Positions 1-41,257 of a DNA stretch of 41,257 nucleotides are shown here, one piece after another. The stretch lies in assembly GCA_013297985.1 (NCBI GenBank), contig JAAFIY010000024.1, positions 1 through 41,257 on the forward strand, read 5' to 3'. Origin of the DNA: Comamonadaceae bacterium (lineage in GTDB: Bacteria; Pseudomonadota; Gammaproteobacteria; Burkholderiales; Burkholderiaceae_C). The notes beneath the pieces are model-generated. The model had not been told where the DNA came from. It ran no database searches and was given only the letters and a program-made list of their open reading frames with translations. Every line of letters starts with the position of its first letter. Position 1 is the first letter of the stretch. Made by a program: the position numbers and the translations under genes.

Positions 1-1687
1 CGCCATGGCTGAAGAAGCCTCAGCCCTGGTGCGCAAGTACAAGGGCGCCTTCAGCGGCGAGCATGGCGACGGCTTGTGCCGCGGCGAATGGATCAGCTGG
101 CAATTTGGCCCACGCATCACTGAAGCACTGGGGCAAATCAAACAGGCTTTTGATCCCATCGGCCTGTTCAACCCCGGCAAGATCATTCATCCGCCCCAGA
201 TGGACGACGCCCGGCTGTTTCGCTTTGCCAATGGCCAGCAGGGCACGCGGGCCTACAAAACCATCCCCATCCAAACGGCCTTGGACTGGCGCGCCTGGGA
301 CGTGCAAAACGACCCGGTCACTGAAGCCACCACCGCCCCCGGCACCGGCGGCGACACCGCACAGGGCTTTGGCAAAGCGGTGGAGATGTGCAACAACAAC
401 GGCCACTGCCGCAAGTTTGACGCGGGCACCATGTGCCCCAGCTACCGCGTCACCCGCAACGAGGTCGACAGCACCCGGGGCCGCGCCAACACGCTGCGGC
501 TGGCGGTGTCGGGGCAGTTGGATCCTCTGCGCAAAGTGGCGGGGGCCACGCCCACCCAAGGCTTCACTGATGTGGAGCTAGACGCGATGAAAGACGCCCT
601 TGACCTGTGCGTGTCGTGCAAAGGCTGCAAGCGCGATTGCCCCACCGGCGTGGACATGGCCCGCATGAAGATTGAAGTGCGTCACCACCTGCGCCAGCGC
701 CGCGGGCTGCGCTGGCGCGACCACCTGGTGGCGGCCTTGCCCGCCTACGCGCCCTGGGCTGCCCGCATTGCGCCGCTGGCCAACTTGCGCAACCGCTGGC
801 CCTGGTTGGCCACGCTGATGCAAAGCACCCTTGGCATCGCCGCCCAGCGCAGCTTGCCCGCATGGCGCGCTGACCACTTTGACGCGGTGCGCGCAGGCCT
901 GCCCTTGGTCAGCCGCGCTGAACTGCTGCAAGCCCAGCGGCCGGTGGTGCTCCTGGTGGACACTTTTAACCGCTGGTTTGAATCCGACAACGCGGTAGCC
1001 GCCGTGCGGGTGCTGGCCGCTGCGGGCTACAGCGTGCATGTGGCCCAGGCTGAAAGCGGTGGCCCCCTGTGTTGTGGTCGCACCCGGCTGGCGGTGGGCG
1101 ATGTGGATGGCGCCCGCGCCAGTCTGCACACCCTGCTCAGCACCGTGGCTCCACTGGCGCAGCGCGGCATCGCCATCGTGGGCTTGGAGCCCAGCTGCTT
1201 GCTCACCTTGCGGGACGAAGCCTTGGCCCTGGGCCTGGGCGAAGCCGCCCAAAACGTGGCGGTGCAATCGCTGCTGTTGGAAGAGTTTTTGGTGCGAGAG
1301 CTTCAGCGCGACAAGCACGCGCTGGACGCGCTCAAAGCCCAATTGAGGCCCTTGAACGCGCCGCTGCTGGTGCACGGCCACTGCCACCAAAAGGCCTTTG
1401 CCGCGGTCAGCCCAGTGCTGCAGGTGTTGGCACTCATCCCTGGTGCCAAACCCGATTTGATTGAATCGTCATGCTGCGGCATGGCCGGCAGCTTTGGCTA
1501 TGAGGCCGAGCACCACACGGCGTCGATGCAAATGGCCGAACTCACCCTGCTACCCGCCGTGCGCGCCCAGCCAGACGCAGTCGTGGTGGCAGACGGCACC
1601 AGCTGCCGCCACCAGATTGCCGACGGCACCCAGCGCATGGCCGTGCATTGCGCGGTGCTGCTGGCCCGACAACTCAAAGCAGCTTAG
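1..1687 (+). CDS. FAD-linked oxidase / Fe-S oxidoreductase (YdiJ/GlcD-like), 3' part
   Basis: This is the C-terminal part of a large FAD- and Fe-S-containing 2-hydroxyacid dehydrogenase; the reading frame is open to the left edge, so the start and the FAD-binding domain lie outside the window. The first residues carry the motif SGEHGDGLCRGEW, typical of the end of the FAD-oxidase C-terminal domain. A ferredoxin-like segment follows (CRKFDAGTMCPSYR, then CVSCKGCKRDCPTGVD). Next come cysteine-rich heterodisulfide-reductase-type motifs (PLCCGRTR, LEPSCLL, HGHCHQKAF, SSCCGMAGSFGYE). This one-chain fusion of FAD oxidase, 4Fe-4S and CCG domains is the architecture of E. coli YdiJ, a protein linked to D-2-hydroxyglutarate oxidation. 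The substrate here is inferred from architecture only. The Met at position 5 is internal, not a start. The gene converges on the isocitrate dehydrogenase, with a repeat between them. Confidence 0.85.
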   Translation, partial: AMAEEASALVRKYKGAFSGEHGDGLCRGEWISWQFGPRITEALGQIKQAFDPIGLFNPGKIIHPPQMDDARLFRFANGQQGTRAYKTIPIQTALDWRAWDVQNDPVTEATTAPGTGGDTAQGFGKAVEMCNNNGHCRKFDAGTMCPSYRVTRNEVDSTRGRANTLRLAVSGQLDPLRKVAGATPTQGFTDVELDAMKDALDLCVSCKGCKRDCPTGVDMARMKIEVRHHLRQRRGLRWRDHLVAALPAYAPWAARIAPLANLRNRWPWLATLMQSTLGIAAQRSLPAWRADHFDAVRAGLPLVSRAELLQAQRPVVLLVDTFNRWFESDNAVAAVRVLAAAGYSVHVAQAESGGPLCCGRTRLAVGDVDGARASLHTLLSTVAPLAQRGIAIVGLEPSCLLTLRDEALALGLGEAAQNVAVQSLLLEEFLVRELQRDKHALDALKAQLRPLNAPLLVHGHCHQKAFAAVSPVLQVLALIPGAKPDLIESSCCGMAGSFGYEAEHHTASMQMAELTLLPAVRAQPDAVVVADGTSCRHQIADGTQRMAVHCAVLLARQLKAA

Positions 1688-1744
1688 TGCTATATTTTTA
1701 GTAGCTGCTTCGGCAATCAAACAGGGCGCTAGCGCCCGATTTTG
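1686..1744 (+). repeat. ~58-bp interspersed repeat, copy 1
   Basis: This copy lies between the two convergent genes and fills nearly the whole gap. It shows the family pattern: GCTAT, an A/T-rich loop, GTAGCTGC, then a GC-rich hairpin (GGGCG-CTAG-CGCCC) and GATTTTG. Related copies are at 2086-2143, 8762-8816, 9719-9778, 16315-16373 and 30364-30421. Confidence 0.7.
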
Positions 1745-1745
1745 T
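1724..1745 (+). terminator. Terminator-like hairpin within repeat copy 1
   Basis: A 5-bp G/C stem (GGGCG/CGCCC, 4-nt loop) is followed by the T-rich tail GATTTTGTTT, 37 bases after the stop of the FAD-linked oxidase gene. It could end that transcript. It is part of the dispersed repeat, so the terminator role is inferred. Confidence 0.4.
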
Positions 1746-3290
1746 TTACTGCCCTTGGCCGAGCGCAAAGCCGCGCTCGCCGTCAAAGGTGCAGAGGTTT
1801 TCGGTCTTGATGACGTCCACGCCGCCTTCCGTCACGTTGCCCAGCAGGGCCACGATCTGGCGGTGGGCCAGCGTGGCGGTGTCGCCACCTTCCACCATAA
1901 AACGGCAGCGCCAGTGGTCGGTGGTGAAGGTTTCGGGAAAGCCGCCCGGCCACACCTTCACGCCGCGGTTGGTGATCATTTGCAGCTTCAGGCCGGGCAC
2001 CGTCAGGGCTTGTAGTTGGGCGGCCAGGGCGTCGGCTGTCATGCTGCTTTGGTGCACGAACACGTCCACCCCCACCATTTCTTTCTTTGCTACTTTTTTG
2101 CTAGCAGCTTGCGCAGCCATGGCGGGCGCAGCAGCCGCGCTGACCTTGGTGCCATCAGTGGCGGCATAGCTCACAGGCTTGAAGGTTTGCGGCTTCTTGC
2201 CCAGGCGCTCGATCACCGCTTGCGCAAAGGCCTGGGTGCCGACGGTGGGGCCGGTTTTGGCGGTGCCGTCTAGGCTGCGCGCCAGGTCAGCGGTGTGAAA
2301 GCCGTCTTCAATCGTGGCCAGCCAAGCGTTGTGAATCGTCTCGGCCACTTTGGGCTGGCCGATGTGCACCAACATCATCACGGCCGACAGCAGCATGCCC
2401 GATGGGTTGGCGATGTCTTTTCCCGCAATGTCGGGCGCGCTGCCGTGGATGGCCTCAAACATGGCCACGTGTTCGCCAATGTTGGCGCTGCCCGCCAGAC
2501 CCACGCTGCCAGTCAGCTCAGCCGCCACGTCAGAAATGATGTCGCCGTACAGGTTGGGCGTCACGATCACATCAAACTGCTCAGGCCGGGTGGCCAGGCG
2601 CGCGGTGCCGATGTCAATGATCATGTGATCGGTGGCGATGTCGGGGTAGTGCGCGCGGATCTCATCGAAGACTTGATGGAACAGGCCATCGGTCATCTTC
2701 ATGATGTTGTCTTTGGTCATGCACGTCACTTTGCGGCGGCCATGCGCCCGGGCGTATTCAAAGGCGTAGCGCACGATGCGTTCGCAGCCGGGCCGGGTGA
2801 TCAGTTTCAGACACTGCATGACTTGGTCGGTCTGCCGATGCTCAATGCCGGCGTACAAGTCTTCTTCGTTCTCGCGCACGATCACCACGTCCATCTTGGG
2901 GTGCATGGTGGGCACAAAGGGCGCAAAGCTCACGCAGGGCCGCACGTTGGCGTAAAGCCCCAGGGTTTTGCGAATGGTGACGTTCAGGCTTTTGTAGCCA
3001 CCGCCTTGCGGGGTGGTGATGGGGCCTTTCAAGAACACTTGGGTAGCGCGCAGGCTGTCCCAGGCTTCGGGGGCAATGCCAGTGCTGTGGCCGCTTTTGT
3101 AAATGGCTTCGCCCACAGTGATGGGCTGCACGTCAACGGCGGCGCCGGCGGCCTTCAACACCGCCAGGGTGGCGCGGGTGATTTCTGGGCCAATCCCGTC
3201 GCCTTCGGCCACGGTGATGGTGCGCATGGGCGTGGCGGGCAAGGCGTTGTGGGGGTTGGTCTGGGGGGCCATGGGGGTGTCGAGTCGCAT
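1746..3290 (-). CDS. icd: Isocitrate dehydrogenase with C-terminal extension
   Basis: The 514-aa product belongs to the isocitrate/isopropylmalate dehydrogenase family and should catalyse isocitrate to 2-oxoglutarate in the TCA cycle. The isocitrate-binding loop KSLNVTIRKTLGLYANVRP has the Ser-x-Asn...Arg pattern of IDH rather than IPMDH. The cofactor loop reads HGSAPDIAGKDIANP; the Asp-Ile pair is the arrangement seen in NAD-using family members, whereas E. coli NADP-IDH has Lys-Tyr there. After the core (~350 aa) an Ala/Lys-rich linker leads to a ~110-aa domain (from about VDVFVHQSSM to the end), like the extra domain of Thermus and Rickettsia-type enzymes. The ATG at 3290 was chosen because GGAG lies 7 bases upstream; the frame is open 34 codons further up without such a site. 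The linker contains a repeat-like stretch. The gene diverges from a LysR regulator that may control it. Confidence 0.9.
   Translation of the reverse strand: MRLDTPMAPQTNPHNALPATPMRTITVAEGDGIGPEITRATLAVLKAAGAAVDVQPITVGEAIYKSGHSTGIAPEAWDSLRATQVFLKGPITTPQGGGYKSLNVTIRKTLGLYANVRPCVSFAPFVPTMHPKMDVVIVRENEEDLYAGIEHRQTDQVMQCLKLITRPGCERIVRYAFEYARAHGRRKVTCMTKDNIMKMTDGLFHQVFDEIRAHYPDIATDHMIIDIGTARLATRPEQFDVIVTPNLYGDIISDVAAELTGSVGLAGSANIGEHVAMFEAIHGSAPDIAGKDIANPSGMLLSAVMMLVHIGQPKVAETIHNAWLATIEDGFHTADLARSLDGTAKTGPTVGTQAFAQAVIERLGKKPQTFKPVSYAATDGTKVSAAAAPAMAAQAASKKVAKKEMVGVDVFVHQSSMTADALAAQLQALTVPGLKLQMITNRGVKVWPGGFPETFTTDHWRCRFMVEGGDTATLAHRQIVALLGNVTEGGVDVIKTENLCTFDGERGFALGQGQ
2086..2143 (+). repeat. Repeat-like segment inside the icd linker (copy 2)
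   Basis: The plus strand reads TTTGCTACTTTTTTGCTAGC, then AGCTTGCGC and a GGCGGGCGCAGC segment. This follows the pattern of the intergenic ~58-bp repeat, with a 2-base difference in the second arm. It lies in frame inside the isocitrate dehydrogenase gene and encodes the low-complexity Ala/Lys linker between the core and the C-terminal domain. Confidence 0.45.
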
Positions 3291-3433
3291 GAACGGTCTC
3301 CGGCAGGGGTTGTCGTCGATGGATGGAGTGTGGACAACCCACGGTTTGTGTGCAAATAATGAATTTGAAGATTTAATATCGACCATCGTCAATGTAATTT
3401 TGATGGACTAAACGGTGCAGAAAGGGCCTCACG
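3291..3433. promoter_or_regulatory. Divergent icd / lysR intergenic region
   Basis: This 143-bp region separates the divergent isocitrate dehydrogenase and LysR genes. Bases 3350-3410 are markedly A/T-rich compared with the flanks. They include an inverted repeat CCATC-(14 nt)-GATGG near 3383-3406, a reasonable candidate LysR operator. No convincing -35/-10 pair could be fixed for either direction. Confidence 0.4.
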
Positions 3434-4357
3434 ATGGCAACACCCCTTGGCTTGGCGCGGGCCCCTCGCGCCACCTTTGCGCAGTTGCGCACCTTTGAAG
3501 CCGTGGCCGCGCTGGGCAGCGTGACGGCGGCCGCGCAGCGCTTGCACTTGTCACAGCCCACCGTATCCACCCAGCTCAAAGAACTGGCGTCGGGGCTGGA
3601 TGCGCGGCTGTTTGTGCCGGCTGGGCGCGGCATTCAACTCACCGATACCGGCCACGCGCTGCTGGACTGCGTGCGCCAAATGTTTGGCCACTGGCAGGCG
3701 TTTGAAGAATCGGTGCAGGCCATCGCCGGCCTGCAGCGCGGCGTGTTGCGCATTGCGGGTGTGACCACCACCGAATACTTCATTGCCCGCCTGTTGCAGC
3801 CCTTTGCCCAGGCCTACCCCGGGGTGCAAATTGACTTGGCCGTAGAAAACCGCGCAGCGGTGGTCGAGCGCCTGCAGCGCGAGCAAGATGACTTGGCGGT
3901 GATGATGATGCCGCCCACCGACATGCGGCTGAACCAACTGCCGATCTTGGACAACCCATTGGTGGTGATTGGCCCGCTGGCGCACGCCTGGGCGCAGTCG
4001 GCCACGCGGCGCTCCTTGCGCCAGTTGGCCGAGGTGGGTTTGTTGATGCGCGAAGCGGGCTCAGGCACCCGTGCGGCAGCTCTCGACCACTTGGCCACCC
4101 ACGGACATCAGCCCCGCATTCACATGAGCCTGGGCAGCAATGAAGCGCTCAAACACGCGGTGGCCGCTGGCTTGGGGCTGGCCGTTATCTCCCGCCATGC
4201 GCTGGCGCAAGACCCGGCTACGGAGGGTGTGGCGGTGTTGCCGGTGGCGGGGTTTCCCATCAAACGGCAGTGGCAGTTGGTGTGGCGCAGTGATCGCCGC
4301 CTGCCCCTGGCTGCAGCCACTTTTGTGGCGCAGGCCAAGGCGCAGGCATTTGGTTAG
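3434..4357 (+). CDS. LysR-family transcriptional regulator (CbbR-like)
   Basis: This is a 307-aa DNA-binding regulator. The N-terminal winged helix-turn-helix (about residues 10-70) contains FAQLRTFEAVAALGSVTAAA and RLHLSQPTVSTQLKELA, the LysR signature. The remainder is a substrate-binding domain beginning near RGVLRIAGVTTTEYFIARLL. The N-terminus and effector domain look most like CbbR/CysB-type members. It is divergent from the isocitrate dehydrogenase gene, which LysR logic makes its likely target; a role in carbon metabolism is inferred from that position. Full length for the family. A weak purine-rich site (AAGGG) precedes the ATG. Confidence 0.85.
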   Translation: MATPLGLARAPRATFAQLRTFEAVAALGSVTAAAQRLHLSQPTVSTQLKELASGLDARLFVPAGRGIQLTDTGHALLDCVRQMFGHWQAFEESVQAIAGLQRGVLRIAGVTTTEYFIARLLQPFAQAYPGVQIDLAVENRAAVVERLQREQDDLAVMMMPPTDMRLNQLPILDNPLVVIGPLAHAWAQSATRRSLRQLAEVGLLMREAGSGTRAAALDHLATHGHQPRIHMSLGSNEALKHAVAAGLGLAVISRHALAQDPATEGVAVLPVAGFPIKRQWQLVWRSDRRLPLAAATFVAQAKAQAFG

Positions 4358-4412
4358 CGCTTGGGGGAGTGCTTGGGTGAGCGCCTGGGCCGCCGTGGGC
4401 CGAAGCGCCTAA
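4354..4412. terminator. Inverted repeat spanning two convergent stop codons
   Basis: TTAGCGCTT at 4354-4362 and AAGCGCCTAA at 4403-4412 are complementary apart from one bulged base. Both convergent stop codons lie in the arms. There is no T-tract, so a bidirectional termination role is only possible. Confidence 0.25.
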
Positions 4413-5479
4413 GGTTGGCGCAGGGCTTGGTTGCCTGCGCCGGGAGCTGGCAGCGTTGCGGCGCGAATGGCGCTGGCCGCAGGACGATGCCCCAATAAAG
4501 GTGCGTACACCGCATCCAGCAGCGGCTGCGCTGAGCCATAGCCCCGCACCCAGCGGCGTTCTTCCCACTGGCGCAACAGTTTGCGCAGCGGCATACCGGT
4601 GAGCAGCTGCTGGCCGATGTAGCGGCCCCAGGTGCGGCGGCGCTGCGCGCGGGTCAGTTCGTCAGTGGGGTACCAGGCATCAGCGGCTCGTACGTCGTTA
4701 TCCACTGGGGCAGGTGCGGGCCGGGCCAGCAGCGACACATTGCCATGAGATGCATCGGTGCACGCCACCACCTCAAAGCCCGCTGCCTGCACCACGGCCT
4801 GCAAGCTGCGCGGGGTGAAGTGCAGGGCGTGGGCGCGGAAGAACAAAGTGTGCGGCGCAGCGGCGCGCAAGGTGTTGGGCACCTCCAAGTACAGCAAACC
4901 ATCAGCCGCCAGCAGCCTGCGAAGGCGCTGCAGTTCTTGCATCGGCTGCACCAAATGCTCAAACACATGGAACAGCGTGACCAGTTGCAAGCTACCCGCG
5001 TGAAAGCGGTGCGCTTGGTCTTGCAGCGTGCCGCAGGCGACGTCCAGCCCCAGGTGTTGGCTGGCGTGTTGGGCGTAGCCGTGGTGCGGCTCAATGCCGC
5101 GGGCTTGCAGCCCCAGGCGGCGCAGCAGGTAGACAAATTCGCCGCTGGACGCGCCCACGTCCAGGGTGTGGGCGTCGCTTGCCAATTGCGCATGCTGGGC
5201 CAACCAGCACCAGCGCTGAAGTGCTACGCGACCCGCGCGCAGCACATGCCGCAGCCGGGGCTGGCTGGCGGCCTTGTAGTCTTCGCGGTAAGCCTGCGCA
5301 TACCACTGCGCGAGCGCCTGCGGGGTGGGCAAGGGGTCAATGCGACCCAGGCCACAGTCACTGCAGGCCACCGTCAAGAGCGGCTGCCCGGTTTTGCCGT
5401 CGCGCCGCGACAGCACTTGGGCATGGTGGCTGCCGCAGGCGGGGCAGGGGGTCTGCGTTTGGATGGCGTCGGTTTGCAT
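4409..5479 (-). CDS. Class I SAM-dependent methyltransferase with N-terminal zinc ribbon
   Basis: From the ATG at 5479 the product is 356 aa. Residues 12-42 form a zinc-ribbon pattern (CPAC...CSDC). A Rossmann-type methyltransferase domain follows, with the SAM motif LDVGASSGEF, a helix-rich insert, and FHVFEHLVQPMQEL, typical of the Methyltransf_23 group. Proteins of this type often act in polysaccharide or natural-product biosynthesis, but no glycan genes are adjacent, so the substrate is unknown. The C-terminal ~110 aa, rich in Arg and Trp, match nothing I recognise. A GTG at 5494 would add five residues; neither start has a clear ribosome-binding site. The gene lies downstream of metK on the same strand, 188 bases away, beyond a strong palindrome. 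Confidence 0.75.
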   Translation of the reverse strand: MQTDAIQTQTPCPACGSHHAQVLSRRDGKTGQPLLTVACSDCGLGRIDPLPTPQALAQWYAQAYREDYKAASQPRLRHVLRAGRVALQRWCWLAQHAQLASDAHTLDVGASSGEFVYLLRRLGLQARGIEPHHGYAQHASQHLGLDVACGTLQDQAHRFHAGSLQLVTLFHVFEHLVQPMQELQRLRRLLAADGLLYLEVPNTLRAAAPHTLFFRAHALHFTPRSLQAVVQAAGFEVVACTDASHGNVSLLARPAPAPVDNDVRAADAWYPTDELTRAQRRRTWGRYIGQQLLTGMPLRKLLRQWEERRWVRGYGSAQPLLDAVYAPLLGHRPAASAIRAATLPAPGAGNQALRQP

Positions 5480-5623
5480 GAGGGCCCAAACCACACGGGC
5501 CCACGTGCGGCATGCACATGGCTCGTGTGAGAAATTGGGACCGGATGCTAAAAATTGTGTCGGTGCCTGACATCCATGGGGGCATATGGGATACAGGCCT
5601 CTGGGGATTTGGCGCTTGCGCTA

Positions 5624-5657
5624 GCGGTCAGCGACAGGTGGCCCCGTCGCTGACCGC
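5624..5657 (-). terminator. Perfect 12-bp stem-loop downstream of metK
   Basis: GCGGTCAGCGAC and its exact complement GTCGCTGACCGC flank a 10-base loop, starting 11 bases beyond the metK stop codon. There is no T-tract on either strand, so it is not a textbook intrinsic terminator. It may stabilise the 3' end or act with other factors. Confidence 0.45.
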
Positions 5658-5667
5658 CCCACACGGC

Positions 5668-6846
5668 TTACAGACCTGCGGCGGCGCGCAGAGCGGCGGC
5701 TTTGTCGGTGCGCTCCCAAGTGAACTCGGGCTCATTGCGGCCAAAGTGGCCATAGGCGGCGGTTTTCTCGTAAATGGGGCGGCGCAGATCGAGCATTTCG
5801 ATGATGCCGCGCGGGCGCAAATCGAAGTGCTGGTTGACCAACTCCGACAGGCGTTCGTCGCTGATCACGCCGGTGCCTTCGGTGTAGATGGTCACGTTCA
5901 TGGGCTTGGCCACGCCAATGGCATAGGCCACCTGAATCTGGCACTGTTTGGCCAGGCCCGCAGCCACGATATTCTTGGCCACATAGCGGGCTGCGTAAGC
6001 GGCCGAGCGGTCCACCTTGGTCGGGTCTTTGCCGCTGAAGGCGCCGCCGCCGTGCGGGCAAGCGCCGCCGTAGGTGTCCACAATGATCTTGCGGCCGGTC
6101 AGGCCACAGTCACCCTGCGGGCCACCCACCACAAAACGACCAGTGGGGTTGACCAAATAGCGCGCGTCCTTCAGCAAGGCGGCAGGCAGCACCGGTTTGA
6201 TGATTTCTTCAATCACCGCCTCAATGAACTCGGGCTTCATCTTGTCGCCCAGGCTCATCTCTGGAGCGTGCTGGCTGGACAGCACCACGGTGTCGATGCT
6301 GTGGGGCTTGCCGTCCACATAGCGCATGGTCACTTGGCTTTTGGCGTCGGGGCGCAAAAAAGGCAGCTTGCCGCTTTTACGCAGCTCAGCTTGCCGCTCG
6401 ACCAAGCGGTGCGCGTAGTAGATGGGCGCCGGCATCAGGTCAGGCGTTTCGTCGCAGGCGTAGCCAAACATCAGGCCCTGGTCTCCGGCGCCGATGTTCA
6501 GGTAGTCGTCAGATGCGCGGTTGACACCTTGGGCGATGTCGTTGCTTTGCTTGTCATAGGCCACCAGCACCGCGCAGCCTTTGTAGTCAATGCCGTATTC
6601 GGTGTTGTCGTAGCCAATGCGCTTGATGGTGTCGCGCGCCACCTGGATGTAGTCCACATGGGCGTTGGTGGTGATTTCACCTGCCAGCACCACCAAGCCG
6701 GTGTTGCACAAGGTCTCAGCTGCGACGCGTGAGACTGGGTCTTGCTTGAAGATGGCGTCCAAAATCGCGTCGGATACTTGGTCAGCCACCTTGTCGGGGT
6801 GGCCTTCAGAGACGGATTCGGACGTAAACAGGAAATCGTTCGCCAT
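5668..6846 (-). CDS. metK: S-adenosylmethionine synthetase
   Basis: MetK makes SAM from methionine and ATP in the cytoplasm. The 392-aa product is full length. It begins with [20 protein letters not shown], the nucleotide- and metal-binding N-terminus, carries [12 protein letters not shown] in the central region, and has the signature [19 protein letters not shown] with catalytic Lys and Asp. GGAG lies 8 bases before the ATG. The leader (6847-7026) is unusually structured and resembles a SAM-II riboswitch, which would give feedback control by the product. The gene diverges from the lpxL pair. Confidence 0.97.
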
Positions 6847-6862
6847 TCAATACACTCCAAAA

Positions 6863-6896
6863 AAGGTTTCAACACGACGCGTACGCCTGGTGCCCT
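6863..6896 (-). promoter_or_regulatory. Possible expression platform before metK
   Basis: Between the candidate riboswitch and the metK ribosome-binding site the RNA can fold as AAAAGG / GCAC / GGCG-UACG-CGUC / GUGU / CCUUUU. This is a hairpin with a UACG loop ending in a run of six U that abuts the GGAG site. It could act as a weak terminator or could sequester the ribosome-binding site. This is inference from complementarity only. Confidence 0.3.
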
Positions 6897-6916
6897 TTTC
6901 AGAGTGCGCTGGCGAA

Positions 6917-7006
6917 CGCTTTAGCAGATTCGTCCGGGTTTGGACGTTGCACCCGCTGCGGGATGCGGTCGCTCTGCAAGTTGCTCGATTAACTCAGCGA
7001 CACCCG
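6917..7006 (-). ncRNA. Candidate SAM-II-like riboswitch in the metK leader
   Basis: Reading the minus strand, stem P1 is GUCGCU (7001-6996) with AGCGAC (6973-6968). Its loop starts GAGUUAA and ends UUGCAG. The last four bases, GCAG (6977-6974), pair with CUGC (6927-6924), forming an H-type pseudoknot. They are followed by UAAA, so the two U bases before GCAG can face AA across an unpaired U. That is the layout of the SAM-II ligand pocket. Compared with the classical SAM-II core (UGAUUUAA...UUGCA...GCUAAA), this leader has UGAGUUAA, UUGCA and GCUAAA. Two extra hairpins enlarge the joining loop: GCAuCCCG-CAG-CGGGUGC and CGUCC-AAACCC-GGACG. It lies 70 bases upstream of metK. The family assignment is by eye and unconfirmed. 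Confidence 0.55.
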
Positions 7007-7026
7007 CGATTTTATTGCCACGTCTG

Positions 7027-7881
7027 ATGTTGTTTGTCTTTCGCCTCTGTGCGGGTTTGCCCCTGTGGGTGGTTCATGCCTTGGGTTGGTGCCTGGGCTG
7101 GCTGGCGCTGGTTGCCTCAGCGCGCTACCGCCGCGCCGTGATTGACCACGCCCAGCTTGCGGGCTATGCGGGCCGCACGGTATGGGCAGCGGTGGGTCAC
7201 GCAGGGCGCATGGCCGCTGAAATTCCCCGGCTGTGGCTGGGCCGATCCGTGCCAGTTCGGTTTGCGGGTGACGCGGCCATCATGGCGGCTGCTGCCAGCG
7301 GCAAAGGCGTGGTGTTTCTCACCCCGCATCTGGGCTGCTTTGAAGTGACGGCGCAGGCTTATGCACGCATCCATGCGCCGCAACTCGGGCCCATCACCGT
7401 GTTGTACCGGCCTGCCCGCCAGCGTTGGCTCGAAGACCTGCAACGCGTGGCGCGAGACCGCCCAGGCCTGGCAGCGGCGCCTGCTAGCTTGCAGGGCGTG
7501 CGCCAGTTGGTGCGGGCGCTGCGCAGCGGCCACGCCGTGGGGCTGCTGCCCGATCAGGTGCCGCCCCAGGGGCAAGGGGTGTGGGCACCGTTTTTTGGCC
7601 GTGAGGCCTACACCATGACCTTGGCCGCGCGCTTGGTGCAGCAAACCGGCGCGGCGGTGGTGTTGGCCTGGGGCGAAAGGTTGTCTTGGGGGCGTGGTTT
7701 TGTGGTGCATTGCCAGCCGCTGGCCGAGGTGCTCAGCGCCGATGCGCTGACGGCGGCCACCCAAATCAACGCGGCCATGGAGCGCCTGGTGCGCGCTTGC
7801 CCGCAGCAATACCTGTGGGGCTACCAGCGGTACAAGCAGCCCCGCGTGTTGACAGCCCCCGAGGCCGCGAGCGCCCCGTGA
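7027..7881 (+). CDS. LpxL/HtrB-type lysophospholipid (lipid A) acyltransferase, first copy
   Basis: This 284-aa member of the lipid A late-acyltransferase family transfers an acyl chain to a lipid acceptor at the inner membrane. A hydrophobic N-terminus (FRLCAGLPLWVVHALGWCLGWLALVA) would anchor it. The catalytic H-x4-D/E motif is present as HLGCFE in FLTPHLGCFEVTAQAY, followed by LYRPARQRWL and LLPDQVPPQGQGVWAPFFG, both family hallmarks. The C-terminus has QQYLWGYQRYK, matching the usual WxxxRFK-like end. The ATG at 7027 starts directly at the membrane segment; an open frame upstream lacks similarity. The gene overlaps the next one by 4 bases, so the two are translationally coupled. It diverges from metK. 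Confidence 0.9.
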   Translation: MLFVFRLCAGLPLWVVHALGWCLGWLALVASARYRRAVIDHAQLAGYAGRTVWAAVGHAGRMAAEIPRLWLGRSVPVRFAGDAAIMAAAASGKGVVFLTPHLGCFEVTAQAYARIHAPQLGPITVLYRPARQRWLEDLQRVARDRPGLAAAPASLQGVRQLVRALRSGHAVGLLPDQVPPQGQGVWAPFFGREAYTMTLAARLVQQTGAAVVLAWGERLSWGRGFVVHCQPLAEVLSADALTAATQINAAMERLVRACPQQYLWGYQRYKQPRVLTAPEAASAP

Positions 7882-8768
7882 TCGCGGCCATCCGCACGGC
7901 ATTGAGCCACCTGGGCGTGCGCTTCATGCACGCAGCGCGGCGCTGGCCTTTGCCGCTGCTGCGAGCCATAGGCACCGCTTTGGGCGCGCTGCTGTGGGTG
8001 CTGGCCTGGCCACGGCGGCGCATTGCGCTGGCCAATTTGGCCTTGTGTTTTGCGGAGGTGCCGCTAGCCCAGCGGCGAGCGTGGGCGCGGGCACATTTCG
8101 TCGGCTTGGCCCAGGCTTGGCTTGACAGGGCCTGGCTGTGGCATGCCCAGCCTGAGCTGGTGCGCGAGCGCATTCGCTTGACGGGCGACCTGGCCGCGCT
8201 GCGTGCCGCGCCCCGCGCGGTGCTGCTGGGGCCGCATGTGCATGGGCTAGACGCCGCCTGGACGGCGCTTGCGCAGCAGTTGCAGCGGCCCTTGTCCACC
8301 ATTTACATGCGCCAGTCCAACGCGGTGGTGGACGCCTGGGCCCAAACGGGCAGGCAGCGCTGGGGTGACGTGCGCTTGCACCCGCGCGATGAGGGCGTGC
8401 GCGAGATTGCCCGCGGCATCTCGCAAGGGCGCCTGCTGTACCTGCTGCCCGACTTGGACTACGGCGCGCTGGTGTCTGAATTTGTGCCGTTTTTTGGCGT
8501 GTCGGCCGCCACCGTGACGTCGCTGTCGCGTTTTGCCCGGCTGGGTCAGGCGCAGGTGTTCATGCTCACGACGCGGATCACTCCGCAGGGCTATGACATC
8601 CACATCAGCCCTGCGTGGCCAGACTACCCCACGGCAGACGCGCCCGCCGACGCCCAGCGCATGAACGCAGCCATCGAAGCCATGGTGCGCGAAGTGCCCC
8701 ACGACTACCTGTGGACGCACCGGCGGTTTAAAACCACGCCGCCTGGTGATGCGGGCCGATATCGCTGA
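7878..8768 (+). CDS. LpxL/HtrB-type acyltransferase, second copy
   Basis: This 296-aa paralogue of the preceding gene begins at a GTG inside the overlap GTGA. It has a hydrophobic N-terminus (PLLRAIGTALGALLWVLAW). The catalytic H-x4-D appears as HVHGLD in GPHVHGLDAAW, and it carries YMRQSN, LLPDLDYG, FVPFFGV and a C-terminal HDYLWTHRRFKT. Here the motif acid is Asp, while the first copy has Glu. Tandem copies with different acyl or position preference are common in Burkholderiales, so the two may add different secondary chains to lipid A; that split of labour is inferred. Confidence 0.9.
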   Translation: MIAAIRTALSHLGVRFMHAARRWPLPLLRAIGTALGALLWVLAWPRRRIALANLALCFAEVPLAQRRAWARAHFVGLAQAWLDRAWLWHAQPELVRERIRLTGDLAALRAAPRAVLLGPHVHGLDAAWTALAQQLQRPLSTIYMRQSNAVVDAWAQTGRQRWGDVRLHPRDEGVREIARGISQGRLLYLLPDLDYGALVSEFVPFFGVSAATVTSLSRFARLGQAQVFMLTTRITPQGYDIHISPAWPDYPTADAPADAQRMNAAIEAMVREVPHDYLWTHRRFKTTPPGDAGRYR

Positions 8769-8816
8769 TTAGGCCCGCCAACAGGGCGCAAATAGCTATA
8801 AAAAAGAGAGCAATTG
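8762..8816 (-). repeat. ~58-bp interspersed repeat, copy 3 (minus orientation)
   Basis: Read on the minus strand: AATTGCTCTCTTTTTTATAG, then CTATTTGCGCCCTGTTGGCGGGCC. It covers the last codons and the stop of the alpha/beta hydrolase and runs to the 3' end of the second acyltransferase gene. Its first hairpin is weaker than in other copies. Confidence 0.55.
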
Positions 8817-9704
8817 CCGCTGCACCCAGGCTGGGTCTTCATGCAGCACCCAATGCGAAGCGTCGGGGTGGCGCTCAATGCGCAGTTGGGGGATGAAGGC
8901 GTCTAGCCCGTCGATCAGTTCGGGCCGCAGGGCGGGGTCTTGCATGGCCCACATCACCAAAGTGGGCACGCGCACCTGGCCCAAGCCAGCGGGCAATTGC
9001 ACCGCTTGCACATCCGCCGCAGCGCCGGTGCTGGGCGGGTTGGGCTTGAGGGGCGACGCGCGGTAGTAGTTGCAGGCACCCGTGAGGCCTGCGCTCCAGG
9101 TGTCGATGTAGTGCTGGCGCCGTTCGGGCGTGAGCCAGTCGGTGGTTTTGGCGCCCGCCAAAAACAGCTTCCACAGCTTGGCAAAGCCGTCAGCGGCCAG
9201 CCAGGCTTCGGCGCCGGGGTCTGCCAAGCGGTTCATGTAGGCGCTGGCGGCTTGCTGGGCGGGGTTGCGTTGCAGTTCGCGCAGCAGCGTAGCGGGGTGG
9301 GGCGCGTTGAGGATGGCCAGGCGTTGCATGCGCTCAGGGTGTTGGCTGGCCACATTCCAGGCCACGGCGCCGCCCCAGTCATGCGCCACCAGGGCGTGCA
9401 GCGGGCCACCCAGGGTGTCAATCAGCGCAGCGATGTCGGCCACCAGGTGGCGCGGGCGATAGGCCTCCACCTCAGCCGGAGCGCTGGAAGCCCCATAGCC
9501 CCGCAGATACGGCGCACTGCAGAAAAAGCCGCCGTTTTCTGGCAAGGCCAGTTGCTGCATCAGGCTTTCCCACACAAAAGCGCCTTCTGGAAAACCGTGC
9601 AGCAACACGACGCGCCGACCATCTTTTGGGCCGCACTGCAGGGTGTGCAGCTCAGTGCCGTGGGGCAGGCGGATGCGTGAACTGGTGATGGGGGGTGGTG
9701 TCAT
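8796..9704 (-). CDS. Alpha/beta hydrolase (epoxide hydrolase / haloacetate dehalogenase-like)
   Basis: This is a 302-aa soluble alpha/beta hydrolase. The oxyanion motif is LLHGFPEGAFVW; the nucleophile elbow is AHDWGGAVAW with Asp rather than Ser, as in epoxide hydrolases and haloalkane/haloacetate dehalogenases. An acid is available near MWAMQDPALRPE, and the base His is in DASHWVLHEDP. The fold is complete, but the substrate cannot be told from sequence. The C-terminal residues LLSFL and the TAG stop are written by a repeat element, suggesting the original end was replaced. It lies downstream of engB on the same strand but is separated from it by another repeat copy. Confidence 0.85.
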   Translation of the reverse strand: MTPPPITSSRIRLPHGTELHTLQCGPKDGRRVVLLHGFPEGAFVWESLMQQLALPENGGFFCSAPYLRGYGASSAPAEVEAYRPRHLVADIAALIDTLGGPLHALVAHDWGGAVAWNVASQHPERMQRLAILNAPHPATLLRELQRNPAQQAASAYMNRLADPGAEAWLAADGFAKLWKLFLAGAKTTDWLTPERRQHYIDTWSAGLTGACNYYRASPLKPNPPSTGAAADVQAVQLPAGLGQVRVPTLVMWAMQDPALRPELIDGLDAFIPQLRIERHPDASHWVLHEDPAWVQRQLLSFL

Positions 9705-9718
9705 CGGGTAAGAAAGGC

Positions 9719-9778
9719 ATTTGCTACAAAAAAAGTAGCTGCATAGGCTTATTTTTAGGGACGAAGCGGGCGATTTCG
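9719..9778 (+). repeat. ~58-bp interspersed repeat, copy 4
   Basis: TTTGCTACAAAAAAAGTAGC begins the copy and shows the first hairpin GCTAC/GTAGC. The second half (AGGGACGAAGCGGGCGATTTCG) is diverged. It sits between the start of the hydrolase gene and the end of engB. Confidence 0.65.
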
Positions 9779-9793
9779 CTTAAGGCTTGCGGG

Positions 9794-10501
9794 CTATTCG
9801 CCTTCGGGTTCTGGCTCTGGCTCAGCAGCGGGCGGGTCAGAGGGCTCATGCACCCAGCCCCACAAGGTCGAAGCGGTCTGAGCCACGCCCTGCTGCTTCA
9901 GCGCTGAGAACAACTGTACGGAGCCGCCGGCGGTTTGCAGTCGCGCAATCGACAGAGCGCGGGTTTGCTCTGAGCGATTGAGCTTGTCGGCCTTGGTCAG
10001 CAGCACCAAGAGCCGCAGGCCTTCGGGCAGGCGCGGGGCTAGCAGTTCGAGCAGGGCGTCGTCCAGCTCGGTCAAACCCAGCCGGGCGTCGCACAGCATC
10101 ACCACGCCAGATAGCGACGGCCGTTGCACCAGATAGTTGGCCATCACTTGCTGCCAGCGGCGCTTGTCGGCTTTGGGCACGGCCGCATAGCCGTAGCCGG
10201 GCAGGTCGGCCAGCACCGCGTCGGTGGCGTTTTGGTGGCCCAGGCTGAATAAGTTGATGTGCTGGGTGCGCCCCGGTGTACGCGACGCATAAGCCAACTG
10301 CCGCTGCTGGGCCAGGGTGTTGATGCAGGTCGATTTGCCCGCGTTCGAGCGGCCGACAAAGGCGATTTCAGGCACCTCTACTGCCGGCAACTGGTGCAGC
10401 TGGGCAGCGGTGGTCAAAAACCGCGCTGTGTGCAGCCACGACAGGGCGGCGCGCTCAGCGGGCGAATACGTGGCGGGCGCTGCCGTGCGGACGAAGGCCA
10501 T
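9794..10501 (-). CDS. engB: Ribosome biogenesis GTPase EngB (YihA/YsxC)
   Basis: EngB is an essential small GTPase that assists assembly of the 50S ribosomal subunit. The 235-aa product has P-loop FVGRSNAGKSTCINTL (about residues 48-63), a G2 region with SRTPGRTQHINLF, G3 DLPGYGYA, G4 TKADK and a G5-like FSALK near the C-terminus. These are in the family order. The acidic tail EPEPEPEGE is an odd low-complexity extension. The first ATG at 10501 has no obvious ribosome-binding site. It diverges from cytochrome c4, a neighbour I recall as common in Burkholderiales. Confidence 0.95.
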   Translation of the reverse strand: MAFVRTAAPATYSPAERAALSWLHTARFLTTAAQLHQLPAVEVPEIAFVGRSNAGKSTCINTLAQQRQLAYASRTPGRTQHINLFSLGHQNATDAVLADLPGYGYAAVPKADKRRWQQVMANYLVQRPSLSGVVMLCDARLGLTELDDALLELLAPRLPEGLRLLVLLTKADKLNRSEQTRALSIARLQTAGGSVQLFSALKQQGVAQTASTLWGWVHEPSDPPAAEPEPEPEGE

Positions 10502-10829
10502 GGGCTAGAAGAACCAAGCGGCCAAAAAAGGCCAAAAAGGATGGAGAGGCGCTAAGCGAGATCAGGCGCCCATCGGCCACGGGGGCTGAGGCGGCAAGCT
10601 CACCCTGCGGTCTGAACCCCGGGGCGGCTGCGGCGCACAGCGGTCTGGCGGGCCAGTCTGGCGCCCCGGATCGGGCAAGTCTGGGGGCGACTTTGGCGTA
10701 AAGACCCCATTGTAGAATTGGCATCAGGCGTGGGTCCGAGCGGACCGCGCCCCGTTGTCTTAGGGCTTTTGCAACCATCGTGGTGCGCAGGGCCCTTGGG
10801 GTGTCTGGCCTTTGTTGCGGCCTTTGATC
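10502..10829. other. 328-bp divergent intergenic region engB / cytochrome c4
   Basis: I see no gene here. Next to the engB start is a tandem GGCCAAAAAAGGCCAAAAAGG (10520-10540, minus strand TTTTTGGCC repeats) that can form a GGCC-T6-GGCC hairpin in the engB leader. A TAGAAT box near 10713 could be a -10 for cytochrome c4, but no matching -35 is convincing. Confidence 0.4.
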
Positions 10830-11462
10830 ATGAATCTGTTTGCCAAGTTGTCGTGGGTGTTGGGGGGTTTGGTGTTGGCGGCTTCGGCCCATGCGCAGTC
10901 CAGCGCAGCCGCACCGCAAGCCAAAGTCGACGTGAACAAGGGCGCCGCCCAGTACGCAGCGGTCTGCGCCGCCTGCCACGGTGCAGACGGCAATAGCACC
11001 ACGCCAGCCAACCCGAAGCTGGCAGGGCAGCACCCCGAGTATTTAGCCAAGCAGCTGCGCGAATACAAAAGCGGTGCGCGTGCCAACGCCATCATGAAAG
11101 GCTTCGCCTCCACCCTGTCGGATGACGACATGGTGAACATCTCCGCGTGGTTGGCCACGCAAAAACCCAAGGCCGGTTTTGCCAAAGACAAAGAATTGGT
11201 GGCCTTGGGTGAACGCATCTACCGTGGCGGTGTGGCCGATCGCCAAATTGCTGCCTGCGCGGGCTGCCACAGCCCCAACGGCGCAGGCATTCCGGCGCAG
11301 TACCCCCGCCTGTCGGGCCAGCATGCGGACTACACCGTGGCGCAAATGGTGGCTTTCCGTGACGGCGTGCGCAAAAACAGCCTGCAAATGAACCAGGTGG
11401 CCGCCAAGCTCAATGACCGCGAAATTCGCGCCGTGTCGGACTACATTGCGGGGCTGCGCTAA
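10830..11462 (+). CDS. Di-heme cytochrome c4
   Basis: This exported 210-aa electron carrier would pass electrons from the bc1 complex to terminal oxidases in the periplasm. A Sec signal peptide (MNLFAKLSWVLGGLVLAASA, cleavage near AHA-QS) precedes two cytochrome c domains. The heme sites are C46-A-A-C-H50 and C143-A-G-C-H147. Axial Met candidates lie in AIMKGFASTLSDDDM and KNSLQMNQVAAKL. The repeated phrase 'PxLxGQHxxY' (KLAGQHPEYLAKQL, RLSGQHADYTVAQM) is typical of cytochrome c4. An upstream TTG would add six residues. The gene has its own intrinsic terminator. The ResB/CcsB heme-attachment genes that it needs follow directly. Confidence 0.93.
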   Translation: MNLFAKLSWVLGGLVLAASAHAQSSAAAPQAKVDVNKGAAQYAAVCAACHGADGNSTTPANPKLAGQHPEYLAKQLREYKSGARANAIMKGFASTLSDDDMVNISAWLATQKPKAGFAKDKELVALGERIYRGGVADRQIAACAGCHSPNGAGIPAQYPRLSGQHADYTVAQMVAFRDGVRKNSLQMNQVAAKLNDREIRAVSDYIAGLR

Positions 11463-11520
11463 GTCACCAGCGGCGCCGCGCGGTCTGCCTCGCAACCCGA
11501 GTTGTTCGGAGCGCCCACCG

Positions 11521-11553
11521 CCCCAACGCTTGACTGGCGTTGGGGTTTTTTTT
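11521..11553 (+). terminator. Rho-independent terminator of cytochrome c4
   Basis: A perfect 9-bp stem CCCCAACGC/GCGTTGGGG with a 7-base loop is followed by eight T. It lies 58 bases after the stop codon. This is the clearest intrinsic terminator in the window. Confidence 0.95.
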
Positions 11554-11715
11554 GTCCAAAGTCATGGCCACCACGGGGCAATCCATGCATCGTCAATGGC
11601 TGTTGGCTGCAACTTCGGCCCGGGCAGGCACACTAACCGGACTGCGGTGCTTCGGCGCAGGCGTTATTCCAGCCGACCGTGAAGATTTTCTCGTGCTGTT
11701 TTCCGCTTTGCTCGA

Positions 11716-13872
11716 ATGACTGTTTCTACCCAAGGCATTGATGTGCGCACCGGCTCGGCCGCGTTGCGCTCGGCCATTGAGCTGCTTAGCTCAATGCGCT
11801 TTGCTATTTCGCTGCTCAGCGTCATCTGCATCTCGTCGGTGATCGGCACGGTGCTGCGCCAAAACGAGCCCAGCGCCAACTATGTCAATGCCTTTGGTCC
11901 GTTTTGGTCCGAGGTGTTTGCCACCCTTCAACTGCCCAACGTGTACAGCGCATGGTGGTTCTTGGTGATTCTGGCGTTTTTGGTGCTCAGCACTTCGCTA
12001 TGCATCATTCGCAACACGCCCAAAATCATCACCGAGCTGCGGGCCTACAAAGAAAACATCCGCGAACAAAGCCTGAAGGCCTTTGGCTTGAAGGCCAGCG
12101 GCGCGTTTGCGGGCGACAGCGCCCAGCCGCATGCCGAGCGCCTGGGCCAGGCCCTGCTGCGCGCGGGCTGGAAGGTCAAGCTGCAAGAACGCCCAGGCCC
12201 CAACGGGGCGGGCTGGATGATTGCGGCCAAGACAGGTGCGGCCAACAAGCTGGGCTACATCGCCGCGCACAGCGCCATCGTGCTGGTGTGCATTGGTGGC
12301 TTGCTGGACGGCGACATGATGGTGCGCGCCCAGATGTGGTTCAACGACAAGCAGGTCTACACCGGCGGCGGCCTGATCGGTGACGTGCCAGAGCGGCACA
12401 AGCTGTCGATGCACAACCCCACTTTCCGCGGCAACATTTTGGTGACCGAAGGCACGCAGTCGCATTACGCCCTGCTGAACCAGCCGCGTGGCCTGCTGGT
12501 GCAAGAGCTGCCGTTTTCGATTGAGCTCAAGAAGTTCATCGTCGAGTACTACAGCACCGGCATGCCCAAGCTGTTTGCCAGCGACATCGTGATCCATGAC
12601 CGGCTGGACGGCACTTCTCGTGAAGCACGGGTGGAAGTGAACCACCCGGTGCGCCACCGCGGTATTGACATCTTTCAAAGCAGCTTTGACGACGGTGGCT
12701 CGGGCCTTACGCTTGAAGCGGTGCCACTGGCTGCAGGCGCGGCTCGGTTTGAAGTCAAGGGCGCGGTGGGCGGGTCAACCCAGCTCACCAAGGCGGGCGG
12801 CCCTGCTACGGCGCCCGGAGACGCGCTGACACTGGAATACACGGGCTTGCGCATCATCAACGTCGAGAATTTCGCGCAGAACCGCGCAGGCGGAGACGGC
12901 GCCAGTGCCACCGATGTGCGCACGGTGGATTTGCGCCATTCGCTGGAGTCACGCCTGGGCGCCGCCAACAAAACCGTCACGCGCAAAGAACTGCGCAATG
13001 TTGGCCCGAGCGTTAACTACAAGCTGCGTGATGCGGCGGGACAGGCGCGGGAATATCACAACTACATGCTGCCGGTGGACCTGGGTGAAGGCGGCCCGCC
13101 GGTGTTTCTGCTGGGTGTGCGCGAAGACGTGGGCCAGTCGTTCCGCTACTTGCGCTTGCCGGCCGACGACCAAGGCTCGGTAGACGGCTTTATCCGCCTG
13201 AAGCACGCCTTGGCTGATCCAGCCATGCGGCTGCAGGCGGTGCGCCGATATGCAGCCACTGTGACCGACTCCAATCGCCCTGAGCTCGCGGCGCAGTTGG
13301 CGGCCAGTGGCGAACGCGCCCTGGGCTTGTTTGCTGGCGAGGTGCTGCCGGGTGTGCGCGGCCTTCAAGCGGTGGCTGACTTTATGGAAGCCAACGTGCC
13401 CGAAGCAGAGCGGGGCCGGGCAGGCGAGGTGCTGGTGCGCTTGCTCAATGGCGCTTTGTTTGAACTGGCCCAGTTAAGCCGTGCCAAAGTCGGGCTAAAG
13501 CCGCTAGAGCCGTCTGAAGCTACGCAGCTTTTCATGACGCAAGCGGTGTTTGCTTTAAGCGATGTGGCCTTGTATCCAGCCCCGATGATCTTTTTGCTGA
13601 AAGACTTCCAGCATGTGCAAGCCAGCGTGTTCCAGGTGGCGCGGGCGCCCGGCCGCTACATCGTCTACCTGGGCTGCCTGTTTTTGATTCTGGGTATTTT
13701 TGCCATGCTGTACGTGCGTGAACGCCGCCTGTGGGTGTGGCTGGCACCGGATGGTCAGGGCCGCGTACAGGCCACATTGGCGCAATCGTCCAACCGGCGT
13801 ACGCTGGACGGTCAGCGCGAGTTTGAACAATTGTCGAAAGCGCTGTTGAGCGACAAGGAGCATCCTGCATGA
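11716..13872 (+). CDS. resB: Cytochrome c biogenesis protein ResB (Ccs1)
   Basis: ResB is the membrane partner of CcsB in System II cytochrome c maturation, which exports heme and attaches it to apocytochromes in the periplasm. The 718-aa product has N-terminal membrane segments (LLSSMRFAISLLSVICISSVIGTV, then WWFLVILAFLVLSTSLCIIRN and a third near AHSAIVLVCIGGLLDG). A large periplasmic domain follows, with a last membrane segment near the C-terminus (YIVYLGCLFLILGIFAMLYV), the usual topology. HPVRHRGIDIFQSSFDDGGS is a conserved family stretch. It overlaps the next gene by ATGA. No ribosome-binding site precedes the start; a 51-codon frame ends on the start codon (see findings). Confidence 0.94.
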   Translation: MTVSTQGIDVRTGSAALRSAIELLSSMRFAISLLSVICISSVIGTVLRQNEPSANYVNAFGPFWSEVFATLQLPNVYSAWWFLVILAFLVLSTSLCIIRNTPKIITELRAYKENIREQSLKAFGLKASGAFAGDSAQPHAERLGQALLRAGWKVKLQERPGPNGAGWMIAAKTGAANKLGYIAAHSAIVLVCIGGLLDGDMMVRAQMWFNDKQVYTGGGLIGDVPERHKLSMHNPTFRGNILVTEGTQSHYALLNQPRGLLVQELPFSIELKKFIVEYYSTGMPKLFASDIVIHDRLDGTSREARVEVNHPVRHRGIDIFQSSFDDGGSGLTLEAVPLAAGAARFEVKGAVGGSTQLTKAGGPATAPGDALTLEYTGLRIINVENFAQNRAGGDGASATDVRTVDLRHSLESRLGAANKTVTRKELRNVGPSVNYKLRDAAGQAREYHNYMLPVDLGEGGPPVFLLGVREDVGQSFRYLRLPADDQGSVDGFIRLKHALADPAMRLQAVRRYAATVTDSNRPELAAQLAASGERALGLFAGEVLPGVRGLQAVADFMEANVPEAERGRAGEVLVRLLNGALFELAQLSRAKVGLKPLEPSEATQLFMTQAVFALSDVALYPAPMIFLLKDFQHVQASVFQVARAPGRYIVYLGCLFLILGIFAMLYVRERRLWVWLAPDGQGRVQATLAQSSNRRTLDGQREFEQLSKALLSDKEHPA

Positions 13873-15248
13873 GTTCGGCCAACCCCACGGTGAACACACC
13901 CGCCGCGGCGCAAACGGGCGCAGAGCGCGGCGCCACGCGCACCCTGACGCTTCAACAAGGCTATTGGGCTAGCCGTTCGCTGTACGACTGGATCTTTGCC
14001 GCTGTCGTGTTGCTGGCCACCGGCTTCGCCTACAGCCAATACCGCGGCTCGATGAACGTGTACGAGGAATGGATCTTGGCGGGCTGCGCGCCCAGCTTGA
14101 TCTGGCTGGCTTGGTACTGGCGGCCCTTGCGCACCCTGAGCCTGGGAGTGGCGGCGCTGGCGGTGCTGGGCATTTGGTTGTACCAGGTCGATGGCCGCGC
14201 CGATTTGGCGCGGGCTGATACCGTCTTTTTGCTCAAGTATTTCCTGTCCAGCCAGTCCGCCATTTTGTGGATGAGCGTGCTGCTGTTCATGAGCACGGTG
14301 TTTTACTGGCTGGGCCTGCTGTCGCGCACCCAGGCCGCTGCCATGGAGTCGATTGGCTCCAAGCTGGCTTGGGCGGGTGTCACGCTGGCACTGGTGGGCA
14401 GCTTTGTGCGCTGGTATGAAAGCCATCAGATTGGCCCCGACATCGGCCACATCCCGGTGAGCAATCTGTACGAAGTGTTCGTGCTGTTTTGCTGGATGAC
14501 CACCGCGTTTTATCTGTACTACGAAGACCGCTACAAAACCCGTTCGCTGGGTGCGTTTGTGATGCTGGTGGTCAGCGCCGCAGTGGGCTTTTTGCTGTGG
14601 TACACGGTGGTGCGCGAGGCGCACGAGATTCAGCCCCTGGTGCCCGCGCTCAAAAGCTGGTGGATGAAGGTGCATGTGCCCGCCAACTTTGTGGGCTATG
14701 GCACCTTTGCCATCGCTGCCATGGTGGCGTTTGCCTACCTCATCAAGCAAAAGGCTGAAGAAACCAACTGGCTCAAGCTGGCGCCGCTGTGGGCGCTGGG
14801 CGTGGTGCTGTGCTTTGAGCCCCTGGTGTTTCGGCGTGAAGGCTTTAGCAACTATTGGGCGATCTACTTTGGCGTTTCGGCCCTGTTGGTGGCGGGCATC
14901 ATTGGTCTGCGCCGACGCATCGGCGAGCGGCTGCCCTCGTTTGAGGTGCTCGACGACGTGATGTACAAGGCCATCGCCATTGGCTTTGCCTTCTTCACCA
15001 TTGCCACTGTGTTGGGCGCTTTGTGGGCGGCTGAGGCCTGGGGCGGCTATTGGAGCTGGGACCCTAAAGAAACCTGGGCACTGATCGTGTGGCTCAACTA
15101 CGCCGCGTGGCTGCACATGCGCCTCATGAAAGGGCTGCGCGGCACGGTGTCGGCCTGGTGGGCGCTGGTGGGCTTGGCGATAACCACCTTTGCGTTTTTG
15201 GGTGTGAACATGTTCCTAAGCGGCTTGCACAGCTACGGAACGTTGTAG
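13869..15248 (+). CDS. ccsB: Cytochrome c biogenesis protein CcsB/ResC (CcsA-family)
   Basis: This is the heme-handling subunit of the System II cytochrome c synthase. The 459-aa polytopic membrane protein has multiple hydrophobic helices and the tryptophan-rich heme motif WGGYWSWDPKETWAL near the C-terminus. Conserved histidines occur in WYESHQIGPDIGHIP, the later VRWYE/VHVPANF region and the LHMRLMKG and SGLHSYG segments. It begins at an ATG overlapping the resB stop (ATGA), so the subunits are made together. Naming differs between organisms (ResC, CcsA, CcsB). Cytochrome c4 just upstream is a likely client. Confidence 0.95.
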   Translation: MSSANPTVNTPAAAQTGAERGATRTLTLQQGYWASRSLYDWIFAAVVLLATGFAYSQYRGSMNVYEEWILAGCAPSLIWLAWYWRPLRTLSLGVAALAVLGIWLYQVDGRADLARADTVFLLKYFLSSQSAILWMSVLLFMSTVFYWLGLLSRTQAAAMESIGSKLAWAGVTLALVGSFVRWYESHQIGPDIGHIPVSNLYEVFVLFCWMTTAFYLYYEDRYKTRSLGAFVMLVVSAAVGFLLWYTVVREAHEIQPLVPALKSWWMKVHVPANFVGYGTFAIAAMVAFAYLIKQKAEETNWLKLAPLWALGVVLCFEPLVFRREGFSNYWAIYFGVSALLVAGIIGLRRRIGERLPSFEVLDDVMYKAIAIGFAFFTIATVLGALWAAEAWGGYWSWDPKETWALIVWLNYAAWLHMRLMKGLRGTVSAWWALVGLAITTFAFLGVNMFLSGLHSYGTL

Positions 15249-15297
15249 TGCGCTTGCGGTCTACAAGGGTTCTTGAATAACGTTGAAGGGACTGAAC

Positions 15298-16299
15298 ATG
15301 GGCGTGCTGATCAAGACCAACCGGCAAGGCTTTGACCATGCGGTGCCAAGCGAAATCACCCCACGTGCGGTCGCGCTAGACCGCCGGGCCTGGTTGCAGC
15401 ATGCCGCCACCGGGGCGTTGGGCTTGGGTGCCGCCGCGTGGGCTACGCGTGACGCCCGTGCCAGCGTGCATCGGCCCGGCAAGCTCGCGCCCTTGCAGTC
15501 CACGCCGGGCACCACACCCGGCGCGATGACGATCGAAAAGGTGACGCCCTACACCGACGCCAGCACCTACATCAACTACTACGAATTCGGTACCGACAAG
15601 GCCGACCCGGCCCGCAACGCCCACACCCTGCGCACCCGGCCGTGGACGGTGCAGGTCGAAGGCCTAGTGAGAAAGCCTGGCCCCATCAATATCGAAGACC
15701 TGCTGCGTGTGGCTCCGCTTGAAGAGCGCACCTACCGCATGCGCTGTGTGGAAGGCTGGTCGATGGTGATTCCGTGGGTGGGCTATTCGCTCAGCGAACT
15801 CATCAAACGGGTGGAGCCGCAGGGCAATGCCAAGTTCATGGAGTTCTACACCCTGGCTGATCCCAAAATGATGCCGGGCCTTAATTCGCGCGTGCTGGAG
15901 TGGCCCTACGTCGAAGGCCTGCGCATGGATGAAGCCATGCACCCGCTGACCATGATGGTGGTGGGCATGTACGGCGAAATCTTGCCCAACCAAAACGGCG
16001 CGCCCATTCGGCTGATGACGCCGTGGAAGTACGGCTTTAAGCACGGCAAAAGCATCGTGCGTATCCGGTTTGTCGAGCAGCAGCCGCGCACTTCTTGGAT
16101 GAAGGCCGCAGGCGGCGAATATGGCTTTTATTCCAACGTGAACCCCGAGGTGGATCACCCCCGCTGGAGCCAGGCCACCGAGCGGCGCATTGGCGAAGAC
16201 GGTCTGTTTGCCAAAAAGCGCAAAACGCTGATGTTCAACGGCTACGAGGCACAGGTCGGCCAGCTCTATGCCGGCATGGATTTGCGCAAGCAGTTCTAG
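15298..16299 (+). CDS. msrP: Protein-methionine-sulfoxide reductase catalytic subunit MsrP (YedY)
   Basis: MsrP is a periplasmic molybdopterin enzyme that reduces oxidised methionines in envelope proteins, using electrons passed from MsrQ. The 333-aa precursor has a twin-arginine export signal around R29-R30 ([20 protein letters not shown]), consistent with export of a folded cofactor protein. The molybdenum-ligand Cys is C150 in [18 protein letters not shown], and later motifs include [15 protein letters not shown] and [15 protein letters not shown]. The ATG at 15298 is preceded by GAAGGGA at good spacing; a TTG five codons upstream is less likely. The msrQ gene follows across a repeat element. 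Confidence 0.95.
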
Positions 16300-16314
16300 T
16301 CATTGCGCTGAATG

Positions 16315-16373
16315 AATTGCTATAAAAATAATAGCTGCCTACGCCCTGTTTCAGGGCGCTAGAGGCTGATTTG
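16315..16373 (+). repeat. ~58-bp interspersed repeat, copy 5
   Basis: This is the best-formed copy. It holds hairpin GCTAT-aaaaata-ATAGC, then a perfect CGCCCTG-TTT-CAGGGCG hairpin (16342-16358), then CTAGAGGCTGATTTG. It fills the gap between msrP and msrQ, and its last three bases are the likely TTG start codon of msrQ. Confidence 0.75.
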
Positions 16374-17018
16374 GCACAAGCCATCGGCTGGCGCCGCGGG
16401 GCGCACCTTGCGCTGCAGCACAGCGTTGCTAAGCCAACGGTTTGGCTGCTGGGCTTGCTACCGGCCGTTTGGTTGTTATGGGGCGCCATTGCCAACACCC
16501 TGGGCGCCAACCCGGCCGAGGCCTTGATTCGATCCACCGGCGATTGGGCTTTGCGTTTGTTGTGCGTGGCCCTCGCTGTAACGCCGCTGCGTGTCACGCT
16601 GGGCGTGCCCGCATTGGCGCGCTTGCGGCGAGATGTGGGTTTGCTGTGCTTCACCTACACCTGTATTCACCTGCTGTGCTATGCGTGGCTGGACATGAGC
16701 CTGGTGCTGGGTGACATCTGGCACGACATTCTGAAGCGCCCCTTTATCTTGGTCGGCATGCTCAGTTGGGTGATCTTGCTGGCGCTGGCTCTGACTTCTT
16801 TCAATGCCGCTGTGCGCTCACTGGGTGCGCGGCGCTGGCAACTGCTGCATCGCACGGTGTATGCGGTAGCCGGGTTGGCGGTGCTGCACTTTTTTTGGAT
16901 GCGTTCGGGCAAAAACGACTTTGCCGAGGTGGCGGTCTACGCCGCCATTTTGGCCGTTCTGTTGGGCTGGCGGCTTTGGCGGCGACTGGCGTCGCGCAGC
17001 GCTCAACTCAAGCGCTAG
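16371..17018 (+). CDS. msrQ: MsrQ (YedZ), heme-binding membrane subunit of MsrPQ
   Basis: MsrQ is an inner-membrane b-type cytochrome that feeds electrons to MsrP. The 215-aa product has about six hydrophobic helices, with heme-ligand histidine candidates in FTYTCIHLLCYAW, WQLLHRTVYAV and LAVLHFFWMRSG, as in the ferric-reductase-like family. The N-terminal phrase LLGLLPAVWLLWGAIANTLGANP aligns with the E. coli start region. The frame has no ATG or GTG there. TTG at 16371 is the only reasonable start after the in-frame stop at 16332 (a CTG at 16335 is the other option), and it lies on the 3' edge of the repeat. No ribosome-binding site is visible. Confidence 0.92.
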   Translation: MAQAIGWRRGAHLALQHSVAKPTVWLLGLLPAVWLLWGAIANTLGANPAEALIRSTGDWALRLLCVALAVTPLRVTLGVPALARLRRDVGLLCFTYTCIHLLCYAWLDMSLVLGDIWHDILKRPFILVGMLSWVILLALALTSFNAAVRSLGARRWQLLHRTVYAVAGLAVLHFFWMRSGKNDFAEVAVYAAILAVLLGWRLWRRLASRSAQLKR

Positions 17019-17025
17019 GGCACGC

Positions 17026-18318
17026 TCAGATCGTTTCGCCAGCCAGCACTTGGGCCAGCGTCTCACGCGGGCGAATCAGGCGGGCGGTGTCGCCATCCAC
17101 CAGCACCTCGGCTGGGCGCGGTCGGGTGTTGTAGTTGCTGGCCATGCTCATGCAATAGGCGCCAGCCGACAACACGGCCAACACATCGCCGTCTTGCACG
17201 GCCAGCGCGCGGTCTCGGCCAATCCAGTCGCCGCTTTCGCAGACTGGGCCCACGACATCCCACATCTGCCCTTGGGCATTGGCGGCAAGCTGCTGTAGCG
17301 GCACGATGTGGTGATAAGCCTGATACAGCGCCGGGCGGGGCAGTTCGCTCATGGCGGCGTCCACGATGCAGAAATTTTTCTGCTCGCCTGGTTTGAGATA
17401 CATCACCTGGGTCAGGCACACCCCAGCATTGCCCACCAGTGAGCGGCCGGGCTCAATCATCACCGCGCGCTGCCCAAAGCCACGCGCATCCATACGGGCA
17501 AACAGCTGGGCCCACACATCGTCGGCGCCGGGTGGGCTTTCGTCTTGGTACTGAATACCTAGGCCCCCGCCGAAGTCAATGTGCTCAATCGGAATGCCGG
17601 CCGCCTCAATCGCTTGCACCAGGTCCAACACGCGATCCATGGCGTCCAGATACGGGCCCACGATGGTGATTTGCGAGCCAATGTGGCAATCAATGCCCAC
17701 CACCTTCAGCCCGGGCAGCGAAGCGGCCAATTGGTAGACCGCAAGGGCGTCACGGTGCGCAATGCCGAACTTGTTGCCCTTCAAGCCTGTGGAGATGTAG
17801 GGGTGGGTTTGCGCATCCACATCTGGGTTCACCCGCAGGCTGACCGGCGCGACACGGTCCAGAGATTGGGCCACCTCGTTGAGCGCGCGCAGTTCGCCCA
17901 CGCTTTCAACATTGAAGCAGCCAATGCCCACCTGCAGCGCGCGCCGCATTTCGTCGCGCGATTTGCCCACACCCGAAAAAATGATGGAAGCGGGCGGTGC
18001 GCCAACGGCCAGCGCCCGTTCGAGTTCGCCGCCCGAGACGATGTCAAAGCCGCAGCCTGCTTGGTGAAACACGTTGAGCAGCCCCAGGCTTGAGTTAGCC
18101 TTCATCGCATAGCACACACGGGCCTTGCGGCCTGCAAACGCCCGCTGGTATGCCGCCAGCGCCGACAGCATCGAAGCTTTGCTGTAAACAAATAGCGGCG
18201 TGCCGAATCGGGTGGCCAAGTCCGAAAGCCGTACGCCGTCCATCCACAGTTCAGCGCCCCGCCAATGCAGATGGGGTTGGCCAGGCAAGCGCAGCGCGTT
18301 GAGATCTGATGCGTTCAT
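17026..18318 (-). CDS. lysA: Diaminopimelate decarboxylase
   Basis: LysA is a PLP enzyme that converts meso-diaminopimelate to lysine, the last step of lysine synthesis. The 430-aa product has the PLP lysine K73 in CYAMKANSSLGLL and the glycine-rich phosphate site HIDFGGGLGIQY. It also has the substrate loop IEPGRSLVGNAG and the dimer-interface Cys in VGPVCESGDW. The phrase DAAMSELPRPALYQAYH differs from the more usual 'DAGMNDLxRPALY' in two places but keeps the Arg-Pro. It lies 11 bases downstream of lptM, forming an operon, and converges on msrQ with only 7 bases between the stops. Confidence 0.96.
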   Translation of the reverse strand: MNASDLNALRLPGQPHLHWRGAELWMDGVRLSDLATRFGTPLFVYSKASMLSALAAYQRAFAGRKARVCYAMKANSSLGLLNVFHQAGCGFDIVSGGELERALAVGAPPASIIFSGVGKSRDEMRRALQVGIGCFNVESVGELRALNEVAQSLDRVAPVSLRVNPDVDAQTHPYISTGLKGNKFGIAHRDALAVYQLAASLPGLKVVGIDCHIGSQITIVGPYLDAMDRVLDLVQAIEAAGIPIEHIDFGGGLGIQYQDESPPGADDVWAQLFARMDARGFGQRAVMIEPGRSLVGNAGVCLTQVMYLKPGEQKNFCIVDAAMSELPRPALYQAYHHIVPLQQLAANAQGQMWDVVGPVCESGDWIGRDRALAVQDGDVLAVLSAGAYCMSMASNYNTRPRPAEVLVDGDTARLIRPRETLAQVLAGETI

Positions 18319-18329
18319 GACGGTGGGCG

Positions 18330-18515
18330 TTATCGGCGGGTGGTGTCGCTCTGTGGGGGTGGGGGCACCACGGCGGCGGGGGTGGGCGTTTGGGGGCCAG
18401 CAGACGGCGGCGGTAGAACCAAGGGGCCTTTCTGCCCGCAGCCAGCCAAGGCCAAGCAGACCAGAACTGCCCCTGCAATTGAAGCTCTGCCCCCACGCTT
18501 GGCAGCTGAATTCAT
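18330..18515 (-). CDS. lptM: LPS translocon maturation chaperone LptM (YifL-like lipoprotein)
   Basis: This small outer-membrane lipoprotein is known in E. coli to assist correct disulphide formation in the LptD/LptE LPS translocon. The 61-aa precursor has a signal with lipobox ALAGC and lipidated Cys26, followed directly by the family signature GQKGPLVLPPP and a Pro-rich tail. The frame is open 24 codons upstream, but the ATG at 18515 gives the proper signal length. The lptM-lysA pair diverges from cyaY, and gammaproteobacteria have the same neighbourhood with dapF in place of lysA. Confidence 0.85.
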   Translation of the reverse strand: MNSAAKRGGRASIAGAVLVCLALAGCGQKGPLVLPPPSAGPQTPTPAAVVPPPPQSDTTRR

Positions 18516-18617
18516 TTCATCAAAAAGCACTGCGATGCAAGGCATAGGGCTACATGCGGTTGGGTGGGCAAGCCACAATCGCGCCAATCCTAACTGTCAC
18601 CCAACTGGCCCTAGCCG

Positions 18618-18947
18618 ATGACTGACATTGAATTCATGACCCTGGCGGAGGCCGCGCTGCGCAGCATCGAGCTCAATTGCGACCGCCTGAACGAACAGAC
18701 CGAAGCCGATCTGGACAACCAACGCGTGGGCGGCATGGTGACGATCACGTTTGACAATGGGTCGCAGATCATTGCCAACCTGCAAAGGCCCCTACACGAA
18801 ATCTGGGTGGCAGCGCGATCTGGCGGCTACCACTTCAAGCACGATGGTCAGGTGTGGCGCGACACCAAGACCGGCCAAGAGTTGTTTGAACGTTTGACGC
18901 TTGATGCCAGCGTGCAAAGTGGCATGGCCCTGCGCTTAGACCCGTAG
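18618..18947 (+). CDS. cyaY: Iron donor protein CyaY (frataxin)
   Basis: CyaY is the bacterial frataxin, which binds iron and regulates Fe-S cluster assembly on IscS. The 109-aa product is the usual size. It has an acidic first helix ([20 protein letters not shown], then DLDN) that carries the iron ligands. The conserved sheet follows, with [20 protein letters not shown] and [14 protein letters not shown]. It diverges from lptM-lysA, and its end is 14 bases from the end of the convergent ponA. Confidence 0.95.
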
Positions 18948-18961
18948 GCGCACACGCCAGG

Positions 18962-21397
18962 CTAGTTGCGGAACATTTCCAGAATAGACTTTTTTTCGTC
19001 TGCTGCGGGCAAGCCTTGAACCGGGGCGCCTGCGGGCGCCACGGGCGATCCGTCGGCACCGGTGACCGGCCCAGCCTGCGCCTCATCTAGCCCGACACCG
19101 GCGACCCCGTTGCCTCGGGCAAATTCTTCGTACAACCAATCGCCGCCCTCTAGCACCACGCCCGCGGGCGCGGCAAGCGGCTCCACGGGCACGTTTTTCA
19201 GCGCGTGCTGCATGTAAGTGATCCACACCGGAAGGGCCAAGCCGCCGCCGGTTTCGCGGTCACCGAGCTTGCGCGGCGTGTCGTAGCCGATCCAAGCCAC
19301 AGCCGTGATCTTGGGCTGAAACCCCGCAAACCAGGCGTCGCGTGAGTCATTGGTGGTGCCCGTTTTGCCGTAGACGTCCGCTCGCTGTAGTGTGGCTTGT
19401 GCACGTGCGGCGGTGCCCGCGCGGGTGACTTCGCCCAGCAGCGTTTTCATCACAAACGCGTTGCGGGTGTCGATGGCGCGGTCGGCCTCTTTGGGGCTGG
19501 GGCTCGGGCTTTCGACCAGCACGCGGCCCGATGGATCGGTGATGCGCGTAATCAGCCAGGGCTGCGTGCGATAACCGCCATTGGCAAACACCGCGTACGC
19601 GTTAGCCATTTGCATGGGCGTGACTGACCCGGCCCCCAAAGCCATGGTCAGGTAGGGCGGGTGTTTGTCTTCCTCAAAGCCAAACTGTGTCACCCAGCGC
19701 TGGGCGTAGGCGGCGGTGATGGAGTGAATCACCCGAATGGACACCATGTTCTTGGACTTGGCCAAGCCGGTTTTGAGCGACATGGGGCCGTCGAACTTGC
19801 CGTCGTAGTTCTTGGGCTCCCATGGCTGACCACCTGTGACCGACGAGCCAAAAAAGATGGGCGCGTCGTTGATCAACGTTTTGGCCGTAAAGCCGCGCTC
19901 GAGTGCCGCGGAATAAATGAAGGGCTTGAAGCTGGAGCCCGGCTGCCGCCACGCTTGGGTGACGTGGTTGAACTTGTTCTTCTGGAAGTCAAAACCGCCT
20001 ACCAAGGCCCGAATGGCGCCGGACTGCGAATCGATGGCCACAAAAGCGCCTTCGACCTCAGGCAGCTGGGTCAGCTCCCACCCGCCCTTGGGCAGTTTTG
20101 CCACCCGAACCACGGCGCCGGGTCGAATCTTGATGTTGGGCGGTGCCCGGTCCGACAGGCCCGACTGCACCGGCCGCAGGCCTTCACCTGTGACTTCAAT
20201 GCGCTCGGCGTTTTGTCGCACCGCGACCACCTTGGTGGCGCTGGCTTCCAGCACCACAGCGGCCATAACGTCGCCGTTGTCGGGATGCTCTTCCAGCAGT
20301 TCGTCAATCTTGTCCGTCAGCGCCTTGGGATCAGTGGGCAGGGTGGCGAACTTTTCAGGGCCCCGGTACACCTGACGACGCTCGTAGTCCATGATGCCGC
20401 GGCGCAGCGCCCGGTAGGCCACGGCTTGGTCACTGGAGTCGATTGTGGTGTAGACGTGCAAGCCGCGCGAATAGGCCTCTTCTCCGTACTGCGCAAAGAC
20501 CAACTGGCGCGCCATTTCGGCGACGAACTCAGCGTGCGCCCGATTCGGGTCGGAACTGGTGCGCAGCTTGATGGGTTGCTCTTTGGCCTGGGTGGCTTGT
20601 TCCGCAGTGATAAAGCCTTTTTCTTCCATCTGCTCAATGATGTGCAGTTGGCGTGAGCGGGCTCGGTTGGGGTTGTTCAGGGGGTTGAACGCCGACGGTG
20701 CTTTGGGCAGTCCCGCCAGAAGCGCCGCCTCAGCAACGGTGATCTTACTCAGCGGTTTGCCGAAATAGGATTCACATGCGGCGGCAAAACCATAAGACCG
20801 ATTTCCTAAGAAAATCTGGTTCATGTAGATCTCAAGGATCTGGTCTTTGGTCAGCGAATGTTCTAACTTGAATGTCAGTAAGACTTCGTAAATCTTGCGT
20901 GTAAAAGTTCTTTCAGACGAAAGATAAACATTTCGCGCCACTTGCATCGTGATGGTGGATGCGCCTTGGCTCTTCAGGCGGCCTAGGTTGGCCAATGCCG
21001 CACGCGCCACGCCGATGTAGTCCACCCCGCTGTGTTGATAAAAGCGTGAGTCCTCGATGGCCAGCACGGCGTCTTTCATCACCTGCGGGATGTCGTCAAT
21101 GCGGGTGACGTTGCGACGCTCTTCGCCGAATTCCCCAATGAGCAGTTTGTCGGCGGAAAAAATGCGCAGGGGCTGCGCGGGCCGATAGTCGCGAAGGTCC
21201 GACACGTCGGGCAGATTGGGGTAGGCCACGGCCAAGGCCAAGGCCACGCCGCACAGCAGCGCAAACCCTGCGGCGGCGGCCAGGCCAATCAATCGCACCG
21301 GCCAGCGCAGCCACTTGGCGGCCGCACTGCCTTTGTTTGATACTCCTTGGGCAGAGGCGCTGGCTGCGCGGTCGCGATCGGAGGTGTGTGGGTTCAT
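18962..21397 (-). CDS. mrcA: Penicillin-binding protein 1A (bifunctional transglycosylase/transpeptidase)
   Basis: PBP1A (also called PonA) polymerises and cross-links peptidoglycan. The 811-aa product has a cytoplasmic N-terminus and one membrane helix (LIGLAAAAGFALLCGVALALAVAY). The GT51 domain carries AIEDSRFYQHSGVDY, GASTITMQVARNVYL and EIYMNQIFLGNRSYGFAAA. An OB-like insert and the transpeptidase domain follow, with PGSSFKPF (SxxK), AKSKNMVS (SxN) and YGKTGTT (KTG). The ATG at 21397 starts MNPHTSDRD; the frame is open 48 codons further up but overlaps the pilM promoter. A patch at 20800-20940 is clearly poorer in G/C than the rest of the gene. It diverges from pilM, a neighbour I recall as conserved. 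Confidence 0.95.
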   Translation of the reverse strand: MNPHTSDRDRAASASAQGVSNKGSAAAKWLRWPVRLIGLAAAAGFALLCGVALALAVAYPNLPDVSDLRDYRPAQPLRIFSADKLLIGEFGEERRNVTRIDDIPQVMKDAVLAIEDSRFYQHSGVDYIGVARAALANLGRLKSQGASTITMQVARNVYLSSERTFTRKIYEVLLTFKLEHSLTKDQILEIYMNQIFLGNRSYGFAAACESYFGKPLSKITVAEAALLAGLPKAPSAFNPLNNPNRARSRQLHIIEQMEEKGFITAEQATQAKEQPIKLRTSSDPNRAHAEFVAEMARQLVFAQYGEEAYSRGLHVYTTIDSSDQAVAYRALRRGIMDYERRQVYRGPEKFATLPTDPKALTDKIDELLEEHPDNGDVMAAVVLEASATKVVAVRQNAERIEVTGEGLRPVQSGLSDRAPPNIKIRPGAVVRVAKLPKGGWELTQLPEVEGAFVAIDSQSGAIRALVGGFDFQKNKFNHVTQAWRQPGSSFKPFIYSAALERGFTAKTLINDAPIFFGSSVTGGQPWEPKNYDGKFDGPMSLKTGLAKSKNMVSIRVIHSITAAYAQRWVTQFGFEEDKHPPYLTMALGAGSVTPMQMANAYAVFANGGYRTQPWLITRITDPSGRVLVESPSPSPKEADRAIDTRNAFVMKTLLGEVTRAGTAARAQATLQRADVYGKTGTTNDSRDAWFAGFQPKITAVAWIGYDTPRKLGDRETGGGLALPVWITYMQHALKNVPVEPLAAPAGVVLEGGDWLYEEFARGNGVAGVGLDEAQAGPVTGADGSPVAPAGAPVQGLPAADEKKSILEMFRN

Positions 21398-21419
21398 GAT
21401 ATGACGGCCAAGGGGCCAG

Positions 21420-21425
21420 ATTATA
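21420..21425 (-). promoter_or_regulatory. Possible -10 box of mrcA
   Basis: A perfect TATAAT on the minus strand lies 22 bases before the mrcA start codon. No good -35 is found at 16-18 bases, so the promoter is only probable. Confidence 0.4.
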
Positions 21426-21527
21426 GAAATCCCTAGTGCTGTCCGGCGGCGAAGTGCAGCGGTACGTCCAGTTACCGAAGCGTGTTGTTTTGGCAACGGC
21501 CCGCAGAGGCTGATCGGACTTTTTTCA

Positions 21528-21556
21528 TTGAGTGACAACAACCTTGCTGCTAGTAT
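21528..21556 (+). promoter_or_regulatory. Sigma-70-like promoter of the pil operon
   Basis: TTGAGT (21528-21533) and TAGTAT (21551-21556) are separated by exactly 17 bases. They lie 57 bases upstream of the pilM start in the divergent mrcA/pilM gap. This is a good match to the consensus. Confidence 0.6.
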
Positions 21557-21612
21557 TGAAGTAGCTTCGTAGCTTTTTGGAAGCCCCGGGCGACGATTTC
21601 GAGGGGATCGCG

Positions 21613-22692
21613 TTGATTGACATTGGTTCGCTTTTCGGACGCAAGCAGGCTGCGCTGGTCGGCGTAGACATCAGCTCGTCGAGCATCAAGCTCGTGGAGT
21701 TGTCGCGCGACAAAGCGGGCCGCTTTGTGGTCGAAAGGTGTGCGCTTGAGCCGCTTGAGCGTGACTGGATCACCGACGGCAACATCGAAAAATTCGATGA
21801 AGTCGCCGAAGCCCTGCGTCGCGTGGTCAAAAAAAGCGGCGCCCGCACCAAAAACGTGGCCATGGCCTTGCCTGCGTCTGCGGTGATCACTAAGCGCATC
21901 GTCTTGCCCGGCGGTATGTCAGAGCAAGAGCTAGAAGTGCAAGTGGAGTCTGAGGCCAATCAGTACATCCCGTTTTCGCTGGATGAGGTCAGTCTCGACT
22001 TTTGCGTCATTGGCCCCAGCGTTACGTCTCAGGGCGACGTCGACGTACTGATTGCGGCTTCGCGCAAGGAAAAAGTGCAGGATCGTCAAGGCCTTGCCGA
22101 AGCTGCGGGGCTCAAACCGGTGGTCATTGACGTGGAGTCCTATGCGTCGCGTTTGGCGGCCGGGCGGCTGATCGAAGGCTTGCCCGAGCAGGGCAAAAAC
22201 GCTCTGGTCGCACTGTTTGAGGTGGGCTCTGTCAACACCAGCATGCAGGTGATTCGCAATGGCGAATCCATCTACGACCGAGATCAGGCCTTTGGCGGCG
22301 CACAACTCACGCAGCTGATCATGCGGCAGTACGGCTTTTCTCAAGACGAGGCCGAGCAGAAAAAACGCAGCGGCGATTTGCCAGACGACTACCCCAACCA
22401 AGTGCTCAAGCCGTTTGTGGACAGCACCGCGCAGGAAGTGGCCCGGGCGCTGCAGTTCTTCTTTACCAGCACCCCCCACAACCGGGTGGACCAGATCATG
22501 TTGGCCGGCGGTGGCGCTTCGATGCCGGGGCTAGTAGAGGCCATCATGGAGCAGTCCAGCGCTCCTGCGACCATCGTCAACCCTTTTGAGGGCATGGAAA
22601 CGGGGTCTGGCGTTCGCTTGAACAAAATGACGCGAGAGGCGCCGTCGTACCTGACCGCGTGCGGGCTGGCCATGCGGAGGTTCGCGCAATGA
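21613..22692 (+). CDS. pilM: Type IV pilus assembly protein PilM
   Basis: PilM is an actin-like cytoplasmic ATPase-fold protein that binds the N-terminus of PilN and links the pilus motor to the inner-membrane alignment complex. The 359-aa product has phosphate-1-type VGVDISSSSIKLVELS near the start, a second nucleotide motif around ALFEVGSVNTSMQVI, and an adenosine-type MLAGGGASMPGLVEAI. The start is assigned to TTG at 21613 because GAGGGG lies 6 bases upstream; a TTG at 21577 has no such site. It overlaps pilN by 4 bases (ATGA) and is first in pilMNOPQ. Confidence 0.95.
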   Translation: MIDIGSLFGRKQAALVGVDISSSSIKLVELSRDKAGRFVVERCALEPLERDWITDGNIEKFDEVAEALRRVVKKSGARTKNVAMALPASAVITKRIVLPGGMSEQELEVQVESEANQYIPFSLDEVSLDFCVIGPSVTSQGDVDVLIAASRKEKVQDRQGLAEAAGLKPVVIDVESYASRLAAGRLIEGLPEQGKNALVALFEVGSVNTSMQVIRNGESIYDRDQAFGGAQLTQLIMRQYGFSQDEAEQKKRSGDLPDDYPNQVLKPFVDSTAQEVARALQFFFTSTPHNRVDQIMLAGGGASMPGLVEAIMEQSSAPATIVNPFEGMETGSGVRLNKMTREAPSYLTACGLAMRRFAQ

Positions 22693-23342
22693 TTCGCATC
22701 AACCTGCTGCCGCACCGCGAAGAGGCCCGTAAGCGCCGTAAGGAGGCATTCGGGGCTTCCATGGTGGCTGCCGTGCTGGTGGGTGCCGCCATCGGCGGGC
22801 TGATTTTCTTGTATTTCCAGGGGCGGATCAGTGCGCAACAAGAGCGCAATGAGTTTTTGCGTAGCGAGATCAAGAAACTTGAACGCCAGATTGCTGAAAT
22901 TGCGAATATTGAAACCGAGATCGCACGCCTGCGCGCGCGGCAAAAGGCAGTAGAGGATTTGCAATCGGATCGAAATCTGCCCGTCCACCTACTCAACGAG
23001 GTCGTCAAGCAATTGCCGGACGGTCTTTATATTTCGAGTTTGAAACAGCAAGGCCAAGAGATTTCGATACAAGGCGTTGCCCAATCCAATGAGCGAGTGT
23101 CAGAACTGCTGCGCAACCTCGCTGACAACACCCCTTGGTTGTCTAGGCCGTCATTGGTCGAAATCGTTGCTGGCAACCTGAACTTGTCAGCTCGTGATCA
23201 GCGCCGGGTTTCCAACTTCAATGTGGGATTCCGCTTGGCGCGCACCGCAGAAGCTGAAAAGGCGATGAGTCCAGCGGCCCCTCCGGCCGCCGGAGCGGCT
23301 GCATCTGCGTCGGGTGCTACTGCGGCGGGGAAAGCGCCATGA
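22689..23342 (+). CDS. pilN: Type IV pilus assembly protein PilN
   Basis: PilN is a bitopic inner-membrane protein of the alignment complex. The 217-aa product begins MIRINLLPHREEARKRRK; INLLP is the PilM-binding motif. One membrane helix follows (about residues 24-45, MVAAVLVGAAIGGLIFLYF). After that come a coiled coil (QERNEFLRSEIKKLERQIAE) and a periplasmic ferredoxin-like domain. The C-terminus is an Ala-rich tail (PAAPPAAGAAASASG) longer than I expect for the family. It pairs with PilO. Confidence 0.95.
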   Translation: MIRINLLPHREEARKRRKEAFGASMVAAVLVGAAIGGLIFLYFQGRISAQQERNEFLRSEIKKLERQIAEIANIETEIARLRARQKAVEDLQSDRNLPVHLLNEVVKQLPDGLYISSLKQQGQEISIQGVAQSNERVSELLRNLADNTPWLSRPSLVEIVAGNLNLSARDQRRVSNFNVGFRLARTAEAEKAMSPAAPPAAGAAASASGATAAGKAP

Positions 23343-23384
23343 GCTTATCGCCCGCGTTTTTGCTAAAGCCGTTGAGCTAGCCCT

Positions 23385-24083
23385 ATGGCCACCAAGCGCA
23401 GCATTCCCTCTATCGACTTCAAGGCGCTGTCGCAGCGCGTGGGTTCGCAGTTCCGCAATCTGGATCCGCGTGATCCGTCACTGTGGCCTGTATTTCCGCG
23501 CTCGGCGCTGCTTGTTGCTGTCACAGTTCTGGTAGCCGTGGGACTTTGGTTCGGTTGGTTAAAGGGCTTTCAGGAATCTCTTGAGGCTGAAGAGGCCACC
23601 GAGGTTTCGTTAAAGGAAGACTATCGGCGCAAGCTGGTCAAGGCCGTCAATCTGGATCAGCTCAAGCAGCAGCGTGAGCAGATTCAGCAGTATGTGATCC
23701 AGTTGGAAAAACAGCTGCCCAGTCGTGCCGAAATGGCTGCGCTGCTCTCAGATGTCAACCAAGCCGGCCTGGGTCGCAGCCTTCAGTTTGAAGTGTTCCG
23801 ACCGGGACAAGTGGTGGTGCGTCAGTACTACGCCGAATTGCCCATTGCGGTGCGGGTGACGGGCCGCTATCACGACATTGGGGCGTTTGCCTCCGACATC
23901 GCTCATCTCTCACGCATCGTGACCTTGAACAACGTGGTTGTGACGGCTGCGGGCGCACCTGCTGCCGCTGCGGCCAGAGTCAATGATGTACTCACCATGG
24001 ACGCCACGATTCGCACTTTTCGCTACCTAGATGCGGAAGAGGTGGCAGCGCAAGAAAAAGCGACCGGAGGGGCCAAGAAATGA
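23385..24083 (+). CDS. pilO: Type IV pilus assembly protein PilO
   Basis: PilO forms heterodimers with PilN and holds PilP in the periplasm. The 232-aa product has a short basic cytoplasmic start, a membrane helix at about residues 43-60 (SALLVAVTVLVAVGLWFGW), a coiled coil (LDQLKQQREQIQQYVIQLEK) and a C-terminal periplasmic domain with PIAVRVTGRYHDIGAFASDI. It follows pilN after 42 bases and overlaps pilP by ATGA. Confidence 0.95.
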   Translation: MATKRSIPSIDFKALSQRVGSQFRNLDPRDPSLWPVFPRSALLVAVTVLVAVGLWFGWLKGFQESLEAEEATEVSLKEDYRRKLVKAVNLDQLKQQREQIQQYVIQLEKQLPSRAEMAALLSDVNQAGLGRSLQFEVFRPGQVVVRQYYAELPIAVRVTGRYHDIGAFASDIAHLSRIVTLNNVVVTAAGAPAAAAARVNDVLTMDATIRTFRYLDAEEVAAQEKATGGAKK

Positions 24084-24625
24084 GGGCCTCGCTAGTTCGC
24101 GGTGCGGTGGCTTGTGCTTGCCTTTGGCTTGTTGGTTGCACGCAGTCAAGCATCGATGAGTTGACGCGTTGGATGGCCGAACAACGTGCGGAAGTCAAGC
24201 CGCGGGTTGAGCCCTTGTCACCGCCCAAGCAGTTTGTGCCCCAGGAGTACACCCAGTCGGCATCAGTAGAGCCGTTTAACCTGCAGAAACTGACGCAGGT
24301 GCTCAAAAGCGAAGCGTCGCAACCGTCTGCAAGCGCGGCCTTGATTGGCCCTGAGATGGCGCGTCGAAAAGAACCTCTGGAGGCTTATCCATTGGACTCC
24401 GTTGCCATGGTGGGCAGCCTGCTACAGCAGGGGCGGCCCGTGGCGCTGGTGCGCATTGACAACCTGATCCATCAGGTTCGCCCTGGCAACTATGTGGGGC
24501 AGAACTTTGGGCGCATCCTGCGCATTTCTGAAACCCAAATTGAATTGCGTGAGATCGTCCAAGACGCCACCGGCGAATGGGTTGAACGTTTAGCAACCTT
24601 GCAGTTGCAGGAGAAGAGCAGATGA
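24080..24625 (+). CDS. pilP: Type IV pilus lipoprotein PilP
   Basis: PilP is an inner-membrane lipoprotein that connects PilN/PilO to the PilQ secretin. The 181-aa precursor has lipobox LVGC with lipidated Cys20. A disordered stretch follows (residues ~30-90), then the beta-sandwich HR-like domain with ALVRIDNLIHQVRPGNYVGQ and GRILRISETQIELREIV. It starts within the pilO stop and overlaps pilQ by 4 bases. Confidence 0.95.
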   Translation: MRASLVRGAVACACLWLVGCTQSSIDELTRWMAEQRAEVKPRVEPLSPPKQFVPQEYTQSASVEPFNLQKLTQVLKSEASQPSASAALIGPEMARRKEPLEAYPLDSVAMVGSLLQQGRPVALVRIDNLIHQVRPGNYVGQNFGRILRISETQIELREIVQDATGEWVERLATLQLQEKSR

Positions 24626-26784
24626 AGAACCCGGTCGGCTATGGCTTGCGGTGGCTCCGGTCTATTGCGCTCGCCCTTGGGAGTGTGTGGTTTGCATCTG
24701 CGGCTTGGGCCCAGATGTCGATCGAGTCCATCAGTGCTTCGGTGCAAGGCGGCACCGAGGTGATTCGCATTGATTTGAGTGGCCCCATTGCGTCTGTGCC
24801 GTCCGGGTTCACCATCCAAAGCCCCGCCCGCATTGCGCTGGATTTTCCGGGTGTAGTCAATGGCATGGGCCGCAGCACCGTCGAAGTGAACCAAGGCAAC
24901 TTGCGCTCAGCTACTGTGGTGCAAGCCGGTGAGCGTACTCGGGTGGTGCTCAATCTAAAGCAGGCCACCACCTACAAGTCAGAAATCAAGGGCCGTACGC
25001 TCTTGGTGTCGCTCGATGGCGTCGCCGCTGCGGCGGCGCCGGTGGCCACCAGCACGGCGGGCAACACGCTTTTCGCGGAAAGCCGCAACAACACGGCGCT
25101 GCCGTTGCGCGACATTGACTTTCGCCGAGGCAGTGACAACTCCGGCCGCATCGTTGTGGATTTGCGCAGCAACCAGGTGGGTGTTGACATTCGGCAGCAA
25201 GGCTCGGCCCTGGTGGTGGAGTTCTTGAAATCTACTTTGCCCCAAGGCTTGCGTCGGCGACTCGACGTCACTGACTTTGGCACGCCCGTGCAAATGATCA
25301 CCACCACCGAAGTGGGCGAGCGTGTGCGCATGACCATCGACGCCCGGGGTTCGTGGACCCATTCGGCGTATCAGAACGACAACCAATTGGTGGTTGAAGT
25401 ACGTGAGCTGAAGGTCGATCCCACCAAGCTCACCCAGGGCCCCAATTTCACTGGCGAAAAGCTGTCGCTTAACTTCCAGAGCATTGACGTGCGCTCGCTG
25501 CTGCAGGTGATCGCTGACTTCACCAACTTCAACGTGGTGACTTCAGACACGGTGACCGGCTCGCTCACCTTGCGCTTGAAGGATGTGCCCTGGGACCAGG
25601 CGCTGCAAATCATTTTGGACGCCAAAGGACTTGGCTTGCAGAAGAACGGGTCGGTGTTGTGGATTGCGCCAAAAGAAGAAATTGACGCCCGCACCAAGCG
25701 CGACTTTGAAGCAAGCCGCGCCATCGAAGATCTTGAGCCCGTGCGGACACAGGCATTTCAGCTGAACTACGCGCGAGCGACGGATATCGCTGCCCAGCTG
25801 GTTGCTACCGGAACCGGAGCAGGTGGGGCAGGTGGCGCACGGTTTCTTTCGCCCCGTGGTACTGCCATTCCGGAGCCTCGAACCAACCAACTGTTTGTGA
25901 CCGACATCAGTTCGCGCTTGGCCCAGGTGCAGGAGTTGCTGAGTCGCTTGGATGTCGCTGTGCGTCAAGTGCTGATCGAAGCCCGCATCGTTGAGGCGTC
26001 GGACACATTTGGTAAATCCCTAGGCGTGCGTTTGGGTGGTACGGACCAGCGTGCATTGCGAGGTGGTGAAGGTGGGTACGGCATCGGCGGTGGCAACCGA
26101 GTGGCGATTGGAAGTTCTTACAACAACTTAACCGGCACAACTGGAGCGAATACCTCTGTGTCGGATGCGGCCATGAACACCGCTAGCAACTTCGTCAACC
26201 TGCCCACTGCAGGTGCCGGCGGCTTCGAAGCAGCGCGCTTTGCGCTTTCAATCTTTAGCCCGTCAGCGAACCGTTTCTTGAACCTAGAGATATCCGCGCT
26301 AGAGGCGGACGGCAAAGGCAAGGTTGTTTCTAGCCCGCGTGTGGTGACAGCCGACCAGACCAAAGCTCTAATCGAGCAAGGTACCGAGCTGCCCTATCAG
26401 GTAGCCACCGCCAGCGGTGCAACGTCCATCGCCTTTCGCAAAGCGAATTTGAAATTGGAAGTGACCCCTCAGATCACTCCAGAGGGCAACATCATCCTTG
26501 AATTGGATGTGAACAAAGACAGCGTCGGCCAGGCCACGGCTGCGGGCTTTGCCATCAACACCAAGCACATCAAAACGCAAGTGCTTGTTGAGAACGGCGG
26601 CACAGTGGTGATCGGCGGTATCTTTGAGCTTCAAGAGCAGGAGAACGAAGCCAAAGTGCCGCTCTTGGGCGATCTGCCTGGGGTCGGAAACCTCTTCAAG
26701 CGGCGTGATCGCACCACTAACAAACAAGAGTTGTTGGTGTTCATCACGCCCAAAGTCATTAGCGATCGCGCGGGTCTACGTTAG
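24622..26784 (+). CDS. pilQ: Type IV pilus secretin PilQ
   Basis: PilQ forms the outer-membrane channel through which the pilus passes. The 720-aa precursor has a Sec signal (cleavage near AWA-QM) and AMIN domains in the first ~260 residues. A secretin/TonB short N-terminal domain follows (LSLNFQSIDVRSLLQVIADF), then an N1-type domain (about 370-450). The C-terminal secretin barrel carries VVSSPRVVTADQTKALIEQG and GGIFELQEQENEAKVPLLGD and ends with LLVFITPKV. A Gly/Asn/Thr-rich insert (about residues 475-530) lies inside the secretin region. It is followed by an unusual lipoprotein gene rather than directly by aroK. Confidence 0.96.
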   Translation: MKNPVGYGLRWLRSIALALGSVWFASAAWAQMSIESISASVQGGTEVIRIDLSGPIASVPSGFTIQSPARIALDFPGVVNGMGRSTVEVNQGNLRSATVVQAGERTRVVLNLKQATTYKSEIKGRTLLVSLDGVAAAAAPVATSTAGNTLFAESRNNTALPLRDIDFRRGSDNSGRIVVDLRSNQVGVDIRQQGSALVVEFLKSTLPQGLRRRLDVTDFGTPVQMITTTEVGERVRMTIDARGSWTHSAYQNDNQLVVEVRELKVDPTKLTQGPNFTGEKLSLNFQSIDVRSLLQVIADFTNFNVVTSDTVTGSLTLRLKDVPWDQALQIILDAKGLGLQKNGSVLWIAPKEEIDARTKRDFEASRAIEDLEPVRTQAFQLNYARATDIAAQLVATGTGAGGAGGARFLSPRGTAIPEPRTNQLFVTDISSRLAQVQELLSRLDVAVRQVLIEARIVEASDTFGKSLGVRLGGTDQRALRGGEGGYGIGGGNRVAIGSSYNNLTGTTGANTSVSDAAMNTASNFVNLPTAGAGGFEAARFALSIFSPSANRFLNLEISALEADGKGKVVSSPRVVTADQTKALIEQGTELPYQVATASGATSIAFRKANLKLEVTPQITPEGNIILELDVNKDSVGQATAAGFAINTKHIKTQVLVENGGTVVIGGIFELQEQENEAKVPLLGDLPGVGNLFKRRDRTTNKQELLVFITPKVISDRAGLR

Positions 26785-26833
26785 ACCGCGAGGGTTTACG
26801 TTTCTTTCTTTGTCCAAGCCGAGCCACGCCTTT

Positions 26834-28447
26834 ATGAAACGAATCATCCAACTGTTTTGGCTTTCCCTGGTCGCCTTGGCGCTTAGCGCATGCGGCGGCG
26901 GTGGCGGCGGTAGCGGCACCGTGGCGGGACCGAATCCGACCGTGCAACTCACTGTATCCGTGCCGCAAGACGGTGGCGTGATCGTGCCGCTTGGCGGCAC
27001 AAGCGATACCTACACGATTTCCGGCGGGCGCCAGCCCTACACCGCTTCTTCAGCGGATCCACGTGTGGCGGTGCCGGTCATCAATGGGGATCGCCTGTCG
27101 GTGGGGGGTGTCGCCCTGGGTACGGTGCGCATCATTGTGCGAGACGCCTTCGGCTCATTCGTTGAGTTCAGCGCGGTGGTGGGCCCAATTACACCGCTGT
27201 CCACGACGGCCGCGTCTGCCATCACGCTGATCGAGAACTCCACTGCGATTTACTCCATTCGCGGTGGTGTTGGCCCTTACACCGCAACGAGCAGTGCCCC
27301 TGGTGTGGCGACGGTATCGACATTGAGCAATGCGCTTTCGGTACGCGCTGTGGCTCGAGGCTCTGCGACGGTGGTGGTGACCGATGCGCGTGGCTCAACC
27401 GTGTTGATCGGCGTGACAGTAGAAGGCACGGGCCCGGCCAACCTCTTCACCACGGCGCCAGACACAGTTAACGTGGTTGAGGGCACTACCACTTCGTTCG
27501 GCATTTCGGGTGGGCGTGCTCCGTACACGGCCGTGAGCGACACGGCCGCATTTGTGATGACCTCCGTTAACGGCAACGCCTTCAGCGTGGTGGCTGTCCG
27601 TGCCGGAACTGCCCGTGTGGTGATACGCGATGCGCTTGGCGCGTCGGTGTCTGTCACGGTAACTGTGACCTCTACCACCGCGGCGCCTGGCAACCTGTTC
27701 ACCACGGCCCCCGCCGCGTTGACGATGGTGGCCAACACCCAGCAGAACTTCACCATTTCGGGGGGGCGAACGCCCTACACGGCCAACAGTAGCGCAGTCG
27801 CTGTAGCTACGGCGCAAGTGACTGGGAGCTCGCTGACTATTTCGGCTCGTTCGGCTGGCACGGCATCCATTGTGGTGGTCGACGCTGCCGGCGCAACGGT
27901 CACGATCAGTGTCAGCGTCACCGCCACTCCGGCGCCCGTGGCTATCCCGCTTGCAGTGGCACCTAGCGCAGCGACTGGGGTGGTCAATGACCAGCTCGTT
28001 TTCCGGGTGGATGGTGGCACCGCGCCCTACCAGATATCCACCAACAACCCGGCCATCGCGATCGTGACTCTGAATGGAGCCACGGTGAATGCGGCGCTTC
28101 GTCAAGTTGGGAATACGGTAGTCACGATTTCTGATGCCTTGGGCGCCAGGGTGACTTTGACATTGACAGTGACTGCCGACACGCTTGCTTTCCGTGTGTC
28201 GCCGAATGCGCTGACTTTAGATATCGACACTGGCGGAAACCTCACGTTCCTAGCCTTTGGTGGTACTGGCAGCTACTCAGTGTTCAGCAGCAATTTGGAT
28301 TTGATTCGGGCCTTTGTCGTTGGCAATACGGTGACCGCTGCGGTACAGGCGCGGCCAGCAGGATTCACAGCTACCACAGTTGTTACATTGACTTTGGTTG
28401 ACTCTGCGGGAGCGATTGCCACGACCCTGGTGACTGTCACGCCGTAG
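26834..28447 (+). CDS. Lipoprotein with six Ig-like repeats, inserted in the pil-aro operon
   Basis: This 537-aa protein is not one I recognise. A lipoprotein signal ends in LALSAC with lipidated Cys20, then a run of six Gly. Six repeats of 80-84 residues follow, each marked by GG-x-x-PYT or a variant (residues 64, 144, 226, 310, 394, 476), an 'xVxGxxLxV' strand and an ending like VxVxDAxG followed by a Val/Thr-rich strand. This pattern is that of bacterial Ig-like/cadherin-like beta-sandwich domains found in surface proteins. It has almost no Cys, Trp or Lys after the signal. The gene lies 49 bases after pilQ and 79 before aroK, on the same strand, so it is probably co-transcribed. A pilus- or secretin-associated surface role is inferred. 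No ribosome-binding site is visible before the ATG. Confidence 0.75.
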   Translation: MKRIIQLFWLSLVALALSACGGGGGGSGTVAGPNPTVQLTVSVPQDGGVIVPLGGTSDTYTISGGRQPYTASSADPRVAVPVINGDRLSVGGVALGTVRIIVRDAFGSFVEFSAVVGPITPLSTTAASAITLIENSTAIYSIRGGVGPYTATSSAPGVATVSTLSNALSVRAVARGSATVVVTDARGSTVLIGVTVEGTGPANLFTTAPDTVNVVEGTTTSFGISGGRAPYTAVSDTAAFVMTSVNGNAFSVVAVRAGTARVVIRDALGASVSVTVTVTSTTAAPGNLFTTAPAALTMVANTQQNFTISGGRTPYTANSSAVAVATAQVTGSSLTISARSAGTASIVVVDAAGATVTISVSVTATPAPVAIPLAVAPSAATGVVNDQLVFRVDGGTAPYQISTNNPAIAIVTLNGATVNAALRQVGNTVVTISDALGARVTLTLTVTADTLAFRVSPNALTLDIDTGGNLTFLAFGGTGSYSVFSSNLDLIRAFVVGNTVTAAVQARPAGFTATTVVTLTLVDSAGAIATTLVTVTP

Positions 28448-28526
28448 AGGCGATGCGTGCGGCTGAATGACAGCGCTGGTCTTGGCCGAAGATGAGGGCC
28501 GGGCAAGTAAGCGGGTGTAGCTCGTT

Positions 28527-29078
28527 TTGATCTCCCTCATCGGCATGCCCGGTTGCGGCAAATCCACGGTGGGCCGCCAAATGGCGCGCCGACTGGGTTT
28601 GCCGTTTGTGGACGCTGATGTCGCACTGGAAACTCGCTTGGGCTGTGCGATCAGCGACTTTTTTCCGCTGCATGGCGAAGCCGCCTTTCGAGACCACGAA
28701 GAGGCCTCTCTGCGCGAATTGGCAGCTAGCCATGATGGCGTTTTGGCCACGGGCGGCGGCGTGGTGCTTCGTGAGGCCAATCGGCACATGTTGCGGCAGG
28801 CTGGCCCGGTGGTGTATCTGCGCGCCTCGCCTGAAGAGCTGATCGTTCGCCTGCGCAACGATCGAGTGCGTCCACTTTTGCAGGTCCCCGATCCGATGGC
28901 CCGCTTGCGCGAGCTCTATGAAGTGCGCCACCCTCTGTATGCCGCTACAGCCCATATCTGCGTTTCGCAAGGCAAAGGGTCTGTCAGCGTGATGGTGCGC
29001 GAAGTCATTGCCGCACTTGAGTCCTTGGGTGCGTTGCACGGCGTGCCGACTGCGGTGCCGATCAGCGGCAAAGCCTGA
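28527..29078 (+). CDS. aroK: Shikimate kinase
   Basis: AroK phosphorylates shikimate in aromatic amino acid synthesis. The 183-aa product has Walker A GMPGCGKST at residues 6-14, DADVALETRLG, the shikimate-binding FRDHEEASLREL, ATGGGVVLREANR (substrate-binding GGG) and the lid/adenine region RNDRVRPLLQ. The start is TTG at 28527: an in-frame TAG lies at 28518, the kinase fold begins immediately, and no ATG is available. It sits between the inserted lipoprotein and aroB. Confidence 0.94.
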   Translation: MISLIGMPGCGKSTVGRQMARRLGLPFVDADVALETRLGCAISDFFPLHGEAAFRDHEEASLRELAASHDGVLATGGGVVLREANRHMLRQAGPVVYLRASPEELIVRLRNDRVRPLLQVPDPMARLRELYEVRHPLYAATAHICVSQGKGSVSVMVREVIAALESLGALHGVPTAVPISGKA

Positions 29079-29163
29079 GGAGTACGTCTCTCGGTCCTAC
29101 CGAAAGTGCGCCTCTGGGTAAGTCCAGCCGGTGTGCCAACTCCACGCCCCTACACTGACGCCC

Positions 29164-30360
29164 ATGCAAGACCTAGACATGGCGATCACGCGCTCTGCTG
29201 CACCCGTCGGCGTGCGCCACACCTCCCTGGAGCGTGTAGCCGATGCTGTTCAAACAGTGTCCATAGATCTGGGTGAGCGCTCCTACCCCATCTTGATCGG
29301 CTCTCATTTGCTGGCTGAACCAACGGCTTGGGCTGGGTTGCCGAAAAGCGCGCAGACTTTTGTCATCACCAACGCCACAGTGGCCGCCCACCACGGCGAA
29401 TTGGTACAGCAGGCCTTGCAGGCCCAGGGTCACCGTGTGTCAGTGGTGCACTTACCCGACGGCGAGCAGTTCAAGGACTGGAACAGCCTCAATCAGATTT
29501 TTGACGCCTTGCTAAGCGCCGGGGCAGACCGTCACACCTTGCTGGTGGCCTTGGGCGGCGGTGTCGTGGGGGACATGACGGGTTTTGCCGCTGCCTGCTA
29601 CATGCGCGGCGTGCCCTTTGTGCAGGTGCCCACCACCTTGCTGGCCCAGGTCGACTCGTCAGTGGGTGGCAAAACCGCCATCAACCACCCGCTGGGCAAA
29701 AACATGATTGGCGCCTTCTACCAACCGCTTCGGGTGCTGTGCGACCTCAGCACCTTGGCAACGCTGCCCGCACGCGAGATCAGCGCTGGCCTGGCTGAGG
29801 TCATCAAGTACGGGCCCATTGCCGACATGGCGCTGCTCGATTGGCTGGATGGACACATCGCAGACCTGCGGGCACTGGCGCCTGATGCACTGGCCCATGC
29901 CGTGGCTCGCAGTTGCCAAATCAAGGCCCAGGTGGTGGGGGCGGACGAAAGGGAAGGCGGCCTGCGCGCCATTCTCAATTTTGGCCATACCTTTGGCCAC
30001 GCCATGGAAGCGGGGTTGGGTTACGGGCAATGGCTGCATGGCGAAGCCGTAGGTGCGGGCATGGTGATGGCCGCTGAGCTGTCATGCCGCTTGGGTGGCG
30101 TCGATCGGGCTTTTGTGCAGCGACTCACACGCATCGTGGCGGCTGCTGGCCTACCCGTGCAAGGCCCTGTCTTGGATGCGGCTGACAACGCGGGGCGCTA
30201 CCTGCAATTGATGCGCCTCGACAAAAAATCGGTGGGTGGCGACATCCGCTTTGTGCTGTTGGCGCGGCCTGGACTTGCGCGCGTGCAAAGCGCGCCAGAC
30301 GCCTTGGTGCGTGCGGTGATTGATCACTGCTGCAGCGCAGCCGTACGCGTGCCGTTTTGA
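29164..30360 (+). CDS. aroB: 3-dehydroquinate synthase
   Basis: AroB cyclises DAHP to 3-dehydroquinate, the second step of the shikimate pathway, using NAD and a metal. The product is 398 aa from the ATG at 29164; an ATG at 29179 and a GTG at 29131 are alternatives. Conserved parts are [31 protein letters not shown] (NAD site), [21 protein letters not shown] and the metal ligands in [18 protein letters not shown] and [11 protein letters not shown]. The first ~35 residues are poorly conserved, so the exact start is uncertain. A repeat copy follows the stop codon at once. Confidence 0.95.
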
Positions 30361-30363
30361 TGC

Positions 30364-30421
30364 AATTGCTACAAAAAACGTAGCTGCCTCCGCAATCAAG
30401 ATGGGCGTATCAGGCTGTTTT
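30364..30421 (+). repeat. ~58-bp interspersed repeat, copy 6
   Basis: AATTGCTACAAAAAACGTAGC shows hairpin arms GCTAC/GTAGC, followed by TGCCTCCGCAATCAAG, ATGGGCGTATCAGGC and TGTTTTC. It starts 3 bases after the aroB stop and lies upstream of dgt. Confidence 0.7.
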
Positions 30422-30476
30422 CATTTGCAGTGCAGCATGCGCATCCACCCCACCCAGCGCTGCGCCACACCGCCTT

Positions 30477-31664
30477 ATGGAACCGTTTGACGCGCAAGCC
30501 CGTGAGGCCTTGCTGCTGGCGCCCTATGCCTGCCGCAGTGCAGCCTCTCGCGGGCGCCGCCACACCCAGGCGCCTGACCCGGCGCGTGGAGAATTCCAAC
30601 GGGACCGTGACCGCATCGTGCACTGCACGGCCTTCCGGCGCCTGGTCTACAAAACCCAGGTGTTCTTGAACCATGAAGGCGATCTGTTTCGCACCCGGCT
30701 CACCCATTCGCTGGAAGTGGCGCAGCTCGGCCGGTCGGTCGCGCGCTCGCTGCGCTTGAACGAAGACTTGGTGGAAGCCATTGCGCTGGCGCATGACTTA
30801 GGCCACACCCCATTCGGCCATGCGGGGCAAGACGCCCTGAACCATTGCATGCGCGAGTACGGCGGCTTTGAGCACAACCTGCAAAGCCTGCGGGTGGTGG
30901 ACACGTTGGAGCAGCGCTACCCCAACCACCCCGGCCTGAACCTCAGCTTTGAAACCCGCGAGGGGATCCTGAAGCACTGCAGCGCTGCCAATGCCCGCCG
31001 CGTCGAAGCACAAGAGCCCCCTCAGTGGCAGCCGCAGGGGGGCGGCGTGGGGGCGCGTTTTCTCACGCACGGCCAACCCGGACTGGAGGCCCAGGTCTGT
31101 AACCTCGCTGACGAAATCGCCTACAACGCGCACGACATCGATGACGGCGTGCGTTCGGGCTTGCTGGCGATGGAGCAAATCGCAGAAGTCGCTTTGTTCA
31201 AGCAGTTCGCTGACGAAGTGCGCGCCGACCATCCCGTTTTGAGCGGGCGTGGGCTGCTGTATGAAGCCATTCGGCGCATGCTGTCGGCCCAAGTGCATGA
31301 CCTCATGACCTGCACGCAGGCGCAAATTCGATCCGCCGCAGTGGCCAACGTGGCGCAGGTGCGCCGGCAGCCCCAGCCCTTGGTGGCATTCAGCGCGGCA
31401 ATGACGGAGCAGTCCAAGCACCTCAAGCGCTTTTTGCACCGGAATTTGTACCGACATCCCCAAGTGGTGCAAATGGCCGATGGCGCGCAAGAGGTGGTGG
31501 CAGCGCTTTTTGCGCACTATCTGCAGCACCCACCCCACCGCCCTGCGGCGAGCGATGCGCAGACGAGCGAGCCGCGCGCGGTGGCCGACTACATCGCAGG
31601 CATGACAGATCGCTTCGCCCTGCGCGAATACGAGCGCGTCACCGGTCGGCCGTCGCCGGTTTAG
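30477..31664 (+). CDS. dgt: Deoxyguanosinetriphosphate triphosphohydrolase-like protein
   Basis: Dgt-type HD-domain enzymes cleave dNTPs to deoxynucleosides and triphosphate. The 395-aa product has the HD metal ligands H77 (RLTHSLEVAQ), H106-D107 (ALAHDLGHTPFGHAG) and a distal Asp in YNAHDIDDGVRSG. The dNTP-binding loop has RDRIVHCTAFRRLVYKTQV. This is the shorter, type-2 Dgt that is common outside the enterobacteria. It is the first gene of a compact run: the MFS gene starts 2 bases after its stop. Confidence 0.93.
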   Translation: MEPFDAQAREALLLAPYACRSAASRGRRHTQAPDPARGEFQRDRDRIVHCTAFRRLVYKTQVFLNHEGDLFRTRLTHSLEVAQLGRSVARSLRLNEDLVEAIALAHDLGHTPFGHAGQDALNHCMREYGGFEHNLQSLRVVDTLEQRYPNHPGLNLSFETREGILKHCSAANARRVEAQEPPQWQPQGGGVGARFLTHGQPGLEAQVCNLADEIAYNAHDIDDGVRSGLLAMEQIAEVALFKQFADEVRADHPVLSGRGLLYEAIRRMLSAQVHDLMTCTQAQIRSAAVANVAQVRRQPQPLVAFSAAMTEQSKHLKRFLHRNLYRHPQVVQMADGAQEVVAALFAHYLQHPPHRPAASDAQTSEPRAVADYIAGMTDRFALREYERVTGRPSPV

Positions 31665-31665
31665 C

Positions 31666-32922
31666 TTGAGCCAAGTGCCTGATTTGCACCGCCCGTCTGG
31701 GCAGCGTGTGGCCATCTGGGCGGTAGCCGCTGGGGTTTGCGCGGCTCTGCACGTGGGCAAGCTGCCTGCGGCCATTCCGCTGCTGCAGGCCGATTTGGGA
31801 TTGAGCCTGACGCTGGCTGCGGCCTTGCTGTCGCTGGTTCAGCTGGGGGGATTGCTGTTGGGCCTGGTGGCTGGGTTTTTCGCTCAACGCACTGGCTTGC
31901 GGCGCAGTTTGGTGGGCGGTCTCGTGTGCTTGTTTGTCGGCTCAGCGGCCGGTGCAACGGCGCAAGGCGCTACTGTTTTAATAGCTAGCCGGGCCTTAGA
32001 AGGCCTGGGCTTCCTGGCAGTAGTGGTGAGTGCACCCGCTTTGGTTCGGCGCCATGTGCCACCCGCTTCATTGGGTGCGGCCATGGGCGCCTGGGGGGCT
32101 TACATGCCTGCAGGCACGGCGCTGGCGTTGGCGGCAGGCGCAGTGGTGCTAGAGGCGACTTCGTGGCGCATCTGGTGGCTAGCTTTGGGCGCTCTAACGG
32201 CTTTCATGGCAGCGGCCGTGTGGTGGGCCGTGCCGGCAGATCGCGCAAGCCCCCAAGCAATAGCCACTGCACCAATGAGCGCATCCGGTGTCCTCACAGC
32301 GCCATTGCGCTGGCCCCTTGCTTGGGCGCTGGCCTTGTGCTTTGCCTGCTATTCGGCGCAGTGGCTGGCGGTGGTGGGCTTTTTGCCGTCTATCGCGGTG
32401 CAATCAGGCCGCGCCTTGCAGGCGGCAGCGGGGCTGACGGCCTTGGTCGCGGCCGTCAACATAGTGGGCAACCTGGGCGCAGGCTGGGCCCTGCAGCGCG
32501 GGCTGCGTCCTACCACCCTCATCGCCACGGCGCTCTTGGTGATGGGCGGCTGCACCGCGTCGGCCTTTGGCCCCTGGCTTCAGGCGGAGGCCTTTTGGGC
32601 GCTGCGGTTTGCGGCCATGGGCCTGTTCTCCATGGTCGGGGGTTTGATTCCGGCCAGCTTGTTTGCGCTGGCCATGCGACACGCTCCCAGCGACGCGCTG
32701 GCGGCCGGCACTTTGGGCTGGATGCAACAGTGCTCAGCCCTTGGCCAGTTTGGTGGCCCCATGGTGGTTGCGGCGCTGGCCAGCGCTGCGGGCCATTGGC
32801 AGTGGACAGCAGCGTTCAGTGCCACCTGCGTGGCCCTCGGGCTGGGTTTGGTGGGCTGGATCCAGCGACTCACGCCCCTTGAGCCCATCCCGGCAGCCCG
32901 CACCGCACAATCGGGGGGATGA
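31666..32922 (+). CDS. MFS transporter (CynX/NimT-like)
   Basis: This 418-aa inner-membrane transporter has about twelve hydrophobic segments. The loop after TM2 (GLVAGFFAQRTGLRRSLVGG) corresponds to the MFS signature, and TM4 has VLIASRALEGLGFLAVV. The substrate is not evident; overall it resembles the CynX/NimT-type permeases. The start is uncertain: TTG at 31666 follows the dgt stop by one base, while GTG at 31675 or 31708 would also keep TM1. It overlaps the DUF1415 gene by 4 bases. Confidence 0.85.
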   Translation: MSQVPDLHRPSGQRVAIWAVAAGVCAALHVGKLPAAIPLLQADLGLSLTLAAALLSLVQLGGLLLGLVAGFFAQRTGLRRSLVGGLVCLFVGSAAGATAQGATVLIASRALEGLGFLAVVVSAPALVRRHVPPASLGAAMGAWGAYMPAGTALALAAGAVVLEATSWRIWWLALGALTAFMAAAVWWAVPADRASPQAIATAPMSASGVLTAPLRWPLAWALALCFACYSAQWLAVVGFLPSIAVQSGRALQAAAGLTALVAAVNIVGNLGAGWALQRGLRPTTLIATALLVMGGCTASAFGPWLQAEAFWALRFAAMGLFSMVGGLIPASLFALAMRHAPSDALAAGTLGWMQQCSALGQFGGPMVVAALASAAGHWQWTAAFSATCVALGLGLVGWIQRLTPLEPIPAARTAQSGG

Positions 32923-33536
32923 ACACGCTCAGCCCCGCTGAACAGCAGCAGGTCGTGAACCGCATGCAAGCCTGGCTTGAGGGCGCTGTGATCGGCCTGA
33001 ACCTGTGCCCGTTTGCCAAGCAGGTCGTGGCCAAACAGCGTTTGGCTTGGCGCGTCAGTGCAGCCGAAGACGATGGGCAGGCCTACGACGACCTCAGCCT
33101 AGCGCTGGACGAGTTACGGCAAAGCCCCCCAGAAACGCTCGAGACCACGGTGTTGGTGCTACCGCACGCGTTGGGGCGCTTTGATGACTTTCACCTGTTT
33201 GTGCAATTGCAAGCCGAACCCCTGTTGCGGCGCAAAGGCCTGCGTGGCCTGATTCAGATTGCACCCTTTCACCCGCAGTTTGCCTTTGCTGAGGTGGCTG
33301 ATGCCAGCGATATCAGCCATTGCACCAATCGCAGCCCCTGGCCCGCCTTGCACCTGCTGCGCGAAGACAGCGTGGCGCGGGCGGTGGCCACAGTGGGAGG
33401 GGATGCCGATCGAATCGTGCAAACCAACCTGCGCACTCTGGCCGGCTTGGGCCCTGAGGGCTGGGCAGCGCTGTCAGCCGCTTGGACGCCGGCTTCTAGC
33501 CCAGCCGTGCGTTCGCTTGGTGGGCCTAGCGCATGA
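32919..33536 (+). CDS. DUF1415 family protein
   Basis: This 205-aa soluble protein belongs to a conserved proteobacterial family of unknown function. Diagnostic stretches are GAVIGLNLCPFAKQVV near the N-terminus, IQIAPFHPQFAFAEV in the middle and CTNRSPWPALHLLREDS toward the C-terminus. One Cys, the conserved Asn/Pro pattern and the HP motif hint at an enzyme, but no activity is known to me. It overlaps both neighbours by ATGA, so it is translationally coupled to the MFS gene and to the methyltransferase. Confidence 0.85.
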   Translation: MNTLSPAEQQQVVNRMQAWLEGAVIGLNLCPFAKQVVAKQRLAWRVSAAEDDGQAYDDLSLALDELRQSPPETLETTVLVLPHALGRFDDFHLFVQLQAEPLLRRKGLRGLIQIAPFHPQFAFAEVADASDISHCTNRSPWPALHLLREDSVARAVATVGGDADRIVQTNLRTLAGLGPEGWAALSAAWTPASSPAVRSLGGPSA

Positions 33537-34402
33537 CCTCGCCCAAACAAGGGCGCGCTGCAGCAGCCAGTGCTAACGCAGCGCCCGGCGAATGGCCCAT
33601 CGAACTGCTGCAGGCTTTGCACTTGCTCACCCGCGATGGGCAGCTCAACCAAGACGCGCGCCGAAAACTCAAACAGGTTGAGCATTTGTTGGGCTTCATG
33701 ACCGAAGCCTTGACACCCCCGGCTTTGGGCGCTGAGCAGAGCTGTATCGTGGACTTCGGTGCTGGCAAATCGTATTTGGGCTTTCTGCTGTATCAGCGGT
33801 TTGTGCGAGACATGGCGCACATCAACGTGGTGGGCATTGAATGGCGAGACGAGCTGGTCGCCCGCAGTCAAAGCCTGGCCCAAAGCCTGGGGTTTGATCG
33901 CCTGCGCTTCTTGCCCATGCCTGCGGGGGACGCGGTGACTGCGCCAGACCTGACTCAACCGGTGCACATGGTCACTGCCTTGCATGCGTGTGACACCGCC
34001 ACCGACGACGCCATCGCCTTCGCCCTGGCCCGCCAGGCCCGTCATGCGTTGTTGGTGCCGTGTTGTCAGGCGGAGGTGGCGCGTCACCTGAACGCGGGCA
34101 AAGCCCTGCAACTGTCCCGTACGCCCCTGGCAGAGCTGTGGCGCCACCCGCTGCACACTCGAGAGTTGGGCAGCCAGATCACCAACGTGCTGCGCTGCCT
34201 GTATCTGCAAGCTTGCGGCTATCAGGTGACGGTGACCGAGCTGGTGGGGTGGGAACACAGCCTGAAAAATGAGCTGATCGTGGCCCGCCGCACCGGCCAG
34301 CCGCAGCGGGCCGCTGCGCAGCGCCTGCGCGCCATCGCCAGTGAATTTGGCTTAGGCGATCTGCTCGCTGCCCGATTTGCCCACCTGCCAACTCCGGCAT
34401 GA
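33533..34402 (+). CDS. METTL25-like SAM-dependent methyltransferase
   Basis: The 289-aa product has a class I methyltransferase fold. The SAM motif is CIVDFGAGKSYLGFLLYQRF, then VVGIEWRDELVARSQSLAQ (acidic residue binding the ribose), then ALHACDTATDDAIAFAL and VPCCQAEVARHL. The order GAGKSYL / HACDTATD / PCCxxE is typical of the METTL25/Methyltransf_32 group, whose eukaryotic members have been linked to ribosome or RNA methylation. The bacterial substrate is unknown to me. It is coupled to the DUF1415 gene by a 4-base overlap. Confidence 0.8.
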   Translation: MTSPKQGRAAAASANAAPGEWPIELLQALHLLTRDGQLNQDARRKLKQVEHLLGFMTEALTPPALGAEQSCIVDFGAGKSYLGFLLYQRFVRDMAHINVVGIEWRDELVARSQSLAQSLGFDRLRFLPMPAGDAVTAPDLTQPVHMVTALHACDTATDDAIAFALARQARHALLVPCCQAEVARHLNAGKALQLSRTPLAELWRHPLHTRELGSQITNVLRCLYLQACGYQVTVTELVGWEHSLKNELIVARRTGQPQRAAAQRLRAIASEFGLGDLLAARFAHLPTPA

Positions 34403-34409
34403 TTTGCCC

Positions 34410-35675
34410 ATGAGCCCCTCTGAGCCCACTCCTGCTGATTCCGCTGATCCTGTCGACATCACGGCGCGCTTGGTGCACGCTGACTTTGCGGCGGGCGCCG
34501 AACACGGCGCGGTACACAAACCCATCCACACCTCGGTGCAATATGGCTTTGCCCGTACCGCCGATCTGGTGGGCACCTTCCAAGGCACCGTCAAGGGCAC
34601 CTTCAACTACGCGCGGCAAGGCACGCCCAGCACCCAGTCGCTTGAGGCCAAGGTGACCCAGCTCGAAGCCGGTCTGGGCACCGTGAGCTTTGCCACCGGC
34701 ATGGCGGCCATCGCGGCCGTGTTCATGACGCTGCTGCGCGCGGGTGACCATCTGATCGCTAGCCGCTACGTGTTTGGCAACACCAACAGCCTGTTGCTCA
34801 CGCTGCAAGACTTGGGTGTGCAAGTCAGCATGGTGGATGTGACCGACGCGGGCCAAGTGGCGGCTGCAGCCCGCGGCAACACCCGGATGGTGTTTCTGGA
34901 AACCATCGCCAACCCGGGTACCCAGGTGCCCGATTTACGCGCCATTGGCACTTTGTGCGCGCAGCACGGCTGGTTGTACGTGGTGGACAACACCGTCACG
35001 TCACCGGCGCTGTTTCAGCCCAAGGGGGTCGGCGCGGGGCTGGTGATCAATTCACTCACCAAAACCATTGGCGGGCACGGCAACGCGCTGGGCGGCGCCG
35101 TCACTGACACCGGTTTGTTTGACTGGGAGCGCTACCCCAATTTGTTTGATGCCTACCGCCGTGGCGATGCTCGCCAGTGGGGCCTGACGCAGCTGCGCAA
35201 AAAAGGCCTGCGCGATATGGGCGGCACCTTATCTTCAGACAGTGCCCACCGCTTGGCCACTGGGGCCGAAACACTGGCGCTGCGCCAAGCCCAGACGAGC
35301 GCGACGGCGCTGGCGCTGGCGCACTGGTTTGAGCAGCACCCGGCCGTGGCTCGGGTGGCTTACCCGATGTTGGCGTCGCACCCCCAGTATGCCTGGGTGA
35401 CCGAGCTTTTCGCAGGTGGTTCGTGGTTGATGTCGTTTGAGCTGCGCGATGCCAGTCGGCTTGAGAGCGTGCTAGATCGCCTGCAGTGGGTGATCCGCGC
35501 CACCGGCTTGGCCGACACGCGCAGCCTGGTGATTCCTGTGGCGTCCACCATCTTTTGGGAAGCCGGGCCCGCCAAGCGCGCCGAAATGGGCATTGCTGAC
35601 GGGCTGATCCGTTTGTCAGTGGGGCTGGAGTCGTTGGCCACGCTGCAGGCCGATTGGGCGCAAGCGCTCTCATAG
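34410..35675 (+). CDS. Cys/Met-metabolism PLP-dependent enzyme (MetB/MetZ/MetY family)
   Basis: This 421-aa member of the transsulfuration family makes or breaks C-S bonds of homoserine-derived compounds. PLP attaches to K218 in INSLTKTIGGHGNALGG, and the phosphate/aromatic region is ATGMAAIAAVFMTLL with NYARQGTPSTQSLE before it. DNTVTSPALFQPKGVGAG holds the cofactor-binding Asp. The C-terminus has RLSVGLESLATLQAD, close to the usual 'RLSVGLED'. Whether it is a cystathionine gamma-synthase, O-acyl-homoserine sulfhydrylase or lyase cannot be resolved. The ATG at 34410 is chosen, 7 bases after the methyltransferase stop. Confidence 0.85.
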   Translation: MSPSEPTPADSADPVDITARLVHADFAAGAEHGAVHKPIHTSVQYGFARTADLVGTFQGTVKGTFNYARQGTPSTQSLEAKVTQLEAGLGTVSFATGMAAIAAVFMTLLRAGDHLIASRYVFGNTNSLLLTLQDLGVQVSMVDVTDAGQVAAAARGNTRMVFLETIANPGTQVPDLRAIGTLCAQHGWLYVVDNTVTSPALFQPKGVGAGLVINSLTKTIGGHGNALGGAVTDTGLFDWERYPNLFDAYRRGDARQWGLTQLRKKGLRDMGGTLSSDSAHRLATGAETLALRQAQTSATALALAHWFEQHPAVARVAYPMLASHPQYAWVTELFAGGSWLMSFELRDASRLESVLDRLQWVIRATGLADTRSLVIPVASTIFWEAGPAKRAEMGIADGLIRLSVGLESLATLQADWAQALS

Positions 35676-35685
35676 CGGGCTGTCG

Positions 35686-36471
35686 ATGCAACCTGCCGTT
35701 GGTATTGCGTCGGTCGGGCTTCAGTTTGCTCTGTGCGCCGTGGTGTGCGGTGCCTGGGCGTCCGCCAGGGCCGTTGATGGCAGCAGTGCCGACCCAGCCA
35801 ACCAATACCACCGTTACAGCAACGCCGAGCTTGAGGCCGTCTGCGACCAAATGCGGCCCGATACCTACGCGAGTGGCCTTACCGACAGCGCATGGATCTC
35901 GGTGCCTGGCGCTGGGCGCACTTACTTTCACAAATCTGCGTGCTACCTCGAACTGGTGCGGCGCACAGGCCGAGCTGACCTGTGCCCCAAAGTGATTGAG
36001 CGGCGCACTCTGCTGGGTAACGGCGCTGCGCACAGCCCTCGAGCTTGCACAGAGCTGGCACAGCAAATCAACGCGCACAGGGCACAAGGGGACCGCGATA
36101 CCCAGGCACATCGGCAGGCCTACTTGGCGGTGATGCAGGACGTGTTCAAGCTCGGTGCGGTGGTGGCGACGGATTTGCCGTCTGGGGCTTGGCAACTGCG
36201 GGCCGACGTCGATGGCAAAACAGCTGGCAACTATCGGGTAGAGATTGACTTGGTTCGAGAGGGGCGGCGGTTGGTGACGCAATCACTGGCGCTGTCGCAG
36301 CCGCAAACCCTGCAATGGACGCTCGAGCGCCCCAGTGTGGTGGCACTGAGCCCAGTGCCCAATATCTTTGCGGTGGTGGTGCGGTTGATCTACTTGCCGC
36401 CTGGCGCGGGGGGTGCACCAGGCTCTGAGGCCTATTCAACCAGCCGTAACCTGACGCTGTCAGCGCAATAG
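35686..36471 (+). CDS. Exported protein of unknown function
   Basis: I do not recognise this 261-aa protein. The N-terminus (ASVGLQFALCAVVCGAWASA) looks like a Sec signal with cleavage near ARA-VD. The next ~100 residues contain four spaced Cys (EAVCDQ, SACYLE, DLCPKV, RACTEL), which could form two disulphides in the periplasm. The C-terminal half looks beta-rich (QLRADVDGKTAGNYRVEIDL, then SQPQTLQWTLERPSVV). It is the last gene of the dgt run and lies 11 bases after the PLP enzyme. The RAYT-associated palindrome begins 9 bases after its stop. Confidence 0.6.
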   Translation: MQPAVGIASVGLQFALCAVVCGAWASARAVDGSSADPANQYHRYSNAELEAVCDQMRPDTYASGLTDSAWISVPGAGRTYFHKSACYLELVRRTGRADLCPKVIERRTLLGNGAAHSPRACTELAQQINAHRAQGDRDTQAHRQAYLAVMQDVFKLGAVVATDLPSGAWQLRADVDGKTAGNYRVEIDLVREGRRLVTQSLALSQPQTLQWTLERPSVVALSPVPNIFAVVVRLIYLPPGAGGAPGSEAYSTSRNLTLSAQ

Positions 36472-36480
36472 CCATCCAGA

Positions 36481-36510
36481 ATAACTGGGGTCTGACCCCA
36501 ATTATTTTTC
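36481..36510. repeat. Left RAYT-flanking palindrome
   Basis: The arms AATAACTGGGGTC and GACCCCAATTATT (13 bp, one mismatch) flank a single central T, and TTTC follows. It matches the copy at 37312-37341 in 28 of 30 bases. It lies between the exported-protein stop and the RAYT start and could also act as a terminator. Confidence 0.85.
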
Positions 36511-36521
36511 CCGCTCAGCCA

Positions 36522-37226
36522 ATGGCCCGACAACCTCGCCTGATTGCACCTGGACTGCCGCACCACGTCATCCAACGGGGCCACAACCGGCAAGCGGTGT
36601 TTGTTCGGCCGGATGACCGCTCCAAGTACCTCGATTTGCTGTTTGACTACGCCGGTCGCCATCGGGTAGCGGTGCATGCGTTCGTGCTGATGGACAACCA
36701 CACCCACCTGCTGCTCACACCCGAGACCGCCGACGGTTTGGCCAAGGCAATACAGGGCATGAGCCGTGAGTATGTACAAACTTTCAATGCTCGGCATGGT
36801 CGAACAGGGTCACTCTGGGAAGGGCGCTACCGCAGCTCGGTGGTCGAGACCGAACGGTATTTGTTGGCTTGCATGGCCTACATCGACTTGAACCCGGTCC
36901 GTGCAGGAATGGTGACCGAGCCCGCCGCATTTGGCTGGAGCGGATACCGACACTGGGTAGGTCTGCAGGCCGAGCCACGCTTGTCGGCTCATCCGGTGTA
37001 TTGGCAATTGGGCAACACGCCGTTTGCGCGCGAGGCGGCCTATCGAGAGTTGGTAGAAGCGGGCTTGAGCGCCCAGCAGGTGCAAGACGTCACCCAATCC
37101 ACCCTGGGCGGCTGGGCGCTGGGGCAGGCCGATTTCGCCCGCCAATTGGCGCAGCAAACCGCCCGCCGCGCTGCGCCCGCCAAAGCCGGTCGCCCGTTCA
37201 AGCGGCCACCTGCCGCGGCTGGGTAG
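36522..37226 (+). CDS. REP-associated tyrosine transposase (RAYT)
   Basis: This 234-aa single-strand DNA nuclease/transposase of the Y1/HUH superfamily is thought to mobilise REP-type palindromes. Residues 1-25 have the family start ARQPRLIAPGLPHHVIQRG followed by HNR. The HUH metal motif is H60-T-H62 in MDNHTHLLLTP, and the catalytic Tyr is probably Y84 in MSREYVQTFNARHGRTGSLW. EGRYRSSVVETERYLL and YIDLNPVRAGMV follow, also typical. The C-terminus is basic. The gene is intact. It is bracketed by two near-identical palindromes, as expected for a RAYT with its own substrate. Confidence 0.9.
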   Translation: MARQPRLIAPGLPHHVIQRGHNRQAVFVRPDDRSKYLDLLFDYAGRHRVAVHAFVLMDNHTHLLLTPETADGLAKAIQGMSREYVQTFNARHGRTGSLWEGRYRSSVVETERYLLACMAYIDLNPVRAGMVTEPAAFGWSGYRHWVGLQAEPRLSAHPVYWQLGNTPFAREAAYRELVEAGLSAQQVQDVTQSTLGGWALGQADFARQLAQQTARRAAPAKAGRPFKRPPAAAG

Positions 37227-37276
37227 CGTCGCAGGGCCTGCGGCTGCTGCAGTTACCTCTGGTTCCAATCAACCTG

Positions 37277-37290
37277 TCCCCAATTAATTT
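37277..37290. repeat. Degenerate half-copy of the RAYT palindrome
   Basis: TCCCCAATTAATTT resembles one arm (GACCCCAATTATTT) of the flanking palindromes with one inserted A and one substitution. It lies 22 bases upstream of the right full copy. Confidence 0.4.
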
Positions 37291-37311
37291 GGTCAAGTTC
37301 TCTGGCTTCAA

Positions 37312-37341
37312 ATAATTGGGGTCAGACCCCAATTATTTTTC
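37312..37341. repeat. Right RAYT-flanking palindrome
   Basis: Starting from 37311, AATAATTGGGGTC and GACCCCAATTATT form a perfect 13-bp inverted repeat around a central A, followed by a T-rich tail. It is the counterpart of 36481-36510 and lies 73 bases upstream of gltB. Confidence 0.9.
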
Positions 37342-37413
37342 TTTGATCAGGTGGTTACCCGGGGTACCATTCGCGCCCTTTCGCGTGTTTTGTCAGTTCG
37401 CAAGGAGAGCGCC

Positions 37414-41257
<3,844 letters not shown>

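Follow-up and report, generated by a model that had tools for sequence, protein, structure and literature searches.

A probable divergent SAM-II-type riboswitch precedes metK in a Comamonadaceae bacterium and its relatives

Introduction

The SAM-II class of riboswitches was defined in a study that makes no mention of metK and whose alignment includes Bordetella (Corbino 2005, PMC1273637), and it is commonest in Alpha-, Beta- and Gammaproteobacteria (Meyer 2009, PMC2704228). SAM-V lacks the 3'-terminal pairing element that SAM-II has (PMC2704228), and the family named SAM-II long loops (RF01726) was described on the basis of Bacteroidetes and marine sequences (PMC2864571). A survey of about 200 proteobacteria located SAM_alpha only in Rhizobiales and Rhodobacterales, reported a pseudoknot element, metXZ, in beta-proteobacteria and left the metK genes of the latter without a known regulator, a dedicated search having failed (Leyn 2014, PMC4239095). 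Later, 44 tandem SAM-II arrangements were reported, some with mixed platforms (Sherlock 2022, PMC9481103). The SAM/SAH riboswitch of Rhodobacterales (RF01727) also lies before metK, but it has another core and gave no match in the DNA studied here. A link between SAM-II and metK in these bacteria was not found in the open-access literature searched. The element described below, upstream of metK in a stretch of 41,257 nucleotides (the window) from a Comamonadaceae bacterium, would fill the reported gap in beta-proteobacterial metK regulation; it is missed by Rfam, and annotations are therefore without it.

Results and Discussion

Architecture of the metK leader

The metK leader sits between a divergent gene and metK (Table 1). 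Judged by sequence comparison, the presence at 6911-7001 (minus strand) of a real SAM-II-type pseudoknot, far beyond chance, is confirmed. Read 5' to 3', the probable -10 box is followed by the 5' strand of P1, GAGUUAA, GAGC, AAC, UUGCAG, AGCGAC and the linker, and the 3' part continues with CUGC, UAAA, GC, GUUC, GCC, the anti-Shine-Dalgarno (anti-SD) strand, the Shine-Dalgarno sequence (SD) and the metK ATG. An initial annotation of this DNA had described P1, the P2 pseudoknot, the pocket bases UUGCA and GCUAAA, the third strand and a joining segment of about 40 nt with two hairpins; on direct reading each part was found where it had been placed, P1 and P2 covary in relatives, and the joining segment indeed folds as two hairpins. 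The P2a helix (GAGC/GUUC) and an SD-sequestering platform go beyond that description. A scan of the window called no consensus sigma-70 pair; judging by the probable -10 box, we infer a transcription start that likely coincides with P1 or immediately precedes it.

Table 1. Features of the metK leader and their coordinates in the window
Feature	Position	Strand	Basis or remark
Probable -10 box TAAAAT	7009..7014	-	TANNNT ends 6 or 7 nt 5' of P1 in 105/142 metK leaders
P1 5' strand GUCGCU	6996..7001	-	pairs with 6968-6973; two-sided changes in 4/6 pairs
Pocket third strand GAGUUAA (SAM-II: GAUUUAA)	6989..6995	-	role assigned by analogy to PMC6061858
P2a 5' strand GAGC	6983..6986	-	partner 6914-6917
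Pocket UU and P2 5' strand GCAG (UUGCAG)	6974..6979	-	UUG[C/U] in 137/137 leaders
P1 3' strand AGCGAC	6968..6973	-	covariation with P1 5' strand
Linker, 40 nt	6928-6967	-	read from sequence
Linker hairpin 1 GCA.CCCG/CGGG.UGC	6949..6966	-	minimum free energy (MFE) fold of 40-nt linker
Linker hairpin 2 CGUCC/GGACG	6931..6946	-	MFE; UGUCC/GGACA-like hairpins at same place in L005, L009, L026
P2 3' strand CUGC (6924-6927) and UAAA (6920-6923)	6920..6927	-	UAAAGC in 137/137 leaders
P2a 3' strand GUUC	6914..6917	-	covariation with GAGC
GCGUUCGCC, 5' arm of putative anti-sequestor P3	6911..6919	-	also complementary to start region UGGCGAACG
Anti-SD strand, core CACUCU 6901-6906	6895..6909	-	matched anti-SD:SD energy
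P3 3' arm GGCGUACGC (relatives: GGCAACGC)	6879..6887	-	sequence
metK Shine-Dalgarno GGAGUG	6853..6858	-	sequence; predicted paired with anti-SD strand
metK, S-adenosylmethionine synthetase, 392 aa	5668..6846	-	PF00438, PF02772, PF02773; ATG 6846-6844

Occurrence and covariation among relatives

Sixty-one genomes were gathered with MetK as the query; the core was found in all 37 same-family genomes searched and in about a third (8 of 23) of the assessable genomes that represent the order's other families. We also sampled 80 named relatives (Rhodoferax, Roseateles, Hydrogenophaga, Ramlibacter, Polaromonas, Undibacterium and others), one of which was left out as not assessable since its contig ends too early; the element is present in all 79 others, 75 of them caught with the search pattern and four recognized on inspection of the leaders that the pattern had missed.

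The covariation of P1 and P2, whose absence the initial annotation had named as a refutation, is present. Over 44 aligned leaders, the two helices are paired in 98.2% of cells, compared with 91.6% after shuffling and 26-52% in slid controls, and none of 500 shuffles, which ignore kinship, reached the real value. Two-sided changes occur in 6 of the 10 pairs. P1 taken separately is paired in 97.7% of cells, and the P2 pseudoknot next to GCUAAA in 98.9%, with two-sided changes in two of its pairs, such that the strands GCAG, GCGG, GCAA and GUGG covary with CUGC, CCGC, UUGC and CCAC. In the larger set of 137 leaders, drawn from several families, the variable pairs remain paired more often than in shuffles, which again ignore kinship, and even otherwise fixed pairs show rare swaps (GC to AU in P1; CG to UA in P2 of leader L128, where UUGUGG stands with CCAC). 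The four pairs of P2a are formed in 94.9% of cells over the 44 leaders, the best of seven registers (slid controls 10-55%), by GAAC, GAGC, GGAC, CGAC or AGAC with GUUC, GUCG or GUCU. Comparison of the leaders establishes P1, P2 and P2a as an H-type pseudoknot with an invariant pocket core and, in addition, a conserved helix in which the SD is buried.

A covariance model, R1, built from the core of the metK leaders matched 217 of 349 sampled genomes of the order (E 0.01) and 64 of 274 genomes in the class (E 0.001), tallies that include weaker matches and elements before other genes and are therefore not counts of metK leaders. The weaker matches are probably terminator-type SAM-II elements before metX or metZ.

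The ligand pocket

UUGC is kept in 136 of the 137 leaders, the remaining one having UUGU with a compensating change, and together with the constancy of UAAAGC this bears out the expectation that UUGCA and GCUAAA persist in relatives. In the SAM-V/SAM-II pocket, U47 contacts the adenine, U20:A48.U9 the sulfonium and A50 the methionine end (PMC6061858). The bases equivalent to these contacts are kept in the 137 leaders, except for U10, which is G in most. By analogy to the same structure (PMC6061858), U6992 and U6991 correspond to U11 and U12 of SAM-II and G6993 to U10, and UAAA (6920-6923) with the 3' strand of P2 would provide the contacts to adenine, sulfonium and methionine. The third strand reads GAGUUA, with G in place of U10, here and in 129 of the 137 leaders, and GAUUUA/G in four.

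That a G so regularly occupies the base supporting the adenine-binding U raises the question whether the pocket has been retuned and senses SAH, SAM as well as SAH, or another adenosyl compound, the more so as another SAM aptamer is reported to have a close variant whose ligand differs, a spermidine variant (PMC10853860). We consider such retuning quite unlikely: both O4-donating uridines near the sulfonium, the basis of selectivity for SAM over SAH (PMC6061858), are kept, GAUUUA/G and GAGUUA replace each other among orthologous metK leaders (L044, L090, L131), and the product of the downstream gene makes SAM. This natural U10/G10 variation within one orthologous series offers a ready test of how far the SAM-II pocket tolerates change. 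The invariant unpaired GUUA, UU and UAAA, in the exact SAM-II pattern across families, also speak against a ligand-free structured leader, that is, a protein-binding site or an RNA thermometer sequestering the SD; the SD hairpin is very stable, which favours such a device, but on its own it is insufficient to account for the pattern, and we regard this explanation as very improbable.

Assignment to SAM-II

The Rfam gathering scan of the window returned nothing and a permissive scan chance matches only; specifically, SAM_alpha (RF00521), RF01826 and RF01726 gave no window match at E 10. SAM_alpha scores some metK leaders with 20-27 bits (20.9 to 26.8 among relatives, 26.8 being that of L015), below its gathering cut-off of 36 bits, and several of its genome-wide matches adjoin metK. 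Conversely, R1 finds metX SAM-II leaders with up to 26.9 bits (E 8e-6). On the grounds of the pocket bases, the P2a helix and this mutual recognition of the models we place the element with SAM-II, and it is designated a variant because the conserved GAUUU third strand (GAGUU here) and the 36-bit gathering score were both looked for and not found. Comparison of the leaders makes a divergent, widely conserved SAM-II variant the most likely assignment, in line with the SAM-II-type reading of the initial annotation, which fits the pseudoknot topology, the pocket bases, P2a and the covariation.

With SAM-II (RF00521) the metK element shares P1 closing the loop that holds the 5' strand of P2, an H-type P2 next to GCUAAA, P2a, the UUGC core, two uridines by the sulfonium and, in many relatives, a compact linker. 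In the metK element three nucleotides separate the 5' strand of P2a from UUGC and two separate its 3' strand from UAAA, and the 2-bp P2a of the SAM-II crystal RNA (2QWY) presumably keeps this spacing to UU and UAAA. Unlike SAM-II, the metK element has G for U10, the two-hairpin insertion in the window, a platform of about 70 nt that sequesters the start codon and the SD, a score below the Rfam cut-off or none at all, and as its target metK, unnamed in Corbino 2005 and not a SAM_alpha target in Leyn 2014.

The initial annotation had further suggested that the leader might belong to the published long-loop class. Membership in RF01726, or in SAM-V (RF01826), would agree with the long linker, with the SAM-II core with longer loops that the name of RF01726 denotes, and with the P3 stem-loop and A stack that SAM-V has at the same linker position (PMC6061858). 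SAM-V also resembles the metK element in its pocket and in probably acting on translation. The suggestion found no support. RF01726 has no match in the bacterium's own genome and matched one of 31 genomes, with a score of 18.7 bits where the cut-off is 44, and the extra hairpins are missing in many close relatives; SAM-V ends without a final 3' pairing element (PMC2704228), whereas P2a, of about 4 bp, is present here and the SD lies far downstream instead of adjacent. Membership in either family is therefore very unlikely.

Linker hairpins

The 40-nt linker of the window folds into its two hairpins with -16.5 kcal/mol (z -2.8). Linkers of at least 25 nt occur in 54 leaders, with a mean z of -2.6, and most of them fold into two consecutive hairpins that share little sequence, whereas in many relatives, including close ones, the linker is compact, with about 10-13 nt and often an AAAU end. 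In SAM-V this position is taken by a stem-loop, and the A residues after it dock in P1 (PMC6061858). The enlarged loop is, on this comparison, a variable insertion, and its two hairpins are most likely a structural spacer that holds the ends together; besides serving as a tolerated spacer they possibly carry a clade-specific function. A group of Rhodoferax-like linkers (L123, L125, L138, L152, L158, L163, L166, L171 and L188) has a conserved stretch around AUUGUGCC, which lies between or within the two hairpins and is absent from the window's own insert.

Expression platform and proposed mechanism

The helix between the anti-SD strand and the SD before metK covaries. Matched anti-SD:SD partners have an energy of -9.48, compared with -7.95 (sd 0.17) for permuted partners, the best of 300 permutations being -8.42, and with -6.24 for shuffled ones. 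GCGUUCGCC can pair in three ways, namely within P2a, in a hairpin P3 with GGC(A)ACGC downstream, and with the start region UGGCGAACG. The P3 duplex has an energy of -12.6 against -8.2 after shuffling. At Ala2, 87 of 110 genes use the codon GCG, compared with 29% in the remainder of the gene (Fisher p 4e-27, a value inflated by shared ancestry), which supports an RNA pairing constraint on the start region. When P3 is forced, the mean probability of an open SD is 0.39 compared with 0.17 when P2a is occupied, and it is higher in 121 of 141 leaders; in the window itself the SD is opened only to 0.21. P3 costs about 7.6 kcal/mol relative to the unconstrained fold, and when the whole leader is folded without constraints, the sequestered state is preferred whether or not the aptamer is present. 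Since the equilibrium fold is mostly closed either way, the switch would have to be kinetic or assisted by the ribosome, and the timing of co-transcriptional folding would have to matter.

Other arrangements were considered. A simple two-state equilibrium switch was dropped, as the SD neither opens nor closes when the aptamer is imposed on the leader. Pairing of GAGUUA with the anti-SD strand as an anti-sequestor was dropped because the window's anti-SD fits poorly. Pairing of the 3' strand of P1 with UUCGCC, formed in 85.3% of cells with weak two-sided change (2 pairs, 6 cells), is possible and not preferred.

Taken from the sequences, the leader is very probably a SAM-sensing riboswitch whose SAM-II-type aptamer represses translation of metK when SAM is plentiful. 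For the steps beyond the pairings themselves we infer a model in which SAM would dock in the major groove of P2, between the GUU third strand and UUGC/UAAA, and lock P2 and P2a. P2a would thereby take the GUUC just 3' of the core, otherwise the nucleus of P3 (GCGUUCGCC with GGC..ACGC) around the anti-SD strand. Without SAM, P3 would form first during transcription and leave the SD open; with SAM, P3 would be blocked, the anti-SD strand would pair with the SD and the start region, and metK would be off.

GUUC also lies within the strand complementary to the start region, and a switch of the opposite sign can be drawn from this, in which SAM frees the start region through the capture of GUUC by P2a. 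Action at another level, by termination or mRNA decay, has a precedent in the other beta-proteobacterial SAM-II elements before metX, which use terminators. Both are unlikely: the anti-SD:SD helix is still predicted with P2a formed, a SAM synthetase turned on by SAM would make little physiological sense, and no terminator-like site was found in the metK leader.

metX leaders, tandem loci and neighbouring genes

The metXZ element, like the metK element, is a pseudoknot that heads methionine genes in the same organisms, and it differs from the metK element in its place before metX or metZ, its use of a terminator and its retention of GAUUUG; by its sequence, the metXZ RNA element of Leyn 2014 is probably a terminator-type SAM-II. 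In the genome studied here, a second SAM-II-like leader (L071, G000:C157:12201-12276, minus strand) precedes metX, with GAUUUG and a terminator-like hairpin followed by a T run, and scores 34.5 bits with SAM_alpha, just below the cut-off of 36. Further metX leaders (L061-L070) match SAM_alpha above the cut-off, as do sequences in 39 of 151 family genomes.

At several loci (L081, L093, L099, L103, L104, L117, L118, L119, L202, L203) two elements stand in tandem upstream of genes that are not metK: first a terminator-type SAM-II and then, within about 50-160 nt, an element of the metK type. Some of these tandems may be among the 44 of Sherlock 2022. One could tentatively think of a distinct, order-wide SAM-II subclass in which the change of U10 to G adapts the affinity or the choice of ligand to metK control, and whose members in other families stand in tandem after a terminator-type SAM-II, a proposal we find rather doubtful; if the tandem reading were true, one ligand would be read twice, at transcription and at translation. 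Downstream of the tandems there is often a protein of about 100 aa that starts with M[YF]DC and is without a Pfam match, and then a MATE transporter. In L091, L092, L095 and L097, all from one family, a metK-type element precedes a gene for a MoxR-like AAA ATPase. In the window, two divergent plus-strand genes that start beside the metK leader (7027-7881 and 7686-8768) look by eye like LpxL/HtrB-type lipid A acyltransferases, and a form of the first divergent open reading frame starting with TTG at 6940 would overlap the riboswitch antisense.

Follow-up and report, generated by a model that had tools for sequence, protein, structure and literature searches.

An Ig-repeat lipoprotein gene between pilQ and aroK and the pil-linked slot that it occupies

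Is the lipoprotein gene that lies between the secretin gene pilQ and aroK in a Comamonadaceae bacterium an oddity that interrupts the operon, as the initial annotation of this locus had it, or a regular member of the pil neighbourhood, and what could its product do there? The pilMNOPQ genes are among the best-studied bacterial gene sets, yet most of the sampled genera of this family add an Ig-rod lipoprotein gene at their end. We analysed a window of 41,257 nucleotides (the whole stretch of DNA under study, contig JAAFIY010000024.1 of assembly GCA_013297985.1), whose source genome is around 90 percent complete, together with other genomes of its GTDB family and order. The fold of the repeats is ordinary; the slot and the swapping of domain classes in it are undescribed as far as we searched. 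No description of this gene turned up in searches of open-access full texts. The main text of the Ramlibacter genome paper, as far as available (PMC3164672), names type IV pili and leaves pilQ unmentioned, and the accessible part of a review on type IV pili in plant pathogens (PMC3927602) mentions neither aroK nor a lipoprotein. Surface lipoproteins are reviewed in PMC7857515.

The gene, its surroundings and its repeats

The coordinates of all the features are collected in Table 1. The lipoprotein gene keeps an intact frame from its ATG to its stop and encodes 537 amino acids. Its signal peptide (K/R residues and then a hydrophobic stretch, read from the translation by eye) ends at a lipobox, L-S-A-C20, which satisfies the pattern [LVI][ASTVI][GAS]C as LSA-C20. 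The predicted lipidated Cys is followed by a Gly/Ser-rich tether, and six Ig-like repeats of 80-87 residues each come after it. The initial annotation had described a 537-aa, six-repeat lipoprotein on the same strand as its neighbours in the pilQ-aroK interval, which the lipobox and the six profile domains confirmed. Its remark about short gaps without a terminator also held: the gaps measure 49 and 79 nt, and simple scans detected neither a terminator-like nor a promoter-like site in them. Two terminator-like sites were found in 26400-29200, both within the lipoprotein gene, and these are fewer than in shuffled sequences. Regarding the composition, the lipoprotein gene (GC 0.613, GC3 0.671) is close to pilQ (0.583 and 0.682) and aroB (0.627 and 0.717), and therefore a recent arrival of foreign DNA was rejected on this measure.

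Table 1. Features of the window from the pil operon to the aro genes
Feature	Positions	Strand	Basis or remark
pilM	21577..22692	+	position; collinear homologues upstream of pilN in pil operons of other genomes
pilN	22659..23342	+	Pfam PilN on 22686-23342, E 2.6e-23
pilO	23385..24083	+	Pfam PilO, E 2.4e-46
pilP	24080..24625	+	Pfam PilP, E 1.5e-47
pilQ, secretin	24622..26784	+	Pfam Secretin, E 3e-48; AMIN, E 6.8e-38
49-nt gap, pilQ stop to lipoprotein ATG	26785..26833	+	without terminator-like or sigma-70-like site
Ig-rod lipoprotein gene	26834..28447	+	ORF, lipobox, repeat profile
Lipoprotein signal peptide (predicted)	26834..26890	+	residues 1-19; C20 codon 26891-26893
Gly/Ser-rich tether	26894..26932	+	residues 21-33
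Ig repeat 1 (GGRQPYT)	26933..27187	+	repeat profile
Ig repeat 2 (GGVGPYT)	27188..27442	+	repeat profile
Ig repeat 3 (GGRAPYT)	27443..27694	+	repeat profile
Ig repeat 4 (GGRTPYT)	27695..27943	+	repeat profile; modelled, mean pLDDT 89.1
Ig repeat 5 (GGTAPYQ)	27944..28183	+	repeat profile
Ig repeat 6 (GGTGSYS), most divergent	28184..28444	+	repeat profile
aroK, TTG start	28527..29078	+	79 nt past lipoprotein stop; Pfam SKI, E 4.9e-47
aroB	29131..30360	+	homology to collinear genes

The repeat profile, to which the window protein itself contributed together with the repeats of three relatives, recognised six domains in the window protein with E values from 1e-20 to 3e-28. Residues G23, G24, Y28, G55, D63, G66 and V75 (numbering of repeat 4) are invariant across all six. 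They had been announced as GG-x-x-PYT repeats of about 82 residues; the number and the approximate length stood, whereas the literal motif occurs in repeats 1-4 only and becomes PYQ in repeat 5 and SYS in repeat 6. In the DNA, direct repeats have a period of 240-252 nt, the same as that of the protein repeats, for four copies.

We modelled repeat 4 (83 aa) with AlphaFold2, using the other five window repeats as the alignment, and obtained an Ig-like model with seven strands and a pTM of 0.73; the whole protein modelled poorly (mean pLDDT 40.4), and that model was left unused. Judged from repeat 4, the repeats are predicted to have the Ig beta-sandwich fold. The description of the product as an Ig-like lipoprotein was thus upheld by the lipobox and this fold. 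Foldseek placed gpV, the tail tube protein of lambda, first among the solved structures, by its Ig domain (E 9e-5, TM 0.77). By VIA-align the Z scores were 13.4 for a tail surface protein of phage SU10, 11.8 for lambda gpV, 11.6 for a nuclear pore Ig domain, 11.5 for the S-layer protein SbsC, 11.3 for a Big_2-CBM56 protein, 10.3 for a LigA segment (rmsd 2.2, 78 aligned) and 9.0 for intimin. Among PDB sequences the repeat profile matched intimin at E 6e-4 and, more strongly (E 6.6e-7), a protein of phage N4. The fold is thus a common one, and a match in fold shows no function.

Big_2 and similar Ig-like domains are the nearest domain kind. Pfam Big_2 (PF02368) gave no match to the window protein, and the relative L042, from G222, reached E 4e-4 and 20.7 bits, under the cut-off of 22.8. 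The only Pfam matches of the window protein over the cut-off were BiPBP_C and Carmo_coat_C, both weak sums over the repeats, and we rejected them: BiPBP_C passes as a whole-protein sum while no single stretch passes even E 1, and Carmo_coat_C, passing in the same manner, is a plant-virus coat family.

The slot between pilQ and aroK

PilQ was located in 96 of the 100 genomes of the window's GTDB family, one per genus. Setting aside the window's own genome and two with pilQ cut by a contig end (G264 and G287), we read 5 kb after pilQ, or less at contig ends, in 93 genomes. Lipoproteins were called on the pilQ strand by a lipobox and hydrophobicity rule, short out-of-frame ORFs being dropped; the Gly filter lost one case (L043, with CSGGGG) that was restored by hand, giving 57+1 = 58. 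Thus, 58 of the 93 regions carry a lipoprotein with a Gly-rich anchor immediately after pilQ, read in the pilQ direction. There were 32 regions with aroK within 200 nt of pilQ, hence without a lipoprotein at that site, and three (L071, L103, L111) that were undetermined or had a gap without lipoprotein. A lipoprotein at the same site in most of the sampled genera rules out the idea of an oddity that interrupts the operon.

Among the 57 automatically called cases, the slot lipoprotein starts at a median of 39 nt past the pilQ stop (range 16-161). In 56 of them the Cys is followed by three G/S residues, a figure not independent of the Gly filter used to pick them, and in an alignment of 60 slot proteins C20 is the sole invariant column. 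With aroK starts extrapolated from alignments, ten of the 57 appear to share 1 or 4 nt with aroK. In G347 (L174) the aroK frame stays open for only 59 codons, counted from where the match begins, compared with around 170 in other genomes; it is either broken or affected by a sequencing error.

Genus g136 is without PilQ, and in G226 and G431 (L188 and L190) there is no Gly-rich lipoprotein above aroK. As a comparison for pilus loss this is weak, since the remaining genomes were searched by tblastn only and the genus may never have had the gene. The ORFs above aroK in G226 and G431 resemble, by eye, another prepilin-type cluster.

Outside the family we took one genome from each of 40 further families of the order and located aroK after pilQ in 37 of these genomes. 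In 35 of these regions aroK follows at 41-302 nt, and the other two (G056 of f8 and G058 of f10) have a lipoprotein in between. The initial annotation had called the direct pilQ-aroK order the usual one, which is right for the order at large and wrong for the window's own family. Adjacency is therefore the common state, and the slot would be a gain of the window's family and a few others, although this count alone cannot separate gain from loss.

The occupants of the slot are not of one kind. We scanned with Pfam a set of 60 proteins (the window protein, the 58 first lipoproteins and one second lipoprotein), of which 46 matched Big_1 and 8 matched He_PIG. With the first 30 residues cut off, phmmer at E 1e-4 gave groups of 46, 9 and 3 plus two singletons, the group of 3 being the window protein and those of G222 and G247. 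Lengths range from 110 to 1194 aa, and proteins of the GG-x-x-PY class have 1-11 recognised repeats. Occupants differ even within genera: in g192 a He_PIG protein (G282) stands where G519 has GG-x-x-PY; in g131 the slot is empty in G221 and holds GG-x-x-PY in G428, G497 and G557; and in g168 a Big_1-class protein is alone in G258, while in G511 and G569 (L161 and L164) the pilQ-aroK interval holds a tandem pair of Ig lipoproteins, of which the second is of GG-x-x-PY class. "Lipoprotein cassette" therefore describes the slot better than "one orthologous gene". On an AroB tree made by a quick method, with 39 of its 83 inner branches open, the slot labels change 28 times against 40.3 when shuffled, which shows only that the labels cluster and change often. 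Two lipoproteins in a row after pilQ were also seen in G210 (L047).

Selection, and linkage of the GG-x-x-PY class to pil genes

We calculated dN/dS by NG86 for pairs of relatives within genera. The values for the lipoprotein were 0.23 (G222/G347) and 0.16, 0.13 and 0.16 (among G428, G497 and G557), and 0.12 for the Big_1 pair G258/G569, beside 0.14-0.18 for aroB; the lipoprotein dS of 1.4-1.65 is near saturation, and therefore these values are rough. They show purifying selection on the lipoprotein within these genera. With an intact frame and values of this size in the four within-genus pairs and the Big_1 pair, a decaying gene was ruled out, and no diversifying selection was seen at the whole-gene level within genera. 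Against the window protein itself dN/dS was 0.49 and 0.63, near saturation and unreliable. Across genera the lipoprotein diverges far more quickly than its neighbours: between the window and G222 the identity is 31 percent for the lipoprotein, 50 for aroK, 68 for aroB and 77 for the last 60 residues of PilQ.

Regarding linkage, we searched the 399 genomes of the family with a class profile made of ten repeats (from the window, G247 and G222), all from pilQ-adjacent proteins and thus biased towards such proteins. At E 1e-6 it matched 21 genomes, and in 16 of them the repeats come right after pilQ (G000, G222, G247, G333, G347, G368, G409, G428, G477, G497, G511, G519, G536, G557, G569 and G583), which supports the membership of the gene in the pil neighbourhood. 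Below 1e-10 there were 17 genomes, all at pilQ except G405. The other five have repeats away from pilQ. In G405 a 1042-aa ORF (L162:8293-11421) joins the slot anchor ACGGGGGSAGT to the repeats away from pil genes, and no lipoprotein was found when we looked after its pilQ. G328 has, besides its repeats elsewhere, another CGGGGG lipoprotein after pilQ; G358 also belongs here; and G476 and G315 (L238 and L239) have, besides distant repeats, a short GG-x-APYY lipoprotein directly after pilQ. These short lipoproteins, of 146 and 132 aa, are similar to L076 and were not detected there by the repeat profile.

Of 300 genomes of the order that we searched with the repeat profile, 18 matched, the window's own included. 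A plain protein search of 200 genomes from the order matched 5, again with the window's own among them, and a contig scan gave one confirmed relative, in a Saprospiraceae MAG, at 28 percent. In 8 of the 17 matched genomes outside the family the repeats are close to the pil operon. In G602 and G631, of f8 (2 of 3 f8 genomes matched), they occupy the pilQ-aroK interval and share its strand. G038, G083, G125, G198, G621 and G679, of f39 (L270-L275; 6 of 6 matched f39 genomes), have GG-x-x-PY lipoproteins on the opposite strand past the end of pilMNOPQ, 0.7 to 1.9 kb from the pilQ end; these six represent two genera and maybe one or two events. The opposite-strand layout means that co-transcription alone does not explain the linkage. 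There was no pil gene in the stretch read in the other nine (G022, G088 and G099 with 1.5 kb flanks; G113, G122, G595, G642, G660 and G671 with wider ones, bounded by contig ends in G113 and G122). The initial annotation had wondered whether the gene would turn up equally often away from pil loci: in the family it does not, and outside it the linkage is weaker. The position with pil genes is conserved across lineages, and the window gene is intact and belongs to a pil-linked lipoprotein slot. In G671 and G642 (f23; L278 and L279) two repeat-bearing ORFs adjoin each other, with no pil gene in 19 kb.

Possible function of the lipoprotein

Leptospiral Lig lipoproteins are lipid-anchored and carry Big_2-type Ig domains in tandem, an architecture common to the window protein, and we noted above the alignment of repeat 4 with LigA. 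However, they belong to a different phylum, and the window protein lies in a type IV pilus operon and has six repeats with the GG-x-x-PY motif. The likeness to Lig that we observed is one of fold, for a single repeat. Lig proteins are the subject of PMC7821625 and PMC3012076. The intimin/invasin proteins are comparable through the Big_1 matches of most slot proteins and through the Ig domains of intimin, which match the window repeat in fold and sequence. In contrast to them, the window protein is probably lipid-anchored instead of held by an outer-membrane beta-barrel, and Pfam found in it no Big_1, barrel or LysM domain, its N-terminus being a lipoprotein signal.

The reading that we prefer, with a probability of around 45%, is an outer-membrane Ig rod, probably displayed at the surface, that is produced alongside type IV pili and would serve as an adhesin or tether. 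An occupant of the slot at the end of pilMNOPQ, with a body of six Big_2-like Ig domains, would be synthesised from the pil transcript, lipidated at Cys20 and then transported to the outer membrane; a Gly at +2 does not signal retention in the inner membrane. The flexible Gly-rich tether would carry the rod, which may be displayed at the surface as a stalk of variable length. The weakest step is binding: wherever the cell uses its pili, the stalk might attach to surfaces, to matrix or to neighbouring cells. A search of the genome for a Slam-family exporter gave no match, and its controls were equally silent. The variable repeat number, the lipid anchor and the Gly tether together favour a surface-displayed rod. 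Against this reading stand the lack of any sign of diversifying selection at the whole-gene level (such selection might be expected in an adhesin that meets hosts or phages), the 32 genera that do without a lipoprotein at this site, and the repeats away from pilQ in 9 of the 17 genomes outside the family and 5 of the 21 within it.

The same position could instead reflect a lipoprotein that touches, at the outer membrane, the secretin or the emerging pilus (in stability, gating or as an exit-port collar) and thus a lineage-specific component of the type IV pilus. We consider this doubtful, although it comes foremost among the rivals. It agrees with the adjacency to pilQ in 58 of 93 genera, with the neighbourhood kept in the different layout of f39 and with tandem lipoproteins of different classes in G511 and G569. 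Nevertheless, 1-11 repeats, a length that varies between 110 and 1194 aa and Ig classes with no relation to each other are a poor fit to a part of fixed geometry, whereas a surface stalk may vary, and pilQ is intact without a slot lipoprotein in 32 genera. Neither is there a pilotin vacancy. The pilotins (PilF/PilW/Tgl) are outer-membrane lipoproteins tied to pil genes, as the window protein probably is too; however, they are TPR proteins, and the TIGR02521 pilotin profile was absent from the window protein in an NCBIfam scan with E up to 10. A PilW/PilF match was found in 96 of 100 family genomes, in the window's own on another contig (C106:71940-72650, E 1.5e-58), and therefore the lipoprotein is not needed as a stand-in pilotin and we discarded this role. 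Ranked next, and unlikely in our view, is a general tandem-Ig envelope or surface lipoprotein that came to lie after pilQ and is kept there for its level of expression, its role having nothing to do with pili. The repeat proteins away from pil genes speak for such a passenger, and so does G405, with no lipoprotein found after pilQ and the anchored 1042-aa protein elsewhere; the recurrence of the linkage in f39, where the pil transcript cannot be shared, speaks against it. The surface rod is thus placed ahead of both.

Less probable again is a wider scheme, in which Ig-rod lipoproteins, interchangeable with one another, would make up a ring in the outer membrane at or close to the exit port of PilQ and act as a clade-wide accessory of the type IVa pilus. 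Their class (Big_1, He_PIG, GG-x-x-PY) and length, from one to many domains, would set what the pilus exit touches, and families would keep them by the pil operon in different layouts. We regard as very improbable a function in defence or exclusion, with the Ig rod standing where the pilus leaves the cell and either blocking phages that depend on pili or competing for retraction of the pilus: the turnover of classes at one site within g131, g192 and g168 would suit it, whereas diversifying selection was not seen at the gene level. If the protein acts with pili, a large group of environmental bacteria would have one more surface or exit-port component in their type IV pili, and the gene would offer a handle on the factors behind adhesion, DNA uptake or phage access. 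Should it be a passenger only, the slot still gives a clear example from nature in which unrelated Ig classes take each other's place at a fixed site.

Regarding the C-terminal part of the slot proteins, mostly those of Big_1 class, the alignment (A1) has the majority consensus CxNEDxNxNGxxDxGEDxN, a stretch that looks like a calcium-binding loop.
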